The notes under the pieces: model-generated
The model's input: only the letters and a program-made list of their open reading frames with translations
Database searches by the model: none
What the model was told of the DNA's origin: nothing
Assembly: GCA_947624325.1 (NCBI GenBank)
Contig: CANQJT010000004.1
Location: 124,001 to 188,000 of the forward strand
Reading direction: 5' to 3'
Source of the DNA: Candidatus Gastranaerophilales bacterium
Lineage (GTDB): Bacteria; Cyanobacteriota; Vampirovibrionia; Gastranaerophilales; Gastranaerophilaceae
Length of the DNA stretch: 64,000 bases
Part shown: positions 1 to 64,000 of the stretch, in pieces
How the letters are laid out: each line of letters begins with the position of its first letter
How positions within the stretch are numbered: the stretch's first letter is position 1
Position numbers and translations under genes: made by a program

Positions 1-5
1 TAACA

Positions 6-746
6 ATGGAAGCAGTAGGAGCTGCCGTATCCGATTATGATAATTTCCCTTTAAATATTAACTTTTTACCGGACGACAGAATTCCCAAAAATATTGTAGA
101 AGTCGGACCTTATGAAGTTGATCTTGCAAGATTTGCCATAATATCATTTGCTTTTACTTTATTAATGGCTGTACTATTATCATCTGTTGTTAATCTTATA
201 TTTAAAAACAGTATTAATTCGTTAGATGATCAATCAACAGAAGCAAAATTAAAAGTTAATGCATTTAAAACAAAAGTTAATAAAAACGCAACCGAAGGTA
301 AAGATATTTTCCCCGTTTTAAAACAATTAATAGACAATAATACGGCATTAATAACAATCTTTAATGCATTATCTACGGATATTCCGGATAGTGTATATAT
401 AAAAAGATTTGTAACAAATGAACAAGGCGGAATTGGAATAATAGGCGAAGCTAAAACCAGTGATGCCGTTGATGCTTTTATTAAAGGATTAAAAGAAAAA
501 AATGGCGATTTAACACTCTCTAAATTATCGGTTAATACAAAATACGATGAAATTCCAAGTAAAATACCAAACGGATTTACATTTGAAATAAAAACAACAA
601 CTCATGATATTGATTTGACAAGTGATACAGATATAAAAGAATATGAAAGCAGAAATAAGACATTAAACTCAAATCAAGTACCACAATATAGTAATCAAAC
701 AAATACAAGCACTACCAATCAATTACCGCCTCCGCCGGTAATATAG
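6..746 (+). CDS. pilN: Type IV pilus inner-membrane assembly protein, PilN-like
   Basis: A 246-residue protein with the PilN plan: a short cytoplasmic N-terminus containing an I-N-F-L-P motif (about residues 18-22), which in PilN is the segment that binds PilM, then one hydrophobic segment (about 42-66) and a periplasmic alpha/beta domain. The tail from about residue 220 is rich in Asn, Thr, Gln and Pro. PilN and PilO form the alignment subcomplex linking PilM to the secretin. The next gene looks like PilO, which supports the call. An upstream gene may end in the TAA at 1-3, and the true start could lie just outside the window. The family call rests on architecture and neighbour rather than strong sequence identity. 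Confidence 0.75.
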   Translation: MEAVGAAVSDYDNFPLNINFLPDDRIPKNIVEVGPYEVDLARFAIISFAFTLLMAVLLSSVVNLIFKNSINSLDDQSTEAKLKVNAFKTKVNKNATEGKDIFPVLKQLIDNNTALITIFNALSTDIPDSVYIKRFVTNEQGGIGIIGEAKTSDAVDAFIKGLKEKNGDLTLSKLSVNTKYDEIPSKIPNGFTFEIKTTTHDIDLTSDTDIKEYESRNKTLNSNQVPQYSNQTNTSTTNQLPPPPVI

Positions 747-773
747 TAAATAAAATATAATATAGAGGGAAAT

Positions 774-1373
774 ATGAATAAAAAAAACCAACAATTAATA
801 GTACCGTTAGTTTTCGGGTTTTCAATATTACTGTTTATTTTCGTTTTCGGTATGATAGTTAGACCAAATTGGGATAACTATAATGATAAGGTAAAAGAAA
901 AAGATAGAATTGTTAAAGAAAATAAAGACCTTGAAGCAAGATATGAAGATGAAAAAGCTAAAAGTGAACAGCAAAAAATTAAACTTCAATCTATAAAACA
1001 AGTTTATGAAACTAATATTAACAGTAAAAATGATAATCTTAGTGTATATGGAACAATGTTTGATGAAATTATAAAAAAAGCTCAAGCAAATGAACTTGGA
1101 ATAAGATCTATTGAATATAATACTAAACCCGAAAATAACGAAATTCTTAACAATTTTTCTTCCGGTTATAATGTATGCGAACTGAAGTTTTTCTTTGTGG
1201 GAACATATCCTCAGTTAAGATCTTTCTTAAATGATTTAAGTGTTAATTTTCAATATTTAATTTCTATATCAAATTTAGATGTTACGGCTTTTACGGGAGA
1301 TACTAATTATCTTTTAATTAAGATGTCAATTATTCTCTACTCTAAGAAAGCAGCAGAAACTCAATCTATGTAA
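774..1373 (+). CDS. pilO: Type IV pilus assembly protein, PilO-like
   Basis: A 199-residue bitopic protein. It has a transmembrane segment at about residues 8-28, a charged coiled-coil stretch at about 38-80 rich in Lys and Glu, and a C-terminal ferredoxin-like domain containing a Y-P-Q-L-R-S-F-L segment typical of PilO. It follows the PilN-like gene by 27 bases, with a GAGGG ribosome-binding site just before its ATG, so the two are co-transcribed. PilO dimerises with PilN in the periplasm. The gene overlaps the convergent HTH gene by 8 bases at its 3' end. Confidence 0.75.
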   Translation: MNKKNQQLIVPLVFGFSILLFIFVFGMIVRPNWDNYNDKVKEKDRIVKENKDLEARYEDEKAKSEQQKIKLQSIKQVYETNINSKNDNLSVYGTMFDEIIKKAQANELGIRSIEYNTKPENNEILNNFSSGYNVCELKFFFVGTYPQLRSFLNDLSVNFQYLISISNLDVTAFTGDTNYLLIKMSIILYSKKAAETQSM

Positions 1374-1785
1374 TTTGAAAAGAACATTTACTGCATTGTG
1401 CTTTAGGGTGCAATGCAATATTATTTTCCAAATCTAATAATCTTATAATTTTTGTATTTAACTTGCTTGAACATATAGGACATCTTAAATTATCTGTTTC
1501 ACCGTCTAAAATTGCCTGTTTAATATTTTTTATATAGGCTTCATCGACCTTATCATAAGAAACAAGCATAATCCTTTCATATTTTTTAATATCGGCAGGA
1601 TTAAGTTTTAAACCTTTAGCCAGTTTTTGTCTGATAGTGGAAGCTAAAAATAACTCTTTTCCCGATTCAATATCTTCGATTTCTTCAGTTGAAAGAGCTG
1701 TTTTTTTAGCTAATCCCTGCACGGATAAACCGACTTGCTCTCGATGATTTTGTATAAATTCAGCTAAAGAAGCAAATTCTGACAT
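1366..1785 (-). CDS. Small HTH (XRE-like) protein with C-terminal zinc ribbon
   Basis: A 139-residue protein. Residues about 5-65 form a Cro/C1-type helix-turn-helix, and the C-terminal 40 residues carry two Cys-x-x-Cys pairs (CPIC and CSKC) spaced as a zinc ribbon. The ATG at 1785 is chosen over an upstream one at 1830 because it lies one base beyond the secF stop, whereas the longer form would run 44 bases into secF. It is probably the third gene of a secD-secF transcript. The combination suggests a DNA-binding regulator with a structural or sensing metal site. The target is unknown. Confidence 0.65.
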   Translation of the reverse strand: MSEFASLAEFIQNHREQVGLSVQGLAKKTALSTEEIEDIESGKELFLASTIRQKLAKGLKLNPADIKKYERIMLVSYDKVDEAYIKNIKQAILDGETDNLRCPICSSKLNTKIIRLLDLENNIALHPKAQCSKCSFQIT

Positions 1786-1786
1786 A

Positions 1787-2767
1787 TTAAGCTGCCTGTT
1801 TCTTGTTTTGAATTTCATTCCAGAGTGCAATTAAGGTATTAGCAAAGAATATACTTGAATATGTACCTGCTATAACACCCAATATCATTACAAGGACAAA
1901 ATCCTTAGTTGTTACACCGCCGAAGAAGTATAACGCACCTAATGTTAATAATGTTGTTAATGATGTATTAATACTTCTTGCAAGTGTTTGATTAACCGAG
2001 GCATTTACTATCTCATCATAGGTAGCCTTTTTGGAATAAAATTTTAAATTTTCTCTTACACGGTCAAAAACAACAATAGTATTATTTACACTATAGCCTA
2101 GTACCGTAAGTATTGCGGTTATAAATAAACTGTCGATTGTAACACCGCAAAAGATACCCAATATTGAGAAAACTCCGATGACAAACAGAATATCATGCGC
2201 CAAAGCCAAACAAGCAACAACCGCAAATTCAAAGTGAAATCTTAAAGTCAGATAAATAACAATAGCAAGTAATGCAAGCCCAACAGCTATCATGGAATTA
2301 ACAAATAACTGTTTTCCTAGTAACGGACCTACAGAGTTAACCTGAACAAGTTCTGCTTCAGGATAATCTGCTCTTAGTGTTTCCGTTACTTTATCTAATA
2401 TTGCATTTTGTTCTTCTTCTTCAAATTTTGTTTTTACTGAAATTATATTTTTAATTGCAGATTCGGAATCTGTTGAAGAAGGTTTTAAAATTTGAATAAC
2501 AGGATTTTCAATGCCATTATTTGTTAAATCCATTCTTATTTTACCGACTTCAGCAGTTGAAACATCTTTGTTAACTGAATACTGCATTATGCTTCCGCCC
2601 GTAAAGTCAATTCCAACTACTAACGGGGTATGAGTAGAATATGTTATGCATGACCAAATCATGGCAATTATGCCGGGCAGAAGGAATATAAATGAAATTC
2701 CAAGCCAAAGCCACCTGAATTTAATAACATCTATAAATCTTTTTGTGTCAAAAACACTGTATGACAT
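1787..2767 (-). CDS. secF: Protein translocase subunit SecF
   Basis: A 326-residue membrane protein with the SecD/SecF export-membrane fold: a first transmembrane segment near residues 18-40, a periplasmic P1 domain containing a V-G-I-D-F-T-G-G motif (about 53-60), then five more membrane segments. The sixth region contains a typical V-N-N-T-I-V-V-F-D-R-V-R-E signature. SecF works with SecD and SecYEG, using the proton gradient to complete protein export. The gene lies 17 bases after secD on the same strand, so the two form an operon. Length is normal for a standalone SecF. Confidence 0.97.
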   Translation of the reverse strand: MSYSVFDTKRFIDVIKFRWLWLGISFIFLLPGIIAMIWSCITYSTHTPLVVGIDFTGGSIMQYSVNKDVSTAEVGKIRMDLTNNGIENPVIQILKPSSTDSESAIKNIISVKTKFEEEEQNAILDKVTETLRADYPEAELVQVNSVGPLLGKQLFVNSMIAVGLALLAIVIYLTLRFHFEFAVVACLALAHDILFVIGVFSILGIFCGVTIDSLFITAILTVLGYSVNNTIVVFDRVRENLKFYSKKATYDEIVNASVNQTLARSINTSLTTLLTLGALYFFGGVTTKDFVLVMILGVIAGTYSSIFFANTLIALWNEIQNKKQAA

Positions 2768-2784
2768 TTTATAATCTCCTTAAA

Positions 2785-4086
2785 TTAATCTAAAACTCCG
2801 AATTTAGCTTTTTCTCTTTGTGTTTCTGCCGCTTCATATGCACTGTTAATATCTGAAGCTTTTAATCCGAACATTGCAGGGTATTTTAATTGTCCCGTTC
2901 CGAAAATCAAATGCATAAGATTTTTTGTAACCGTAATTGCGGAAAACATACTAACCATAACACCTATAGCAAGTGTTAAAGCAAAACCTTTAACTATACT
3001 TGAGCCTAAGAAATAAAGTATTGCGCATATTATAATGGTTGACATATTTGAATCAAAAATACTTGTAAAGGCTCTGTCAAATCCTGAATTTATTGCGGTA
3101 AATAAAGTTCTGCCGGATTTTAATTCTTCTTTTGTTCTTTCAAAAATAAGAATATTTGCATCCACCGCCATACCTATACTTAATATAAACCCTGCAATAC
3201 CTGCTAAAGTTAATGTAACAGGAACCATTTTAAATATTGCAAATACAATTAAAGAATATATAATTAATGCGATATTTGCAATAATTCCCGGAACTCTGTA
3301 CCATAAAATCATAAATACCATAACTGCTGCGATGCCGATTAAACCTGCAATTTTACTTTTATGAAGGCTGTCAGCCCCTAAAGTAGGTCCGACGGTATTT
3401 TCTTCTATAATTTTAGCAGGAACAGGTAGTGCACCTGCATTTAATAAATCAACAACTTTTTTAGCTTCATCATGTGTAAATTCACCTGTTATTTGAGCAT
3501 GCCCGCCTGTAATTTCCTGTTGAACGACGGGTTCAGAGATACTGTCGCCATTAAAATAAATTGCTATGGGGAAACCTTTAAATTCCCTTGTTAACTTAGC
3601 AAATTTAATACCGCCCTTACCGTTAAATTCAAGTGCGATGAGCCATCTGCCTGCCGCATCGGTACTAACTTCAGCTTTATTTAAATCATCGCCTGATAAT
3701 CCTGATGGTTCCCAGCCTGTGACATTACCTTCATCATCGAGTATTGGTTTTTTAAATTCCAGTTCCGCGGTTTCACCTAAGAATTCTCTTGCAAGTTTAG
3801 GGTCAGAAACATTAGGAATTTCAATCAATAACCTCTTTTCACCCATTTGCTGAACCATGGTTTCCGATACACCCAAAGCATTAACTCTGCTTTCAAGTGC
3901 CGTTTTTAAGCCGTCCATCATATCCTGAGTAATTTTAGATATTGTTTCGGTTGTCTGAGCCTCCAGTACAATTCTTGAACCGCCGACCAAATCCAGCCCT
4001 AACGGTATCGGTTTAACCTTTATTATAACAACGGAAATAATTGTAAGGATTACGATTGCCCAAAACATTATTATTTTATTCTTCAT
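2785..4086 (-). CDS. secD: Protein translocase subunit SecD
   Basis: A 433-residue protein. It has an N-terminal transmembrane helix (about residues 5-23), a G-L-D-L-V-G-G motif (about 30-36), a periplasmic P1 region and a C-terminal five-helix block containing the V-D-A-N-I-L-I-F-E-R signature of SecD. It is the partner of the adjacent SecF in the SecDF-YajC complex, which drives late steps of Sec export. It is the first gene of the minus-strand secD-secF-HTH run and is divergent from recA. Length fits the shorter SecD forms found outside the proteobacteria. Confidence 0.97.
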   Translation of the reverse strand: MKNKIIMFWAIVILTIISVVIIKVKPIPLGLDLVGGSRIVLEAQTTETISKITQDMMDGLKTALESRVNALGVSETMVQQMGEKRLLIEIPNVSDPKLAREFLGETAELEFKKPILDDEGNVTGWEPSGLSGDDLNKAEVSTDAAGRWLIALEFNGKGGIKFAKLTREFKGFPIAIYFNGDSISEPVVQQEITGGHAQITGEFTHDEAKKVVDLLNAGALPVPAKIIEENTVGPTLGADSLHKSKIAGLIGIAAVMVFMILWYRVPGIIANIALIIYSLIVFAIFKMVPVTLTLAGIAGFILSIGMAVDANILIFERTKEELKSGRTLFTAINSGFDRAFTSIFDSNMSTIIICAILYFLGSSIVKGFALTLAIGVMVSMFSAITVTKNLMHLIFGTGQLKYPAMFGLKASDINSAYEAAETQREKAKFGVLD

Positions 4087-4199
4087 AAATATCCCCTTTT
4101 AAATACTGTAATAATTTTACCAAAAAAACAAACCCCTGACATAAAATAATACACAATGTTTCAAAAAGTAAAATTATACTTTTATTTAATACAAAATGC

Positions 4200-4226
4200 T
4201 ATAATATTTTTGTAGATAAAAAGGGA
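4200..4226 (+). promoter_or_regulatory. Likely recA promoter -10 and ribosome-binding site
   Basis: A TATAAT hexamer at 4200-4205 lies 27 bases before the recA ATG, followed by a GGGA ribosome-binding site at about 4222-4225. No convincing -35 box is visible, and I see no clear LexA-type palindrome in the 146 bases between secD and recA. Confidence 0.4.
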
Positions 4227-4232
4227 TTTAAA

Positions 4233-5264
4233 ATGGTAACAAAAGAAAAAGAACAAGAAACAACAGTAAATATTTCGGAAGAAAGACAAAAAGCACTGAA
4301 AGTTGCTATAGATAAAATAGAGAAGGATTTTGGAAAAGGCTCTATTATGCGCCTTGGAGATAAACCTGCAGTTAATGTGGAAACAATTTCAACAGGGGCA
4401 TTATCATTAGATGTGGCACTAGGAATAGGCGGAGTGCCGAGAGGAAGAATTATAGAAGTATACGGCCCTGAAGCAAGCGGAAAAACAACACTTGCACAGC
4501 ATATAGTTGCAGAATGCCAAAAGAAAGGCGGAATTGCTGCATTCGTTGATGCAGAACATGCTCTTGACCCTGAATATGCAAGAAATTTAGGTGTTAATGT
4601 TGACGAATTATTAATATCTCAACCTGATACAGGTGAGCAGGCATTAGAAATAACGGAAGAACTTGTCCGCTCTGCTGCGGTTGATATTGTTGTTGTGGAC
4701 TCCGTTGCAGCATTAGTTCCTAAAGATGAAATTGAAGGAGCTATGGAAGATAAACAAATGGGGCTTCAAGCAAGATTAATGTCTAAAGCATTAAGAAAAT
4801 TAACGGGTATTGTAAGCAAAACAAATACAACCGTTATTTTCATTAACCAATTAAGACAAAAAATCGGTGTTATGTACGGTAATCCCGAAACGACAACAGG
4901 CGGTAATGCTCTTAAATATTACGCAAGTATAAGACTTGATATCAGAAAAACAGAGACTCTTAAAAAAGACGACAGAGAAATCGGCAACAGGGTAAGAGTT
5001 AAAGTTGTTAAAAATAAAGTAGCACCGCCTTTTAGAACAGCTGAATTTGATATTATTTACGGTAAAGGCATTAGTAAATCGGGCTGTATTTTAGATATGG
5101 CTGTTAACCTTGATATCATTAAAAAATCAGGTGCTTGGTTCAGTTATAATGATGAAAAACTCGGACAAGGCAGAGATAAGGTCAAAGAAATATTTGCCGA
5201 AAATCCTCAGCTTGAAGCTGAAATAGACCAAAAAGTCAGAGAAGCTCTGCAGGCAAAAGAATAA
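4233..5264 (+). CDS. recA: Recombinase RecA
   Basis: A 343-residue RecA of standard length. The Walker A motif G-P-E-A-S-G-K-T-T is at about residues 67-75, the Walker B region [10 protein letters not shown] follows, and the [13 protein letters not shown]-binding L2-flanking motif and the G-G-N-A-L-K-Y-Y-A motif are intact. RecA forms filaments on single-stranded DNA for homologous recombination and SOS induction. It stands alone between divergent secD and a strong terminator. No intein or unusual extension is present. Confidence 0.98.
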
Positions 5265-5281
5265 ACAATTCTTTTCAATAA

Positions 5282-5310
5282 AAAGAGAACCGAACAGGTT
5301 CTCTTTTTTT
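5282..5310 (+). terminator. Rho-independent terminator after recA, possibly bidirectional
   Basis: A perfect 10-bp stem (5282-5291 with 5297-5306) around a five-base loop is followed by a T run. It sits 17 bases after the recA stop. A run of A before the stem means it can also end minus-strand transcripts of the pilD gene, whose stop codon lies within it. Confidence 0.9.
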
Positions 5311-6376
5311 AAATAAAGAATATATATTTTTTTAAAAATTGAGTTATATAATTTCCGTAAAACAGAATAATAAATGAAGCAATAAGTAAAGCCGGCCCGA
5401 AAGGTATTGCCTTAAATCCGCTTTCATTTACGGATTTCTTTAATCTTATAATTGAATCTATCGCAAAAAATATTAAAAGTATTACAAGTGCAAATACAAC
5501 AAATATATTCAGACTAAAAATGTTTGAACATAACCAATAAATGATTGCAATTCCTATGAAAGCCGAAATAGAAGCTAAAAGTTTAAATTCTTTTTTATCG
5601 TATAAACTTTTAAAAAATTGCGGCAGAATACAAAGCGCCTGAACTATTACAGCACCTGCAACTGCCAATATTAAATATTTCCAGCCGAGTAATGCTCCTA
5701 CACCTGCTGCAAGGTAAGAATCGCCTTCACCAAATACTCTTTTATATTTTTTAACATATGCATTAATATCAAGATTTTCTTCATCAATTTCTATATTATT
5801 GACATCTGTTGTATCTTCTTCATTTCCGTTATTTTCTTTTCTAACAAGAAAATATGCACCTCTTGCAATAATTTCCATTAACAGTGCACCTGCCAAAGCG
5901 CCTGTAAGCACCGAAAATATATTATTTACTCCGTATCTGAAAAAGACGGAATATAAAATCGAAATAATAATAAATGACCATAAATGAGAATCATAAAGGT
6001 ATTCTTTTTTTAAGTCTGTAATGATTAAAACTACCGCAAGACACAGTAAAATAAGCAAAACTAAAGTTTTAATCGATGCGCCGAACATTAAAAATATACC
6101 TAAAAATAATAAAGCCGTTAAAGCTTCTACTATAGGATATTGAAGACTTACATGACATCCGCAGTTTCTGCATTTGCCCCTGAATATAAATAAGTATGAT
6201 AAAACGGGAATATTATCATACCACTTAATTTGTGCCGAGCAATTCGGACATTTTGAAGGCGGAAGAATTATTGATTCTTTTGATATAGCTCTTAAAGCAA
6301 CCACATTAAGAAAACTGCCGATGCAAGCTCCCGTAATCAGTATAAACAAATATATAACAATTTCTTCTAATTCCAT
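5309..6376 (-). CDS. pilD: Prepilin peptidase / N-methyltransferase (A24 family)
   Basis: A 355-residue polytopic membrane protein. The N-terminal cytoplasmic loop has the two C-x-x-C pairs of PilD (CPNC near residue 43 and CRNC near residue 69) around a W-Y-D-N-I-P-V-L-S-Y segment. The two catalytic aspartates of the aspartyl-peptidase fold fit the D-L-K-K-E-Y-L-Y-D motif and the G-E-G-D-S-Y motif. It cleaves and methylates type IV prepilins, matching the pil genes elsewhere in the window. The loop between membrane segments holds an acidic insertion (about residues 180-205) not usual for PilD. It follows the sigma factor gene by 13 bases. Confidence 0.93.
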   Translation of the reverse strand: MELEEIVIYLFILITGACIGSFLNVVALRAISKESIILPPSKCPNCSAQIKWYDNIPVLSYLFIFRGKCRNCGCHVSLQYPIVEALTALLFLGIFLMFGASIKTLVLLILLCLAVVLIITDLKKEYLYDSHLWSFIIISILYSVFFRYGVNNIFSVLTGALAGALLMEIIARGAYFLVRKENNGNEEDTTDVNNIEIDEENLDINAYVKKYKRVFGEGDSYLAAGVGALLGWKYLILAVAGAVIVQALCILPQFFKSLYDKKEFKLLASISAFIGIAIIYWLCSNIFSLNIFVVFALVILLIFFAIDSIIRLKKSVNESGFKAIPFGPALLIASFIILFYGNYITQFLKKYIFFI

Positions 6377-6389
6377 AAAATGATTTTCC

Positions 6390-7175
6390 TTAGACTTTTT
6401 CCTTTTCAGAAAGTATCTCTAAAAGTGCATTCAAAGCTTTTTTTAATCTTCTCGAAACCTGCATTTGAGAAATTCCGAGTTTAGATGCAATTTGTGTCTG
6501 GCTCATATCTTCAAAATAATTTAATATAACAACTTCCTGAAGTTTTTTATCAAGCTTATTTATTGCACCGTTAATAAGTATTTTATCCTCCTGAAAAGTT
6601 TCCAAGTTGTAATGATTATCATCCGCAATTTTATCAAATAATGATAAAGACTCATCATTACCTGTATTAATAAACTGATCAAGCGAAATTGTCTGTTTTC
6701 TTCTTTCAACATCAATAACTTCTTTAATTTTACCGACTGAAGTTCCGAGTTCTTCGGCCAGAACCGTTTCGGATGGTTCATTACCTTCTTCATCCTTCAG
6801 TTTCTGCATAAGTTTATTAACACGGTATGCAAGCTCGTAGATTTCTCTCGGAGCTTTAATCATAGAAACTTTATCCCGCAGATAGTGTCTGATTTCACCT
6901 GTTATCAGATAAGTGGCATAAGTTTTAAAATTTTCACTTACTTTGGGATTATATAATTGAATAGCCTTTACAAGTCCTACACTGCCGACTTGAATAATAT
7001 CTTCAACCGGGTCGGTATTTCTTCGAGCTAAACCCCTTGCTATTTTTTTAACTAACGGCATAGCTGCAAGCGCAATAATATTTTGCAAATATTTTTTTTG
7101 CTTTTCATTCTCGGCTGATTTATATAATTTAAGCCATTCACCTATTTCATCATAATTAATGGTATAATCCGCCAC
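6390..7175 (-). CDS. RNA polymerase sigma factor, SigF/SigB/FliA-type (group 3)
   Basis: A 261-residue alternative sigma factor. Region 2 is at about residues 50-115 (with D-I-I-Q-V-G-S-V-G-L-V-K-A and the Y-A-x-x-x-I-x-G-E-I-x-x-Y/H-L-R-D segment), region 3 is in the middle, and region 4 is at the C-terminus with an S-Q-x-Q-I-A-x-x-L-G-I-S-Q-x-x-V-S-R helix-turn-helix. This layout matches the SigB/SigF/FliA group. In cyanobacteria SigF controls pilus genes, and here the gene sits directly before prepilin peptidase, so a link to pilus or surface functions is a reasonable inference. No anti-sigma gene is visible nearby. Confidence 0.9.
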   Translation of the reverse strand: MADYTINYDEIGEWLKLYKSAENEKQKKYLQNIIALAAMPLVKKIARGLARRNTDPVEDIIQVGSVGLVKAIQLYNPKVSENFKTYATYLITGEIRHYLRDKVSMIKAPREIYELAYRVNKLMQKLKDEEGNEPSETVLAEELGTSVGKIKEVIDVERRKQTISLDQFINTGNDESLSLFDKIADDNHYNLETFQEDKILINGAINKLDKKLQEVVILNYFEDMSQTQIASKLGISQMQVSRRLKKALNALLEILSEKEKV

Positions 7176-7201
7176 AAAAATTCCTCTGCTCTCTTCAAAT
7201 A

Positions 7202-7603
7202 TTATAGCACATTTAAATCAAAAGAATAAGGAAGCAGTTCATCTATATCATAAAAACATGCATTTGAATTTTCATCTTCCAAAACAATTTTGATTTTTTG
7301 TCCTTTTTCAAACTCTCTCATCCATTGACGGCAAGCTCCGCATGGAAAACATTTTTTTGAATTTGGTGAATATATAGCAACCTTAATAAGCTTAGAAGTT
7401 TCCCCTGACGCAATTGCATTAGAAATAGCATTTCTTTCTGCGCATAAAGTTAATCCGTAACTGGAATTTTCCACATTACAGCCAGTATATATATTCCCGT
7501 TTTCATATAATGCACATGCTCCGACAGGAAATCTTGAATACGGGGAATATGAATTTTTTGCCGCTTGTTGTGCTATATCTAATATTTCTTCATTTGTTTT
7601 CAT
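7202..7603 (-). CDS. cdd: Cytidine deaminase
   Basis: A 133-residue homotetrameric-type cytidine deaminase. The zinc site is complete: C-A-E-R-N-A (about residues 55-60; the Glu is the proton shuttle) and P-C-G-A-C-R-Q (about 91-97). The N-terminal Y-S-P-Y-S-x-F-x-V-G-A motif and the N-V-E-N-x-S-Y-G motif bind the nucleoside. It converts cytidine and deoxycytidine to uridine forms in pyrimidine salvage. It begins the run cdd - sigma factor - pilD with short gaps, probably a shared transcript. Confidence 0.95.
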   Translation of the reverse strand: MKTNEEILDIAQQAAKNSYSPYSRFPVGACALYENGNIYTGCNVENSSYGLTLCAERNAISNAIASGETSKLIKVAIYSPNSKKCFPCGACRQWMREFEKGQKIKIVLEDENSNACFYDIDELLPYSFDLNVL

Positions 7604-7773
7604 ACTTTTATTTTATACATAAATTATCTCTTAGAATATAGTTCATTTGAATGATATAATATTCGTGTTTACAATAATTAATCTATTTACCAAATAATAT
7701 AATAATTATATTATGATATTATAGTAATGATTTAAATTTTAATAAAAAAATAGGGATATATCGGGGAGGAACA

Positions 7774-9099
7774 TTGACCGAAAAAATAAGAATATCCGGC
7801 GGAAGGCAATTAAAAGGTGAAGTTCAAATAAGCGGTGCAAAAAATGCCGTCTTAAAATTAATGGCTGCCGCACTTTTAGCAAAAGGTGAGAGCAAAATTT
7901 ATAATGTTCCCGAATTAACCGATGTTGTTATAATGCTTAATGTAATTGAACAACTGGGCGCAAAAACATCCTATAACAAGCAGGAAAAATCCCTTACAAT
8001 AGATGCAACTTCTTTAACGGGAGTCAGAGCAAGCTATGAACTTGTAAGCAGAATGAGAGCATCCTTCATAGTTTTAGGCGCATTAGTCGGAAGATGTAAA
8101 GAAGCAGTAGTGGCATTACCAGGCGGATGTGCTATCGGTGAAAGAAAAGTTGATTTCCACATTAAAGGGCTTGAAGCTTTAGGCACCGATATAAAGATTG
8201 AAAACGGTTATGTTCATGCCAAAGCGAAAAAATTAATCGGAAATGATATTTATCTTGATATTCCTTCTGTCGGTGCGACCGAAAATATTATGCTGGCATC
8301 TGTTTTAGCGGAAGGTTCAACAAGAATTCAAAATGCCGCACAAGAGCCTGAAATTGTTGATTTGGCTAATTTCTTAAATGCTATGGGGGCAGATGTCATA
8401 GGTGCAGGTACTTCCGAAATAGTTATTAACGGTGTTAAACAGGAAAATCTTCATCCGATTGAATATACTACAATCCCTGACAGAATTGAAGCAGGAACAT
8501 ATATGGCAGCCTTTATTGCAACTAAAGGCAAAGGGATAATCAGAAATATATTCCCCAATCATTTAACATTTTATACATCAAAATTAACTAAAATGGGTGC
8601 TGATATTAAACTTATTGATCCCACCTCTATAGAAGTAAGCTGCAAAAAAAGATTGGAAGCAATAAATGTTATAACACAGCCGTACCCCGGGTTTCCTACC
8701 GATTTACAATCTATGGCAATGGCATTAGCTACAGTTGCTGACGGGGTCAGTATTGTAACGGAAAGTTTATATGAAAACCGCTTTATGCAAGTTCCCGAAC
8801 TAAGAAAAATGGGAGCTGACATCCATCAGGAAAGAAATCACGCATTAATTAAAGGAGTAAAAAACCTTACAAGCGCAAATCTCAGAGCTTCTGATTTAAG
8901 AGCCGGCGCATCTTTAGTTATAGCAGCATTAATGGCGGAAGGCATAAGCACCATTGATAACATTTATCATATAGATAGAGGCTACGAACTTTTAGAAAAT
9001 AAATTTAAGTTGATTGGTGCGGATATTATGAGATATAATGAAGAAGAAAGCCCTATTGTTAATCAAAATAAAGGAAATTTAAGTGAATCACAATTATAA
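7774..9099 (+). CDS. murA: UDP-N-acetylglucosamine 1-carboxyvinyltransferase MurA
   Basis: A 441-residue EPSP-synthase-fold enzyme for the first committed step of peptidoglycan synthesis. The N-terminal S-G-A-K-N-A-V-L-K motif (substrate Lys-Asn) and the P-G-G-C-A-I-G loop with the phosphoenolpyruvate-reactive, fosfomycin-target Cys (about residue 118) are present. The start is a TTG at 7774, chosen because a strong GGGGAGGA ribosome-binding site (7763-7770) lies just upstream and no ATG fits. The C-terminal 20 residues extend beyond the usual end and overlap the next gene by 17 bases. Confidence 0.96.
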   Translation: MTEKIRISGGRQLKGEVQISGAKNAVLKLMAAALLAKGESKIYNVPELTDVVIMLNVIEQLGAKTSYNKQEKSLTIDATSLTGVRASYELVSRMRASFIVLGALVGRCKEAVVALPGGCAIGERKVDFHIKGLEALGTDIKIENGYVHAKAKKLIGNDIYLDIPSVGATENIMLASVLAEGSTRIQNAAQEPEIVDLANFLNAMGADVIGAGTSEIVINGVKQENLHPIEYTTIPDRIEAGTYMAAFIATKGKGIIRNIFPNHLTFYTSKLTKMGADIKLIDPTSIEVSCKKRLEAINVITQPYPGFPTDLQSMAMALATVADGVSIVTESLYENRFMQVPELRKMGADIHQERNHALIKGVKNLTSANLRASDLRAGASLVIAALMAEGISTIDNIYHIDRGYELLENKFKLIGADIMRYNEEESPIVNQNKGNLSESQL

Positions 9100-9403
9100 A
9101 AGATGGTATGATCATGACCCTGTTTTACTTGAAGTAATTAATTTACTCCAAAATTATCAAAATGAATTGAAATCTCAAGCGGAAATATTTTTGGCGGAAA
9201 TTGAAAAAAAAGTTTCCAAAGAAGCAATAGATAAATTTTATGAAATGGTAAGACCTAAAGTATGCAACCGCTGGTATGATAAAGATCCTGTTATTTCCAG
9301 AACCGTTGAACTTTTAAGGGTTGTACCTCCTGATGTTCAAAAAGCTACCGCTCAAAGCTTTTTAAAAGCTCTTGAGGATATGGGTGTTTATAAAAAAGTT
9401 TAA
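9083..9403 (+). CDS. Small protein with duplicated R-W-Y-D-x-D-P-V motif, unknown function
   Basis: A 106-residue protein I cannot assign to a family. It is built from two related halves: R-W-Y-D-H-D-P-V near residue 7 and R-W-Y-D-K-D-P-V near residue 68, each followed by a helical stretch of about 35 residues (L-x-x-x-I-x-L-L and T-V-E-L-L). It starts within the murA 3' end (17-base overlap), so its translation is probably coupled to murA. It has no signal peptide or membrane segment. Tight coupling suggests a role connected to envelope growth, but that is only inference. Confidence 0.75.
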   Translation: MNHNYKRWYDHDPVLLEVINLLQNYQNELKSQAEIFLAEIEKKVSKEAIDKFYEMVRPKVCNRWYDKDPVISRTVELLRVVPPDVQKATAQSFLKALEDMGVYKKV

Positions 9404-10542
9404 TTTAGTACCTCACCTGTAACTATATTAATTTTTATGGGTTTGAACAGTTTTACATAGAGAATCTGTCCGTCTTTTACCTTAAAATCTCTTCCTTTTA
9501 TAACCGTTTTTATAACTTTTTTTATTTTATTAGCTTCAACTATTGTTGTTTCACATTCGGCAGCACCAAATATTCTTGTTAAAAAATTTTTGTTATTAAC
9601 TGCAGAAAGTTCAAAAATTAATTCCCCGTTTCGTAAAAAATACTTACTTTGAGTTGTGTCAAGAATTTTGCCTATTAATATAATATCTTTTGAGAACAAT
9701 AAATGATGCTCATAATCAACAATATTATTAGCAAATTTTGCCTGAAACATTTCACCCGGCACGGAATTATCGGAACTTATCTGACCCAGCACCATAACGG
9801 GTAATACTGTTTGAGCAGGTAACGTAACAACATCACCATCCCTTAAAACATTCTCTATTGTAATACCTTCCGCTATTTTAGGCGATGTTTCTTCTTTCAC
9901 TTTTTCAAACTTATAACCGTCAATTGCCCGTTTAAGATTTGCCATAAAAACAGCAAGCTGGGCTCTTGTAACGTATTTATCATAATCAAGATACCTTTGC
10001 CTCGGCGGTTCTTTTGCTATTACATTTAATACTTCTGCCTTGCCTGCCGTTACTTTAAACCAATCCGGTATATCATTAAAATCATCATATGAATTCTGCA
10101 GTGCTTTTATTGCATCTTGTTTTGAAATATCTTCTGTTTTTAATATATTTACAAGAAAAGTTATTATTTCACTTCTTGTTAAAGGTTCATCAGGGTAAAA
10201 ATACCCGTCATCAGAGGGTTTTATAATATCTAAATTTATTGCCCGTAAAATATAATTCCATGCCCAATGAGATGAGTCAATATCTTCAAAAGAAAACATT
10301 TGTTCTATAGGTATATTTTGCTGATTTAAAACTTTTATAACGGATACTGCATACTCGGCTCTTGTTGCATATTTTTCAGGCTCAAATTTATTATTAGGAT
10401 ATCCTACTATTAAATCATTATCCGTAAGATTTTCAATATCCTGGTATGCCCAAAATCCGTATGTTATATCTTGGTAATCCATTGCATATGTGCAAATACC
10501 CGATAAAATTAATACTAATAATAATCCAATAATTTTCTTCAT
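9400..10542 (-). CDS. Exported protein with three SLH domains
   Basis: A 380-residue protein with an N-terminal signal peptide (hydrophobic residues 4-18, likely cleavage after T-Y-A). Three S-layer homology modules follow at about 28-75, 83-140 and 150-210, each with F/Y-P-x-x-x-x-T-R-A/S-E type motifs. The C-terminal 170 residues are a beta-rich domain without a recognised family. SLH modules bind peptidoglycan or secondary cell-wall polymers. In cyanobacteria they occur in outer-membrane porins and tethering proteins, but the C-terminus here is too short for the usual porin barrel. It is convergent with the murA-linked small gene and overlaps its stop by 4 bases. Confidence 0.85.
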   Translation of the reverse strand: MKKIIGLLLVLILSGICTYAMDYQDITYGFWAYQDIENLTDNDLIVGYPNNKFEPEKYATRAEYAVSVIKVLNQQNIPIEQMFSFEDIDSSHWAWNYILRAINLDIIKPSDDGYFYPDEPLTRSEIITFLVNILKTEDISKQDAIKALQNSYDDFNDIPDWFKVTAGKAEVLNVIAKEPPRQRYLDYDKYVTRAQLAVFMANLKRAIDGYKFEKVKEETSPKIAEGITIENVLRDGDVVTLPAQTVLPVMVLGQISSDNSVPGEMFQAKFANNIVDYEHHLLFSKDIILIGKILDTTQSKYFLRNGELIFELSAVNNKNFLTRIFGAAECETTIVEANKIKKVIKTVIKGRDFKVKDGQILYVKLFKPIKINIVTGEVLN

Positions 10543-10594
10543 AATAATATAATACTTGTTCTGGTTTATTTTACCAGATTATTAAAAATTATTA

Positions 10595-10622
10595 CAAAAA
10601 AACCGATAATTATTTATCGGTT
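10595..10622 (-). terminator. Terminator overlapping the stop of the 113-residue gene
   Basis: A 9-bp inverted repeat (10601-10609 with 10614-10622) with a 4-base loop. On the minus strand it is followed by a run of six T. The stop codon of the upstream gene lies in the loop, so the hairpin is partly coding. Confidence 0.75.
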
Positions 10623-10951
10623 TCTTGATTATTATTATCGGAAATTTTTTCCACTTTCGATTCATTTTTATCAATGTCATCTTCATCATCAAGTAAAGAA
10701 TGCTTTTTTTTATTTCTCAATACAGAAACAACATTCATGAGCGCAAGAGAATTTAAAGAAGCTCTTAATTGCATGCTTCTGTCTTCATATGGTTGATTAG
10801 AAGATTGTTCTTCACCTTCCATCAAAAAATATTCAGTTCCCTGGCTTGCTCTGTCATCAGAGGTTTTGGCTGCGGTACCTGAAATATCACCGCTTTTAAA
10901 ATTTATACCCCCGCTAATTCCGAGAACACCGGCAGACCTGTTGTCAACCAC
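10610..10951 (-). CDS. Small lineage-specific protein with N-terminal F-K-S-G motif
   Basis: A 113-residue hydrophilic protein of unknown function. Near the N-terminus is I-N-F-K-S-G (about residues 15-20), the same kind of short motif found at the start of four other proteins in this window. The C-terminus is strongly charged (Asp, Glu, Lys). There is no membrane segment or classical signal peptide. An R-N-K-K-K-H-S-L-L segment near residue 80 follows the only hydrophobic stretch. It has its own terminator and a GGAGAG ribosome-binding site. Confidence 0.6.
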   Translation of the reverse strand: MVDNRSAGVLGISGGINFKSGDISGTAAKTSDDRASQGTEYFLMEGEEQSSNQPYEDRSMQLRASLNSLALMNVVSVLRNKKKHSLLDDEDDIDKNESKVEKISDNNNQETDK

Positions 10952-11058
10952 TAATTCTCTCCTTTACACTCTTTTTAAGCTTGAATATTATATAACATTT
11001 TTTGGGTTTTAACAACCCGGCAATATTTAAAAACGTAAACAAAATATTTTTTGCTACT

Positions 11059-12720
11059 TTAAATAAATTCTTTAAAAACTTCAGGTGCTCTTTTCTTGAA
11101 TGCATTAGAATAATTCTGCATTATTTTTCTTTGCATTTCTTCACGTTTTTTAGCTTCCGCAACTTTCTTTTCCGTAACAGAACGATTGTATTTCGGAAGT
11201 AATACACCAAGCATAATAATTGAAAATGCAATATCTGCTATTCTGCAAATATTTCTCAGATTTCTGACCTTAATACTTGAAACTTCCCCTGCTGTTTTTA
11301 AATCGGTATTCTTAATCCAGTTTCCAAACTGTTTTAATCTGTATGATACAGTCGAAGCAAGTTTTTTAGAAGCCGAAGCACCTGATTCTAATACGGGTTT
11401 TGCTATTTCTTTCCTTCTGTTTAAAAGGACAACATTACCGCCTAATAATTCGGCACCTTTTTTTGTTTTAGAAAATGCTTCTATAATGGAAGCTGCACCC
11501 TTTTTAACATAATCACCCAAAAAATATAATCCTGAAAATGATGCAATATCTCTTACAGTTGTTTCTCTTAATTCATTTTCATCTTCAGCACCCAGCATTC
11601 TGCTTGCAAATGTTGATGCGGCTATCCATCTGCATTGATCCATTGTAGGGAATATATTTGAAAACTGGAACATACCGAGTGTAGGCTTTTTCATCATTGA
11701 TACTGCAGCTAAACCATACATCCCGGCAGCCGATGCTATTTTTTTAGCTTTAAATCTTTTCTTTTGTTTTTCATCCATTTTTTGGGTAGTATCTTTTTTC
11801 CCAAATTCTTTATAAATCGGAGCACCTGCCGCTTTAAACTGTTTTCTTGTTATTGCTCTGTTTATTGTTTGAACACTGACAGCTATTCCTATTACAAGAG
11901 CCATACCTATTAAACTCTTTTTATTAACGAAGTTCTTTAATGCAGAAGAATATTCATTAACAGAAATACCTTTTTCAGTTATTGCATTATATTTAGAACC
12001 TATATCCGTAATATCTCTAAGAGTTTCAGTTAAATTAGACTGTGCGGAATTTTTAAACTTTAATATGCTTTCTGCCTTTGTAATTCCAACAAGTTTTTGA
12101 CGGGCATCTTCAAGCAGAATTTTTCTTTCTTTTCCTTTTGAAGAAATTGCTTTTGTTATTTTTTCAACCGCATCCGTAAATTCCGGAGTTTGAGCTTTAT
12201 CAGCATACTTTACCCAAGTCTTTCCTTCAAGACCTTCAAGTGATGATAAAGCTTTAGTAACATATTCTTTTGTGATATTTTCCGCACCTGATGCTTTGGC
12301 TTCGGAATATACACTTTGAAGTTTATCAATAATATTACCGTTAGCCCATGATGAAACAACCTGCGTATCTTTTAAAATATTACTTTTAGGCAATAAAGCA
12401 GCTATAGCTTTTACTACCAATCCGGGCATAAGGCAGTTTACAAATAAACCTGAAAATTCTCTACGGCATGTTTCAAATGCGGCAGCAAGCCCCGTTTTTA
12501 AATCAACAAGAGTTCTTGGTATATTTGTAGAGACAGTGTCCACAAAAGAAACCTGTATCATTGCATTTTTATCAAGAATGCTAAAAGCTTTATCTATAAG
12601 ATTAAATACCCCCTCGCCAAGTCCGCTTTTAAAACTTTGGGTGTATCCCTTTTTATTATTTATATTTTTCTTTTGTGTTCTTAAATTATAATTATTATTT
12701 TGTATTCCGGATATTTTCAA
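11059..12720 (-). CDS. Large lineage-specific protein with N-terminal Q-S-F-K-S-G motif
   Basis: A 553-residue protein with no family I recognise. The N-terminus is rich in Asn and Lys and reaches S-F-K-S-G at about residues 29-33, then moderately hydrophobic helices begin. Possible membrane segments lie at about residues 98-112, 270-285, 335-350 and near the C-terminus (about 500-515), with a basic tail after that. The overall look is an alpha-helical membrane-associated protein. It is divergent from an HNH-like gene across an AT-rich gap. A member of a Gastranaerophilales-type paralogous set is my inference from the motif. Confidence 0.6.
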   Translation of the reverse strand: MKISGIQNNNYNLRTQKKNINNKKGYTQSFKSGLGEGVFNLIDKAFSILDKNAMIQVSFVDTVSTNIPRTLVDLKTGLAAAFETCRREFSGLFVNCLMPGLVVKAIAALLPKSNILKDTQVVSSWANGNIIDKLQSVYSEAKASGAENITKEYVTKALSSLEGLEGKTWVKYADKAQTPEFTDAVEKITKAISSKGKERKILLEDARQKLVGITKAESILKFKNSAQSNLTETLRDITDIGSKYNAITEKGISVNEYSSALKNFVNKKSLIGMALVIGIAVSVQTINRAITRKQFKAAGAPIYKEFGKKDTTQKMDEKQKKRFKAKKIASAAGMYGLAAVSMMKKPTLGMFQFSNIFPTMDQCRWIAASTFASRMLGAEDENELRETTVRDIASFSGLYFLGDYVKKGAASIIEAFSKTKKGAELLGGNVVLLNRRKEIAKPVLESGASASKKLASTVSYRLKQFGNWIKNTDLKTAGEVSSIKVRNLRNICRIADIAFSIIMLGVLLPKYNRSVTEKKVAEAKKREEMQRKIMQNYSNAFKKRAPEVFKEFI

Positions 12721-13013
12721 TTTATTTAATTGCCCTTTACACCATTTGCAATCATATCAATTTAATATCTAAAAACAAATTTTTTTGCTTTTTAATTTTA
12801 ATCTTTAAGATAACTTGCATTAAAAATTTTGACATTTTTGCAATTTTTTTATGCAATTTGCGTTAAAAAGATATATTTTTTATAAAAATTAATACTTTTT
12901 TAATAAAAATGCAAATTTTTTACCTTCAAAAATTCAAATTTACAAATTTTAACCTAAGCGACAAATTTTAAATTTTTCAGTTTTGTATTTGTATCAGACA
13001 TCATGAGATTAAT
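12721..13013. other. AT-rich intergenic region, no gene seen
   Basis: The 293 bases between two divergent lineage-specific genes are almost only A and T, with repeated AAATTTTT-like words. They must hold two divergent promoters, but no clear -35/-10 pair stands out. No open frame or structured RNA is supported. Confidence 0.5.
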
Positions 13014-14144
13014 ATGAGAATACAACCTGTTTTCCTCCAAAACAGTTATCAGACTAAGGGGAAAATTACAAAAAATAATACTCCTAATCAAATGCAGGAT
13101 TTTAAACTTGCAGAAATAAGTAATGCCTTTTATTATCCCGTTAATTTTACTTCAAGAAAAAAAAGAACTCATGAAACAACAATACCCAAACTTGCAGAAC
13201 GTTCGGGCAATTTTATATTATCAAAAATTTCAGATATTCCTTGCCCTGCTTGCGGTAAATTATTAATTTCCCCAAAAGAATATGAAAAATTTTGCAAAGA
13301 ACTTGCTAAAGTTCCTCCGGATGAATATTTGGAATTCTTAGGCAATTACACAAAATATATGCGTCCCGTGGAAGAACAGGTTTACCATGAATTATGTAAT
13401 TTTTCATCCTCCCTTGGAAATACCGAAGGGGCTAAAGATATAAGAACTTTGGTGGTTATGTTAAGAGATGAAAAACTTCCTGTCTTACAAGAAATTCAAT
13501 TAAAACTTATTAACAAAATGAAAGCTTTAGCTCACACTCTTCCTGAAGATGAAAAAAACATTTTATTAGCAAAAGTAGATTCTTTAAAATCAATAATTAA
13601 AAACAAAAAAACAATGGCCCCTTTCAGAAGAAAAATAATGCTTGATGAAATCAGCCAAATTGAAATTAAAAATCCTCATAAGTATAAAAAATTACAAGCA
13701 ATTGCTAAAAAGTTTCCGACTTCAACAGATATGTCGGTTGCATGGTTCGTTAAATACTCCGGAAAAAATAAAAACGGAGTTGATTGGGATTCCTATACAA
13801 TAGCTACAAGGCTTTTATCATACTCAAATACCGACCACTTTATTCCTTACAGCGAAGACAATAAAAGAAATGATATAGGTAACTATCTGCCTATGCATGA
13901 AGCATGTAATGTAGAAAAAAGTAATTATAACCCGAACTACTGGCTCAGCAGAAAACCGGAAAGAGTGCAATATCTTCAAACTTTTTTTGATTACTGTAAT
14001 ATGCTTATTAAAACAAGAAGAGTTAATAAAAAGAAATACAGAAAATATGTTGCATATGCAACAGAAAATATAGCGGAAGCCACCAAGGGGCAGGTTATAT
14101 TAAATAATAACCAAACACCCGAAACAAATCCTTTTATGCAATAA
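13014..14144 (+). CDS. HNH-like nuclease-fold protein with N-terminal N-F-T-S motif
   Basis: A 376-residue protein. Its first 45 residues resemble the Asn/Gln-rich leaders of other lineage-specific proteins here and end in V-N-F-T-S-R. A C-P-A-C zinc knuckle lies at about residues 77-80. A late block, about residues 275-305, reads D-H-F-I-P-Y-S, then N-Y-L-P-M-H-E-A-C-N-V-E-K. Asp-His, Asn, His and Cys-Asn-x-x-K in this order fit the beta-beta-alpha metal site of HNH endonucleases, with a long helical insertion between knuckle and core. Whether it cuts DNA, and whether it acts inside or outside the cell, cannot be told. No immunity gene is evident. Confidence 0.55.
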   Translation: MRIQPVFLQNSYQTKGKITKNNTPNQMQDFKLAEISNAFYYPVNFTSRKKRTHETTIPKLAERSGNFILSKISDIPCPACGKLLISPKEYEKFCKELAKVPPDEYLEFLGNYTKYMRPVEEQVYHELCNFSSSLGNTEGAKDIRTLVVMLRDEKLPVLQEIQLKLINKMKALAHTLPEDEKNILLAKVDSLKSIIKNKKTMAPFRRKIMLDEISQIEIKNPHKYKKLQAIAKKFPTSTDMSVAWFVKYSGKNKNGVDWDSYTIATRLLSYSNTDHFIPYSEDNKRNDIGNYLPMHEACNVEKSNYNPNYWLSRKPERVQYLQTFFDYCNMLIKTRRVNKKKYRKYVAYATENIAEATKGQVILNNNQTPETNPFMQ

Positions 14145-15147
14145 CATCATATTGTCTTATAGATTGACTTGCCGCTTTTCTTTTTGAAAGAATTCCCATT
14201 GTCTTACTTTTCTTAGGCGGATGATTTGGGGAAGTTTTTGCAATATTCGGATCTCTAAGGGTATATATTTCTTCTACCCTTGCACTTAAGGCTGAGGGCG
14301 ATTTTTTATATAATGATGCAGCATAATCCATTTCAGGGTCTTTAATTCCGTTTGAATTTTTTATCCAAAATTTTGCAGCTTCTTTATATGCATCTTGTTC
14401 CTCTCTTACAGAGGTATATGCATCTTTATCAGAGGCATGAACACTTTCATGAACAAGATATGCCGCAATAACTTCAGGTGCAGCATAAATATGAGTATCT
14501 GATACCGTTATACCTTTTTTGTAATTTTCATATTGAGCTATATTGCCGGTTCCGCCCATTGATGCGGTTTTCCCGAAACAAAATTGCACATCCGATATCT
14601 TCGACATATACTCACTTCCTAAATAATCCGCTGTTATTTGTAGTGCTTTCTTTAAATTTTCAGATGCATACAGGTCTTTTTCAATTCTTGCTTTTTGAGG
14701 TGAATACACTGCAAGCAGGCTATTTTTAGCTTCCATTATATTCCTTTTAGCTAAATCATTACCTTTATCAATTTCTATAGCTTTTTCATATGCCGTTATT
14801 GAATTTTTATATAAACCGTCTTTTCTTAAAGCATCACCGTAATCAATCCAAGCATCACTATCATTGGGAGCTTCGTCCAAATATTTTTTATAGTTGTCTT
14901 GTGCGGATTTATAGCTCTTAATATTTAAAAAGGCTTTGCCCAATTTTCTGTATACTATTATGTTATCAGGATTTTTATTTTTCGCTTGTATATATATATT
15001 TAAAGCATCTTCAGGTCGATTTTCGTTAAGTGCTTTATCACCTTGCTCCAACAATTCCGTTACATCTTCACCTTTAAACGGGACTGTTTTTCCGGATGAA
15101 AATGTATAATTTCTATTTATGCCTGTATAAGTTTTTATTGAAAGCAC
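14134..15147 (-). CDS. TPR protein with HExxH zincin-like domain
   Basis: A 337-residue protein. Its N-terminus carries V-P-F-K-G-E-D (about residues 22-28). Tetratricopeptide repeats follow at about 30-150. A C-terminal domain then contains H-E-S-V-H (about residue 233) with a downstream E-E-x-D-A-Y-x-E-A helix, the arrangement of a gluzincin-type zinc peptidase. The tail is basic and Ser/Lys-rich. There is no standard signal peptide, so secretion, if any, would depend on another route. It overlaps the convergent HNH-like gene by 11 bases. The catalytic assignment rests on the motif only. Confidence 0.6.
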   Translation of the reverse strand: MLSIKTYTGINRNYTFSSGKTVPFKGEDVTELLEQGDKALNENRPEDALNIYIQAKNKNPDNIIVYRKLGKAFLNIKSYKSAQDNYKKYLDEAPNDSDAWIDYGDALRKDGLYKNSITAYEKAIEIDKGNDLAKRNIMEAKNSLLAVYSPQKARIEKDLYASENLKKALQITADYLGSEYMSKISDVQFCFGKTASMGGTGNIAQYENYKKGITVSDTHIYAAPEVIAAYLVHESVHASDKDAYTSVREEQDAYKEAAKFWIKNSNGIKDPEMDYAASLYKKSPSALSARVEEIYTLRDPNIAKTSPNHPPKKSKTMGILSKRKAASQSIRQYDVIA

Positions 15148-15224
15148 ACTACTACCTTTCGCTTATCCATGCAAAAAATATGAATATTTTTTATTGATAG
15201 AAAAAGTAAATTTATTAAGATTTA

Positions 15225-16958
15225 TTAATTAAATAATTCAAGAATTTTATTAACCGCCTCATCAGGAGTTATATTTATAACTTCACCCGTTGCTCTGTTT
15301 TTAAATTCAACAAGATTATCTTTTATTGTTCTGCCGACTGTAATTCTATACGGGATACCTATTAAATCGGCATCTTTAAGTTTAACCCCTGCCCTTTCGG
15401 GTCTGTCATCAATTAAAACTTCAATTTTATTATCCGAAAGTTTTTTATAAATTTCTTCAGCTACTTTCATTTGAGTTTCATCCTGATCACTAACAGGAAC
15501 AACTGTTACAGTATAAGGAGCAATCGATAAAGGCCAGATAATTCCGTATTCATCATGATGTCTTTCAACAGCAGCTGCTGCGGTTCTTGAAATGCCTATT
15601 CCGTAACATCCCATAATAAAAGGCTTTTCTTCTCCGTCTTTATCGGTAAATACTGCATTCATTGCCTTAGAATACTTTGTTCCGAGCTTAAATATATTCC
15701 CAACCTCTATACCTTTTGTTACTTTTAAATCGCTTCCGCATTCCGTACATTTATCATTTTCTTCTACAAGTCTGATATCTGCCGTTTTTTGAGGAAGTTG
15801 AACATCCTTACCCCAGTTTGCCCCAACAAGATGTTTATCATTTTGATTTATACCGATTACAAAATTTTTCAGCTCTTTTACTGTTTCATCAGCTATAAAT
15901 TCAATATTTTTTAATCCTTCAGGTCCAATAAATCCTGCTACGGCATTAAAACCTGAATTTGACATTATTTCTTCAATTTCAGCCGATGATGCTATTCTGA
16001 CATCATTACCCTGAAATGCATTCATTAATTTTGTTTCTTCAACGGTTTTATCACCTCTGATTAAAGCACCGACATATTTCCCGTCTACAACATATATTAA
16101 ACACTTGCATATTACAGAAGCCGGTACATTTAGATATTCCGCAAGTTCTTCTATTGAGTGAGTATTTGGTGTATCTGTTATTTCGGATTTCGTAAATCCG
16201 CCATCTGTTACGGCTTCTTTTAAAATTGAAACGGCATGATTGGAATTAGCGCTGTATCCGCATTTTGTACAATAAAATACATCATTTTCACCTGCATTAT
16301 TCTCTGCTTTTTCGTTTACCAGCACCATAAATTCATGTGAAACACTTCCGCCGATTGCACCCGAATCAGATTGAACCATTTTTGTTTCTAAACCGCATCT
16401 TTCAAATATTTTTTTATATGCCTGAGCCATTATTTCATATGATTTATCAAGTCCTTTTTCATCAGCATCAAAGCTGTAGGCATCTTTCATTATAAATTCT
16501 CTGCCTCTCAATAAGCCAAATCTTGGTCTGATTTCGTCTCTGAATTTTGACTGAATTTGATATAAATTAACAGGCAGTTGTTTATATGAGTGAATACCTT
16601 CTCTGGCAACGGATGTTATTACTTCTTCATGAGTAGGGCCTAAACACATCTCACGATTATGTCTGTCTTTAAGGCGCATAAGTTCTTTACCGTACACATC
16701 CCATCTGCCCGATTCCTGCCACAATTCGGAAGGCTGTACAAACGGCATTAAAAGCTCCTGAGCACCTGCTTTATCCATTTCTTCACGAACTATATTTTCT
16801 ATTTTCTTAAGCACTCGCCACATTAAGGGCAGATAATTATATACTCCGTTCGCAAGCTTTCTTATATATCCTGCTCTTACCAGCAATTTATGGCTCATAA
16901 CTTCGGCATCCGACGGGAATTCCCTTAACGTTTGCACAAAAAGATTTGACATTCTCAT
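15225..16958 (-). CDS. proS: Prolyl-tRNA synthetase
   Basis: A 577-residue bacterial-type class II synthetase. Motif 1 and motif 2 (F-R-D-E-I-R-P-R-F-G-L-L-R-x-R-E-F) are at about residues 135-155. A YbaK-like insertion (about 220-390) edits mischarged alanyl-tRNA, and motif 3 (G-C-Y-G-I-G-I-S-R) is at about 440. An anticodon-binding domain closes the protein. It is the last gene of the minus-strand run that includes the two-component signalling genes, 53 bases after the HD-GYP regulator. Length and domain order are normal for the long bacterial form. Confidence 0.97.
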   Translation of the reverse strand: MRMSNLFVQTLREFPSDAEVMSHKLLVRAGYIRKLANGVYNYLPLMWRVLKKIENIVREEMDKAGAQELLMPFVQPSELWQESGRWDVYGKELMRLKDRHNREMCLGPTHEEVITSVAREGIHSYKQLPVNLYQIQSKFRDEIRPRFGLLRGREFIMKDAYSFDADEKGLDKSYEIMAQAYKKIFERCGLETKMVQSDSGAIGGSVSHEFMVLVNEKAENNAGENDVFYCTKCGYSANSNHAVSILKEAVTDGGFTKSEITDTPNTHSIEELAEYLNVPASVICKCLIYVVDGKYVGALIRGDKTVEETKLMNAFQGNDVRIASSAEIEEIMSNSGFNAVAGFIGPEGLKNIEFIADETVKELKNFVIGINQNDKHLVGANWGKDVQLPQKTADIRLVEENDKCTECGSDLKVTKGIEVGNIFKLGTKYSKAMNAVFTDKDGEEKPFIMGCYGIGISRTAAAAVERHHDEYGIIWPLSIAPYTVTVVPVSDQDETQMKVAEEIYKKLSDNKIEVLIDDRPERAGVKLKDADLIGIPYRITVGRTIKDNLVEFKNRATGEVINITPDEAVNKILELFN

Positions 16959-17011
16959 ATAAAATTTTCCTCAATACTATAATTTACATTATAATATTAT
17001 CACAAAAAATT

Positions 17012-18025
17012 TTATGCTTTATTCCAAGTCTGTCTTTCCAGTTCCTTTAATTCTCTTATACAAGAGGGAAGTATCTGCTCAAAACATTCTACAACTATAG
17101 GATCAAATTGTTTTCCTGAAAGTTCTTTAATTTTTGCAAGAGCTTCAGATGGAACTATTTGTCTTCTGTATATTTTGGGTGTAACCATTGAATCAAATGC
17201 ATCTGCAACTGCTATAATTCTTGACCCGATTGGTATTTCATCACCCTTTTTACCATAAGGATAACCTGTTCCGTCATAAAATTCATGATGAAATTTAATA
17301 ATTTCAACAACATCACTTAACTGTTTTATATCATCCAAAATTTTTACACTATGATGAACGTGTTTTTTAATTTCATCATATTCTTCGGGAGTTAATTTTT
17401 CTACCTTGGCTAAAATATCATCAGAAACTCCAATCATACCGATGTCATGCAAAAGACCTGCAAGTTCAATTTTCCCGGTTGTCATCTGGCTTAAATGAAG
17501 TGCTTTTGCCATCTTTACAGCATAAAATGTAACTCTTCTGCTTCTTCCCAATGTATATGAATCTTTTGCATCCAATGCTTCCACAATTGCAGTAATTGTT
17601 CCGGAAAATAATTCTTTTAAGTCGTTAATTAGTGAAGTATTATCATATTTTAACTGCCAATACTCTAAAGCATTTTCAACTATTAACTGCATTTCATCAG
17701 GATTATATGGTTTTTTTATGTATCTGTATATTTTCGCATAGTTTATTGCATCAATAAGTATTCCTGCATCAGTATAAGCTGTTACGAGAAGCCTCATTGT
17801 ATCGGGCGAGAGTTCATAACTTCTTTTTAAAAATTCAACCCCATCCATTTCAGGCATTTTATGGTCTGAAAGTATACAATTAAAATGTTCTTGTTTGAGT
17901 ATATCTAAAGCTGCTAAAGGTGATGTTGATTTTACTATATCATATTTACCTCTCAAAGTTCTGTATAACAGAGCCAAGTTATCGGGTTCATCATCAACAA
18001 TCAATATTTTATATTTATTATCCAT
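17012..18025 (-). CDS. Response regulator with HD-GYP phosphodiesterase domain
   Basis: A 337-residue protein. A receiver domain (about residues 1-120) has D-D acidic residues at 11-12, the phospho-acceptor in L-S-D-H-K-M-P-E-M-D-G (about 54) and a conserved K-K-P. An HD-GYP domain (about 145-320) has L-L-H-D-I-G, H-H-S-V, H-H-E and D-G-T-G-Y-P motifs. HD-GYP domains hydrolyse cyclic di-GMP. Here the G-Y-P signature and metal-binding His/Asp residues look complete, so activity is expected. Its start overlaps the upstream histidine kinase by 8 bases, so the two form a cognate pair. Confidence 0.92.
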   Translation of the reverse strand: MDNKYKILIVDDEPDNLALLYRTLRGKYDIVKSTSPLAALDILKQEHFNCILSDHKMPEMDGVEFLKRSYELSPDTMRLLVTAYTDAGILIDAINYAKIYRYIKKPYNPDEMQLIVENALEYWQLKYDNTSLINDLKELFSGTITAIVEALDAKDSYTLGRSRRVTFYAVKMAKALHLSQMTTGKIELAGLLHDIGMIGVSDDILAKVEKLTPEEYDEIKKHVHHSVKILDDIKQLSDVVEIIKFHHEFYDGTGYPYGKKGDEIPIGSRIIAVADAFDSMVTPKIYRRQIVPSEALAKIKELSGKQFDPIVVECFEQILPSCIRELKELERQTWNKA

Positions 18026-19709
18026 TTGCCATTTCTCCTGTTGCAGCCATTACTCCGTTTAGATTTTCTCTGTCTATTTTTATCGGAAGGTTGATTATAA
18101 ATTTAGAACCTTTTCCTTTTTCCGATTCAAGCCTGATACTGCCCTGATGATTTTTTATAATCTTATGAGTAATTGACATTCCAAGCCCTGTACCTTGTCC
18201 TACGGGTTTTGTTGTAAAGAACGGATCAAATACTTTCCTTGCGGTTTCTTCATCCATACCTATTCCGTTATCTTCAATTTCAATTACCATATTATTGGAT
18301 TTATAATCGGGTTTTAATCTTATCCAGATATCACCTGTTTTTTCTATTGCACTTCCTGCATTATCGAGTATATTCATAAACACTTGGTTTAATTGTCCGC
18401 CAAATGCTTCTATTTTTGGTATAGGTTCATCATATTCTTTATGGATTTCTGCTTTATTTTTAAGTTTATTATGCAGAATATTTAAAGTTGTATCTATTTC
18501 GTGAACTAAATCTACATCTGTAATTGCAGCTTCTTCCATTCTTGAAAAACTCTTTAAATCCTGAATTATATTTTTAGCTCTGTCTGCCCCTTCTTTACAA
18601 CTTTTAATTAAATCGGGCATATCTGTCTTTAAAAATTCATAATCAATTTCTTCTTTTAATTTATCAATATCTTCTTTCTCTTCCGGTTTTAATGAATCGG
18701 AAAATTTAGTATATTCTTCAATTATATTAACTAAATCATTTGAATAATTGCTTAAGTGTGTCATATTTCCGTAAATAAAGTTAATAGGATTATTAATTTC
18801 ATGCATTATACCTGCAACAAGTTCACCTAATGATTTCATCTTCTCAGAGTGAACCATCATAGCCTGCGTATTTTGAAGTTCCGCATACGCACTTTTTAAT
18901 TCTTTTGTTCTTTCCTGAACTTGAACTTCTAATGTTGCATACATTCTTTGAAGAGTATTAGCCATCATATTGTATGCTTCTACCAAATGATTTAGTTCAT
19001 CATACCTCGTATAATCAAGTCTGCCGGATAAATCACCTTCACCTATCTTTGAAATTGTTTTTTCCATTGTTGATAAAGGACCTGATATACTTTTTGCCAA
19101 AAATATTGATATCATTAAAGTTGCTAATAATATTAAACATAATATCGGCATTACCTGGCTGTTAAATGCTTTTTGATATTTTCCTGTTGTGTTTACTTTT
19201 TGAATTCCAAGATATATTGTGTAACCGTTAGATTTAATTTCTATGGTTTTCAATGAATTGACATTATTTACTCCGATTATTTTATCATTTATAACTAATT
19301 TGTATTTCCCTTTTTTGCTCATTGTTTCTTCCAATTTATATTGAGAAGGAAGCATATTTGAATGAACAGGATTCATTAAAATATCGTATACAACAACATA
19401 CCCCACATAATTTCGTCCTAATATATTATTTAAATCATTCATTAAACTTTCTTTTTCAGAGTATGCATATTTCCCAATATTATCAAATACAGGCAGTCTT
19501 GATATTAAATCAGATGATAAATCTCTTTCTACATTATTCAGATATCCCATTGAAGAACTGTACATTAACATACTTACAAAAAAAACCATTAATGTTATTA
19601 CACCCACTAATGTTGTCATTATTGTATTAAAAGTTTTTTTAACAGGAACCTCAAACATTATATTACTTTTTTTGTTTTTCTTTGCTATTGCTTTATTCAT
19701 TTTTTTCAT
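18018..19709 (-). CDS. Sensor histidine kinase with HAMP domain
   Basis: Membrane kinase of about 563 residues: a transmembrane segment near residue 35, an extracytoplasmic sensing domain, a second membrane helix near 195-215, HAMP, a coiled coil, then the H box M-H-E-I-N-N-P-I-N-F (His phospho-acceptor) and a C-terminal ATPase with N-x-x-x-N-A, D-N-G-I-G-M-D and G-x-G-L-G-M. The H-E-I-N-N-P form is typical of kinases that signal to separate regulators. An upstream GTG at 19724 is also open; the ATG at 19709 is preferred because it begins a basic MKK leader. The partner is the overlapping HD-GYP gene. Confidence 0.92.
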   Translation of the reverse strand: MKKMNKAIAKKNKKSNIMFEVPVKKTFNTIMTTLVGVITLMVFFVSMLMYSSSMGYLNNVERDLSSDLISRLPVFDNIGKYAYSEKESLMNDLNNILGRNYVGYVVVYDILMNPVHSNMLPSQYKLEETMSKKGKYKLVINDKIIGVNNVNSLKTIEIKSNGYTIYLGIQKVNTTGKYQKAFNSQVMPILCLILLATLMISIFLAKSISGPLSTMEKTISKIGEGDLSGRLDYTRYDELNHLVEAYNMMANTLQRMYATLEVQVQERTKELKSAYAELQNTQAMMVHSEKMKSLGELVAGIMHEINNPINFIYGNMTHLSNYSNDLVNIIEEYTKFSDSLKPEEKEDIDKLKEEIDYEFLKTDMPDLIKSCKEGADRAKNIIQDLKSFSRMEEAAITDVDLVHEIDTTLNILHNKLKNKAEIHKEYDEPIPKIEAFGGQLNQVFMNILDNAGSAIEKTGDIWIRLKPDYKSNNMVIEIEDNGIGMDEETARKVFDPFFTTKPVGQGTGLGMSITHKIIKNHQGSIRLESEKGKGSKFIINLPIKIDRENLNGVMAATGEMANG

Positions 19710-19763
19710 CCAAATTTTTATCACTTAATATTATTTAACAATATTTTTACAGGTTTTACAAGT

Positions 19764-20345
19764 TTATTTCGTACTATCTTCAATTTGTTTCATAAAACAG
19801 AATTGAACTATTGAAATTCTGTCATAGTTGCTCAGGTCTCTAAACCTGCCCGAAGATATATAACATCCGCCGAAAGCTTCTATTCTTATAGGTTCAAATT
19901 TACATTCGACTTTTTTATTTTCAACTTCAATACTGAGATTATATTCTTTTAAAAGCTCCAATTGTACACTTGTACTTATTTTTAAACCGCCGGCACTTAA
20001 ATCTATTATATTGGCATTGTATTTTTTTCCGTCACATTCAAGTTCTATTTCATTATTAACTTGAACCCTTGAGTATTCTCTTCTTTGAAGATATTTATAT
20101 GTCAATGGAAACCACAATGAAACAATATTATCTTTTACATCTTTAACTATTGTTTCAAAATATAATTGTCCTTTTGGTGTCATTGCAAAAAGTTCGGCAG
20201 TTTCATCAATTTCGTAAGTACCTTCAGATTGAAGTTGTACACTGAAATATTCTTCCGTTACATCAACCACCGTGCATTTTGAAGCATTATCAATACATCT
20301 TGATATAATACTAAATTCTTTATCTTTTACAATTTGTTCTCTCAT
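19764..20345 (-). CDS. PilZ-domain cyclic-di-GMP-binding protein, YcgR-like
   Basis: A 193-residue protein with an N-terminal YcgR-like beta domain and a PilZ domain from about residue 90. The ligand-binding motifs are both visible: R-R-E-Y-S-R (RxxxR, about 94-99) and D-L-S-A-G-G-L-K-I (D/NxSxxG, about 120-127). It lies between an M16 peptidase and a histidine kinase on one strand with gaps under 40 bases. Together with the HD-GYP regulator it gives a small cyclic-di-GMP module, possibly tuning the type IV pili encoded elsewhere in the window. Confidence 0.88.
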   Translation of the reverse strand: MREQIVKDKEFSIISRCIDNASKCTVVDVTEEYFSVQLQSEGTYEIDETAELFAMTPKGQLYFETIVKDVKDNIVSLWFPLTYKYLQRREYSRVQVNNEIELECDGKKYNANIIDLSAGGLKISTSVQLELLKEYNLSIEVENKKVECKFEPIRIEAFGGCYISSGRFRDLSNYDRISIVQFCFMKQIEDSTK

Positions 20346-20381
20346 ACAAACCTTTTTCTTAATTCCAATTTAAAATATTTT

Positions 20382-22997
20382 TTATAATTTTTCAATAGTT
20401 TTTCCGTTACCTAATACCGTAAAGACATATGGTTTTGAAAAATATTTATTTGCAGTTTTAATAACATCCTGTACACTTACGGCATTAATTAATTGAGGAT
20501 ACTTTTGGATAAATGTATAATCTCTGCCTGTTATTTCAAGCGAATTTATAACGGAGGCTTTATCTAAATTTGTTTCCATTGAAAGTACAAAATTCCCGAG
20601 CAGTTTATCTTTTGCTTCAGAAAGTTCTTTATTTGTAACAAATTCATGTTTTAATTTATCAATTTCTTTTAACATGCCCGATTTAGCAGTAATACCTGAG
20701 TCCGGATTAGTTGCGATATAAATTGCAAAAATTCCTTTATTAGTATTTGCCGAAAAAGTTGAACCGACCTGATAAGCAAGTCCTTGTTCATCTCTTAACT
20801 GGGTAAACAATCTTGAACTCATTCCCGAGCCTAAAATAGCATCAATAACCTGCAAAGATGCCCAATCTTTTTCATTTAATACTCCGTCCGTAAGCCAGCC
20901 GAAAACAAGCCATAGAGCCTCTGTATCTTTTTTAACTTTAACAATTTTATTTTGTCCGAGCGGTTTATACTTATATGCATATTGTGCAAGATTTATCACG
21001 GGTGAATTATCATTCTTTAATAAATTTGAAAAGTAATTAATATATTCCTGCGGATTAACATTCCCGTTTATTGTTATTACAACATTTTGAGCAGGAAATA
21101 AATTTTGATAAAATTCTCTTACATCCTGATATTTTACGGAAGGTATTGTTTTTTCCAGCAGTTTTCCTGAATTACCGTAAGGAGTACCTTGCCATATGAC
21201 CGTTTTAAATTCATCAAAAACTAAAGAATCAGGAGTATTTTTAAGTTTTTTAATGGCATTTATTTTATCTTCTTTTACTCTGGCGACATCATATCCGTCA
21301 AGAGTTGCATTTTTTGCAGCTTCTTTAAATATATCAAGCGCTAAATCCTTTTCATTTTTTGTAAATTTAGTAGTTAAACTAAATGAATCACCATTAGCAG
21401 AAGGAATTAGCCTTATTCCGTTTTCCTCCAAAGTTTGAGGCAACTCCTGCCCTCTATATTTATTTGTACCTTTTAAAATAGTATCAGCCGTTACGGAAGC
21501 AACACCAGGGATTTTTTCAAGGTTATTTCCGCCTTTTGCAGTCATTGTCATAGCTATAATATCATTAGCCGTATTTTTAGTTATTACAAGAATTGCACCG
21601 TTTTCCAGCTGATATTTTGTCGTATCTGCATTAGAACTTATTATCTTGGCATTATAGTCCTTTGGCATGATTTCAGGGGTTTTGGTTTCTATTGTTTTAT
21701 TTGGGAATACGACTGAAATAACAGCATTTTCAGAATTTAAATATGTTTTAGCGACATTTTTTATATCCTCTGCCGTAACTTTATTTATATTTTCCAGATA
21801 ATTTTTATAATATGTTGTATTATCCGTTATTGTTGCTGTATAACCGATTTCACCTGCAATATTAGATACTGATTCTCTTGAATAATAAGTATCTCTTTCA
21901 ATTATATTTTTTGCTTTTTTAATTTCACTATCAGGAATTTCATTTTTCTTTAATTTTTGGATTTCCTCAAAAACAGCATCCTTAATCAATTGTATATCCG
22001 TTGAAGTGAAATCGGCAGAAATACAAAATATTGAATCATCCTTCATTGAAGAATTTGATGCGGATATATTAAGCACTAATTGTTTTTGCTCTTTTAATTC
22101 CTTATATAATCTTGAAGATTTTCCCTCTCCAAGCACTGTTGCAAGAACATCAAGTGCATATGAATCTTTGCTGTCAACTTTATCAGCACCTTTAAAGCCG
22201 ATTAATATGTAACCTGTTTCTATATTTAACCTGACCTGATTTTCTATCTGCGATACAGGTTTTTTATCTACCTTATAAATTAGCTTTTTTATCTTATTTA
22301 AGGGAGTATTATAAGTTTTATTAAACTTTTCTTTAACAAGCTCCAGTGCCTTTTGGGTATCAATATCACCTGCAATAACAGTTGTCATATTATAAGGAGT
22401 ATACCAAGTATTGTAAAAATCAAGAATTTGCTCTCTTGATATTGTTTCTATTACTTCCTTTGTACCAATTACATCTCTTTTATAGGGATGGGTTTTATAA
22501 AAACCTTTTATCATATTTTTATATAATATTGTTCTCGGATTGTCATTATTTTTTGCAATTTCTTCAATAACAACTTTTCGTTCTTTTTCAAGTTCTTTTC
22601 TTGGTATTAAAGGATTTAAAAGCATATCGGAATGCAAATCCAATGCCAAATCGAAATATTGAGATGGAATAAGAATATAATAATGAGTAAAATCCTTGCT
22701 GGTTGCCGCATTTGTAACCGCACCTTTTGATTCTAATATTCTGTCAAATTCCTTTGAGGGATGTTTGGGGGTTCCTTTGAAAAATAAATGTTCCAAAAAA
22801 TGTGCTACCCCGTTATTTTCATCTGTTTCATTTATTGAACCTGTCTTTATCCAAGTATCAATTATTACAATAGGATTATCGTGAACCTCTTTTATAATAA
22901 CCTTCTGTCCGTTATCAAGATTAAATGTTGAAAAATCTGAAGCAAATGAAACCAATCCTATAAAAATAAACAGTATTGATAAAATTATTTTCCTCAT
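20382..22997 (-). CDS. Exported M16 family zinc peptidase, two-domain (pitrilysin/PqqL-like)
   Basis: An 871-residue protein with a signal peptide (residues 1-19, cut near S-F-A) and two tandem M16 peptidase units. The first holds the inverted zinc motif H-F-L-E-H (about residues 67-71) and the distal Glu in E-x-x-x-N-N. The second (from about 450) lacks an HxxEH motif and is probably the structural partner. This arrangement is usual for periplasmic M16 enzymes that degrade unfolded or imported peptides. It opens the minus-strand run leading to the PilZ and two-component genes, with a 36-base gap to the PilZ gene. Confidence 0.93.
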   Translation of the reverse strand: MRKIILSILFIFIGLVSFASDFSTFNLDNGQKVIIKEVHDNPIVIIDTWIKTGSINETDENNGVAHFLEHLFFKGTPKHPSKEFDRILESKGAVTNAATSKDFTHYYILIPSQYFDLALDLHSDMLLNPLIPRKELEKERKVVIEEIAKNNDNPRTILYKNMIKGFYKTHPYKRDVIGTKEVIETISREQILDFYNTWYTPYNMTTVIAGDIDTQKALELVKEKFNKTYNTPLNKIKKLIYKVDKKPVSQIENQVRLNIETGYILIGFKGADKVDSKDSYALDVLATVLGEGKSSRLYKELKEQKQLVLNISASNSSMKDDSIFCISADFTSTDIQLIKDAVFEEIQKLKKNEIPDSEIKKAKNIIERDTYYSRESVSNIAGEIGYTATITDNTTYYKNYLENINKVTAEDIKNVAKTYLNSENAVISVVFPNKTIETKTPEIMPKDYNAKIISSNADTTKYQLENGAILVITKNTANDIIAMTMTAKGGNNLEKIPGVASVTADTILKGTNKYRGQELPQTLEENGIRLIPSANGDSFSLTTKFTKNEKDLALDIFKEAAKNATLDGYDVARVKEDKINAIKKLKNTPDSLVFDEFKTVIWQGTPYGNSGKLLEKTIPSVKYQDVREFYQNLFPAQNVVITINGNVNPQEYINYFSNLLKNDNSPVINLAQYAYKYKPLGQNKIVKVKKDTEALWLVFGWLTDGVLNEKDWASLQVIDAILGSGMSSRLFTQLRDEQGLAYQVGSTFSANTNKGIFAIYIATNPDSGITAKSGMLKEIDKLKHEFVTNKELSEAKDKLLGNFVLSMETNLDKASVINSLEITGRDYTFIQKYPQLINAVSVQDVIKTANKYFSKPYVFTVLGNGKTIEKL

Positions 22998-23150
22998 ATA
23001 AAATCCTCAAAATATCCCTTAATAAGTATATTATACATTAATTATTATAAAAATGGATATTTTAAGGATTAACTCTTAAAGGTATATTTTAGAAATACTT
23101 ATAGTATTTTACAAATTTTTATTTTATAAAAATCGTGATAATATTAATCT

Positions 23151-23708
23151 ATGACTACAGAAAAAGAAAAAATGCTTAAGGGCGAATTATATAATGCCAA
23201 TTATGATAAGTCCTTAATTGAAGAACGAACAAAATGTAAAATTTTGTGCTTCAAATATAATAAAATTTCTCCGGAAAAAACAGCAGAAAGACAAGAACTA
23301 ATAAAAAAAATTGTAGGTAAAACAAAGGGCGAATTTTTAATTGAACAGCCTTTTATGTGTGATTACGGATATAATATTGAACTGGGTAAAAATTTTTATT
23401 CTAATCATAATCTTATAATTTTAGACTGCGCAAAAGTAACTTTTGGCAATAATGTTTTTATTGCTCCTAACTGCGGTTTTTACACAGCAGGTCATCCTCT
23501 TGATTATAAAACACGAAACAAAGGACTTGAATATGCAAAACCGATTAAAATCGGAAACAATGTTTGGATTGGAGGAAATGTTGTTGTTCTTGGCGGTGTT
23601 ACTATAGGGAATAACGTTGTAATAGGTGCAGGTTCGGTTGTTACAAAAGACATCCCTGATAATTCACTTGCTTATGGTGTGCCTGCAAAAAAAATAAGAA
23701 ATTTATAA
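23151..23708 (+). CDS. Sugar O-acetyltransferase (Maa/LacA/NodL family)
   Basis: A 185-residue hexapeptide-repeat protein with the N-terminal M-L-x-G-E-L-Y helix of the maltose/galactoside O-acetyltransferase family. The left-handed beta-helix covers about residues 60-180, and A-G-H-P-L-D contains the catalytic His (about 117). The C-terminal turns I-G-x-x-V-x-I-G-x-G-S-V-V-T-K-D-I-P are intact. It transfers acetyl groups from acetyl-CoA to sugars. Placed at the start of a region rich in surface-modifying genes, it may modify cell-surface glycan, but the sugar cannot be told from sequence. Confidence 0.92.
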   Translation: MTTEKEKMLKGELYNANYDKSLIEERTKCKILCFKYNKISPEKTAERQELIKKIVGKTKGEFLIEQPFMCDYGYNIELGKNFYSNHNLIILDCAKVTFGNNVFIAPNCGFYTAGHPLDYKTRNKGLEYAKPIKIGNNVWIGGNVVVLGGVTIGNNVVIGAGSVVTKDIPDNSLAYGVPAKKIRNL

Positions 23709-23740
23709 AATTCCTGTACAATATCTCAAGTAAAGAACTA

Positions 23741-24808
23741 TTGCACGGTTATAACACTCATGATAAAATCAAAACAAAAAGGTTATTATATATTATGTCT
23801 TTTTGTGAACAGCCATTTACCAGAATTGAAATAAACAGTAATGGAGATGTATATACTTGTTGTCCCTTTTTTATAAATTTTCAGTCTTTAGGTAATATTT
23901 ACGAATTACCTTTTGATGAAATTTGGAATGGTGAAATTGCAAGAAATATAAGAAAAAAAATAATTCAAGGGGATTTATCTTTTTGTTCTAATTTGTGTTT
24001 TAGAAAAAATAAAACACAACAAAATTCTTCACAATTTGAAGAAATAGTAAATAACTACCCACAGGAAATACTAATAAGTACAAGCAAATGTTGTAATGTA
24101 AGATGTATATTCTGTCGTGATTCTGAAACAATAAGTTCTAAAGAAAATGATAATTTTGATAAAATAAAAGATATTTTCCTTCCTATATTTAAAGATGCAA
24201 AACTTGTTCATTTCGGTTATGATGGCGATCCTTTTTCAAACAAAAGAGAATGCGAATTAATAAAAACACTTGCGGAAAAATATCCAAACATAAGATTTAA
24301 CTTTAACTCCAACGGAGTTATTGCTAATGAAAAATTTCTTAAAAATCTAAATGTATATGATAAAATTGATTCAATGATTGTTTCAATACATGCTACCAAC
24401 AGATGGACATACAATAAAATTGTAAAAGGTTCAAATTGGAATAAAGTATTATCAAATCTTAATTGTTATTCCGAAATGAAAAAACAAAATTTAATTAAAA
24501 AATTCAGATTGATTTTTGTAGTTTTTTCAGAAAATTATAAAGAAATGCCGAAATTTGTAAGACTTGCACAAAAATTAGGTGCAGAAGCCGATTTATGGAC
24601 TCTTAAGAAAAATGACCAGACTAAAGTAACAGGGGAAGATTTTGAAAAATATTCAATAATAAATCCAAAGCACAAACATTTCAAAGATTTAAAACGTGTT
24701 TTACAAGATCCTATATTTGATTCACAAAACATCCTGCTTGCACCAGAGTTAAAAGATTTAAGAGAACAGAATAACGAATTTAGTTATAAATCCTATAATT
24801 ATATATAA
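23741..24808 (+). CDS. Radical SAM protein with SPASM-like cysteine module ahead of the SAM core
   Basis: A protein of about 337-355 residues. The N-terminal 85 residues look like a SPASM auxiliary cluster domain: E-I-N-S-N-G-D-V-Y-T-C-C-P, a G-N-I-Y-E-L-P-F-D-E-I-W-N-G segment, and C-S-N-L-C. The radical SAM motif C-x-x-x-C-x-x-C (C-N-V-R-C-I-F-C) follows at about residues 118-125. SPASM usually follows the SAM barrel, so the order is reversed. The start is either TTG 23741 or ATG 23795; neither has a strong ribosome-binding site. It follows the acetyltransferase by 32 bases. The substrate is unknown; relatives act on peptides or in glycan and cofactor synthesis. Confidence 0.8.
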   Translation: MHGYNTHDKIKTKRLLYIMSFCEQPFTRIEINSNGDVYTCCPFFINFQSLGNIYELPFDEIWNGEIARNIRKKIIQGDLSFCSNLCFRKNKTQQNSSQFEEIVNNYPQEILISTSKCCNVRCIFCRDSETISSKENDNFDKIKDIFLPIFKDAKLVHFGYDGDPFSNKRECELIKTLAEKYPNIRFNFNSNGVIANEKFLKNLNVYDKIDSMIVSIHATNRWTYNKIVKGSNWNKVLSNLNCYSEMKKQNLIKKFRLIFVVFSENYKEMPKFVRLAQKLGAEADLWTLKKNDQTKVTGEDFEKYSIINPKHKHFKDLKRVLQDPIFDSQNILLAPELKDLREQNNEFSYKSYNYI

Positions 24809-24965
24809 TTTTGTATGATTTTAACATAATATTTAAGTAAAAGGATAAAATGGATAAATAATTTGTAAGATGAACCTTCCGAGTTTAGATATCAAACTTG
24901 CATTTTTATGTCAAAATTCCTGATACAACTTTTAGATTAGGTCAGCGAAGTACACCCAAATCTAC

Positions 24966-26213
24966 TTACAATAATGCATTTGCCTGTTCTTGAACATATT
25001 TATTCGACGGGGCAAGTGATTGTGCTTTTTCTATAGCATTTTTTGCTTCCGTAAGGTATTTATCTTTATGCGTTTGTTTGTATAAATATTCATTTGCATA
25101 AGAAATGTATAAATAATTTACATAATCTTTTCCGCCGAGCTTTTCAAAATACTTTATGGCATTTTCCATATTTCGGTTCCTATAACTTGTATAGGCTATT
25201 CTTTTAAGCATAGCTTCCGCATTTTCTGGCTTATAGTAATTATGTGATGCCGAATCTTTACTTATTACTATTGATACTCTGTCAGATGACTTTTTTACAT
25301 CCAAAACATTGGAATTAATTATATTATACTTTCCTTCATTTACCCATTCTTTAGGAAATGTAGCACGATTTTCCATTATACTTTCAATTCGTTTATCAGT
25401 CATAGGATGATCATCACTCAAAGTTTTAACATTAGGCAATGCATTCATAAATGTTAGGGCTTCCATACCCTTATCCATATCAAATCCTGCACGGGTCATT
25501 AATTCTGCCCCTAAGGCATCTGCAATATATTCCATATTTCTTAACTCAGCAAGATATTTCTTTTTTAAAACAGTCGTTGTAATACCATCAACAGAACTTC
25601 CTGAAATGTCTCTTAATTTTTTTAATCTTGTATACATTTCAGCAGTCCGCTGTTCATGACCTAAAATTTGATGTCCCATTTCATGCCCTATAATAAATGC
25701 TAAAGCATCGGAATTTGTATATAAACTATCGTATAATGCCGTATTTATATATATAAAGTTTGCTGATGATGTTGCGGCATTAAATTCATCTTCTGATTTT
25801 CTGATTGCAATTCTCCAGTTAATATAATCAAGATTATTTGCTCTGATTATTTTTTCTGCAATCCTATATACATTATAGAAATCTACAGATGCAGGCTGAA
25901 CATTTACACTATTTAAATTTGTACTGAGTGCTTTTTTAATTTTTGTATTATAGATTTCGTTATCTTTTGCAATTTTAGCTTTGTATTGACTTTCTTTTAC
26001 TTCCGGAACATTTGAAAGTGATATAAGATGCGGGTCTTTAAATTCAATATCATTGTTTGTTTTTGGCAGATTATATTTTGCTGTATGTTTTTTTACAGAT
26101 TCATATTTAACATTTTTCTTTGTTTCTTTTAACTGTTTATCTAAATACGAACCTGCAAAAACAGGCAGATTAAAAGACATTATAAGCAAAATTGCAAAAA
26201 TCTTTTTCTTCAT
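24966..26213 (-). CDS. Exported M48-family metallopeptidase with C-terminal TPRs
   Basis: A protein of about 415 residues. The ATG at 26213 is chosen because it follows AAGGAG and begins a clear signal peptide (MKKK then a hydrophobic core, ending in V-F-A-G). The peptidase domain has G-H-E-M-G-H-Q-I-L-G-H-E (zinc ligands His-His) and the downstream E-x-x-A-D (M-E-Y-I-A-D-A-L-G-A-E) ligand. The C-terminal 100 residues carry tetratricopeptide-like helices. This is the BepA/YfgC layout, periplasmic proteins linked to outer-membrane protein assembly and quality control. It is divergent from the acyltransferase, with an HTH gene between. Confidence 0.9.
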   Translation of the reverse strand: MKKKIFAILLIMSFNLPVFAGSYLDKQLKETKKNVKYESVKKHTAKYNLPKTNNDIEFKDPHLISLSNVPEVKESQYKAKIAKDNEIYNTKIKKALSTNLNSVNVQPASVDFYNVYRIAEKIIRANNLDYINWRIAIRKSEDEFNAATSSANFIYINTALYDSLYTNSDALAFIIGHEMGHQILGHEQRTAEMYTRLKKLRDISGSSVDGITTTVLKKKYLAELRNMEYIADALGAELMTRAGFDMDKGMEALTFMNALPNVKTLSDDHPMTDKRIESIMENRATFPKEWVNEGKYNIINSNVLDVKKSSDRVSIVISKDSASHNYYKPENAEAMLKRIAYTSYRNRNMENAIKYFEKLGGKDYVNYLYISYANEYLYKQTHKDKYLTEAKNAIEKAQSLAPSNKYVQEQANALL

Positions 26214-26267
26214 AACTACTCCTTTATTTACAAATAGTATTCCAAAACTCAATATAGTGCAAATTTT

Positions 26268-26588
26268 TTATATGAAAATACTTTTAATGATTCTGAATAT
26301 TATTTCTAATTCTTTATTGTTTGAGTTTTTGACAATTTTTATGATTTCATCCTGTATGGTTTTAAAATCCTTTTTGTGTTCAAATTCAAAAATTGATGAC
26401 ATAGTAACATCAAGAGCTTTTGCAATTTTATATATATTCTCAATAGTTGTAAAACTGTTGCCTGTTTCAATTCGGCTTATGTGTCTTGGCTCCATATTCA
26501 CAATTTGCGCAAGTTGTTCTTGGCTATAATTTTTCTTTTCACGCAATTCCTTAATTCTTTTTCCAAATTGCTTTTTTAGATTTTCCAT
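26268..26588 (-). CDS. XRE-family transcriptional regulator
   Basis: A 106-residue protein with a Cro/C1 helix-turn-helix at about residues 8-65 (R-I-K-E-L-R, Y-S-Q-E-Q-L-A, H-I-S-R-I-E-T-G) followed by a short helical tail for dimerisation. The ATG at 26588 is preferred over the one at 26600 because GGGAG lies just upstream of it. It sits between the M48 peptidase and the divergent acyltransferase gene and could control either. No target palindrome is obvious in the 85 bases before the acyltransferase. Confidence 0.85.
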   Translation of the reverse strand: MENLKKQFGKRIKELREKKNYSQEQLAQIVNMEPRHISRIETGNSFTTIENIYKIAKALDVTMSSIFEFEHKKDFKTIQDEIIKIVKNSNNKELEIIFRIIKSIFI

Positions 26589-26673
26589 AACATCTCCCAC
26601 ATCAAGATTAATTTATATTCTTTAAGAAATTAAGGGTGAAATATGTGAAATATTTGTTGATTTTAGACTTTTT

Positions 26674-27834
26674 ATGTGTATTAATGTATATATTATGTGT
26701 TTATCTGATAAAATTTCTACAAATAATGTGAAATACGAATTTAAAATGTTGTATGCTATTGGTATAACATTAATTGTAATTGGACATTGCAAAGATAGCG
26801 GTATTTCATTTTTCAGCGATTTTTTTCCTTACTATTCTTTTCATTTGGCATTATTTGTATTTGCCTCCGGATACTTTTATAACCAAAAATATGAACAATC
26901 AGTAAAAGATTTTCTTATAAAAAAAATTAAAAGATTAATAATTCCTCTATATATCTGGAATATTTTTTACGCAATTCTTTTACACATTATTAAACATTTT
27001 GGATTTTTTGGCGGTGTGCATATAACGTTAAAATCAATATTTTGGCTGCCGATTACAAACGGACATCAGTTTATATTAAACCTGGGAGGATGGTTTGTAA
27101 TTCCGCTATTTATGATACATGTTATTAATATTTTGATAAGAAAATTATTATTTAAATTAAATATAAAGATAAATGAATTTTTATATTTTATATTCTGCCT
27201 GTTGTTGGGCTGTCTTGGGGTATTCTTGTCAAATAGCGGATATAAAGAAGGCTTTTATCTTGTTTTAGAAAGATTTTTATATTTTTTACCTTTTTATAGT
27301 CTTGGTTTTTTATATAAAAAATATGAAAAATATGATAAAATGAATAACTTAGCATATTTTGGAATTATATTTTTTATCACGTTATTAATTATATATTACT
27401 GGGGAGGAATGCCTACTTGTATTCCAAGCTGGGCAGATTTTCACGGCTATTTTCCTTTAGTTCCTTTTATATCAGGAATCATCGGAATAGCATTTTGGTT
27501 TAGAATATCAAAAATCCTAAGTCCCATAGCTGCAAAAAGTAAATATATCAATATCATTGCAGATAACACTTATACTATTATGATAAACCATCTTTTGGGA
27601 TTTAAAGTTCTTGATACTTGCTTTGCAATTTTACATAAATATACTACTTTATGTGCTAATTTTGACATACATCTATATAAAACAACAGTATGGGGCTATT
27701 ATTTGATACATAATAAATCTCAGTTTATAATTTTATATATAATTTTTGGAATTGTTTTTTCAATAGCACTTAAAAACTTTATATTAAAAATAATAGATTT
27801 TATCAAGAACTGTACGAGTAAATTTTCACGATAA
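26674..27834 (+). CDS. Membrane acyltransferase, acyltransferase 3 (OafA-like) family
   Basis: A protein of about 380 residues with ten or so hydrophobic segments. The first contains I-V-I-G-H, the catalytic His region of acyltransferase 3 enzymes. F-A-S-G-Y-F-Y and R-L-I-I-P-L-Y-I-W motifs follow at their usual spacing. These inner-membrane enzymes add acetyl or other acyl groups to lipopolysaccharide, capsule or peptidoglycan sugars. The start could also be the ATG at 26695; no strong ribosome-binding site decides. The neighbouring acetyltransferase and thiamine-diphosphate genes suggest surface glycan modification. Confidence 0.85.
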   Translation: MCINVYIMCLSDKISTNNVKYEFKMLYAIGITLIVIGHCKDSGISFFSDFFPYYSFHLALFVFASGYFYNQKYEQSVKDFLIKKIKRLIIPLYIWNIFYAILLHIIKHFGFFGGVHITLKSIFWLPITNGHQFILNLGGWFVIPLFMIHVINILIRKLLFKLNIKINEFLYFIFCLLLGCLGVFLSNSGYKEGFYLVLERFLYFLPFYSLGFLYKKYEKYDKMNNLAYFGIIFFITLLIIYYWGGMPTCIPSWADFHGYFPLVPFISGIIGIAFWFRISKILSPIAAKSKYINIIADNTYTIMINHLLGFKVLDTCFAILHKYTTLCANFDIHLYKTTVWGYYLIHNKSQFIILYIIFGIVFSIALKNFILKIIDFIKNCTSKFSR

Positions 27835-28098
27835 GCCGAAGGTATTAAAAGGGAAGCACCGCAAAGAAGTAAGGATTACAGAGCGAACATCTGAGTAATG
27901 CGAAGATTGTTACAAAAAGAACAGGCGAGATACGAGCCTTGTGAACTTGTATGCGAAACAAAGTACAGCTGAGTCTGTATCCGTAGCGAAGCGGAGTGTG
28001 ACTAAGCCTGTATGCATTATCTGAGTAAAATTCGGTTCGGACATCCGATATGTTATATTTCTAAGTAATGTTGACGGCTGCAGTTATAACTGTTAAAA
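27835..28098. other. Non-coding segment richer in GC than its flanks, several small hairpins
   Basis: About 260 bases between the acyltransferase and the thiamine-diphosphate gene have no supported open frame. The composition is visibly richer in G and C than the neighbours, with small inverted repeats (for example TCCG...CGGA near 27979-27994 and TCGGACATCCGA near 28036). A 20-base stretch at 28025-28044 recurs with two differences at 43992-44011. The word usage (GCGAAG, GAGCGAAC, CGAGATACGAGC) resembles the repeats next to the two tRNA genes, but I see no long direct match. Confidence 0.4.
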
Positions 28099-28128
28099 TT
28101 GATAATTATAAGTTTTTCGGAGTTTAAA

Positions 28129-29888
28129 TTGTCTGATTTAGTTAAAGTTTCTGATTATATAGCTGATTTTTTAGTGAAATACGGCATTAAGCATGTCTTT
28201 ACCGTTACGGGAGGAAATGCTATGCATTTAAATAACTCTTTCGGACATAATAAAAACTTAACTTGTGTTTATAACCATCATGAGCAGGCTTGCGCAATAG
28301 CGGCTGAGGCATATTCAAAGATAAATAATAAAATAGCCTTAGTGTGTATTACGTCTGGGGGGGGGGAATTAACACTTTAACAGGTGTTGCAGGAGCTTAT
28401 ATGGATTCCGTTCCCATGCTGATTATATCAGGTCAGGCTCGTTATGCTACAACGGTTTATGCTTCGGGATTAAAGCTGAGAACTTGCGGTATTCAAGAAT
28501 TTGATATTATTAATACCGTTAAAACTATGACAAAATATTGTAAATTGGTAGTAAAACCTGAAAAAATCAAATACTATTTGGAAAAAGCATTATATTATAG
28601 TATGAAAGGACGTAAAGGTCCATGCTGGCTTGATATTCCCTTGGATGTACAGCAAGCTTTGATTGATGTTGATACGTTAGAAGGATTTTCGCCGAAAAAT
28701 GATGAAACCGTAAATTTGAGCGATGAAAAAATTGATTTTATTCTTAATAAAATTAAAACTTCGTCTAAACCTATTATTGTTGCAGGCAACGGGATACGGC
28801 TCGCCGGCGCTCATGAAAAATTTATTTTGCTTCTGAAAAAACTAAATGTACCTGTTGTAACGACTTTAAGCAGTTGTGATGCTGTTGATTACGATAATGG
28901 TTTATATGTCGGAAAAATGGGTATTACCGGTGACAGAGCCGGAAATTTTGCCGTTCAAAATTCAGATTTATTATTATCCTTTGGGAGCCGACTAAGTTTT
29001 GATAAAATAGGTTTTAATTATAAATCATGGGCTCCGAATGCATATAAAATAGTTAATGACATTGATGATCAAGAATTAGAAAAGAAAACTATTTGTGCTG
29101 ATTTAAAAATTTGTTCGGACGTTAAATATTTTATTGAAAGATTACTGGACCGACTCGGAAATACTTCCTTGCCTGCAAAAAAAGAATGGATAGATAAATG
29201 TTCTTCTTGGAAAAGAGAATATCCTGTAGTTTTAAATGAATATTATGAAAGTAAAAAACCTAATTTATATGCTTTTGCAAATGAATTATCAAAACAATTA
29301 TTACCAACGGATAATTTAGTTGTAAGTGTAGGTTCTTCCAGAGTAGTATTGAGTCAGGCTGTAAAAATAAAAAAAGGTACAAGATTTATAACAAATGTAT
29401 CCATGGCAGCAATGGGATATTGCCTCCCGGCAGGAATCGGAGTTTGTTTAGCTTCTGAAAATTCTCATACAATAATTGTTACAGGCGACGGGAGTTTGCA
29501 GATGAATATTCAAGAATTGCAAACAATAATTCATAATAAGTTCCCGATTACAATTTTTGTCATTAACAATAACGGTTATTTTAGTATCAGACAAACTCAA
29601 AAATCATTTTTTGAAGGTAATTATGTCGGTGTCGGCGACGCAAGCGGGGATTTAAGTTTCCCCAATTTGAAAAAACTGTCTAAAGCTTATGGTTTTAAAT
29701 ATTTTAAATGTGATAAAACTGTTAATTTGTCAAAAATAATAGAACTTTCAAAAAATACAAATTATCCTGTTTTGTGCGAAATTGTTACGTCAGATTACGT
29801 AATTGCGCCAAGAGTAACAAGTAAACTGCTCCCGGACGGAAAGTTTATGTCTGCAGAATTTGACAATATGTATCCTTTTATAAAATAA
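28129..29888 (+). CDS. Thiamine-diphosphate enzyme (acetolactate synthase-like), frameshifted at a G10 tract
   Basis: Two overlapping frames together make one enzyme of about 585 residues. The first frame (28129-28380) gives the N-terminal pyrimidine-binding part with the H-E-Q-A-C-A catalytic Glu region. The second (to 29888) gives the remainder with the cofactor motif G-D-G-S-L-Q-M-N ... N-N-N-G-Y. They separate at ten G (28357-28366). One more G, or two fewer, would restore a single frame; with eleven, the T-S-G-G-G-G-I-N-T-L-T-G loop has the length of the family's T-S-G-P-G-x-T-N motif. The TTG start at 28129 follows CGGAG with 7-base spacing. As sequenced it is off. The substrate is unknown; related enzymes occur in surface-sugar and branched-chain pathways. 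Confidence 0.88.
28357..28366 (+). repeat. Homopolymeric G10 tract, switch of the thiamine-diphosphate gene
   Basis: Ten consecutive G in an otherwise AT-rich gene, placed exactly in the codons of the conserved Gly-rich T-S-G-x-G loop. Ten gives a premature TAA at 28378-28380; eleven or eight would be in frame. Confidence 0.9.
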
Positions 29889-29995
29889 GTAAATTAACTT
29901 AAATTATAATATATTTTTTATATAAAAAATTTAAAGCTAATGCAATAATTATTCTTATCAAAACAGTCTTCGGGAAGATTATATAAAGGATTTCA

Positions 29996-30257
29996 ATGTT
30001 TTTTACCTGCGCAAAAAGGAAACTTGAGCTTCAAATGCTTGGGGGGGGGGAGTGATGAAAAAACAAATAACAGTCGTAAATCATTACAAGGGTTTGATAT
30101 TGCAACAATAAATCAATTTATTTTAATTAATGCCGTTTTGTCGATTGCGTTTTATTTTACCTATATACCGGATAAAACCACTATGGAAAGAGCAGGGTCT
30201 GAGTATTTGTTTTGGAGTGTAATTCCTTTTTCACTTATAGTTTTCAGATTACTTTAA
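29996..30257 (+). pseudogene. C-terminal remnant of a UbiA-family (decaprenyl-phosphate phosphoribosyltransferase-like) gene, frameshifted
   Basis: Only about the last 85 residues of a UbiA prenyltransferase-type protein can be read. The first frame from ATG 29996 (good AAGGA site) gives A-K-R-K-L-E-L-Q-M-L, like the G-K-R-R-x-E-L segment of the family. After a G10 tract the other frame gives N-S-R-K-S-L-Q-G-F-D, then two hydrophobic segments and F-R-L-L. With nine or twelve G the frames join. The N-terminal two thirds, including the Asp-rich active-site motifs, are not upstream (an in-frame TAA precedes the ATG). It is therefore probably broken, although the tract retains a switch-like form. 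Confidence 0.6.
30041..30050 (+). repeat. Homopolymeric G10 tract in the UbiA-like remnant
   Basis: Ten consecutive G. Upstream codons are in frame with a stop right after the tract. Loss of one G (nine) or gain of two would join the A-K-R-K-L-E-L frame to the downstream UbiA-like frame. Confidence 0.88.
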
Positions 30258-30345
30258 TTTTAATTTTACCTTTTAAATAAATCTACTGAAAAATATATTT
30301 GACAAAAAAATTATATTTAGCTTTAATAAAATCAGGACAATAACA

Positions 30346-30921
30346 ATGTTAAATCTTAGAAAAATCGGACGGGGTTTTGTATTACCCCATAAAAAAATAA
30401 AAAGAATAATTGATATTTTTTATAAAAGAGTAAATTCATCTTCTCCCATTTTAGATTTTGGTTCGGGAACATTATTTTGGAGCGAAAAATTCGCATCTTC
30501 CTATAATAAAAATGTCATAGCATTTGACATTTTGTATTCTTCTACCCCCCCCCACACACATTTTTCTAATAAAAATATATTAATTAAAACATATTCATCA
30601 CTGGATGATATAAAAATCAACAATTATTCAATGATTTATACTTGTGATGTTTTGCACCACGTTGAAAAAGACGATTTAGAAAATCTTTTAACAAAATTTG
30701 CAGAATTAAGCAGCCTAATAATCATAAAAGATATTGACGCAAACGACAAAATCGGCAATCTGCAAAATAAAATCCACGATTTGGTAATTAACCATCAACA
30801 CGTCAATGACATAGATCCTGCCAAATTAGTAACGTTTTTTAAAAATAAAAACTATAAAATTAAAAAATTTAACCTAAAAAAGCTCGGCTATCCGCATTTT
30901 TTACTTGTTGCATATAAATAA
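30346..30921 (+). CDS. Class I SAM-dependent methyltransferase with internal C9 tract (frame on)
   Basis: A 191-residue protein. The SAM-binding motif I is I-L-D-F-G-S-G-T-L-F-W (about residues 36-46), an acidic residue ends the second strand (A-F-D-I-L-Y, about 61-66), and Y-T-C-D-V-L-H-H-V motif IV is at about 102-110. These fit a small Rossmann methyltransferase. Nine C at 30545-30553 encode Thr-Pro-Pro just after the second strand; in the present state the gene is intact. A one-base change would end it early. It closes the surface-modification region and probably methylates a sugar or lipid intermediate, which is inference from context. Confidence 0.8.
   Translation: MLNLRKIGRGFVLPHKKIKRIIDIFYKRVNSSSPILDFGSGTLFWSEKFASSYNKNVIAFDILYSSTPPHTHFSNKNILIKTYSSLDDIKINNYSMIYTCDVLHHVEKDDLENLLTKFAELSSLIIIKDIDANDKIGNLQNKIHDLVINHQHVNDIDPAKLVTFFKNKNYKIKKFNLKKLGYPHFLLVAYK
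30545..30553 (+). repeat. Homopolymeric C9 tract, switch of the methyltransferase gene
   Basis: Nine consecutive C followed by an ACACACA run, within the reading frame and currently in phase. It is the third G/C homopolymer in 2.2 kb of an AT-rich region. Confidence 0.85.
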
Positions 30922-30955
30922 TATAAAGAGGTTTTTTTATTAGTTTACTAATAAG

Positions 30956-31225
30956 TTATTTAGTCAATGGTGCGGTTTCATAGCATTCACTACAGCATTT
31001 TATTAAACCATATTGTCCTTGCCTGTTTAATTATCTGTATAAACGGTAACTGGTTTTAATTCGCCTGTTTTTTTTGAGACAAGTCTCATCTCTTGTGATA
31101 ATTGACCATCCGAAGATGAAACTGTAAAATTTAGATCCCACGAATAATTCTGATTTCAGAGCCTTCAGTTCCGTCATAGCACAAACACTTTACCTCTAAA
31201 AACAATGCATTTGAACACTATTTCC
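30956..31225 (-). pseudogene. Decayed coding remnant, unknown family
   Basis: On the minus strand three short protein-like stretches follow each other in different frames: a C-Y-D-G-T-E-G-S-E piece, then W-D-L-N-F-T-V-S-S-S-D-G followed by V-S-K-K-T-G-E-L-K-P-V-T-V-Y-T-D-N and a stop, then G-Q-Y-G-L-I-K-C-C-S-E-C-Y-E-T-A-P-L-T-K and a stop. The order and coding flavour suggest one small protein broken by at least two frameshifts. The C-C-x-x-C piece may be a metal knuckle. No recognised family. An eight-A run on this strand lies inside. Confidence 0.35.
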
Positions 31226-31540
31226 GACCTTTGGCAAGAATTCTTTACATAACTACGCAATCAACAGATTGCTTGTATGTAAGAATTTTACATCCATCAT
31301 TCTATGGCTCGCATTCGCTCGCTAAGAATGAATGTATGTCTGTTTTGTATCAACAAAATTTAAATTTTAAAAAATATTTTGACTTAAATCTAAGTAGAAA
31401 AATTATAAAATTTCAAAACGGAAAAACCAAAATAATCAAACTGTCTGTTATAATCAAAATGGGTGTGAAAATATAACGGACACAGAGTGGACATGGCTCA
31501 TACTTAAAAATCCTAAAACACTTGTAAAATAAAGGAGAAA
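31226..31540. other. Non-coding stretch with a long imperfect hairpin
   Basis: About 310 bases lie between the decayed remnant and the tandem repeats. An imperfect hairpin spans 31236-31289: the arms pair over about 22 bases and the inner stem GCAATC/GATTGC closes a 4-base loop. A weaker inverted repeat follows at about 31291-31335. An open frame on the plus strand runs through both hairpins (31231-31476) but has no ribosome-binding site or family likeness. This could be a remnant of a small mobile element. Confidence 0.4.
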
Positions 31541-32010
31541 AGAAATAGCTGGGGATACTTATATCGTTGCTGAGCTTTGCGAAGCATACGAGAGAAGTAT
31601 GCGCAGGCTTTTGTAAAATTCAAGCACATCAGTGCGTAGAATTTAAAAAGACCAGCTGAGATGTAATCTCGTTCTTAGAACTTAAAAAATGAGTATTAGA
31701 AATAGCTGGGGATACTTATATCGTTGCTGAGCCTTGCGAAGCATACGAGAGAAGTATGCGCAGGCTTTTGTAAAATTCAAGCACATTAGTGCGTAGAATT
31801 TAAAAAAACCAGCTGAGATGTAATCTCGTTCTTAGAACTTAGAAATAAGCATTAAAAATAACTGGGGATACTTATATCGTTGCTGAGCTTTGCGAAGCAT
31901 ACGAGAGAAGTATGCGCAGGCTTTTGTAAAATTCAAGCACATCAGTGCGTAGAATTTAAAAAGACCAGCTGAGATGTAATCTCGTTCTTAGAACTTAAAA
32001 AATGAGTATT
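31541..32010. repeat. Three tandem 157-bp repeats, each carrying the tRNA 3' end
   Basis: Units start at 31541, 31698 and 31854, and the tRNA copy of the same leading sequence starts at 32011, giving a period of 156-157 bases. Each unit begins on the plus strand with AAATAGCTGGGGA or a close variant, the reverse complement of the last 13-14 bases of the adjacent tRNA plus flank. The remainder is not tRNA and contains small hairpins (GCATAC/GTATGC, AAATTC...GAATTT around GCAC/GTGC, GAGAT/ATCTC). In tRNA orientation the array lies directly downstream, so it could be part of the primary transcript. Unit 1 and unit 3 are nearly identical. Confidence 0.9.
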
Positions 32011-32015
32011 AGAAA

Positions 32016-32089
32016 TAGCTGGGGAGAGATTCGAACTCTCGACCTCGCGGGTATGAGCCGCGCGCTCTCGCCAACTGAGCTACCCAGCC
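32016..32089 (-). tRNA. tRNA with CAU anticodon (elongator Met or lysidine-type Ile2)
   Basis: A 74-base cloverleaf. The acceptor stem is GGCTGGG with CCCAGCT (last pair G-U), the D stem GCTC/GAGC, the anticodon stem CGCGG/CCGCG around loop CTCATAC, and the T stem GAGAG/CTCTC. CCA is not encoded. The anticodon stem lacks the three G-C pairs in initiator arrangement, so it is not the initiator tRNA. Methionine versus isoleucine (AUA, by TilS modification) cannot be settled by eye. Its 3' end is repeated in the array that follows it. Confidence 0.9.
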
Positions 32090-32228
32090 AAAAAGCTATA
32101 ATTATTATTATATGCTCAAAAAAAAATTACAATACTTTTTTATTTTTCACAAAAAACTTAAATTACCAAATAAGCCTTACTTAAAGAATAATGAATTTTT
32201 TTAACGATAAGTTTATTAATAAAGCATT

Positions 32229-33560
32229 ATGGAAATGAATGCTGTAAATAAATTATTAACTGCTTTAGGCGAAAATACAAAATTAAAACCCGATAATTGG
32301 ACGAAGGAAAGAACATATTATTCTATCGGGTGTTATCCTGCTAAAAAGTGGGTCGCAAGTATTGTGCCTTCGGAGCTTTTAAGAAAAACCGTTAAAAAAG
32401 CCGTTAATTCAATTGCAACATTAAGCGAGAACGATTATTTTTATGAGCAGTTCCCCGATAATATAAAAAGTCCCGATTACGGCGACAATTGGGGACGGCT
32501 TGCTAATTATATAGAACTTAATAACCGAGCAATTGCGCAAATGGATAAAGACAGAACCTGCTGCGGTACATTAAGCTGTATAAAACTTTTGCCTGCAATA
32601 CCGCCATCAGCCAGAAGCTGGGCAAACTGCATAATAATTTCGCAGATTTTTCCCAACATTTTCGGCGACAGCTACAATAAAGGCCCGTTTGAAGAAAATT
32701 CAATTTACGGAATAAAATTAAACGCAGGGTATAGCGATAATATAATTTCAACTGCCTTAACAGACAAGATTTCAGCGGAAGAACAACTTCAAGCATTTAA
32801 TGATTTAGCTCATTTCAGAGGGATAAAGACGGGGTTTAGAACAGTAATTTCTGCTGACCAAATAAAAGTGGCATACCCTGACAGAGATGATGAAACCTTC
32901 AGCTGGCAAAACCCTGAACACGTTGAAATTTATATTCAAGAAAGTGTAAAGCTGATGAATTTAGGGTTTGAAGCTATGTTTATAGATTCAGCCAAACACA
33001 TAGGCGGATATGATATGGGCAATTACACTGGTGTAGGAGCATTGCCCGATTATCCGCAAATGCAGTATATCTTAAATGAAATCCGCCATAGAAGCGGAAA
33101 ATCAACTATAAGTTTTGCAGGTGAAAAAAGCACGGATGATTTTGACCGTTATCAAAATATGGGACTTAATACGGGGACTGATTTTATAACGGGCGATGAT
33201 TTTGAAGCGGTAAAAGCATTATCTGAAAAGCTTAAATATAACAGAGTTTATGCCCCGGGAGTTGAGATAGAAAACGATAACTATGAAGGCGGTATTTCTT
33301 ATGAACAAAGGCTTCACAGGATAAATACCGCACTGTTTGCGTTTTACCAAGCAAGCGATAAGCTCCCCAGTTTTATGCAGACAAATGATATATTTCCGTT
33401 AAGATACGATACAAATACACATCATATTATGATGACAAACCCGTCCTATTCAACTGACGGCTCACCTGAAAGCCACTGGGAAAACTTATTTGCCAAAGAT
33501 GACGGACGATTTTATAACCATAAAGTGGGCGAATTATTTGCTCACGCACTCTGCTTATAA
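32229..33560 (+). CDS. Putative GH13-like (alpha-amylase superfamily) TIM-barrel protein
   Basis: A 443-residue protein without signal peptide. Two blocks recall glycoside hydrolase family 13: G-F-E-A-M-F-I-D-S-A-K-H (about residues 247-258, the strand-4 Asp nucleophile region, usually G-x-R-x-D-x-A-K-H) and S-F-A-G-E-K-S (about 299-305, the strand-5 Glu). I cannot find clean versions of the first and last conserved regions, so the family call is tentative and activity uncertain. It lies 25 bases before a ferritin-like gene on the same strand, and both may be co-transcribed. Confidence 0.45.
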   Translation: MEMNAVNKLLTALGENTKLKPDNWTKERTYYSIGCYPAKKWVASIVPSELLRKTVKKAVNSIATLSENDYFYEQFPDNIKSPDYGDNWGRLANYIELNNRAIAQMDKDRTCCGTLSCIKLLPAIPPSARSWANCIIISQIFPNIFGDSYNKGPFEENSIYGIKLNAGYSDNIISTALTDKISAEEQLQAFNDLAHFRGIKTGFRTVISADQIKVAYPDRDDETFSWQNPEHVEIYIQESVKLMNLGFEAMFIDSAKHIGGYDMGNYTGVGALPDYPQMQYILNEIRHRSGKSTISFAGEKSTDDFDRYQNMGLNTGTDFITGDDFEAVKALSEKLKYNRVYAPGVEIENDNYEGGISYEQRLHRINTALFAFYQASDKLPSFMQTNDIFPLRYDTNTHHIMMTNPSYSTDGSPESHWENLFAKDDGRFYNHKVGELFAHALCL

Positions 33561-33585
33561 TTCTTAAACAAGAAAGGAAAGAATA

Positions 33586-34887
33586 ATGAACGTTTTAAAA
33601 GAAAAAGGTATTCCGATAGATAAACAAATAAGGACTTGGCACGACATAGTCAAACGTCCTTTTAACAGAACGGATGTTGATAACTACACAAGAACAAGAC
33701 AAATTTTGATGAACGGTATTGAAACAGAAGCTTGGACATTTAAACATTGTTTTGTCAGAAAATCAGATGATATGGAGTTAAATAAACTTTTAGTTCGTAC
33801 AAGACGAATTGAAGATATGCAGCAGACAACCGTTAACTGGTTATCACCCGTAAATCAAACCGTATTAGATACTACTTTAGGCTATGAACAAGTCGCTGTA
33901 GATTTAACAGCTTGGCTTGCACAAAATGAACCCGATAAATACGTAAAAGAAACTTTTGATTTCGGGCTGTTAGAAGACTTTGACCATTTATACAGATACT
34001 CTCAATTCGCTTATATGATAGAAGAAACAGACCCTAACGAAATCTTGCATAAAATGACTGATGTTGTAATAGGCAGACCAACGCAGTACCACCACAACTG
34101 CAATGCTTTAAGAATAAGAAAACCTTATGACAGGGAAACCGCATCGCCTCAAACAAAAGTAAACATATTAACTTTAATCTCGGGCGAACAGCAGACACAC
34201 AACTATTATGCAGAACACGGGTTTATGTACGGGAATACCGATTTAAAACGTTTATATGCCGAAATCTGCGACGTTGAAGAAGAACACGTTACAATGTATG
34301 AAACTTTGGTTGACCCTAATGAAACTATGTTTGAAAAATGGCTGCTTCACGAGTTTACTGAAGTTTGCAATTACTACAACTGCTACGAAGATGAAGTTGA
34401 TGAAAGATTAAAACTCGTTTGGGAAGAAATGATGCAGATGGAAATAGGACATTTACAGGCAGCAGCCGAGATGTTCAAAAAATATGAAGACCGTGACCCC
34501 GAGGAAGTAATAGGGACAGAACTTGTTCTGCCTTGCAGATTTATGTCTCAAAAGAAATATGTAACAAAAGTATTAAAAGAAGAAGTCGGGAAACGTGTAA
34601 TTGAAGACGGCGAATATGCTTTTGTTGATGAACTTGATGATGATTGGGCAAGCTATAAAGTTCAGGAAAAAGTAAATGAAGACGGTGCACCGTCCGAAAA
34701 AGCAATAAACCTTTCAATCAAATCAATAGGCAGAGATATTGCCTGTGCTGATGACAAATTGCTTGAAATGCAGTCTGAACTTTTAGAGGACTCGCTTGAA
34801 GAAGAATATCAGGCACCAAATACCGTAAGCCCTGAAAAATATGAAGAAATATCGGAAATTCCGCCATTGGATTTCTTAAATTATTAA
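33586..34887 (+). CDS. Ferritin-like (diiron carboxylate) family protein, unknown role
   Basis: A 433-residue helical protein. Carboxylate/histidine helices appear in order: G-Y-E-Q-V-A, E-D-F-D-H, S-G-E-Q-Q-T-H, E-E-E-H-V-T, and M-E-I-G-H-L-Q near residue 285. Repeated E-x-x-H motifs suggest one or two ferritin-like diiron sites. The C-terminal 120 residues are acidic and probably form a separate helical extension. It has an AAGAAAGGAAAG ribosome-binding region and a strong terminator after it. Together with the metallothionein-like gene and CsoR downstream it suggests metal or oxidative-stress handling. Confidence 0.65.
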   Translation: MNVLKEKGIPIDKQIRTWHDIVKRPFNRTDVDNYTRTRQILMNGIETEAWTFKHCFVRKSDDMELNKLLVRTRRIEDMQQTTVNWLSPVNQTVLDTTLGYEQVAVDLTAWLAQNEPDKYVKETFDFGLLEDFDHLYRYSQFAYMIEETDPNEILHKMTDVVIGRPTQYHHNCNALRIRKPYDRETASPQTKVNILTLISGEQQTHNYYAEHGFMYGNTDLKRLYAEICDVEEEHVTMYETLVDPNETMFEKWLLHEFTEVCNYYNCYEDEVDERLKLVWEEMMQMEIGHLQAAAEMFKKYEDRDPEEVIGTELVLPCRFMSQKKYVTKVLKEEVGKRVIEDGEYAFVDELDDDWASYKVQEKVNEDGAPSEKAINLSIKSIGRDIACADDKLLEMQSELLEDSLEEEYQAPNTVSPEKYEEISEIPPLDFLNY

Positions 34888-34893
34888 ACAAAT

Positions 34894-34920
34894 AAAGCCG
34901 CCTCTATCAAGGCGGCTTTT
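34894..34920 (+). terminator. Rho-independent terminator after the ferritin-like gene
   Basis: A perfect 10-bp stem (AAAGCCGCCT with AGGCGGCTTT) around a 6-base loop, running straight into T. It separates the GH13-like/ferritin-like pair from the CsoR-controlled unit. Confidence 0.95.
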
Positions 34921-34929
34921 ATATTACAC

Positions 34930-34958
34930 TTGACAAATATACCCCCATGGGGTATAAT
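34930..34958 (+). promoter_or_regulatory. Sigma-70 promoter with CsoR-type operator in its spacer
   Basis: TTGACA (34930-34935) and TATAAT (34953-34958) are both perfect and 17 bases apart. The spacer holds ATACCCCCATGGGGTAT (34939-34955), with CCCCATGGGG as a perfect palindrome. C-tract/G-tract palindromes framed by TA are the hallmark of CsoR/RcnR-family operators. A bound repressor would cover the -10 box. The csoR gene lies just downstream. Confidence 0.85.
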
Positions 34959-34979
34959 AAAATAAAAAGGAGATTAAAT

Positions 34980-35096
34980 ATGGCAAAGTGTTCAAATCCA
35001 AAATGCAAGTGCGAAAACTGTACCTGTGGTGATAACTGCCAATGCGACGGTGAAACATGCAGCTGTCCTGATTGCGCAGATAAAAAAGAGGAATAA
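34980..35096 (+). CDS. Metallothionein-like small Cys-rich protein
   Basis: A 38-residue protein with ten cysteines, mostly as C-x-C and C-x-x-C pairs (C-K-C, C-T-C, C-Q-C, C-S-C-P-D-C), and no aromatic or His residues, ending in a charged K-K-E-E tail. This is the composition of a metallothionein binding Cu(I), Zn or Cd through thiolates. The AAAGGAG ribosome-binding site is 8 bases before the ATG. It is transcribed from the adjacent CsoR-type promoter and followed by its own hairpin. The link to CsoR points to copper(I) buffering as an inference. It does not match a metallothionein class I can name. Confidence 0.85.
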   Translation: MAKCSNPKCKCENCTCGDNCQCDGETCSCPDCADKKEE

Positions 35097-35120
35097 AAAA
35101 AGGGGCGAAAGCCTCTTTTT
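35097..35120 (+). terminator. Terminator/attenuator between the metallothionein-like gene and csoR
   Basis: AGGGGC and GCCTCT pair around a GAAA tetraloop (one G-U pair), followed by five T. It would favour high transcript levels of the small protein over csoR, which follows. Confidence 0.75.
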
Positions 35121-35136
35121 ATGTTATAATAGGCCT

Positions 35137-35421
35137 ATGAAAAAAGAAAATACAAATAATCATCCCTGCCACAAAGCTGAAATACCGAGAATAAACAGAG
35201 CCATAGGACAGCTTGAGGGAATTAAAAAAATGATAGAGGACAGAAGGTACTGTCCGGATATTATTATCCAGTTAAAGGCAGTACAATCTGCAATAAGACG
35301 AGTTGAAAGCAATATTTTAAAGACTCATCTTGAAAACTGTGTAGCTTCATCACTAACCGGGGATGATGCCAAGCAAAAAATTGAAGAAATTAAAAATCTG
35401 CTTGATAAGCTCCAAAATTAG
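35137..35421 (+). CDS. csoR: CsoR/RcnR-family metal-sensing repressor, copper-type ligands
   Basis: A 94-residue all-helical protein. The DUF156 signature R-I-N-R-A-I-G-Q-L-E-G-I is at about residues 18-29. The Cu(I) ligand set Cys-His-Cys is present: R-Y-C-P-D (about 40-44), T-H-L-E-N-C (His and Cys four residues apart). This pattern is that of copper-sensing CsoR rather than FrmR or RcnR. The ATG at 35137 is used because upstream residues would overlap the preceding terminator. CsoR releases its operator on binding Cu(I), so it should autoregulate the unit with the metallothionein-like gene. Confidence 0.92.
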   Translation: MKKENTNNHPCHKAEIPRINRAIGQLEGIKKMIEDRRYCPDIIIQLKAVQSAIRRVESNILKTHLENCVASSLTGDDAKQKIEEIKNLLDKLQN

Positions 35422-35457
35422 TTTCGCAAAATACATAATTAGTTTTAAATATATTTA

Positions 35458-35488
35458 TTGACTTAGAGTTACTATCATCAGTTAATAT
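35458..35488 (+). promoter_or_regulatory. Likely promoter of the reductase gene, 19-bp spacer
   Basis: TTGACT (35458-35463) and TAATAT (35483-35488) are separated by 19 bases. Such long spacers are typical of promoters activated by MerR-family regulators, and the spacer begins with TTAGAGT, a word common in MerR-type operators. No MerR gene is in the window. The dyad is poor. Confidence 0.4.
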
Positions 35489-35522
35489 AAATTTGAAAAC
35501 TATAAACAGGTGCGGAGGTAAC

Positions 35523-36530
35523 ATGCAAAACAGATTTTTAAGAGATTTAGAAGTCAGTCCTATTGGTATGGGCTGTATGGGTTTTTCACACGGCTACGGA
35601 CAAATCCCCGAAATAGAATATTCAATAGAAGCGATAAGAAACGCATACGATTTCGGATGCACTCATTTTGATACAGCTGAAGTATACGGCAGAGAATTAT
35701 ATTACCCGGGTCATAATGAAGAAATAGTAGGAAAAGCAGTAAAACCGTTCAGAAAAAATATAATACTTGCAACTAAAATACATATTGATGAAAAGAAAGT
35801 CCAAAACGGCAAGCCCTTATATGAACATATAAAAGAACATTTAACGGCTTCAATGAAAAAATTAGAGACTGATTATATTGATTTATATTATCTTCACCGT
35901 CTGAACGAATATGTACCCGTTGAAGATGTTGCAGGTGTTATGGGACAGCTTATAAAAGAGGGAATGATAAAAGCATGGGGATTATCTCAAGTTTCGGTTA
36001 AAACTCTTGATAAAGCTCATAAAGTAACCCCCGTAAGTGCAATACAGAGTTTGTATTCAATGCTTGAAAGAGATTTAGAAAAAGATATTTTTCCGTATTG
36101 CATTAAAAATAATATAGGTGTAGTAGCATTTTCCCCGATTGCAAGCGGATTTTTATCGGGAAAAGTTACGACACAAACAAAATTTGAAGGGGATGATGTA
36201 AGAAAATTTGTTCCTCAATTGTCAAAAGAAAATATTATTGCTAATCAACCGATACTTGATGTTATAGGAAAATTTGCGAAAGAAAAAAATGCAACAAATG
36301 CACAAATTTCTCTTGCCTGGATGCTCCATAAATACCCCAATGTTGTTCCTATCCCGGGTTCTAAGAATAAAGAAAGAATTTTGGAAAATCTTGGTGCTTG
36401 GAATGTTCAATTATCCGATAACGAATTTAGCGAACTTGAAAATGCATTAAATAATTGTAAGGTATTCGGTCATAGAGGAAATCTTGAAACTCAACAGACC
36501 ACTTTTGGAAATAATTGGTATAATAAGTAA
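35523..36530 (+). CDS. Aldo/keto reductase
   Basis: A protein of about 335 residues with the complete catalytic tetrad of aldo/keto reductases: F-D-T-A-E-V-Y-G (Asp and Tyr), A-T-K (Lys) and Y-Y-L-H (His). The C-terminal I-P-G-S-K-N-K-E-R-I-L-E-N motif binds the NADPH phosphate. The ATG at 35523 is chosen for its GGAGG site; an upstream TTG at 35493 is also open. It is followed one base later by the exported CMD-cupin gene, forming an operon. The closest general type is AKR13-like reductases of quinones and aldehydes. The substrate is unknown. Confidence 0.92.
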   Translation: MQNRFLRDLEVSPIGMGCMGFSHGYGQIPEIEYSIEAIRNAYDFGCTHFDTAEVYGRELYYPGHNEEIVGKAVKPFRKNIILATKIHIDEKKVQNGKPLYEHIKEHLTASMKKLETDYIDLYYLHRLNEYVPVEDVAGVMGQLIKEGMIKAWGLSQVSVKTLDKAHKVTPVSAIQSLYSMLERDLEKDIFPYCIKNNIGVVAFSPIASGFLSGKVTTQTKFEGDDVRKFVPQLSKENIIANQPILDVIGKFAKEKNATNAQISLAWMLHKYPNVVPIPGSKNKERILENLGAWNVQLSDNEFSELENALNNCKVFGHRGNLETQQTTFGNNWYNK

Positions 36531-36531
36531 T

Positions 36532-37380
36532 ATGAAAAAATTTTTAATACTGATTTTAACGATTTTATTTATTTCGTCAAATGTTTCTTATGCAGGATTA
36601 AGAGAGAAAACGAAGGGAAATACTATGGGAAAAATAACACAAACCGCAGGCAGAGATGCATTAGGTAATTTTGCACCTGATTTTGCTCATTATAATGATG
36701 ATATTTTATTCGGTGAAAATTGGAATAACAATGATATAGATACAAAAACCCGTTCAATTATAACCGTAACAGCGCTCATAAGCCAGGGAATGACTGATAC
36801 ATCATTAAAATATCATTTGCAAAATGCGAAAAACCATGGTGTAACAAAAGCAGAAATAGCGGCAATTATAACAAACACGGCATTTTATGCAGGCTGGCCG
36901 AAAGCCTGGGCTGCATTTAATCTGGCAAAAGAAGTTTGGACAGATAATACAACAGCTTTAACAGAAAAAGAAAAATATGAAAAAACAATAATGTTTCCCA
37001 TAGGTGAGAAAAATGATGCTTTTTCTAAATATTTTACGGGGCAAAGCTACATTTATCCCATTTCAACCTCTCAGGTAAAAATGTATAATGTAACATTTGA
37101 GCCAAAATGCAGGAATAACTGGCATATTCATCATGCTAAATCAGGCGGAGGTCAGATATTAGTTGCTATAGGAGGAAGAGGCTATTATCAGGAACAGGGT
37201 AAAGACCCTATTGAAATGCTTCCGGGGGCTGTAATAAATATCCCTGCGAATGTAAAACATTGGCACGGGGCAGCACCAAACAGCTGGTTTTCTCATATTG
37301 CAGTAGAAGTTGACGGTACAGAAGCCTCTAATGAATGGCTTGAACCCGTTTCCGATAACGAATATGGAAAATTAAAATAA
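36532..37380 (+). CDS. Exported carboxymuconolactone decarboxylase-cupin fusion protein
   Basis: A protein of about 282 residues. The ATG at 36532 begins a signal peptide (MKK, hydrophobic core, S-Y-A-G). A CMD domain (about residues 50-140) contains I-I-T-V-T-A-L-I and the H-x-x-x-A-x-x-x-G helix but no C-x-x-C peroxidatic pair, so it is closer to true CMD than to AhpD. A cupin domain (about 175-265) has W-H-I-H-H, G-x-Y and V-K-H-W-H-G metal-ligand positions. The pairing with an aldo/keto reductase is a recurring arrangement. Location is periplasmic by inference. Confidence 0.85.
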   Translation: MKKFLILILTILFISSNVSYAGLREKTKGNTMGKITQTAGRDALGNFAPDFAHYNDDILFGENWNNNDIDTKTRSIITVTALISQGMTDTSLKYHLQNAKNHGVTKAEIAAIITNTAFYAGWPKAWAAFNLAKEVWTDNTTALTEKEKYEKTIMFPIGEKNDAFSKYFTGQSYIYPISTSQVKMYNVTFEPKCRNNWHIHHAKSGGGQILVAIGGRGYYQEQGKDPIEMLPGAVINIPANVKHWHGAAPNSWFSHIAVEVDGTEASNEWLEPVSDNEYGKLK

Positions 37381-37499
37381 TTTTTATTGCCTTTTTTGGG
37401 GTTTAATGTATAATATAAACAGTAAGTAGATTACAGGTTGTTACTGCTAAATATTCAATTAATTGATTATTTTTTTGCAGATTTACCATAAGAGATTTC

Positions 37500-40400
37500 A
37501 TGACTGTTTGTAATTTTAATTTCAAGTATTTAAAGGATAATTCCACACCCGGAAGCTGGAGGCGCGGCTATGAGTACCACCAGAAGGAGCAGGTGGATTC
37601 TTTTGAAGCAGGCAAAACAGGTATAAAAGCTAAAGTAAAAGGTAATTTTAAATCCTTTTATGATGTGGAATTAAAATTTAAAAAAACAGGGGTTGAGCCT
37701 TCATGCTCTTGCCCGTTAAAAGAAAAATGGTGTAAACATGCTATAGCCGTTGCACTTAAAGCAATAGATGAACACATATATGATGATTATCTTGAAAGAA
37801 AATTTAAAATTACACCCGATTACTCTGACAGCGATACTCTAATGAACGAAAATCCGATGGGCGGATATATATTTCACTTTAATCCCAAAAGAAGGCAAAA
37901 TTTCTTTTCAATTCTTGTTATGGACAGAACAACGGGAAAAGTTATAAGAGATTTAGAAGCACTTTTAAAAGCAGTAATTGCGGCGCAAAGAGCGGATGAA
38001 AATTTTGAACTGAATAATTCTCAAAAAATAGAACTTGCTATCTTTCAGCAGTTAATGAAAAGTTCCCGACTGGATAAAAAAGCAGGCTGGTATGATATAC
38101 CGATAGCTAAATTTGACAACTTTTTTCAATTATTATCCAAAGCTGATGACGTAATTGACGGTAAAACAAAAGATAAATTACAGTTTTGCTCAGACGAGTG
38201 GAAACTTTCAATGGCCGTTAATTTTTCAATGGTAGGTAATGTTTTATTATCTTTATATTGGCAAAGACCTGATAAAGATGATATTATCCCGTTTGAAGAG
38301 GTCAGATATTTTTCAAGACAGTTAAAATGGGGCAGGTACAAAAATAAAATATTCCCCATAAATGTAGCATTATCGGCCCTGCCTCAAAATTTAATAAAAT
38401 CAACTTTTACGGATGTAAAAGATGCGGATGGAGCTAAATTTTTATATGAAGAACTCCCGAAATTAAGACAATTAATACCTTGTGAAGTTTCTGAAATTAT
38501 AGATAAATTAACACTTGAGCAGAAACCGCCGATAAACGTGGTTACTATGGGACTGGATTATGACGGAGCCTTAAAAGCGGAACTTGAATTTGACTATGAC
38601 GGAACAAGAGTTGCATATTCAAAACTGGCTTCAAAAAGCCCTTATGTAACAATAAAAAAGCCTAAGGAAGATTTGTTATACTGGGTTAAAAGAAATATTG
38701 TCCATGAAGAAAGAGCATATCAAATGCTTTTAGCCTGCAAATTTGCACCGATGCAGACCAATAATCTTGCAATCGAAAAAGAAAATGCAATCGATTTTTA
38801 TAACTACTATTTAAAACGGGCAGGCGACGGCTGGAAATTTGAAGAAAAAGACGATATGAGCTTCTTTAAATTATCGCCTAAACCTTTTGAAATGATAGCC
38901 GATATTGATTTTGCCATTGATTCAACAGATAGTTTTGAAGTTACTTTATACGGTAAAGTCGGGGATGAAGAAATATCTTTTGATGAAATTTATAATCTTA
39001 TTGTTGAAGGCGATAAATATTTAAGAGTTAAAAATTACGGATTTGTTGAAGTTCCGGGGCAGGATATATTTTCTATTTTAAAATCCTTTAATACCTTTGA
39101 TGTTTATAAAAACGAAGATAATAAATACATAGTAAAAACCTTCAGGGCAGGGCTTTTATCAGAAATGCAGAACTTAGGCTTTAAACTAAAAATGAGCAGA
39201 AAGTTCTCGGCATTTTGGAAGCAGATTTCAACTTTTTCAACTATGGATAATGCACCTTTACCGAAAGATATTAATGCGGAATTAAGAGAATATCAATATA
39301 AAGGGTTCAGCTGGCTTTGGTTTTTGTATAAATACGGACTTAACGGTATACTGGCTGATGATATGGGGCTTGGTAAAACACTTCAGGCACTTACACTTTT
39401 ACAAAAAGCAAAAGAAAAAGATAAAAAAGCGCCCAACCTTGTTATATGCCCTACCTCCGTTGTATTTAACTGGGAAAACGAAGTTCAAAAATTCATTCCA
39501 TCATTAAAATGTCTGAAATTAAGCGGAACAGAAAGAAAAGAACATTTTAAAGAAATACCCAAGTACGATATTATCATTACAAGCTATGCACTTATAAGAA
39601 GGGATATAGAAAAACTTAAAAAATTTGAATTCCGATATATAATTCTGGATGAATCACAAAACATAAAAAACCCCGAATCCTTAACTGCAAAATCGGTAAA
39701 AATGCTGAACGGCAAACATAAATTAGCGCTATCCGGCACACCGATTGAAAATAAACTGGAAGAACTCTGGAGTGTATTTGACTTTTTAATGCCGGGATTT
39801 TTGCTTAATTTATCGGAATTTAATTACCGTTATGTAACTCCTATTGTGGATAGAGGCGAAAAGATTGTTGAAAAACGATTAAAATCACAGATTTATCCGT
39901 TTATATTGCGCCGTATGAAAAGAGATGTTGCAAAAGATCTCCCCGATAAAGTTGAAAATATTGCATACTGCGAACTTACACCCGAACAGAAAGATTTTTA
40001 TCTTGAAGTACTTGATTCAACAAAAGAAGAATTATTTAAATCCATTGCGGAAAACGGACTTGAAAAGAGCCGTATGAGCATATTCTCTGCACTGTTAAGA
40101 TTGCGCCAGATATGCTGTCACCCAAGGCTGTATGATAAAGAAAACAAAAAAGGCATTGAAACTTCAGGCAAATTTGAGCAATTAAAATCAATGCTGGAGG
40201 AAATAATCTCGGAAGGTCACAGAATACTTCTGTTCTCGCAATTTGTTGATATGCTTGATATTGTAAAAGAATGGCTTATTAAAGAAGGTATAAAACACGA
40301 ATATTTAACAGGCTCAACCCAAAATCGACAGGAAGTTGTTGAAAGATTTAATACTGATGAAACAATACCTATTTTCTTAGTAAGTTTAAAAGCAGGCGGA

Positions 40401-40676
40401 ACCGGTTTGAATTTGACGGGAGCTGATTATGTTATCCACTATGACCCGTGGTGGAATCCTGCTGTTGAAGATCAGGCAACAGATAGAGCCTACCGTATAG
40501 GGCAGACTAAAAAAGTATTTGTTTACCGTTTGATTACTAAAAACACCGTTGAAGAAAAAATTCAAAAACTTAAGCAGGATAAGAGAAATCTGGTAGATTC
40601 CGTTATCAGTGTAGATAGAAACATCGGTAAAACACTTACTTATGCCGATTTGCAGGATATATTCACTATTGATTAA
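37500..40676 (+). CDS. SWIM zinc-finger SNF2-family helicase
   Basis: A 1058-residue protein. The N-terminal SWIM finger (C-S-C-P then C-K-H, about residues 67-80) is followed by a SNF2 N-terminal region and the two RecA-like ATPase lobes. Motif I is D-D-M-G-L-G-K-T (about 622-629), motif II is D-E-S-Q (rather than DEAH), and motifs V-VI near the C-terminus are G-G-T-G-L-N-L and D-R-A-Y-R-I-G-Q. Bacterial HepA/SWIM-SNF2 proteins are DNA or RNA-polymerase translocases, and some belong to defence or repair systems. Here it stands alone, so no system is implied. Confidence 0.94.
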   Translation: MTVCNFNFKYLKDNSTPGSWRRGYEYHQKEQVDSFEAGKTGIKAKVKGNFKSFYDVELKFKKTGVEPSCSCPLKEKWCKHAIAVALKAIDEHIYDDYLERKFKITPDYSDSDTLMNENPMGGYIFHFNPKRRQNFFSILVMDRTTGKVIRDLEALLKAVIAAQRADENFELNNSQKIELAIFQQLMKSSRLDKKAGWYDIPIAKFDNFFQLLSKADDVIDGKTKDKLQFCSDEWKLSMAVNFSMVGNVLLSLYWQRPDKDDIIPFEEVRYFSRQLKWGRYKNKIFPINVALSALPQNLIKSTFTDVKDADGAKFLYEELPKLRQLIPCEVSEIIDKLTLEQKPPINVVTMGLDYDGALKAELEFDYDGTRVAYSKLASKSPYVTIKKPKEDLLYWVKRNIVHEERAYQMLLACKFAPMQTNNLAIEKENAIDFYNYYLKRAGDGWKFEEKDDMSFFKLSPKPFEMIADIDFAIDSTDSFEVTLYGKVGDEEISFDEIYNLIVEGDKYLRVKNYGFVEVPGQDIFSILKSFNTFDVYKNEDNKYIVKTFRAGLLSEMQNLGFKLKMSRKFSAFWKQISTFSTMDNAPLPKDINAELREYQYKGFSWLWFLYKYGLNGILADDMGLGKTLQALTLLQKAKEKDKKAPNLVICPTSVVFNWENEVQKFIPSLKCLKLSGTERKEHFKEIPKYDIIITSYALIRRDIEKLKKFEFRYIILDESQNIKNPESLTAKSVKMLNGKHKLALSGTPIENKLEELWSVFDFLMPGFLLNLSEFNYRYVTPIVDRGEKIVEKRLKSQIYPFILRRMKRDVAKDLPDKVENIAYCELTPEQKDFYLEVLDSTKEELFKSIAENGLEKSRMSIFSALLRLRQICCHPRLYDKENKKGIETSGKFEQLKSMLEEIISEGHRILLFSQFVDMLDIVKEWLIKEGIKHEYLTGSTQNRQEVVERFNTDETIPIFLVSLKAGGTGLNLTGADYVIHYDPWWNPAVEDQATDRAYRIGQTKKVFVYRLITKNTVEEKIQKLKQDKRNLVDSVISVDRNIGKTLTYADLQDIFTID

Positions 40677-43600
40677 TTATAACGGCAATAACCCGTTTTC
40701 CTTTCTTAATTTTTCAACAATATCTTTATTATTAATATAATCCGCCATAAATTTATCTGTATCAGTTTCGTAAGTAACATTTTCTTGTGCTGTTTTTTGG
40801 CTTATTTGTTTAATTATATACTGAAAATCAATATTATTAAGCAAATTTGACCTGATAGGCGATGGGATATGAATGTGAGATTTTCCCTCATTAAATCCGC
40901 CATTAAAATCATAACCTTGAGGAGTATTATTAAATTCAAAAAATGTTATATTACCCTTTTCGGGATTTTGGTATCCTAATCTGAATATCCAATCACTATT
41001 TGATGTATAATTCAACTGAGGCGAATGGATACGCATTTCCCAATTTTTACCGTTATTATTAGTCCATTCAGCTCCGATACAGTATAGTATTTTATTATCA
41101 TCTCCGCATGAATACGGTTTAATGGTAAGTCTGGCATCTTTAGGGAAAATTCTTAAAATATTTTCTGCCGTTAACTGATTATTTTGTTTCAATTCCGTAA
41201 TCAATTTCCCATAGTGATTAATTATTTCATCATCAGATTTGCCCTGACAATAAAACGGTTTACCTAATTCACCGCAGGAATTAAGTCCCTGCCCTATAAT
41301 TGTTTCATTTTTATCATCAATAATATTAAAAACAAAGTTTTGCGCTGTTTTTGCAAGTATTTCAGCCTGTTTTTCAGGGTTTAAGTTTGGAGTTGAAACA
41401 AATGATTTTATTGTATTTTCGTCTAATAAGTCTTTAGACGGTTTTGTTTTATCAACAATACTGATTGCTCCGTTATATGCTGAGAATTGCTCATTACTAT
41501 TTTTATCTTCAATATATAAAACATTTTTTCCGTTTTCTTTTTTCTTTTTTATATTGACTTCGAAATTATTTTCTCCGTTTTTCAAAACGTGAATACCATT
41601 GTCAATTTTTTTAATTTCCAATTCCTCTGTATCATATACGGATATTTCACCATTCGCAGAGGGTTTACTTATATTACGGAAGTTTAAACCTGCAAATGAT
41701 TTACCATTGATGTTATCGAGCATTTCTGCTTTTATATAATCACTCACAGCTTTTTGTATAGCTGTGTGTATATCTTTAGCTTCACCCGTACTAATCAAAT
41801 AAAAAACTTTTTCAGGCAATTCTTTTATTTGGTCTGCCGGTAATAATGATAATGTTGTTTCTTTAACAAGTACATAAGCTTCACTATGAGAAAGAGAATA
41901 AAAGCTTCCATCTTTTCTTTTTAATTTTTGAGAACGTAATATATCATATCTTGTTAGTTCATCTTCGCTTAATTGACATAAGTCAAGTGCACAATAAGAT
42001 GACTCGCCTTTTTCTCTGTAGTCATCATATATTTTGCGCTCTTCTTCGCTTAATTGACATAAGTCAAGTGCATAATAATATGACTCACCTTTTTTTATGT
42101 ATTCATCATATATTTTGCGCTTTTCGTCGCTTAATTTGCATACTTTAAGTGCACAATAAGATGACTCGCCTTTTTCTCTGTAGTCATCATATATTTTGCG
42201 CTCTTCTTCGCTTAATTGACATAAGTCAAGTGCATAATAAGATGACTCACCTTTTTCTTTGTATTCATCATATATTTTGCGCTCTTCTTCGCTTAATTGA
42301 CATAAGTCAAGTGCACAATAAGATTTCTCACCTTTTTCTCTGTATTCATCATATATTTTGCGCTCGTCTTCACTTAATTGACATAAGTCAAGTGCTACAT
42401 CATGTGACACACCTTTTTCTCTGTATTCATCACATATTTTGCGCTCGTCTTCGCTTAATTTGCATAATTCAAGTGCATCATCAGGTGACACACCTTTTTC
42501 TCTGTATTCATCATATATTTTGCGCTCTTCTTCGCTTAATTGACATAAGTCAAGTGCACAATAAGATTTCTCACCTTTTTTTATGTATTCATCATATATT
42601 TTGCGCTTTTCGTCGCTTAATCTGCATACTTTAAGTGCATAATAAGATTCCTCACCTTTTTCTCTGTAGTCATCATATATATTACGTTCTTTGTTGCTTA
42701 ATTTGGATATTTTAATTGCATCATCAGGTGACTCACCTTTTTCTCTGTAGTCATCATATATTTTGCGCTCTTCTTCGCTTAATCTGCATACTTCAAGTGC
42801 ATCATAATATGATGCACCTTTTTTTATGTATTCATCATATACTGCAAGCTCTGAATCATTTAAATTTATAAGTTTAGGTATAATATCTATGTCATATCCT
42901 TTTAAAATGAGTTTTATTGTCTTATATTCTTTTTCTATTTCATCATCGGTTTTGCCTTCCTGCGCCCACTTTAACGCACGATTTACGGGGTACTTTATAT
43001 GCTTTAAATCGTCAGGACAGTGCCTTTGAGGTATGGATTTATCCATATCGGGGTCATTAATTTTTTTATTTTTTATTTCTATAAATCTGTCAATTTGTGC
43101 ATCGGTTAAACCAAGCTTTGCACATTTTACAGCTTCTTCCTTATATAATCCTGATTTGTTTCTTATATTATTAATATACGTATTTATTGCATTATCATCT
43201 AATTGCATCCTGCGGATTAAAATCATTTCCAATCCGCTTAAATCAGGATATTTCTTTATTAAATCAATATATGATTTTAAATCATTTTCATCATTTACAT
43301 CAAATGCAAATAATGCAAGCATTTGATCTGTTGATATTTTTACATCCCGTGGTATATACCCCATTAATTTTTCGGCATATTCTTTATAATCTTCTATTTT
43401 ATTTTCATATAAACTATAACTTAATAAAGATAAGCCATTTATTAATTTATTATTAAAATCTTCTTCTTGACCTGAAGCTCCTATTAAATATGCTAAGTCT
43501 GATTTTGTTTCGGCACCTTTACATAAACTAACCAGATTTTCAGGCTTATAATCCTCTGCCCTGTTCATCTGATGTTTTTTATTTTTATATAAAATATCAC

Positions 43601-43829
43601 GAATTTCTTCATTTTCAAAAAAAGAAATATTATCTCTTACAAAATCAAAACTAATCCCTTTAAATGCAATTTTATTATTATAATTACTTGGATAATGTAA
43701 TTTTGAAACAGGACATGAAGTATACAAATAGTTTTTATTATAATCAAAATTTTTAACAGTATTTGATTTCATACTGCTTTTATTATTTATAATACTATTT
43801 AGATAAACTTGTCTGCTTGTTATTTCCAT
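40677..43829 (-). CDS. Giant lineage-specific protein with 27-residue tandem repeats and A-F-K-G leader
   Basis: About 1050 residues. The ATG at 43829 is chosen for the AGGAG site. The N-terminal 60 residues are Asn/Ser-rich and end in I-A-F-K-G-I. A helical region follows, then eleven 27-residue repeats of the form L-S-E-E-E-R-K-I-Y-D-E-Y-R-E-K-G followed by A-L-x-L-C-Q, then a C-terminal domain of about 400 residues that looks folded and mixed alpha/beta (Y-C-x-G-x-x-W-T-N-N near the middle). The repeats probably form a helical solenoid. No family is recognised. It abuts the SNF2 gene tail to tail. Confidence 0.75.
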   Translation of the reverse strand: MEITSRQVYLNSIINNKSSMKSNTVKNFDYNKNYLYTSCPVSKLHYPSNYNNKIAFKGISFDFVRDNISFFENEEIRDILYKNKKHQMNRAEDYKPENLVSLCKGAETKSDLAYLIGASGQEEDFNNKLINGLSLLSYSLYENKIEDYKEYAEKLMGYIPRDVKISTDQMLALFAFDVNDENDLKSYIDLIKKYPDLSGLEMILIRRMQLDDNAINTYINNIRNKSGLYKEEAVKCAKLGLTDAQIDRFIEIKNKKINDPDMDKSIPQRHCPDDLKHIKYPVNRALKWAQEGKTDDEIEKEYKTIKLILKGYDIDIIPKLINLNDSELAVYDEYIKKGASYYDALEVCRLSEEERKIYDDYREKGESPDDAIKISKLSNKERNIYDDYREKGEESYYALKVCRLSDEKRKIYDEYIKKGEKSYCALDLCQLSEEERKIYDEYREKGVSPDDALELCKLSEDERKICDEYREKGVSHDVALDLCQLSEDERKIYDEYREKGEKSYCALDLCQLSEEERKIYDEYKEKGESSYYALDLCQLSEEERKIYDDYREKGESSYCALKVCKLSDEKRKIYDEYIKKGESYYYALDLCQLSEEERKIYDDYREKGESSYCALDLCQLSEDELTRYDILRSQKLKRKDGSFYSLSHSEAYVLVKETTLSLLPADQIKELPEKVFYLISTGEAKDIHTAIQKAVSDYIKAEMLDNINGKSFAGLNFRNISKPSANGEISVYDTEELEIKKIDNGIHVLKNGENNFEVNIKKKKENGKNVLYIEDKNSNEQFSAYNGAISIVDKTKPSKDLLDENTIKSFVSTPNLNPEKQAEILAKTAQNFVFNIIDDKNETIIGQGLNSCGELGKPFYCQGKSDDEIINHYGKLITELKQNNQLTAENILRIFPKDARLTIKPYSCGDDNKILYCIGAEWTNNNGKNWEMRIHSPQLNYTSNSDWIFRLGYQNPEKGNITFFEFNNTPQGYDFNGGFNEGKSHIHIPSPIRSNLLNNIDFQYIIKQISQKTAQENVTYETDTDKFMADYINNKDIVEKLRKENGLLPL
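41973..42863 (-). repeat. Eleven tandem 81-bp repeats inside the giant gene
   Basis: Exactly 891 bases, eleven in-frame units of 81 bases. Units in the middle are nearly identical at DNA level, while the first (L-N-D-S-E-L-A-V-Y) and the partial unit after the array are diverged. Such arrays change copy number by slippage or recombination without breaking the frame. Confidence 0.92.
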
Positions 43830-44056
43830 TTTTATTTCTCCTATTTTCTCACAATATATAAAAAAACTCATAAATAAAAAATGTCTGTTTAATAGTTTGT
43901 CTTAACAAAACTTATTATTCAAAAAATATATTAATTAATTTAATCTAGTGTCGCATTCCACTCCGCTTTGTAACTCCACTTCGTGGCTTATCGTAAAATT
44001 TTGTTCGGACATATTTAGCAGCTTGACTTTTAAAAAAATTTTATTAAAGAAAAAGT

Positions 44057-44434
44057 ATGTTACTTGATTTTCTGAAACAAAAACACGAATGCACTCATAA
44101 ACACGTAAGTCCTGACGTTGATGAAAGTTATTGTCCTGATTGCGGCGCATTAATTAAAAACAAGTGGTATTTAGTGAGATGCAGCTGCTGCAACATTAAA
44201 AGAACGGCACATACGGAGTATGAAAAAATTAAACCAGATACTAAGTACTGCCCAAACTGCGGAGGAACTGATTTTTATATTGAAGAACTTGATAATATAA
44301 ATTTTATAGATGTTAATTATGCTATTTATAAAAAAATTGTAATTTCTCAAAATAAAAATACTACAAGTCAGGTATGGGTAGATAAAGAAACAAGATTACT
44401 TAATGAAAAAAAACTGCTGGGTTGCAAGAATTAA
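44057..44434 (+). CDS. Small zinc-ribbon protein
   Basis: A 125-residue protein with three C-x-x-C pairs: C-P-D-C (about residues 29-32), C-S-C-C (about 45-48) and C-P-N-C (about 71-74). They would form one or two zinc ribbons. A short C-terminal helix/strand region follows. No family is recognised and no operon partner is present. It has its own terminator, and 100 bases of non-coding DNA with a small hairpin lie upstream. Confidence 0.7.
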   Translation: MLLDFLKQKHECTHKHVSPDVDESYCPDCGALIKNKWYLVRCSCCNIKRTAHTEYEKIKPDTKYCPNCGGTDFYIEELDNINFIDVNYAIYKKIVISQNKNTTSQVWVDKETRLLNEKKLLGCKN

Positions 44435-44460
44435 AAAGAAGGCTTTATTCGCCTTCTTTA
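44435..44460 (+). terminator. Terminator after the zinc-ribbon gene
   Basis: A 9-bp perfect stem (AAAGAAGGC with GCCTTCTTT) around a seven-base loop, immediately after the stop codon. Confidence 0.85.
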
Positions 44461-44489
44461 ATATAATCCGTATTAAAAAATTTCCTCAA

Positions 44490-45422
44490 TTATGGATCTA
44501 ATTCTTTTATTCTGCCGATAAGACTGTCTAAAGTATATCTGGCATTAACATTACTTACCTGACAAGTACCGGCATTAACATGCCCGCCTCCTTCATATTC
44601 ATACATCATAGCACCAACATCAATCGGACAAGAACGATTTATAATAGATTTTCCGACTGCAAATACAGTATTTTGATTTTGTTTACCATTCATAATGTGT
44701 ACTGAAATATTACATTCGGGGAATAAAGCATAAATCATAAATCTGTTACCGACATGAATAATTTCTTCATTTCTTACATCCAGAATGGCAATTTTATCTT
44801 CAATGGTAGTACATTTTCTGATTTGATTAATAAATTTTTCCTGTTCTTCAAAATATAATTCAATTCTTTCCACAACATCAGGATCATGCATAATTTCATC
44901 AATTGACATTGAAGAACAAAGGTCAACAAGTTTAAGCATTAAGTTATAATTAGAAATCCTAAAATTCCTAAATCTGCCGAGACCTGTTCTTGGGTCCATT
45001 AAAAAGTTTAATAATACCCAGCCTTGAGGATTCATAACATCTTCTTGTGAAAAACTTGTACAATCGGCTCTGTCTACAGCTTCCATTAAATCATAAAGAG
45101 AATTTGAAAATTTATCTTTTCCGCCAAAATATTCATAAATTATTCTGGCACTTGATGGTGCTCCCGGTTCAATAATGTAATTATCTTTTGCATCTTTAGT
45201 TCTAACCACTTCACTTGAATGATGGTCAAAAGCCATATATACACCTTCGCTATACGGTAAACTTGCCGTTATATCATTACCCGTTAATTGAATTTTACCG
45301 TCTTGCACATCTTTAGGATGTACAAATACAACATCATCAATAAGTCCTATCTCTTGCAAAAGGGCTGCACATACAAGTCCGTCAAAGTTAGAACGGGTAT
45401 ATAATGTATAAGTTTCACTCAT
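44490..45422 (-). CDS. DHH-family phosphoesterase
   Basis: A protein of about 310 residues with the DHH fold: N-F-D-G-L-V-C-A-A-L-L at the N-terminus (metal Asp), the F-D-H-H-S motif (about residues 67-71), and a C-terminal DHHA1-like domain with G-G-G-H-V-N-A-G. It could be a nanoRNase, pAp phosphatase or exopolyphosphatase-like enzyme; the sequence does not separate these. The ATG at 45422 is preferred over GTG 45434 because GAGGA lies just upstream of it. It lies 50 bases after valS on the same strand. Confidence 0.88.
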   Translation of the reverse strand: MSETYTLYTRSNFDGLVCAALLQEIGLIDDVVFVHPKDVQDGKIQLTGNDITASLPYSEGVYMAFDHHSSEVVRTKDAKDNYIIEPGAPSSARIIYEYFGGKDKFSNSLYDLMEAVDRADCTSFSQEDVMNPQGWVLLNFLMDPRTGLGRFRNFRISNYNLMLKLVDLCSSMSIDEIMHDPDVVERIELYFEEQEKFINQIRKCTTIEDKIAILDVRNEEIIHVGNRFMIYALFPECNISVHIMNGKQNQNTVFAVGKSIINRSCPIDVGAMMYEYEGGGHVNAGTCQVSNVNARYTLDSLIGRIKELDP

Positions 45423-45484
45423 AATTGTCCTCACAGATTAAACTATCCAGTTATATTATAATATTTTTTTTCAATTTTTCAAAA

Positions 45485-48130
45485 TTATTTCAATGAATTT
45501 ATAAGTTCATTAATAGCATTTTCCTGAACAATTATTTCTTCTATACGATTTTTTGTCTGTTCTATAAGTTCAGGTTTTGCATTGTTCATAAACTTTTCAT
45601 TGTTAACTCTTGACAGCAGGCTGTTTTTTTCATTTAAGAGTTTATCCAGTTTTTTATTTTGCCGTTTTATTTCTTCATCTAAATCAATCAAGCCTGCAAG
45701 AGGTACAATAATTTTAGAACTGCTTACAAGTGCAGATGCAGACTGTTTTTCGGTTTTATGAGTTTCATCAACATATTTTATATTTTCAACCCTTGCTAAA
45801 CGATGAATATATGCTTCTACTTTTTTAAAGATATCTTCTTCGTTTTCAGGTGCAAGTATCTCAATATTTAATTTTGTTGAAATCGGAATATTAAAGCTTT
45901 GTCTTAAATTTCTTAAAGACTTAATTGTTTCAAAAACAAGCTCCATTTGTATATTTTCTTGGTTAAATACCATGTTATCTTCATAAACAGGGAATTTTGA
46001 AAGCATAATTGCTTTAACATCAGTATTTTTAGGTAATAATTGCCAAATGGCTTCCGTTATATGAGGCATAACAGGATGTAAAAGTCTTAATGTCATATCA
46101 AGTACATATCTTAAAACTCTTTGAGTATTGAGTTTTAAACTTTCATCCTGAAGCTGAATTTTTGCTATTTCTACATACCAGTCGCAGTATGAGTTCCAGA
46201 AGAAATCATACAATGTATGCGCCATCTCGCCTATTCTGTAATCTTTAATATTTTCATTTGTTTCTTTAGCAGTTTCGTTTAATTTATTTAAAATCCACTT
46301 ATCAGCTAAAGTCAGTTTTGAGAAATCAATATCTTTATTATCAACTCCGTCAAGGTTCATTAATACAAACCTTGAAGCATTCCAGATTTTATTTGCAAAG
46401 TTTCTGCCGTATTCAAATTTTTCATCACTGATTTTAATATCTTGTCCGCCGTATGTACACAGAGAAGTTAAAGTAAATCTTAGAGCATCACAGCCATATT
46501 TGTCGATAATTCCGACAGGGTCAATTGTATTACCTTTTGATTTAGACATTTTTTGCCCGTTTTCATCACGGATTAAACCGTGGATATAAACTGTTGAAAA
46601 TGGAGCTTTTTTTGTAAATTCTTCACCCATGGTAATCATTCTTGCGACCCAGAAGAAAATAATATCAAACCCTGTTACAAGAGTTGAGGTCGGGTAGAAT
46701 TTTTTAAAGTCCTCAGCATCTGTATTGGGCCAGCCCATTGTTGAAAACGGCCATAATCCCGATGAAAACCAAGTATCAAGTACATCAGAGTCTTGAGTAT
46801 ATTTATCAGGATCGGGATTTTCTTTAGCTACAACCATTTCACCCGTTTCGTTATTATAAAATGCAGGTATTTGATGTCCCCACCATAATTGCCGTGAAAT
46901 ACACCAATCCCGAATATTTGTCATCCAGCCTAAATAGTTTTTAGTCCAGCGCTCGGGTACAAATTTTATTTTTCCCGACTCAACCGCTTCAATAGCAGCT
47001 TTTGCTAAAGGTTCCATTCTTACAAACCATTGTTCGGATAATAAAGGTTCAATTGTTGTATTACATCTTTGGCATTTACCCACGTTATGCTCAATAGGGA
47101 CAATTCTTACCAGACTGTTATTGTATTGAAGAAGTTCTATAGTTTTTTGTCTTGCTTCTTCTCTGGTTAAACCCTGAACATCAGGATGAACCTCAGCACA
47201 GTGTTTCATTTTACCTTCTTCATCAATAACCCATATAGGCTTAAGATTATGTCTTTTTCCAACTTCATAATCGTTAGGGTCATGAGCCGGGGTAATTTTT
47301 AATGCTCCCGTTCCGAAAGATTTATCAACATAGTCATCCGCAATAATAGGAATTTCTCTTCCCGTTAAAGGTATTAAAACAGTTTTACCGATTAAATCTT
47401 TATATTTAAAATCATTTGGGTTAACTGCAACAGCCGCATCACCAAAGATTGTTTCGGGTCTTGTTGTAGCTACAACGATTGCTCCGGGTTCATCCTTAAG
47501 CGAATAACTTATTTCCCACAAATTACTTTTTTCCGTTTCGTAATCCGTTTCAATATCAGATATAGCACTCTGACATCTCGGGCACCAGTTAACAATATAT
47601 GCACCTTTATAAATTAAATCTTTTTCATAGAGTTTAACAAAAACTTCTTTTACTGCATCAGAACATCCCTTATCAAGTGTAAACCTTTCTCTTGAACGGT
47701 CAAATGATGCTCCCAGTCTTTTAAATTGATTTAAAATTGCGCTTTTATGCTCATTAGCCCATTCCCATGTGAGTTCAACAAACTTTTCTCTGCCAAGGTC
47801 AAAACGGGTTTTGCCTTCCTGTCTTAACTTTTTTTCTACAACATTTTGAGTCGCAATTCCTGCATGGTCAGTACCCGGCATCCAAAGAGTTTCATAACCT
47901 GACATTCTGTGATAGCGGACTAATATATCCTGCAAAGTCCCGTCAAGTGCGTGTCCCATATGTAATACACCTGTTACATTCGGCGGAGGAATTACTATTG
48001 AATACGGTTCTTTCTCGCTTTTTGCATTAGCTTTAAAGCACTCATTATCTTCCCAGAATTTATATATCGCTTCTTCTGTTTCTTTTGCACTATATACGGT
48101 CGGTAAATCTTCTATCTTTGTCAAACTCAT
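45485..48130 (-). CDS. valS: Valyl-tRNA synthetase
   Basis: An 881-residue class I synthetase of normal bacterial length. The H-I-G-H-type signature appears as P-N-V-T-G-V-L-H-M-G-H-A (about residues 50-60). The long CP1 editing insertion with zinc-type C-P-R-C / C-Q-R-C pairs is present, and K-M-S-K-S is at about residue 525. A C-terminal coiled-coil arm (about 815-881) follows the anticodon domain. It charges tRNA-Val and edits misactivated threonine. The gene lies 8 bases after gpmI. Confidence 0.98.
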   Translation of the reverse strand: MSLTKIEDLPTVYSAKETEEAIYKFWEDNECFKANAKSEKEPYSIVIPPPNVTGVLHMGHALDGTLQDILVRYHRMSGYETLWMPGTDHAGIATQNVVEKKLRQEGKTRFDLGREKFVELTWEWANEHKSAILNQFKRLGASFDRSRERFTLDKGCSDAVKEVFVKLYEKDLIYKGAYIVNWCPRCQSAISDIETDYETEKSNLWEISYSLKDEPGAIVVATTRPETIFGDAAVAVNPNDFKYKDLIGKTVLIPLTGREIPIIADDYVDKSFGTGALKITPAHDPNDYEVGKRHNLKPIWVIDEEGKMKHCAEVHPDVQGLTREEARQKTIELLQYNNSLVRIVPIEHNVGKCQRCNTTIEPLLSEQWFVRMEPLAKAAIEAVESGKIKFVPERWTKNYLGWMTNIRDWCISRQLWWGHQIPAFYNNETGEMVVAKENPDPDKYTQDSDVLDTWFSSGLWPFSTMGWPNTDAEDFKKFYPTSTLVTGFDIIFFWVARMITMGEEFTKKAPFSTVYIHGLIRDENGQKMSKSKGNTIDPVGIIDKYGCDALRFTLTSLCTYGGQDIKISDEKFEYGRNFANKIWNASRFVLMNLDGVDNKDIDFSKLTLADKWILNKLNETAKETNENIKDYRIGEMAHTLYDFFWNSYCDWYVEIAKIQLQDESLKLNTQRVLRYVLDMTLRLLHPVMPHITEAIWQLLPKNTDVKAIMLSKFPVYEDNMVFNQENIQMELVFETIKSLRNLRQSFNIPISTKLNIEILAPENEEDIFKKVEAYIHRLARVENIKYVDETHKTEKQSASALVSSSKIIVPLAGLIDLDEEIKRQNKKLDKLLNEKNSLLSRVNNEKFMNNAKPELIEQTKNRIEEIIVQENAINELINSLK

Positions 48131-48138
48131 TTTAACCT

Positions 48139-49659
48139 CTATTTTATTAAAGAATTTCCTGTCATTTCTTGTGGTTTTTGTATACCCATTATATCAAGAA
48201 CAGTCGGTGCTATATCACACAATGCGCCTGTTTCTTTCAGTTTTATGTCACCTGCATTCATAACAAATAACGGAACAGGGTTTGTTGTGTGTGCAGTATA
48301 TGGAGTATGGGTGGTTTTATCCTCCATATATTCCGCATTTCCGTGATCTGCAGTTAATACAACCGCAACACCCTTTTGTTTTGCCTTTTCAACAATTTTG
48401 CCTACACAAGTGTCAACCGTTGCGCAAGCCTTAACTGCTGCTTCCATAACCCCCGTATGACCTACCATATCAGGATTTGCGAAGTTAACTAATATAAATC
48501 CGTATTCATCATTATCCAAAGCTCCTAAAACTTTTTCGCAAACCTCGGGGGCGCTCATCTCCGGCTGAAGGTCATATGTTGCAACTTTTGGGGAGTTAAC
48601 CAGCACTCTTGTTTCAAGCTTATTAGGTGCTTCAACTCCGCCGTTAAAGAAGAAAGTAACGTGAGCATATTTTTCGGTTTCTGCCGTTCTAAATTGTTTT
48701 ATTCCGTTTTTATCAAGCACTTCCCCTAAAATATTCGTAAGCTTTTGAGGTTCAAACGCAACAGGGAACGGGAATGTTGCATCATACTGCGTAAATGTTA
48801 CATAGTATATGTTTTTCCTTACTGCCTTGCGGTTAAATCCGTCAAAGTTTTCAAAATTTATTGCTTTTGAGATTTCTCTTGCACGGTCGGGGCGGAAGTT
48901 AAAGAAGATTATGGCATCATTATCTTCTATACGTGAATTAGGAACATTTATAACAGTCGGTTCAACAAATTCATCGGTTACACCTTTTTCATAAGAAGTT
49001 TTAACAGCTTCAACAGCACTTTCTGCCTTATTGCCTTCGCCTAAGATGAGCATATTATATGCTTTTTCAATTCTTTCCCAGCGATTATCTCTATCCATAG
49101 CATAGTATCTGCCTGAAACTGAAGCTATAGGAGGTAAGTTTGCTTCTTTTAATTTATCTTCAACTTTTTGCAAGAATTCAACGGCACTCTTTGGAGGAGT
49201 ATCACGACCATCTAAAAATGCGTGGAAATATACTTTTTTAAGTCCCTGCTGTTTTGCAAACTCTATTAATGCAAGTATATGGTCTAATGAACTATGAACA
49301 CCGCCCGTTGATACAAGTCCGTACAAGTGGAGCGACGAATTATTTTTCTTTACGTGGTCAACTGCATTTAAAAACTTTTCATTTTTAAAGAAACTGCCTT
49401 CTTTAATTTCTTTATTAATCTTAGTTAATTCCTGATAAACAATCCTGCCTGCACCTATATTTAAGTGACCTACTTCAGAGTTTCCCATCTGTCCGTCAGG
49501 TAAACCAACATGTTCACCATCTGCATATATTTGAATATTAGGTTCAGTCTTATAAAATTTATCTAAATTAGGAGTTGAGGCAGCCTTTGTTGCATCTTTA
49601 GGGCTGTCTTTACTTATTCCCCATCCGTCCATAATACAAAGTAAAACTCTTTTTGTCAT
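48139..49659 (-). CDS. gpmI: 2,3-bisphosphoglycerate-independent phosphoglycerate mutase
   Basis: A 506-residue alkaline-phosphatase-superfamily enzyme interconverting 3- and 2-phosphoglycerate in glycolysis. Metal site residues lie in M-D-G-W-G (N-terminus). The phosphorylated Ser lies in M-G-N-S-E-V-G-H (about 58-65). D-G-R-D-T-P-P and the C-terminal T-A-D-H-G-N-A-E motif complete the manganese sites. It sits between a TPR protein and valS with gaps of 8-12 bases, so these minus-strand genes are one transcript. Confidence 0.98.
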   Translation of the reverse strand: MTKRVLLCIMDGWGISKDSPKDATKAASTPNLDKFYKTEPNIQIYADGEHVGLPDGQMGNSEVGHLNIGAGRIVYQELTKINKEIKEGSFFKNEKFLNAVDHVKKNNSSLHLYGLVSTGGVHSSLDHILALIEFAKQQGLKKVYFHAFLDGRDTPPKSAVEFLQKVEDKLKEANLPPIASVSGRYYAMDRDNRWERIEKAYNMLILGEGNKAESAVEAVKTSYEKGVTDEFVEPTVINVPNSRIEDNDAIIFFNFRPDRAREISKAINFENFDGFNRKAVRKNIYYVTFTQYDATFPFPVAFEPQKLTNILGEVLDKNGIKQFRTAETEKYAHVTFFFNGGVEAPNKLETRVLVNSPKVATYDLQPEMSAPEVCEKVLGALDNDEYGFILVNFANPDMVGHTGVMEAAVKACATVDTCVGKIVEKAKQKGVAVVLTADHGNAEYMEDKTTHTPYTAHTTNPVPLFVMNAGDIKLKETGALCDIAPTVLDIMGIQKPQEMTGNSLIK

Positions 49660-49671
49660 AATGTTTCCTTT

Positions 49672-51081
49672 TTATTTCCCAAATATTTTCATAATCTTAT
49701 CAATAAGCCCTTCTTCGCTGTTTACCGGAGCGGAAGAAGATATATCCATTTTAGCAAGTTTTTCTTTCAGTTTTTCTGTATCAGGTGACAATGGCGCTTT
49801 TGCTAAATATTTCTCGTAAGCTTCTTTTGCACTTGATAAATCTTTTATTTTTTCGTAGGCAAACCCCATTTTATTATAAATTTCATAATCCGTTATACCT
49901 GCTTTTACGGCTTTTTCATAGTATTCAAGAGCATTTCTGAACTCATATAAATCCGCATAAACATCGCCTAAACCTTTTAAAGCAAAAGTATTATCGGGTT
50001 CTTGACGGACAAGCTTTTCATAAAACTCCATTAAACTAGTTTTATCGCCAAGTGTTTCATTTATTTTAATTATTTCTTTAACCGCATCGCTCTTTGAAGA
50101 GTCTTGCCTATGAGCATTCAAATATTCATTGAGCGCCAGTTCATAATCCTGCTTATAAGAATAACATTTTCCCATATTATAATGATATCCGTATATATCG
50201 CCGTTTGCATCGCAAACCAGTGCTTTCATTTGGTATACAAGCGGATTTTGAGGCGATAAATTATTGAATTTTTCAATATTTTCACCGCATTTTTCCCAAT
50301 CTTTAAGATTAAAATAATACTCTGCCATAAGTGCAAAATAATTAGCATTATTTTCATCTTTGTTATCGTTCAAAAGTTTGAAGGCACTGTCATTATCGCC
50401 TTTCATTAAATATGCTTTAACCTTTGTATACGGTGTTTTTGCACTTTCAAGAGCCTTATCATATTCGCCTTCTCTTATATATAAACCCGATAAATACTCA
50501 CCGAGTTCAACAACATCAGGAAATGCTTTAACACCTTTTTCCAATACATTTATGGCTGAAATCCTGTCATTTTGCTCGCAATATAAATCTGCAAGTTTAT
50601 AATATATAGCCATATCATCTTTTTGAGAAATTATACTGTAATATTCATCAATGGCATTTTGAGTTTTACCAATATACTCATATGATTTCGCAAGCAAAAA
50701 TCTTGCATTTATAATGTCAGCTTCTTCAGTTGTAGAATTTATGGCTTTTTTATAATCATCTATAGACTGAGATACTTTTTCATTTAAAATCTTATATTTT
50801 GCCCTTGTAATGTAATATTTATAGTTATCTTTACCGCTGTAAATGTCTAATAATTCGGAATAGCCTATTAAAGAATTAGGATTAACTTTAACCAGTTCTT
50901 CCCAAAACTTAGCGGCATCTTCATTTTTTTCAAGTGTCTTAGCAAGCAGTGCGGTTTTTTCAAGATATTCGGCATCGTCTTTTAACTTATCATAAGAGTT
51001 TATAAGCATTTCATATGCTCTGTCATACTGTTCTTCATCTATAAGCATTTGCGCTTGAACTAAAACACCGTTATTACTCAT
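49672..51081 (-). CDS. Tetratricopeptide-repeat protein
   Basis: A 469-residue protein made almost only of TPR-like helical pairs, the clearest at about residues 330-430 (A-L-N-E-Y-L-N-A, A-L-E-Y-Y-E-K-A, A-K-E-A-Y-E-K-Y-L). There is no signal peptide or membrane segment, so it should be cytoplasmic. The C-terminal 35 residues are separate, with a short hydrophobic end (L-I-D-K-I-M-K-I-F). It is first in the TPR-gpmI-valS-DHH run. TPR arrays scaffold complexes; the partner is unknown. Confidence 0.85.
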   Translation of the reverse strand: MSNNGVLVQAQMLIDEEQYDRAYEMLINSYDKLKDDAEYLEKTALLAKTLEKNEDAAKFWEELVKVNPNSLIGYSELLDIYSGKDNYKYYITRAKYKILNEKVSQSIDDYKKAINSTTEEADIINARFLLAKSYEYIGKTQNAIDEYYSIISQKDDMAIYYKLADLYCEQNDRISAINVLEKGVKAFPDVVELGEYLSGLYIREGEYDKALESAKTPYTKVKAYLMKGDNDSAFKLLNDNKDENNANYFALMAEYYFNLKDWEKCGENIEKFNNLSPQNPLVYQMKALVCDANGDIYGYHYNMGKCYSYKQDYELALNEYLNAHRQDSSKSDAVKEIIKINETLGDKTSLMEFYEKLVRQEPDNTFALKGLGDVYADLYEFRNALEYYEKAVKAGITDYEIYNKMGFAYEKIKDLSSAKEAYEKYLAKAPLSPDTEKLKEKLAKMDISSSAPVNSEEGLIDKIMKIFGK

Positions 51082-51239
51082 TATTTTTCCTTTTATCCCT
51101 GTTTACTATGTTAATTATATAACATAAATAAAAAATTTTAATTGTTCTTTTAATTTTAGACACCATAGGAGTTTCCGCTCGTACATACTTCTTTTATACG
51201 ATTCTTTCAAATTATAAAATAAATTTATTCATAATTATG

Positions 51240-51350
51240 TATGATTTAAAAACCGATTTGTACTGCTAAGATTAACCTATATTCCTTGGAAATAAAAACG
51301 ATGATACACATATCCCTAATCTACAGCTATGATTAATCATAGCTTTTTTC
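51240..51350 (+). ncRNA. Candidate leader RNA ending in a terminator, before the symporter gene
   Basis: There is no gene on the plus strand upstream, yet a clear intrinsic terminator stands at 51325-51349. Before it, from about 51261, a stem can form (GCT-A-AGATTA with TAATCT-AC-AGC) enclosing two smaller hairpins (ATTCC/GGAAT-like and GATA/TATC). Its 3' arm ends in the AGC that also starts the terminator stem, so the two structures may compete. A TATGAT box at 51240-51245 could be the -10. This resembles a riboswitch or attenuator but matches none I know. The rest of the 371-base gap (51082-51452) shows nothing more. Confidence 0.4.
51325..51349 (+). terminator. Intrinsic terminator upstream of the symporter gene
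   Basis: A perfect 20-base palindrome (8-bp stem AGCTATGA/TCATAGCT with TTAA loop) followed by a T run on the plus strand only. It lies 104 bases before the next ATG. Confidence 0.8.
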
Positions 51351-51452
51351 TTTTTTGTAAAACTTTGTAAGCGGAATTAATACAATACTTGTATCTGATG
51401 TATATTTTTATTATTCTTAAATAGATGTAAATGCCGAAATAAGAGAAATTAT

Positions 51453-52925
51453 ATGGGAATAGGAATAGACCAATATATAGAACAATACTTTGCACCGATA
51501 TCTGATAAGTTTTCAACATTTATCTTTGCAAACATAAAAATTTTCGGTGCGGAAGTACCTGTTTTAATACTACTAATGATTGCAACAAGTATATTTTGCA
51601 CATTTTACTTAAGATTAGTAGGAATATGGGGGTTTAAACATGCATTAACTCGTATATTCGGGCAAAACGATCACAAAGGACATAAAGGAGAAGTTACATC
51701 CTTTGGGGCTTTAGCTACAGCACTATCAGGGACTATCGGAATAGGCAACATAGCTGGTGTGGCTATTGCAATATCAATTGGCGGTCCCGGGGCTATGTTT
51801 TGGATGGCGACAGGTGCTATTTTTGCAATGGCACTTAAATTCTGCGAGGTTACTTTATCTTTAAAATACAGAAATATTAATGAGGACGGAACAATATCAG
51901 GCGGTCCGATGTTTTATATGAAAAAAGGATTTGCTCAAAAAAATATGCCTAAAACAGGTAAGTTACTGGCATATATTTTCACTATTGCCTGTATTCCGGC
52001 GACTTTCGGCGGAGGCTGTATGCTTCAGACAAATCAAGCTGCACAGCAATTTATAGTTATAACGGGCGGTGAAAACAGCTTTTTCGCTCAACATAGCTGG
52101 ATTTTCGGATTATTTATTGCAATTATGGTCGCTCTTGTTATTGTTGGCGGAATTAAAAGCATAGCTAAAGTTACTTCTAAAATAGTTCCCGTTATGTGCA
52201 TAATATATATGCTTGCCTGCATTACTATAATAGTTTTACATTTTAATCAAATTCCGCACGCAATTTATACGATTATTCATGAAGCATTCTTTCCAAAAGC
52301 AGTTGAAGGCGGAATGATTGGTGCTATAATTATCGGTTTAAGAAGGTCAATACAATCAAATGAAGCAGGCATCGGCTCATCCCCTATAGCATATGCCGCA
52401 GTTAAAACAAATGAACCTGTTTCTCAAGGATTTGTTTCTATGCTTGAACCTTTTTTTGATACCGTTATTGTCTGCTCTATGACAGCATTTGTTATTATTT
52501 TAACAGGCGAATACTTAAACTACACTAACGGGATTACGGGTGTAGAATTAACTTCTTCGGCTTTTGAAAGTGTTATTTCATTTTTCCCATACATTCTTGC
52601 AGTTGTTATAATCTTATTTGCATTTTCAACAATTATTTCCTGGGCATATTACGGACAAAAAGCTTGGTGTTTTCTGTCAGGTGAAGGCTGTAAAAGAGTT
52701 ATAATATACCAAATAGTTTTTTGTTTATTCATCGTAATCGGTTCTTGTATGAATATTAAAAGTGTTATAGATTTCACCGATGCGACATATCTTGTTATGG
52801 CAGCACCTAACCTCATTACAATTTTTGTTTTATTAAAAGAAATAAAATCAGAATTAATATCCTATTGCAAAAGGCATGATTTAATTTTTAAATTAAATAA
52901 AGTATGGTTTAGAAATGAGCAGTGA
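51453..52925 (+). CDS. Alanine/glycine:cation symporter (AGCS family)
   Basis: A 490-residue polytopic protein. AGCS signatures are clear: an A-L-S-G-T-I-G-I-G-N-I-A-G-V-A motif (about residues 87-101), G-P-G-A-M-F-W-M, and S-N-E-A-G-I-G-S-S-P-I-A (about 306-317). It couples sodium or proton entry to uptake of alanine or glycine. Its 3' end overlaps the next permease gene by 11 bases, so the two are co-transcribed. A candidate attenuated leader lies upstream. The ribosome-binding site is weak (AAGAGA). Confidence 0.95.
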   Translation: MGIGIDQYIEQYFAPISDKFSTFIFANIKIFGAEVPVLILLMIATSIFCTFYLRLVGIWGFKHALTRIFGQNDHKGHKGEVTSFGALATALSGTIGIGNIAGVAIAISIGGPGAMFWMATGAIFAMALKFCEVTLSLKYRNINEDGTISGGPMFYMKKGFAQKNMPKTGKLLAYIFTIACIPATFGGGCMLQTNQAAQQFIVITGGENSFFAQHSWIFGLFIAIMVALVIVGGIKSIAKVTSKIVPVMCIIYMLACITIIVLHFNQIPHAIYTIIHEAFFPKAVEGGMIGAIIIGLRRSIQSNEAGIGSSPIAYAAVKTNEPVSQGFVSMLEPFFDTVIVCSMTAFVIILTGEYLNYTNGITGVELTSSAFESVISFFPYILAVVIILFAFSTIISWAYYGQKAWCFLSGEGCKRVIIYQIVFCLFIVIGSCMNIKSVIDFTDATYLVMAAPNLITIFVLLKEIKSELISYCKRHDLIFKLNKVWFRNEQ

Positions 52926-54297
52926 ACTTAAAAGAACATTAAATTTAAAAGATTCAATATCCGTTGTCGTAGGCTCAATGGTAGGCTGCGGAATATTTAT
53001 AGTATCTGCGGATATTTCAAGACAAGTAAATAATGCGTGGTTTTTGCTTTTAGTATGGATAATTGCAGGATTATTTTCATTATCAGGCGCAATAGCATAT
53101 GCAGAACCTGTCTTAAATATTAAAGAAGACGGCGGTCAGTATATGTTTTTAAAAAAAATGTTTAACGATTTAACCGCTTTTTTATACGGATGGTCGCTAT
53201 TACTTGTAATACAAACCGCAACTATTGCCGCTGTTTGTATTGCTGTCGGCAAGTTCTTAGGGGTTATATTCCCTAAAATAAGTTCTTCTGTTTACTTAAT
53301 TAATATTCCGTATCTGCATATTTCCACTCAGCAGATTTGCGCTTTATTAATCTGTATTTTACTCACTTTTATTAATTCAAAAGGAGTAAAATACGGAGTA
53401 TTAACTCAAAATATTTTCACCGTTACCAAAGTTTTATCCATTGCAGGCATTATTATTTTCGGTTTGTTTTTGGGTTGTAATTGGGATATTATAAGCTCAA
53501 ATTTTATAAATACAATTCATTTAAGCGATTTAAACTTTGCCAATATTGAAATAATATCCGCCGCAACGGTCGGTGCTATCTTTGCAATGGTAACCTGGAA
53601 TAATATAACTTTTATATCCGCAGAGGTTAAAGACCCCGAAAAGAATATACCGCAAGCTCTTTTTTGGGGTGTAATAATCGTAATGGCACTATATTTATTT
53701 ATTAACGTCTTATATGTATTCTCAATCCCCATAGAACAAATAAAAACTGCACCGGAAGATATTGTTCCGGTGGTATTAATGAAAAATATCACAGGTGCAA
53801 TAGGTGAAATAATCACTGCAATTATAATATTAATTTCAGCCTGCGGAAGTGCAAACGGACTAATTATGACAGGGGCAAGAGTATATTATCAAATGGCAAA
53901 AGATAATCTGCTTTTTAACAGTTTAGGTAAAATAAATGAAAAAACAAGTGTTCCCGTTAATTCATTAATTCTTCAATGTTTTTGGTCGGGAGTTTTTATA
54001 TTATTTTGCGGAAATTACATTGAGTTACTTGATTATGTTATATATGCGGCACTAATATTTTATGTATTAACAGCAATAGGAATATTTATATACCGCATAA
54101 AAAATAAGGATTCAATAAAAAACAAAGTAAACAGTCTGTTCGGCATTTTCTTTATTATAACGGGAAGCTTCATTATATACTCATTAACCATACATAAATT
54201 TGCAAATTCAATGAAAACATTATTAATAATTGCAACTGGTATTCCGATATATATGGTTTGGAAAAAATACAAAATGCAAAAAACTTGTCTAAAATAA
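52915..54297 (+). CDS. Amino acid permease, APC superfamily
   Basis: A 460-residue protein with twelve predicted membrane segments. The first holds the G-S-M-V-G-C-G-I-F motif typical of the APC amino-acid/antiporter group, where the broken helix binds the amino-acid carboxylate. E-D-G-G-Q-Y follows after helix 2. It resembles the LAT/SteT or AdiC-like group, but the substrate cannot be told. It overlaps the AGCS symporter gene by 11 bases, suggesting joint amino acid uptake or exchange. Confidence 0.9.
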   Translation: MSSELKRTLNLKDSISVVVGSMVGCGIFIVSADISRQVNNAWFLLLVWIIAGLFSLSGAIAYAEPVLNIKEDGGQYMFLKKMFNDLTAFLYGWSLLLVIQTATIAAVCIAVGKFLGVIFPKISSSVYLINIPYLHISTQQICALLICILLTFINSKGVKYGVLTQNIFTVTKVLSIAGIIIFGLFLGCNWDIISSNFINTIHLSDLNFANIEIISAATVGAIFAMVTWNNITFISAEVKDPEKNIPQALFWGVIIVMALYLFINVLYVFSIPIEQIKTAPEDIVPVVLMKNITGAIGEIITAIIILISACGSANGLIMTGARVYYQMAKDNLLFNSLGKINEKTSVPVNSLILQCFWSGVFILFCGNYIELLDYVIYAALIFYVLTAIGIFIYRIKNKDSIKNKVNSLFGIFFIITGSFIIYSLTIHKFANSMKTLLIIATGIPIYMVWKKYKMQKTCLK

Positions 54298-54345
54298 GAT
54301 AAAGATGTTATCATATATTTTATCATTGAAAAAAAGAGGTTAGTT

Positions 54346-55422
54346 ATGATTATAGATGACTTACTAAAAGAAGTTGTAAGCTACAAAGCAAGTGATTTGC
54401 ATATATCAGCAGGATTACCGCCCGTAATAAGGGTAGATGGAAATTTATTAAGAACAAAGCATGATATAATGAGTCCGCAAGCTGTAGAAGATTTACTGTT
54501 TCCTATGCTCACAAACGAACAAAGAAGGACCTTAGAGCAAAACTGGGAGCTTGATATGTCTTACGGAATAGAAGGAGTAAGCCGTTTCAGGGTAAATATA
54601 TATAAAAATAAAGGCACATATGCAGCCGCATTCAGAACAATCACCAGTACAATTCCGTCTTTTGAATCACTGGGATTATCGGATGTAGTAAGAAAAATAA
54701 CTGAAAGACCAAGAGGATTGATATTAGTAACAGGTCCGACAGGGTCAGGGAAATCAACAACACTTGCTTCAATGATAGATTATATAAATGAAACAAGAAG
54801 TGAACATATTTTAACAATTGAAGACCCTATCGAATTTGTACACAGATCAAAAAAAAGTGTAGTACATCAAAGAGAACTCGGTCAAGATACAAGGTCATTT
54901 GCTAACGCACTAAAATCAGCATTAAGAGAAGACCCTGATATTATACTGGTGGGCGAAATGCGTGACGTTGAAACTATAGCACTTGCAATAACCGCTGCAG
55001 AAACAGGTCACTTGGTATTTGGTACATTACATACCTCATCTGCGAGCCAAACAATTGACCGTATCATAGACGTATTCCCTGAAGGACAGCAGCAGCAAAT
55101 AAGAGTCCAACTTGGTGCTTGTTTAGAAGGAGTTTTTGCGCAGACATTATTGCCGAGGATTAATCCGGACGGCAGTCAGAGAGGTCGTATTATGGCGCAG
55201 GAAATATTAATTAAAAACAATGCTGTATCAAATATGATTAGAGAAGGGAAATCAGCACAGCTTTATTCTGCAATACAAACAGGTGCTGCTCAAGGAATGC
55301 AGACTTTAGAAGCAGCTTTGAGCGAATTATATGCAAGAAAGCAAATTAGCGCAGAAGCAGCCCTATCTAAATCTCAAAGACCTGATGAATTAAGAAGATT
55401 AACAGGTATAGCTGAAGATTAA
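54346..55422 (+). CDS. pilT: Twitching motility ATPase PilT
   Basis: A 358-residue hexameric retraction ATPase. Walker A G-P-T-G-S-G-K-S-T is at about residues 127-135. The Asp box, the Walker B region (D-P-D-I-I-L-V-G-E-M-R-D) and the His box (T-G-H-L-V-F-G-T-L-H-T) are complete. The C-terminal A-x-x-x-M-I-R-E-G-K retraction motif distinguishes PilT from PilB. It drives pilus disassembly for twitching and DNA uptake. The gene converges on mlaE and overlaps it by 4 bases; it is far from the other pil genes in this window. Confidence 0.97.
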   Translation: MIIDDLLKEVVSYKASDLHISAGLPPVIRVDGNLLRTKHDIMSPQAVEDLLFPMLTNEQRRTLEQNWELDMSYGIEGVSRFRVNIYKNKGTYAAAFRTITSTIPSFESLGLSDVVRKITERPRGLILVTGPTGSGKSTTLASMIDYINETRSEHILTIEDPIEFVHRSKKSVVHQRELGQDTRSFANALKSALREDPDIILVGEMRDVETIALAITAAETGHLVFGTLHTSSASQTIDRIIDVFPEGQQQQIRVQLGACLEGVFAQTLLPRINPDGSQRGRIMAQEILIKNNAVSNMIREGKSAQLYSAIQTGAAQGMQTLEAALSELYARKQISAEAALSKSQRPDELRRLTGIAED

Positions 55423-56153
55423 ACAACATAAAATAAGAATGTAACAATTAAATCAACTAAAAGTAAAAATACGGTTGCTTTAATAGCCGCATTTGTAGTT
55501 GAAAGTCCGACACCTTTTGCACCGCCGTGTGTTTCATAGCCTTGTGTTGCACAGACAAGCGGAATTGTTATGCCGAATAAAAATCCTTTAAATATACTTA
55601 TATATATGTCTCTGGTATTAAGCCATAACCAAACGGAAGACATATAACGATTAGGATGAAGCCCTATTGTAAAATACGAAATAATCATACCGCCGAGCAC
55701 TCCAAACAATTCGGCAAGAATAACAACCATTGGAACGGTAATTGCGCCAGCCAGTATTCTCGGGGTAAAATAATAGCCTACAGGTTCAACTTTTAAAGTT
55801 TTTAAAGCATCTACTTGAGATGTAACTTTCATATTAGCGATTTCGGCACTTATTGCAGTACCTGCCCTTGCATTTATTGCAAGCGCAGCAAACCCCGGTG
55901 CAAGTTCACGAATTAATGCAACTGCTAAAAACCCACCTACATAGCTTTCTGCACCCGACATTAAAAATTGTTTTGATACCTGTAAGGCAATAACTACAGC
56001 CGCTATAAATACAATACTTAGTGCTATCGGCAATGAATCGTAGCTAATCATTACCGCTCTGGATATAACTGAGTCATACTTAACATTTCCGCCAAGTATA
56101 TATTTTATTACTTTTATAAAATTTTCTATGCATAATCCTAAAAAGTTTATCAT
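55419..56153 (-). CDS. mlaE: ABC transporter permease, MlaE family
   Basis: A 244-residue inner-membrane protein of the MlaE/DUF140 permease family, with R-E-L-A-P and A-R-A-G-T-A-I-S-A-E-I-A-x-M-K-V motifs in the central region and five or so membrane segments. MlaE works with MlaF ATPase and MlaD to move phospholipids between the inner and outer membranes; in cyanobacteria and plastids the homologue is TGD1. It is coupled to mutL by a 4-base overlap. The ATPase and substrate-binding genes are not in the window. Confidence 0.93.
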   Translation of the reverse strand: MINFLGLCIENFIKVIKYILGGNVKYDSVISRAVMISYDSLPIALSIVFIAAVVIALQVSKQFLMSGAESYVGGFLAVALIRELAPGFAALAINARAGTAISAEIANMKVTSQVDALKTLKVEPVGYYFTPRILAGAITVPMVVILAELFGVLGGMIISYFTIGLHPNRYMSSVWLWLNTRDIYISIFKGFLFGITIPLVCATQGYETHGGAKGVGLSTTNAAIKATVFLLLVDLIVTFLFYVV

Positions 56154-57940
56154 TTATTATCCTTTACGCACCTGTCAAAATATGATGCAATTTCTTTCAA
56201 CGGGATATAGTGTGAAATTGGTCTGCCATGCGGACATGTATATGGATTTTTTGTAGTCCTTAATTTTTTTACTATATCTTCCATTTGCCACAAGGTTAAC
56301 TTTTCACCTGCTTTTACCGAAGCTTTGCAGGAGGTTGTTATTAGTATCCTCTCTTCTATTGTATCTAAGTCGCTATCGGGTGAATTTTTTAAGTTTTTCA
56401 AAAGCTCTGACAGCACATCTTTAGGTTTTGCCTGAGATAAAACCTGCGGAATTTTCTTAAATATTACCTGATTATTTGATATTTTTTCAATTTGATAGCC
56501 GAATTTATTTAATTGTTCTTTTGCATTTTCCAAAATATCAGTATCAACAGGCTCAACATCAATAACATCTGAAACAATTAAAAGCTGTGAAGCAATTTCT
56601 TTTTCGCTTTTTAATTTTTCATAAATATATCGTTCCTGTGCAATATGCTGGTCTATTATTTCAAGATTATCTTCATTTTCAACAAGTATATATGTATTAT
56701 TATACTGACCTATAACATTTATTTGCTTCAAACGGGGAGTTGAATCAAATGTTATTTCCATTTTCTTTTGAAAGACTTCCTCGTCCGATTGAGGTTTATC
56801 CTCTATTTTTCTTTCAACTTTAATAGGGAAAATAGGACTTTTTATATCTTCGGTATCCTCCTTAACAAAAGCGGAAGAAGTATTAAAAGGCAGAATATTA
56901 TTAGATTTTTCAATTGTTTGTGCGAGAACGCAGTTGTTTTCAAAATCTGTTTTAATATTTGAAAGTGCAGAACTAAGTGCGCTTTGAACAAAATTAAATA
57001 TCCTGTTAGGATTTTTATATCTGACTTCTCTTTTAGTAGGATGTGCGTTAACATCAACTTCTTCAGGGTTGATATGAAGATTAATCACCACAAACGGATA
57101 TCTTCCGTTGGGGAGCATATTCTTATAAGCGATATCAATAGCTTTCAACATTACAGGGCATTTTATCATTCTTGAATTAACAAATGTATAAATTGATTTT
57201 TTACTTGAACGAGTGTAAGAAGGAACCGAAACATAGCCGTCAATAGCTAAACCGCCTAAAGAATCCGTTTTTTTAACTTCTTTCAGTTCTTCAATAATAT
57301 TCGGAGGATAAATTTGTGTAATTCTTGTCAACAAATCGGCATTTTGCGTTGTTGTTAAAATTTGGTTTCCTTCATTTTTAAGAATAAAAGCTATTTTAGG
57401 ATTTGCCAAGGCAAGAGCATTAACTAATTCCTGAATGTATGCAAATTCGGTTTTAGGATTTTTTAAAAATTTCAAACGAGCAGGCTGGTTAAAAAATAAA
57501 TCTTTAATTTCCATAATAGTACCTTGAGCACAACCTGTTTGAGAAGCATTAACGACCGAATTTTCCGATTCAACTTTAGTCCCATAGTCAAAATCTTTTG
57601 TTCTTGTAGTACAGGAAACTCTTGCTATAGAAATAATACTTGCGAGGGCCTCACCTCTAAACCCCAATGTTTCTATATTAAAAAGGCTGTTTTCATCAGT
57701 AAGTTTGCTTGTTGCATGTTTTGAAAAAGCAAGCTGAATATCATCCGGATGAATACCGGAACCGTTATCAGCTATACGAATATTTCTGCACTCATTGGAA
57801 ACAGATATTTCTATTTTTGATGCAAGTGCATCTATGGAATTTTCAACAAGTTCTTTAACAACACTGGCCGGTCGTTCAATTACTTCACCGGCAGCTATTT
57901 GATTTATTAAATTAACAGGTAATTGTTTTATTCTTGCCAT
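56150..57940 (-). CDS. mutL: DNA mismatch repair protein MutL with endonuclease motif
   Basis: A 596-residue protein. The GHKL ATPase domain is N-terminal (V-E-N-S-I-D-A, D-N-G-S-G-I and G-F-R-G-E-A-L motifs). The C-terminal dimerisation domain has D-Q-H-I-A-Q-E-R-Y-I-Y-E, which fits the metal-dependent nuclease motif DQHxX2EX4E, plus a late C-P-H-G-R-P. It is therefore of the nicking type found where MutH is absent. It acts with MutS, which is not in the window. Translation of mlaE is coupled to its stop. Confidence 0.97.
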   Translation of the reverse strand: MARIKQLPVNLINQIAAGEVIERPASVVKELVENSIDALASKIEISVSNECRNIRIADNGSGIHPDDIQLAFSKHATSKLTDENSLFNIETLGFRGEALASIISIARVSCTTRTKDFDYGTKVESENSVVNASQTGCAQGTIMEIKDLFFNQPARLKFLKNPKTEFAYIQELVNALALANPKIAFILKNEGNQILTTTQNADLLTRITQIYPPNIIEELKEVKKTDSLGGLAIDGYVSVPSYTRSSKKSIYTFVNSRMIKCPVMLKAIDIAYKNMLPNGRYPFVVINLHINPEEVDVNAHPTKREVRYKNPNRIFNFVQSALSSALSNIKTDFENNCVLAQTIEKSNNILPFNTSSAFVKEDTEDIKSPIFPIKVERKIEDKPQSDEEVFQKKMEITFDSTPRLKQINVIGQYNNTYILVENEDNLEIIDQHIAQERYIYEKLKSEKEIASQLLIVSDVIDVEPVDTDILENAKEQLNKFGYQIEKISNNQVIFKKIPQVLSQAKPKDVLSELLKNLKNSPDSDLDTIEERILITTSCKASVKAGEKLTLWQMEDIVKKLRTTKNPYTCPHGRPISHYIPLKEIASYFDRCVKDNK

Positions 57941-58028
57941 AACTATATTTTAATACACATAAGAATTAAATTTTATTTTTAAAAAAAAATGTTACAAATT
58001 TATTTTTTTCACATATAATAAGAGTAAT

Positions 58029-58100
58029 GCGAGCGTAATTCAGTGGTAGAATGCAACCTTCCCAAGGTTGACGTCGAGGGTTCGAGTCCCTTCGCTCGCT
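58029..58100 (+). tRNA. tRNA-Gly (CCC anticodon)
   Basis: A 72-base cloverleaf. The acceptor stem is GCGAGCG/CGCTCGC with discriminator T, the D stem ATTC/GAAT, the anticodon stem CAACC/GGTTG around TTCCCAA, and the T stem GAGGG/CCCTT with a G-U pair. CCA is not encoded. A TATAAT box lies at 58014-58019. The last 16 bases are repeated twice in the array that follows. Confidence 0.93.
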
Positions 58101-58464
58101 ATTTTATTTGAATTTTATATATATTAGGGACGAGAACCCTCTCAAGATGAAATCTTGACTCGGTTCGAGCACGAGTGAGCAGAGGCTGCAGTGACGGATG
58201 CGTTGAGCATTCGGCACGAAATGCCGTTTATTGCGAACGAGCAAGAAGTCCCTTCGCTCGCTATTTTATTTGAATTTTATATATATTAGGGACGAGAACC
58301 CTCTCAAGATGAAATCTTGACTCGGTTCGAGCACGAGTGAGCAGAGGCTGCAGTGACGGATGCGTTGAGCATTCGGCACGAAATGCCGTTTATTGCGAAC
58401 GAGCAAGAAGTCCCTTCGCTCGCTGTTTTATTTGAATTTTATATATATTAGGGACGAGAACCCT
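58085..58464. repeat. Tandem 162-bp repeats after tRNA-Gly, each carrying the tRNA 3' end
   Basis: The 16-base tRNA 3' end recurs at 58247 and 58409, giving a period of exactly 162 bases and about 2.35 copies. The two full units are nearly identical. Beyond the tRNA part each unit has ATTTTATTTGAA then AGGGACGAGAACCCT, a perfect hairpin TCAAGAT/ATCTTGA and a second one CGGCA/TGCCG. The last copy stops after AGGGACGAGAACCCT. In tRNA orientation the array is directly downstream and could be co-transcribed. Confidence 0.92.
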
Positions 58465-58500
58465 ATTATCCAAAAACTTTGTTCAAAAATTTTTAATTAA

Positions 58501-58522
58501 TTTTGTTTACCTGTTAACAAAA
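58501..58522 (+). promoter_or_regulatory. Upstream candidate MarR operator
   Basis: Inverted repeat TTTTGTTTAC-CT-GTTAACAAAA with one mismatch between arms. It shares the GTTAACAA core with a second palindrome 63 bases downstream (centre to centre, about six helical turns). Confidence 0.6.
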
Positions 58523-58535
58523 TTTCATATTAGGA

Positions 58536-58584
58536 TTGACAACTACATAAAAAAGATAAATAATATTGTTAACGAGTTAACAAT
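58536..58584 (+). promoter_or_regulatory. marR-operon promoter and main operator
   Basis: TTGACA (58536-58541) with an AATAAT -10 at 58559-58564, 17 bases apart, then a perfect palindrome ATTGTTAAC-GA-GTTAACAAT (58565-58584) right after the -10. Length and symmetry fit a MarR-family dimer, which would block transcription start. The ATG follows 11 bases later. Confidence 0.75.
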
Positions 58585-58595
58585 AATGAGGTAAT

Positions 58596-59066
58596 ATGCA
58601 GGATAAAATTCTAAATACATTATTTAACTTATATGACCTTACAAGCCAGCTGGATATTTTGTACAAAGAAGAGTTTGGTGATATTTTAACACATTATACA
58701 TATACAGAAATGCATACGATAGATGCAATCGGCAAAATAGAAAATCCTAACGTAACTAAAATATCAAAATACTTAAATCTGACAAAAGCAGGAATAAGTA
58801 AAACAATAAAGAAACTTGCAGAGAAAAAAACAATAGAAATATACAAAATCCCCGATAATAAAAAAGAAACATATTATAAATTAACAAAAGTCGGTCAAGA
58901 GGTATTTGATAAACATTTAAAAATGCATAAAAATTGGTGTGAAAAAGATAAAACCTTTTTTAAACAATTTAATAAAAAAGAATTAGAAACTACATACGAA
59001 GTTTTAAATAAATATACCAAAGCCCTGCAAACAAGATTAGAAAATATAAAGGAAAGTTTAAAATGA
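58596..59066 (+). CDS. MarR-family transcriptional regulator
   Basis: A 156-residue winged-helix protein: dimerisation helices at both ends and a helix-turn-helix at about residues 45-90 (N-V-T-K-I-S-K-Y-L-N-L-T-K-A-G-I-S-K-T-I-K-K-L, then wing K-K-E-T-Y-Y-K-L-T). It starts an operon with an HMA protein and a metal ATPase (4-base overlap, then a short gap). Two palindromes before the gene are probable binding sites. It may sense metal directly, as ZitR/AdcR do, or another signal; no Cys/His cluster decides this. Confidence 0.88.
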   Translation: MQDKILNTLFNLYDLTSQLDILYKEEFGDILTHYTYTEMHTIDAIGKIENPNVTKISKYLNLTKAGISKTIKKLAEKKTIEIYKIPDNKKETYYKLTKVGQEVFDKHLKMHKNWCEKDKTFFKQFNKKELETTYEVLNKYTKALQTRLENIKESLK

Positions 59067-59281
59067 AAAAGACATACAAGATTGAAGTTGATTGTGCAAA
59101 TTGCGCCAATTTAATGGAGGAAACTGCCCGAAAAACAAAAGGTGTTAACAATGCGGTAGTAAATTTTATGACTCAAAAAATTGAGATAGAATTTTCTGAA
59201 AATGCTGATGTTTCAAGTGTTATGCAGGAAGTTATAAAAAACTGCAAAAAAATAGAAGAAGATTGTGAAATTTATATTTAA
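59063..59281 (+). CDS. Standalone heavy-metal-associated (HMA) domain protein
   Basis: A 72-residue ferredoxin-like HMA domain with the metal-binding loop D-C-A-N-C-A-N at residues 10-16 (C-x-x-C; the usual form is G-M-T/D-C-x-x-C) and a C-terminal second Cys-rich end (N-C-K-K-I-E-E-D-C). The gene overlaps marR and lies 16 bases before the P-type ATPase, which itself lacks an N-terminal HMA domain. It is thus the ATPase's metal-binding domain split off, acting as a chaperone or regulatory subunit in trans. Confidence 0.9.
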   Translation: MKKTYKIEVDCANCANLMEETARKTKGVNNAVVNFMTQKIEIEFSENADVSSVMQEVIKNCKKIEEDCEIYI

Positions 59282-59297
59282 AAAATCTGATAAATAA

Positions 59298-61205
59298 ATG
59301 AACAAAAAACAGAAAAAAATGTTAATAAGAATTATTGCTGCAAGTGTGCTTTTAACAGGGCTACACTTTGTTCCTATAAATGGTGCCCTAAGATTTATTG
59401 CATACATGATTCCATATTACATAATAGGAAATGACATAATCAAAAAAGCATATAAAGGGATAATAAATCTTAAACCTTTTGATGAATCACTGTTAATGGC
59501 AATAGCGACACTTGGAGCAATTATTCTTGCAATATACAATGAAATCCACGGGCAAACAGGCGATTATGTTGAAGCTATTGCAGTTATGCTATTTTATCAA
59601 ATCGGAGAATTTTTTCAAAGTACAGCCGTTACAAAAAGCCGTAAACATATTTCAGAATTAATGGATATAAGACCTGATTATGCAAATATTGAAAGAAACG
59701 GTGCTATTGAAAAGGTTAATCCCAATGAAGTTTCAGTTGGCGACACAATTATAATAACAGCAGGCGAAAAAGTTCCTTTAGACGGAATTATTATTGAAGG
59801 GAATTCCACTATAAATACATCTGCGCTTACAGGTGAAAGTATACCAAAGACAGCAGGGATAAACGATGAAATTATATCAGGCTCTATTAATTTAACAGGG
59901 TTGTTAAAAGTAAGAGTAACGAAAAATTTTGGAGAATCAACCGTATCAAAAATATTAGAACTTGTAGAAAATGCAAGTTCAAAAAAATCGAAATCCGAGA
60001 ATTTTATTACAAAATTTGCAAGAGTTTATACTCCGATAGTAGTTTTTTCTGCAATAATACTGGCAATATTGCCTCCTGTTTTTAGAATTACATTTTTAAA
60101 TATGCCTGCATTATGGAGTACATGGATATACAGAGCATTGACATTTCTTGTAATAAGCTGTCCATGTGCTTTAGTCATAAGTATTCCGTTAACGTTTTTT
60201 GCAGGAATAGGCGGTGCATCAAGAGCAGGGATTTTAATTAAAGGCTCAAACTGCATAGAAACATTATCCAATATCAAAACTGTTGTATTTGATAAAACAG
60301 GAACATTAACCCAAGGGGTATTTGAAGTAAATGCAGTACATCATAATAAAATAGATGAGAAACAGCTTATAGAATATGCGGCTTTGGCAGAAAGCACAAG
60401 TTTACATCCCATAGCATTAAGCCTTAAAAAAGCTTATAACAAAAAAATTGATTTAACTCGGGTAAAAGATGTTCAAGAAATAAGCGGAAACGGAATAATT
60501 GCTCAAATTGATGATACGGAAGTTATAGCAGGTAATGAAAAAATAATGAAAAAATTCGGTATCGAACCTATAATATGCCATAGCAGCGGAACAATTATTC
60601 ATGTTGCAATTAATAAAAATTATATGGGGCATATTGTAATTTCGGATGTTATAAAACCTGAAGCGGAAAATACCATTAAAGAACTAAAAAAAATCGGAAT
60701 AAAAAATATAATAATGCTGACAGGTGATTTAAAAAAAGCTGCTCAAAATGTTGCGGAAAAACTCAGAATAACCGAATTTTATGCGGAACTTTTACCGAAT
60801 GATAAATTAAATAAAATGGAAGAAATAATAAATAATAAAAATACAGCCGCATTTGCAGGCGACGGAATTAATGATGCACCTGTTTTATCAAGAGCGGATA
60901 TTGGGATTGCAATGGGAGCAATGGGTTCTGATGCGGCAATAGAAGCAGCTGATGTCGTTTTAATGGACGATAATCCTTTAAAAATACCCTTGGCTGTTAA
61001 AATTTCAAAAAAGTGTTTAAGTATAGTAAAACAAAATATTTTATTTGCACTTATAGTTAAATTTATTTGTCTTATCTTAGGTGCGGCAGGTATTGCCAAT
61101 ATGTGGCTTGCGGTGTTTGCAGATGTCGGAGTTATGATTTTATGTATTTTAAATGCTTTTAGAATGCTGTTTTTCAACGATTTTCATGTTAAGATAAAAT
61201 CATGA
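59298..61205 (+). CDS. Heavy-metal P1B-type ATPase (Zn/Cd/Pb type, CadA/ZntA-like)
   Basis: A 635-residue pump. The TGES actuator motif (T-G-E-S), the CPC metal motif in S-C-P-C-A-L-V-I-S (about residue 290), D-K-T-G-T-L-T with the phosphorylated Asp (about 331), S-L-H-P (HP motif) and G-D-G-I-N-D-A-P are all present. CPC with the following I-P-L and the C-terminal G-x-x-x-M-W-L-A-V-F-A-D segment fit the zinc/cadmium group rather than copper ATPases. There is no N-terminal HMA domain; the preceding 72-residue gene supplies it. Efflux from the cytoplasm is expected. Confidence 0.94.
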   Translation: MNKKQKKMLIRIIAASVLLTGLHFVPINGALRFIAYMIPYYIIGNDIIKKAYKGIINLKPFDESLLMAIATLGAIILAIYNEIHGQTGDYVEAIAVMLFYQIGEFFQSTAVTKSRKHISELMDIRPDYANIERNGAIEKVNPNEVSVGDTIIITAGEKVPLDGIIIEGNSTINTSALTGESIPKTAGINDEIISGSINLTGLLKVRVTKNFGESTVSKILELVENASSKKSKSENFITKFARVYTPIVVFSAIILAILPPVFRITFLNMPALWSTWIYRALTFLVISCPCALVISIPLTFFAGIGGASRAGILIKGSNCIETLSNIKTVVFDKTGTLTQGVFEVNAVHHNKIDEKQLIEYAALAESTSLHPIALSLKKAYNKKIDLTRVKDVQEISGNGIIAQIDDTEVIAGNEKIMKKFGIEPIICHSSGTIIHVAINKNYMGHIVISDVIKPEAENTIKELKKIGIKNIIMLTGDLKKAAQNVAEKLRITEFYAELLPNDKLNKMEEIINNKNTAAFAGDGINDAPVLSRADIGIAMGAMGSDAAIEAADVVLMDDNPLKIPLAVKISKKCLSIVKQNILFALIVKFICLILGAAGIANMWLAVFADVGVMILCILNAFRMLFFNDFHVKIKS

Positions 61206-61227
61206 TGAAATAAGAAATTTAAGCGAT

Positions 61228-61257
61228 ACGGGATTATTAGTCAGCGGAATAACCCGT
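61228..61257 (+). other. Hairpin between the ATPase and larE
   Basis: A 10-bp stem with one bulged base (ACGGG-A-TTATT with AATAACCCGT) and a nine-base loop. No T run follows, so it is not a typical terminator. It may stabilise the end of the ATPase message or affect larE. Confidence 0.45.
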
Positions 61258-61310
61258 TGATGTAAAGGTTTCATCGGTAAAACAAATGAAAAATTAAAAC
61301 GGTAGATTTA

Positions 61311-62096
61311 ATGGAAGCAGAAATATCTTTGGAAAATAAATACAGTAACCTAAAAACATATTTAAAAGATTTAGGTTCTGTTTTAGTTGCTTTTTCGTCA
61401 GGTGTTGATTCAAGTTTTCTTTTAAAAACCGCATCGGAAGTATTAGGCAGCAATGTTACCGCAGTAACTGCAAAATCACCATTATTTCCTGATAGAGAGC
61501 TTAAAGAAGCAAAAGAATTTTGTATAAAAAACAAAATTAAACATATAATTGTTGATATTGATATTGAAAATATTAAAAACAATCCTGAAAATCGCTGTTA
61601 TATATGCAAAAAGAATATTTTCAGCAAATTTCTTAAAATTGCGGAATTAAATAATATTAAATATGTTATAGAAGGCTCTAATATTGATGATGACAATGAT
61701 TACCGTCCCGGCATGAAGGCTGTAAAAGAGCTTAATATAAAAAGTCCTTTAAAAGAAGCAGGATTAACAAAAGAAGAAATCAGAATTCTTTCGGGAAATA
61801 ATAAACCTTCTTTTGCATGTTTAGCATCAAGGTTTGTTTACGGTGAAGAAATTACGGAAGAAAAACTTAAAATGGTTGAAAAAGCAGAGCAAATTCTTTT
61901 CAATTCCGGTTTTAAACAAGTCAGAGTCAGGCTTCATGGCAATCTTGCAAGAATTGAAGTTTTACAAACAGAATTTGAAAAGCTTATTAACTCTGATATA
62001 TACGGCAAAATTAAAAATCTTGGCTTTGACTATGTCACGATGGATTTACAAGGTTACAGAACAGGCAGTATGAATGAAGTTATTAATCCGAAATAA
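61311..62096 (+). CDS. larE: LarE, ATP-dependent sacrificial sulfur transferase
   Basis: A 261-residue PP-loop ATPase with S-S-G-V-D-S-S-F-L-L (about residues 29-38), R-C-Y-I-C-K-K (about 94-100; the usual R-C-Y-x-C-K) and A-C-L-A-S-R-F-x-Y-G-E-x-I-T (about 170-183). In LarE a Cys near the latter motif donates its sulfur to the pyridinium precursor of the nickel-pincer nucleotide; this family also has multi-cysteine forms. larC and larB lie nearby on the other strand. The DMT transporter gene overlaps its end by 23 bases. Confidence 0.93.
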   Translation: MEAEISLENKYSNLKTYLKDLGSVLVAFSSGVDSSFLLKTASEVLGSNVTAVTAKSPLFPDRELKEAKEFCIKNKIKHIIVDIDIENIKNNPENRCYICKKNIFSKFLKIAELNNIKYVIEGSNIDDDNDYRPGMKAVKELNIKSPLKEAGLTKEEIRILSGNNKPSFACLASRFVYGEEITEEKLKMVEKAEQILFNSGFKQVRVRLHGNLARIEVLQTEFEKLINSDIYGKIKNLGFDYVTMDLQGYRTGSMNEVINPK

Positions 62097-62955
62097 AAAC
62101 CTTTCAGCGGTTTTAAGTGCATTAATATCAGCATGTTTATTTGCTTTATGCATTCCTTTTGCAAAACTTTTGAGTAATCATGTTCCCACTGTAACAATGG
62201 GCGGTTTACTGTACTTAGGAGCAGGTTTTGGATTGTTTTTAACATTTTTGCTAAAACATTCTGACAGTGAATTATCTTTAACAAAGAAAGAAATACCTTA
62301 TTCAATATGTATGATAATACTTGATATATGTGCAATAATCTTTTTAATACTTGGTATATCCAAAACAACAGGAGCCAATGCTTCACTTATAGGCAATTTT
62401 GAACTTGCGGCAACAGTGATTTTTGCATTTTTAATATTTAAAGAAAAGATATCAAAAAATCTTTTTATTGCAATCTTGTTAATAACTTTAGCAAGTATAA
62501 TCTTAACTTTTGAAGGTTACGGAAGTTTTATCTTTAATATCGGGTCTTTTTTTGTTTTATTATCCTGCATTTGCTGGGGATTAGAAAATAATTTTACAAG
62601 ACTGCTCAGCATAAAAGATACAAGACAAATAACCATAATAAAAGGGATTTTTTCGGGGCTGGGCGGATTAATTATTTCATTAATAATCGGAGAAGTTTTT
62701 CCGTCAACAAAATGGGTGTTATTAACAATGCTTTTAGGGTTTTTCTCTTACGGGGTGAGTGTATGCCTCTATATATATGCTCAAAGATTTTTAGGAGCTT
62801 CAAAAACAGGTGCTATATATTCCTTAGCACCTTATTTTGGTGTGGTTTTCTCGCTTATTATTTTAAAAGAAAAACCGCTCTTACAGTTTTATACGGCACT
62901 TATTATTATGATTATTGCAACTTTATTAGTTATAAGAGATACTAAAAACTCTTAA
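62074..62955 (+). CDS. DMT-superfamily (EamA) transporter
   Basis: A 293-residue protein with ten hydrophobic segments in two EamA halves (about residues 10-140 and 150-288). F-A-L-C-I-P-F-A-K in helix 1 and W-G-L-E-N-N-F-T-R mid-protein are typical. Members export amino acids, nucleotides or other small molecules. Its start overlaps larE by 23 bases, which suggests coupling, but a nickel or cofactor role is not supported by known families. Its 3' end overlaps the convergent larC gene by 30 bases. Confidence 0.87.
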   Translation: MKLLIRNKNLSAVLSALISACLFALCIPFAKLLSNHVPTVTMGGLLYLGAGFGLFLTFLLKHSDSELSLTKKEIPYSICMIILDICAIIFLILGISKTTGANASLIGNFELAATVIFAFLIFKEKISKNLFIAILLITLASIILTFEGYGSFIFNIGSFFVLLSCICWGLENNFTRLLSIKDTRQITIIKGIFSGLGGLIISLIIGEVFPSTKWVLLTMLLGFFSYGVSVCLYIYAQRFLGASKTGAIYSLAPYFGVVFSLIILKEKPLLQFYTALIIMIIATLLVIRDTKNS

Positions 62956-63669
62956 AACGGGATTTTTATAAGGTCTTTTGCCTGCTCCGTAACCTGTTTT
63001 GTTAATTATAAAATCCTGAGGTAATTTTTCACCATTATATAGTGCTGCAACTATGGCAGCCCCTGTCGGAGTTACCATTTCGCCGTTATTATCTGATATT
63101 CTAAAGGGTAATTTATAATTTGAAACGATTTCACATACGGCAGGAACCGGCACCGGGATTGTTCCATGCTGACATTCTACAGAGCCTTGTCCGTCAGTTA
63201 AGGTTGAAAAATAAACTTTATCGGGAGATAAATCATCCAAAAGCACCGAAAAACTAACTATATCAACAATGGAATCAATAGCCCCTATTTCGTGGAAATG
63301 TACTTCATTTATGTCTTTGCCGTGAACTTTACTTTCCGCTTCGGCTACTATTTTAAAAATCCTTTTCGCAAGATTTTTTGCATTATCCGAAGTATCAGCT
63401 TTATCTATAATAAGATTTATATCATTAAGATTTCTGTGTTCATGGTGGTGTTCACTATGGTGCATTTCATGTTTTTTTAAAATAACATCAAAATCAGATG
63501 CCATAATTGCATTAACTGATTTTTTTGAAATAACATAAGTAAATTCATCATTTAACCCCAAAGAGCTGAGAGCTCTTTCAAGCTTTTCCTTACTTGCGCC
63601 CAAATCAAGCAAAGACGCTGCCGCCATATCACCTGAAATTCCGTTATAACATTCAAAATATAAATCCAT
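62926..63669 (-). CDS. larC: Nickel-pincer cofactor protein LarC, N-terminal (LarC1) part only
   Basis: A 247-residue protein matching the first domain of LarC: E-C-Y-N-G-I-S-G-D-M (about residues 5-14), a His-rich loop (H-H-S-E-H-H-H-E-H, about 70-78), V-H-F-H-E-I-G-A-I-D-S-I-V-D and G-x-V-x-x-x-H-G-x-x-P-V-P-x-P-A. It stops after N-P-V-L-R-V, where full LarC goes on into LarC2. The space downstream is taken by the convergent transporter gene (30-base overlap), so LarC2 is absent here. LarC inserts nickel with CTP, and both domains are normally needed. It follows larB by 3 bases. Confidence 0.92.
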   Translation of the reverse strand: MDLYFECYNGISGDMAAASLLDLGASKEKLERALSSLGLNDEFTYVISKKSVNAIMASDFDVILKKHEMHHSEHHHEHRNLNDINLIIDKADTSDNAKNLAKRIFKIVAEAESKVHGKDINEVHFHEIGAIDSIVDIVSFSVLLDDLSPDKVYFSTLTDGQGSVECQHGTIPVPVPAVCEIVSNYKLPFRISDNNGEMVTPTGAAIVAALYNGEKLPQDFIINKTGYGAGKRPYKNPVLRVFSISYN

Positions 63670-63672
63670 TAA

Positions 63673-64000
63673 TTACTCCTTTTTTGCAAGACTGATTTTT
63701 CTGTTAATTTGATTTGCACTGTAGCCTGCATTAAATCCGTTATCTATATTAACCACCGTCATTCCTTCCGCACAGGAATTTAACATTGTTAAAAGTGCCG
63801 ATAATCCTTTCAATGAAGCTCCGTAACCTATAGACGTTGGTACTGCTATAACGGGAATATCAACAAGTCCCGTTAATATACTGCCCAAAGCACCTTCCAT
63901 GCCTGCAACAGCAATAATAACATTAGCTTTTCTGATATTATCTATTTTATCAAAAAGCCTGTGAATACCTGCAACACCTATATCATAGTACTTTGTGACA
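63673..64000 (-). CDS. larB: LarB, pyridinium carboxylase/hydrolase (C-terminal part; runs off the window)
   Basis: At least 109 residues of an AIR-carboxylase (PurE-like) domain: [11 protein letters not shown] (substrate loop), V-P-V-I-A-V-P-T-S-type strand with G-Y-G-A-S and the end [18 protein letters not shown]. LarB carboxylates nicotinic acid adenine dinucleotide to start the nickel-pincer cofactor. The 5' end lies beyond the window. It is the first visible gene of a larB-larC unit, divergent in direction from larE. LarA, the lactate racemase that uses the cofactor, is not visible. Confidence 0.93.

Follow-up and report, generated by a model that had tools for sequence, protein, structure and literature searches.

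A tract of ten G lying within the gene of a thiamine-diphosphate (ThDP) enzyme in a Gastranaerophilales bacterium is very probably a slipped-strand switch for translational phase variation, which currently holds the gene OFF and belongs to a set of poly-G/C tracts distributed over the whole genome. Phase variability and the OFF state had both been claimed in the first-pass annotation of the window (the whole stretch of 64,000 nucleotides that was analysed), and they are still the best reading. This reading rests mainly on the tract class behaving like contingency loci, i.e., on its excess over chance, its mode at lengths of 9-11, the mixture of ON and OFF genes, the differences in length between homologues, and the purifying selection on both halves of switched-off genes. 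That annotation did not include a second G10 tract at 30041-30050, a C9 tract at 30545-30553, or the 55 further tracts located outside the window.

The G10 tract and the ThDP gene

Direct reading of the window confirmed that there are exactly ten G at 28357-28366 of the forward strand, in the codons for the TSGxGxxN loop (Table 1). The premature stop that had been predicted at this length was recovered by translation from the TTG codon at 28129, which gives a product of 83 residues ending in CITSGGGELTL. When the tract was varied in silico from 7 to 13 G, a full-length enzyme was obtained with 8 G (585 residues) and with 11 G (586 residues), the same two lengths that had been proposed, and 7, 9, 10, 12 and 13 G gave products of 80-84 residues; one-unit changes in length therefore toggle the reading frame of the complete gene, as is characteristic of a contingency locus. 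The second half of the gene is otherwise readable, also as claimed, and Pfam detects its M and C domains intact, with the GDG motif kept as GDGSLQMN. The TPP_enzyme_N domain spans the tract, with profile positions 2-77 matched in the first half and 73-105 in the second; all three ThDP domains (TPP_enzyme N, M and C) are thus present together with the GDG motif, as in YerE-like enzymes.

The loop [ST][STA]GxGxxN was found in 88 of the 92 homologues taken from ORFs at other loci, and since this pattern is so widely shared, 11 G would give the usual loop length of the family (TSGGGGIN), in line with the initial proposal. A Pro residue is present in 86 of the 88 loop-bearing homologues at the position where the tract encodes Gly, and for this reason the activity of the full-length protein is not guaranteed. 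Judging from the homologues, the tract seems to have arisen here by replacing the conserved Pro codon.

Table 1. Coordinates of the features in the window that are relevant to the G10 tract.
Feature	Position	Strand	Evidence
Acyltransferase, Acyl_transf_3 family; same variable island, no tract	26674..27834	+	Pfam E=7e-20
Promoter-like TTGACG-17-TAAAAT, TG ahead of second hexamer; candidate promoter for the ThDP gene itself	28071..28099	+	Consensus scan, which alone is no proof of function
GGAG, candidate ribosome-binding site 6 nt 5' of the TTG start	28119..28122	+	Read from sequence
5' part of the YerE/JanthE-like ThDP gene; TTG start 28129, premature TAA after 83 codons at 10 G	28129..28380	+	Translation; Pfam TPP_enzyme_N E=3e-20
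G10 tract, proposed switch, in TSGxGxxN loop codons	28357..28366	+	Sequence and frame computation
3' part of the ThDP gene, 506 open codons and stop; frame differs from the 5' part at 10 G	28367..29888	+	Translation; TPP_enzyme_M, TPP_enzyme_C; 8rph/JanthE E=6e-88
UbiA-like prenyltransferase gene, 3' fragment	29996..30257	+	Flank 88% identical to C1 copy; UbiA found in C1 copy
Second G10 tract, within the UbiA-like fragment	30041..30050	+	Tract scan
SAM methyltransferase-like ORF, in frame through the C9 tract (ON)	30346..30921	+	Methyltransf_23 E=1e-8; shift 0
C9 on the + strand (G9 on the -), inside the methyltransferase ORF	30545..30553	-	Tract scan
MutL	56150..57940	-	TIGR00585 505.6 bits, cut-off 180

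Poly-G/C tracts across the genome

The genome to which the window belongs (G000, 1.98 Mb) contains 58 distinct runs of at least nine G, with lengths from G9 to G11, where a first-order Markov model predicts approximately 1.0. Likewise, the window has 8 overlapping G8 words against 0.22 expected, a value reached by none of 100 shuffles; tracts are thus both longer and commoner than chance in the genome and in the window, as is expected of contingency loci. In 261.5 kb of this genome, the G/C runs of 5, 6, 7, 8, 9, 10 and 11 nucleotides number 34, 1, 0, 2, 33, 20 and 5, respectively; this DNA was chosen around tracts, the three of the window included, and only the shape of the distribution is informative. 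Taken alone, the window has ten G/C runs of 5 nucleotides and three of 9-10, and lengths of 6-8 are absent. No second length mode was detected for the A/T runs of the window, which fall off smoothly to 9, and a general excess of long homopolymers is ruled out by this result. The tracts are also clustered, given that 30 pairs lie within 5 kb of each other versus 8.3 expected (the maximum in 2000 simulations was 22), and two further tracts are found no more than 2.2 kb from the G10 tract of the ThDP gene.

ON and OFF states, length variation and selection

Coding tracts were defined as those with at least 40 open codons on each side, and 32 tracts of this genome belong to this class. Twenty of these are in frame (ON) and 12 out of frame (OFF), an in-frame share above the one-third expected for random lengths (P=0.0007); when the close relatives G034 and G010 are included, the three genomes together have 48 coding tracts ON and 37 OFF. 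The genes bearing tracts include those for UbiA-like proteins, CDP-glucose 4,6-dehydratase, acetaldehyde dehydrogenase, FkbM methyltransferase, mannosyltransferase-like membrane proteins, polysaccharide pyruvyl transferase, acyltransferase, epimerases, glycosyltransferases, hexapeptide transferases and radical SAM proteins. A number of the tract genes belong to no family; ten of them were searched against NCBIfam and nothing was found, and a search for an anti-phage or restriction role among these genes returned only weak PADLOC matches, for one gene.

A sequencing or assembly error, by which the true tract would have 11 G, the ThDP gene would be intact, and the other OFF states would be miscalls as well, is considered improbable. 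Poly-G artefacts do exist in the assemblies of some relatives, since the runs of 20-30 G found at contig ends, or close to them, in G013 (C108) and G019 (C60) are likely of this origin, which makes the tract counts there less reliable; in addition, 6 of the 58 tracts of the genome under study are located no more than 1 kb from a contig end, versus 1.2 expected, and it may be that tracts or nearby repeats break the assembly. Nevertheless, a one-base miscall cannot create the excess of tracts or the mode at 9-11, the same length distribution is present in three separate assemblies, and the error would have to affect near 37% of the coding tracts. Furthermore, Campylobacter tracts of such length have been read accurately on Illumina (PMC6321876), which also counts against an error.

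The tract length differs in 13 of 19 pairs with homologous flanks on both sides, compared between and within G000, G034 and G010 at loci other than the ThDP gene. Two paralogues on C3 carry G9 in the ON state (90+885 residues) and G10 in the OFF state (90+880 residues), with dN/dS values of 0.21 before and 0.25 after the tract; a transketolase-like gene, named by eye from its sequence, has G10 (ON) in G034 versus G9 (OFF) in G010 (dN/dS 0.09/0.18); and a third pair has G9 (ON) in G010 versus G8 (OFF) in G034 (dN/dS 0.05/0.11). The OFF genes at these three loci are under purifying selection on both sides of the tract, with dN/dS of 0.05-0.25. The length differences together with this selection are the strongest arguments against error and against decay, and they concern loci other than the gene in the window. 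For the ThDP gene itself, no orthologue above 45% identity was found within the genus (the best relative in the genus reaches 43%, and the best elsewhere 56%), and a comparison of the tract flanks and of the promoter cassette described below with viral contigs gave no same-species variants. In a paralogous ThDP gene of this genome, at C1:200953, a run of 8 is located close to the C-terminus, and ThDP paralogues of two other species (L176 and L178) have G8 and G9 in the same region.

Homopolymers can also cause slippage of the ribosome or of RNA polymerase, and some full-length enzyme could in this way be made from the 10-G gene without any change in the DNA. This explanation, which is compatible with switching at the DNA level, is the least probable of those considered, given that tract lengths differ between homologues, that the tracts in promoter spacers have no reading frame, and that no extra slippage signal was noted.

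Promoter-spacer tracts

Besides the coding class, a recurring module was identified, TTGC..C-Gn-TAAAA(G/A)TGG-TATAAT, followed by a leader of approx. 28 nt and ATG, in which the tract separates a TTGC -35 from an extended -10 element. A cassette of the form TTGCnnC-Gn-TAAAARTGGTATAAT with a 28-nt leader is repeated before many genes and often precedes Kelch-like proteins. In the 28 promoter-class sites examined, a TTG is present no more than 14 nt upstream of the tract in every case, against a background of 24%, and the spacers measure 18-21 nt in all but one. The cassette is found in 15 of the 41 genomes of the genus and never in the reversed control; at L052, L053, L044, L041 and L185-L228 it precedes many proteins that resemble one another at the N-terminus, Kelch-like ones among them. 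At L039:2151-8591, a G9 tract lies a short distance upstream of the frame for a repetitive surface-type protein of 2147 residues.

The enzyme and its possible pathway

The gene product had been described as acetolactate synthase-like. Its assignment to the ThDP family stands, and the relationship could be sharpened to YerE/JanthE-like enzymes: the best solved relative is 8rph (E=6e-88), which is the structure of JanthE (PMC12188165), versus 1.4e-57 for the best acetolactate synthase, and the second half of the gene scores under the curated thresholds set for the listed NCBIfam models of acetolactate synthase. By sequence, the enzyme would therefore be nearer to the YerE-like group than to the acetolactate synthases. 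In the synthesis of the branched sugars of LPS, YerE-like enzymes attach an aldehyde to CDP-3,6-dideoxy-4-keto-glucose, and ErwE prefers 4-hydroxy-2-oxo acids (PMC12247030). A search of genome contigs revealed relatives with 41-56% identity, mostly in Firmicutes and many of them in Lachnospiraceae, that often adjoin RfbF-, RfbG- and RfbH-like genes and an epimerase, according to the neighbour names read from the sequences. RfbF, RfbG and RfbH are all encoded in the genome under study, where the region C1:189-207 kb contains glucose-1-phosphate cytidylyltransferase, CDP-glucose 4,6-dehydratase, RfbH, 4-hydroxy-2-oxovalerate aldolase, acetaldehyde dehydrogenase and three further ThDP enzymes; here the dehydratase and acetaldehyde dehydrogenase genes carry G/C11 tracts, both out of frame. 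The ThDP gene is located on a different contig from this cluster, and the substrate proposed for its product derives from family and pathway and not from linkage.

From these data the following scheme is proposed. Replication slippage would add or remove one G, and the change could be reversed in the cells; 11 or 8 G would allow synthesis of the full-length YerE/JanthE-like enzyme, and the present 10 G would leave the 83-residue stub. The most likely reaction is the decarboxylation of a 2-oxo acid, after which the enzyme passes the activated aldehyde on to the keto function of a CDP-4-keto-3,6-dideoxyhexose; the product would be a branched surface sugar. The switch would be one of about 58 poly-G/C contingency tracts that affect glycan-building and surface-protein genes as well as promoter spacers, and its presumed benefit is surface diversity against phage or host.

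The genomic island around the ThDP gene

At this locus, neither G034 nor G010 has an equivalent of the region 26264-31900, short repeat matches aside, and the genes flanking this island match those of both relatives at 83-93%; therefore, the ThDP gene is probably a horizontally acquired, variable module. In G010, different genes adjoin the metalloprotease gene at the island locus. The UbiA-like fragment of the island has a fuller, tract-split copy at C1:186188, in which G9 occupies the equivalent position. The segment 27763-28032, located between the acyltransferase gene and the ThDP gene, gives many short matches scattered over G034 and G010, corresponding to a dispersed repeat. At 31543-32025, three tandem copies of approx. 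170 nt (spacing 157 and 156) end at the gene for tRNA-Met (32015-32090); the first and the third copy are 99% alike.

It could be argued that a horizontally acquired ThDP gene has simply drifted into a dead frame and will decay like the truncated UbiA-like gene next door; the absence of the island from the locus in G034 and G010 agrees with this, as does the fact that the closest relatives of the gene are in Lachnospiraceae (56%). However, the gene retains 506 more codons without a stop, with the three ThDP domains and the GDG motif, its lesion is exactly the recurrent switch element of the genome, and other OFF genes are under purifying selection. A plain pseudogene is for these reasons likewise considered improbable, and a phase-variable gene in its OFF state continues to be the preferred reading.

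Distribution in the genus and mismatch repair

Distinct tracts of length 9-12 were counted per genome as the sum of forward and reversed-control counts, a procedure that recovers the 58 known for the genome under study. Among the 41 genomes of the genus, 24 have 16-119 tracts (the maximum being that of G032), three have 5-8, and 14 have 0-2; few tracts are present in other families of the order. In the topology of a single-gene tree of 23 genomes, tract-poor genomes occupy at least four places, and the whole set may tentatively be considered to have been gained or lost repeatedly within the genus. On the best reading, the switch of the ThDP gene would belong to a genus-level phasome.

MutS1 is encoded in the genome under study at C10:23746-26271 (926 bits) and scores above the cut-off in 39 of the 41 genomes, tract-rich and tract-poor alike. 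Because of this distribution, and because MutL is encoded in the window, loss of mismatch repair does not explain the tracts and was ruled out as their cause. The presence of both proteins also counts against switching, given that slippage rates should drop.

A search of the open PubMed Central literature found no link of this group to phase variation, in agreement with the first-pass annotation, which knew of no report from a melainabacterial-type genome; apparently, this is a known mechanism in a new lineage. We give an even chance to the broader proposal that, outside the known phase-variable pathogens, a separate lineage independently built a poly-G/C phasome despite intact mismatch-repair genes. 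Such a phasome would be larger than those of Campylobacter in certain species (G032 has 119 tracts), would include coding switches as well as a recurring promoter cassette, and would have been gained or lost several times in one genus. If the tracts switch, about 58 independent switches would make very many surface states possible in one species, with a bearing on phage escape, host immunity and the strain variability observed in metagenomes. The genus would also offer a natural experiment, in which close species, nearly all of which retain the same repair genes, can be compared for gain and loss of the phasome, and some of the pseudogenes reported by annotators in these genomes may be OFF genes.

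Comparison with known systems

Surface glycan genes are prominent among the phase-variable genes of Campylobacter, as they are in this genome, and mismatch repair is absent in the textbook Campylobacter setting, unlike the present case, where MutS1 and MutL are both encoded. The two phasomes are also alike in that the genome has a low GC content, tract lengths peak at 9 and then at 10 G, most tracts are located in ORFs, and ON and OFF states are mixed. In Campylobacter, 9G accounts for 53% and 10G for 26% of the tracts as determined with PhasomeIt, the draft genomes of C. jejuni have a median of 20 tracts, and some Campylobacter have up to 81 putative loci (PMC6321876). In contrast with the C. 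jejuni median, 58 tracts are found here, and a promoter cassette with a tract in its spacer is repeated along the genome.

In the switches of the porA/fetA type from Neisseria, a homopolymer is located in the promoter spacer. The promoter class described here resembles them in that the tract lies between the -35 and -10 elements and its length sets their spacing (mostly 18-21 nt); the difference is that here one cassette precedes many genes, often those of Kelch-like proteins, in 15 genomes of the genus. Regarding the enzyme, its sequence places it with YerE, ErwE and JanthE (PMC12247030) in the family of three-domain ThDP carboligases, whose homologues adjoin genes of the RfbF/RfbG/RfbH type, but unlike those three it has poly-G in the cofactor-loop codons and Gly in place of the conserved Pro, and its gene stands apart from the CDP-sugar cluster.
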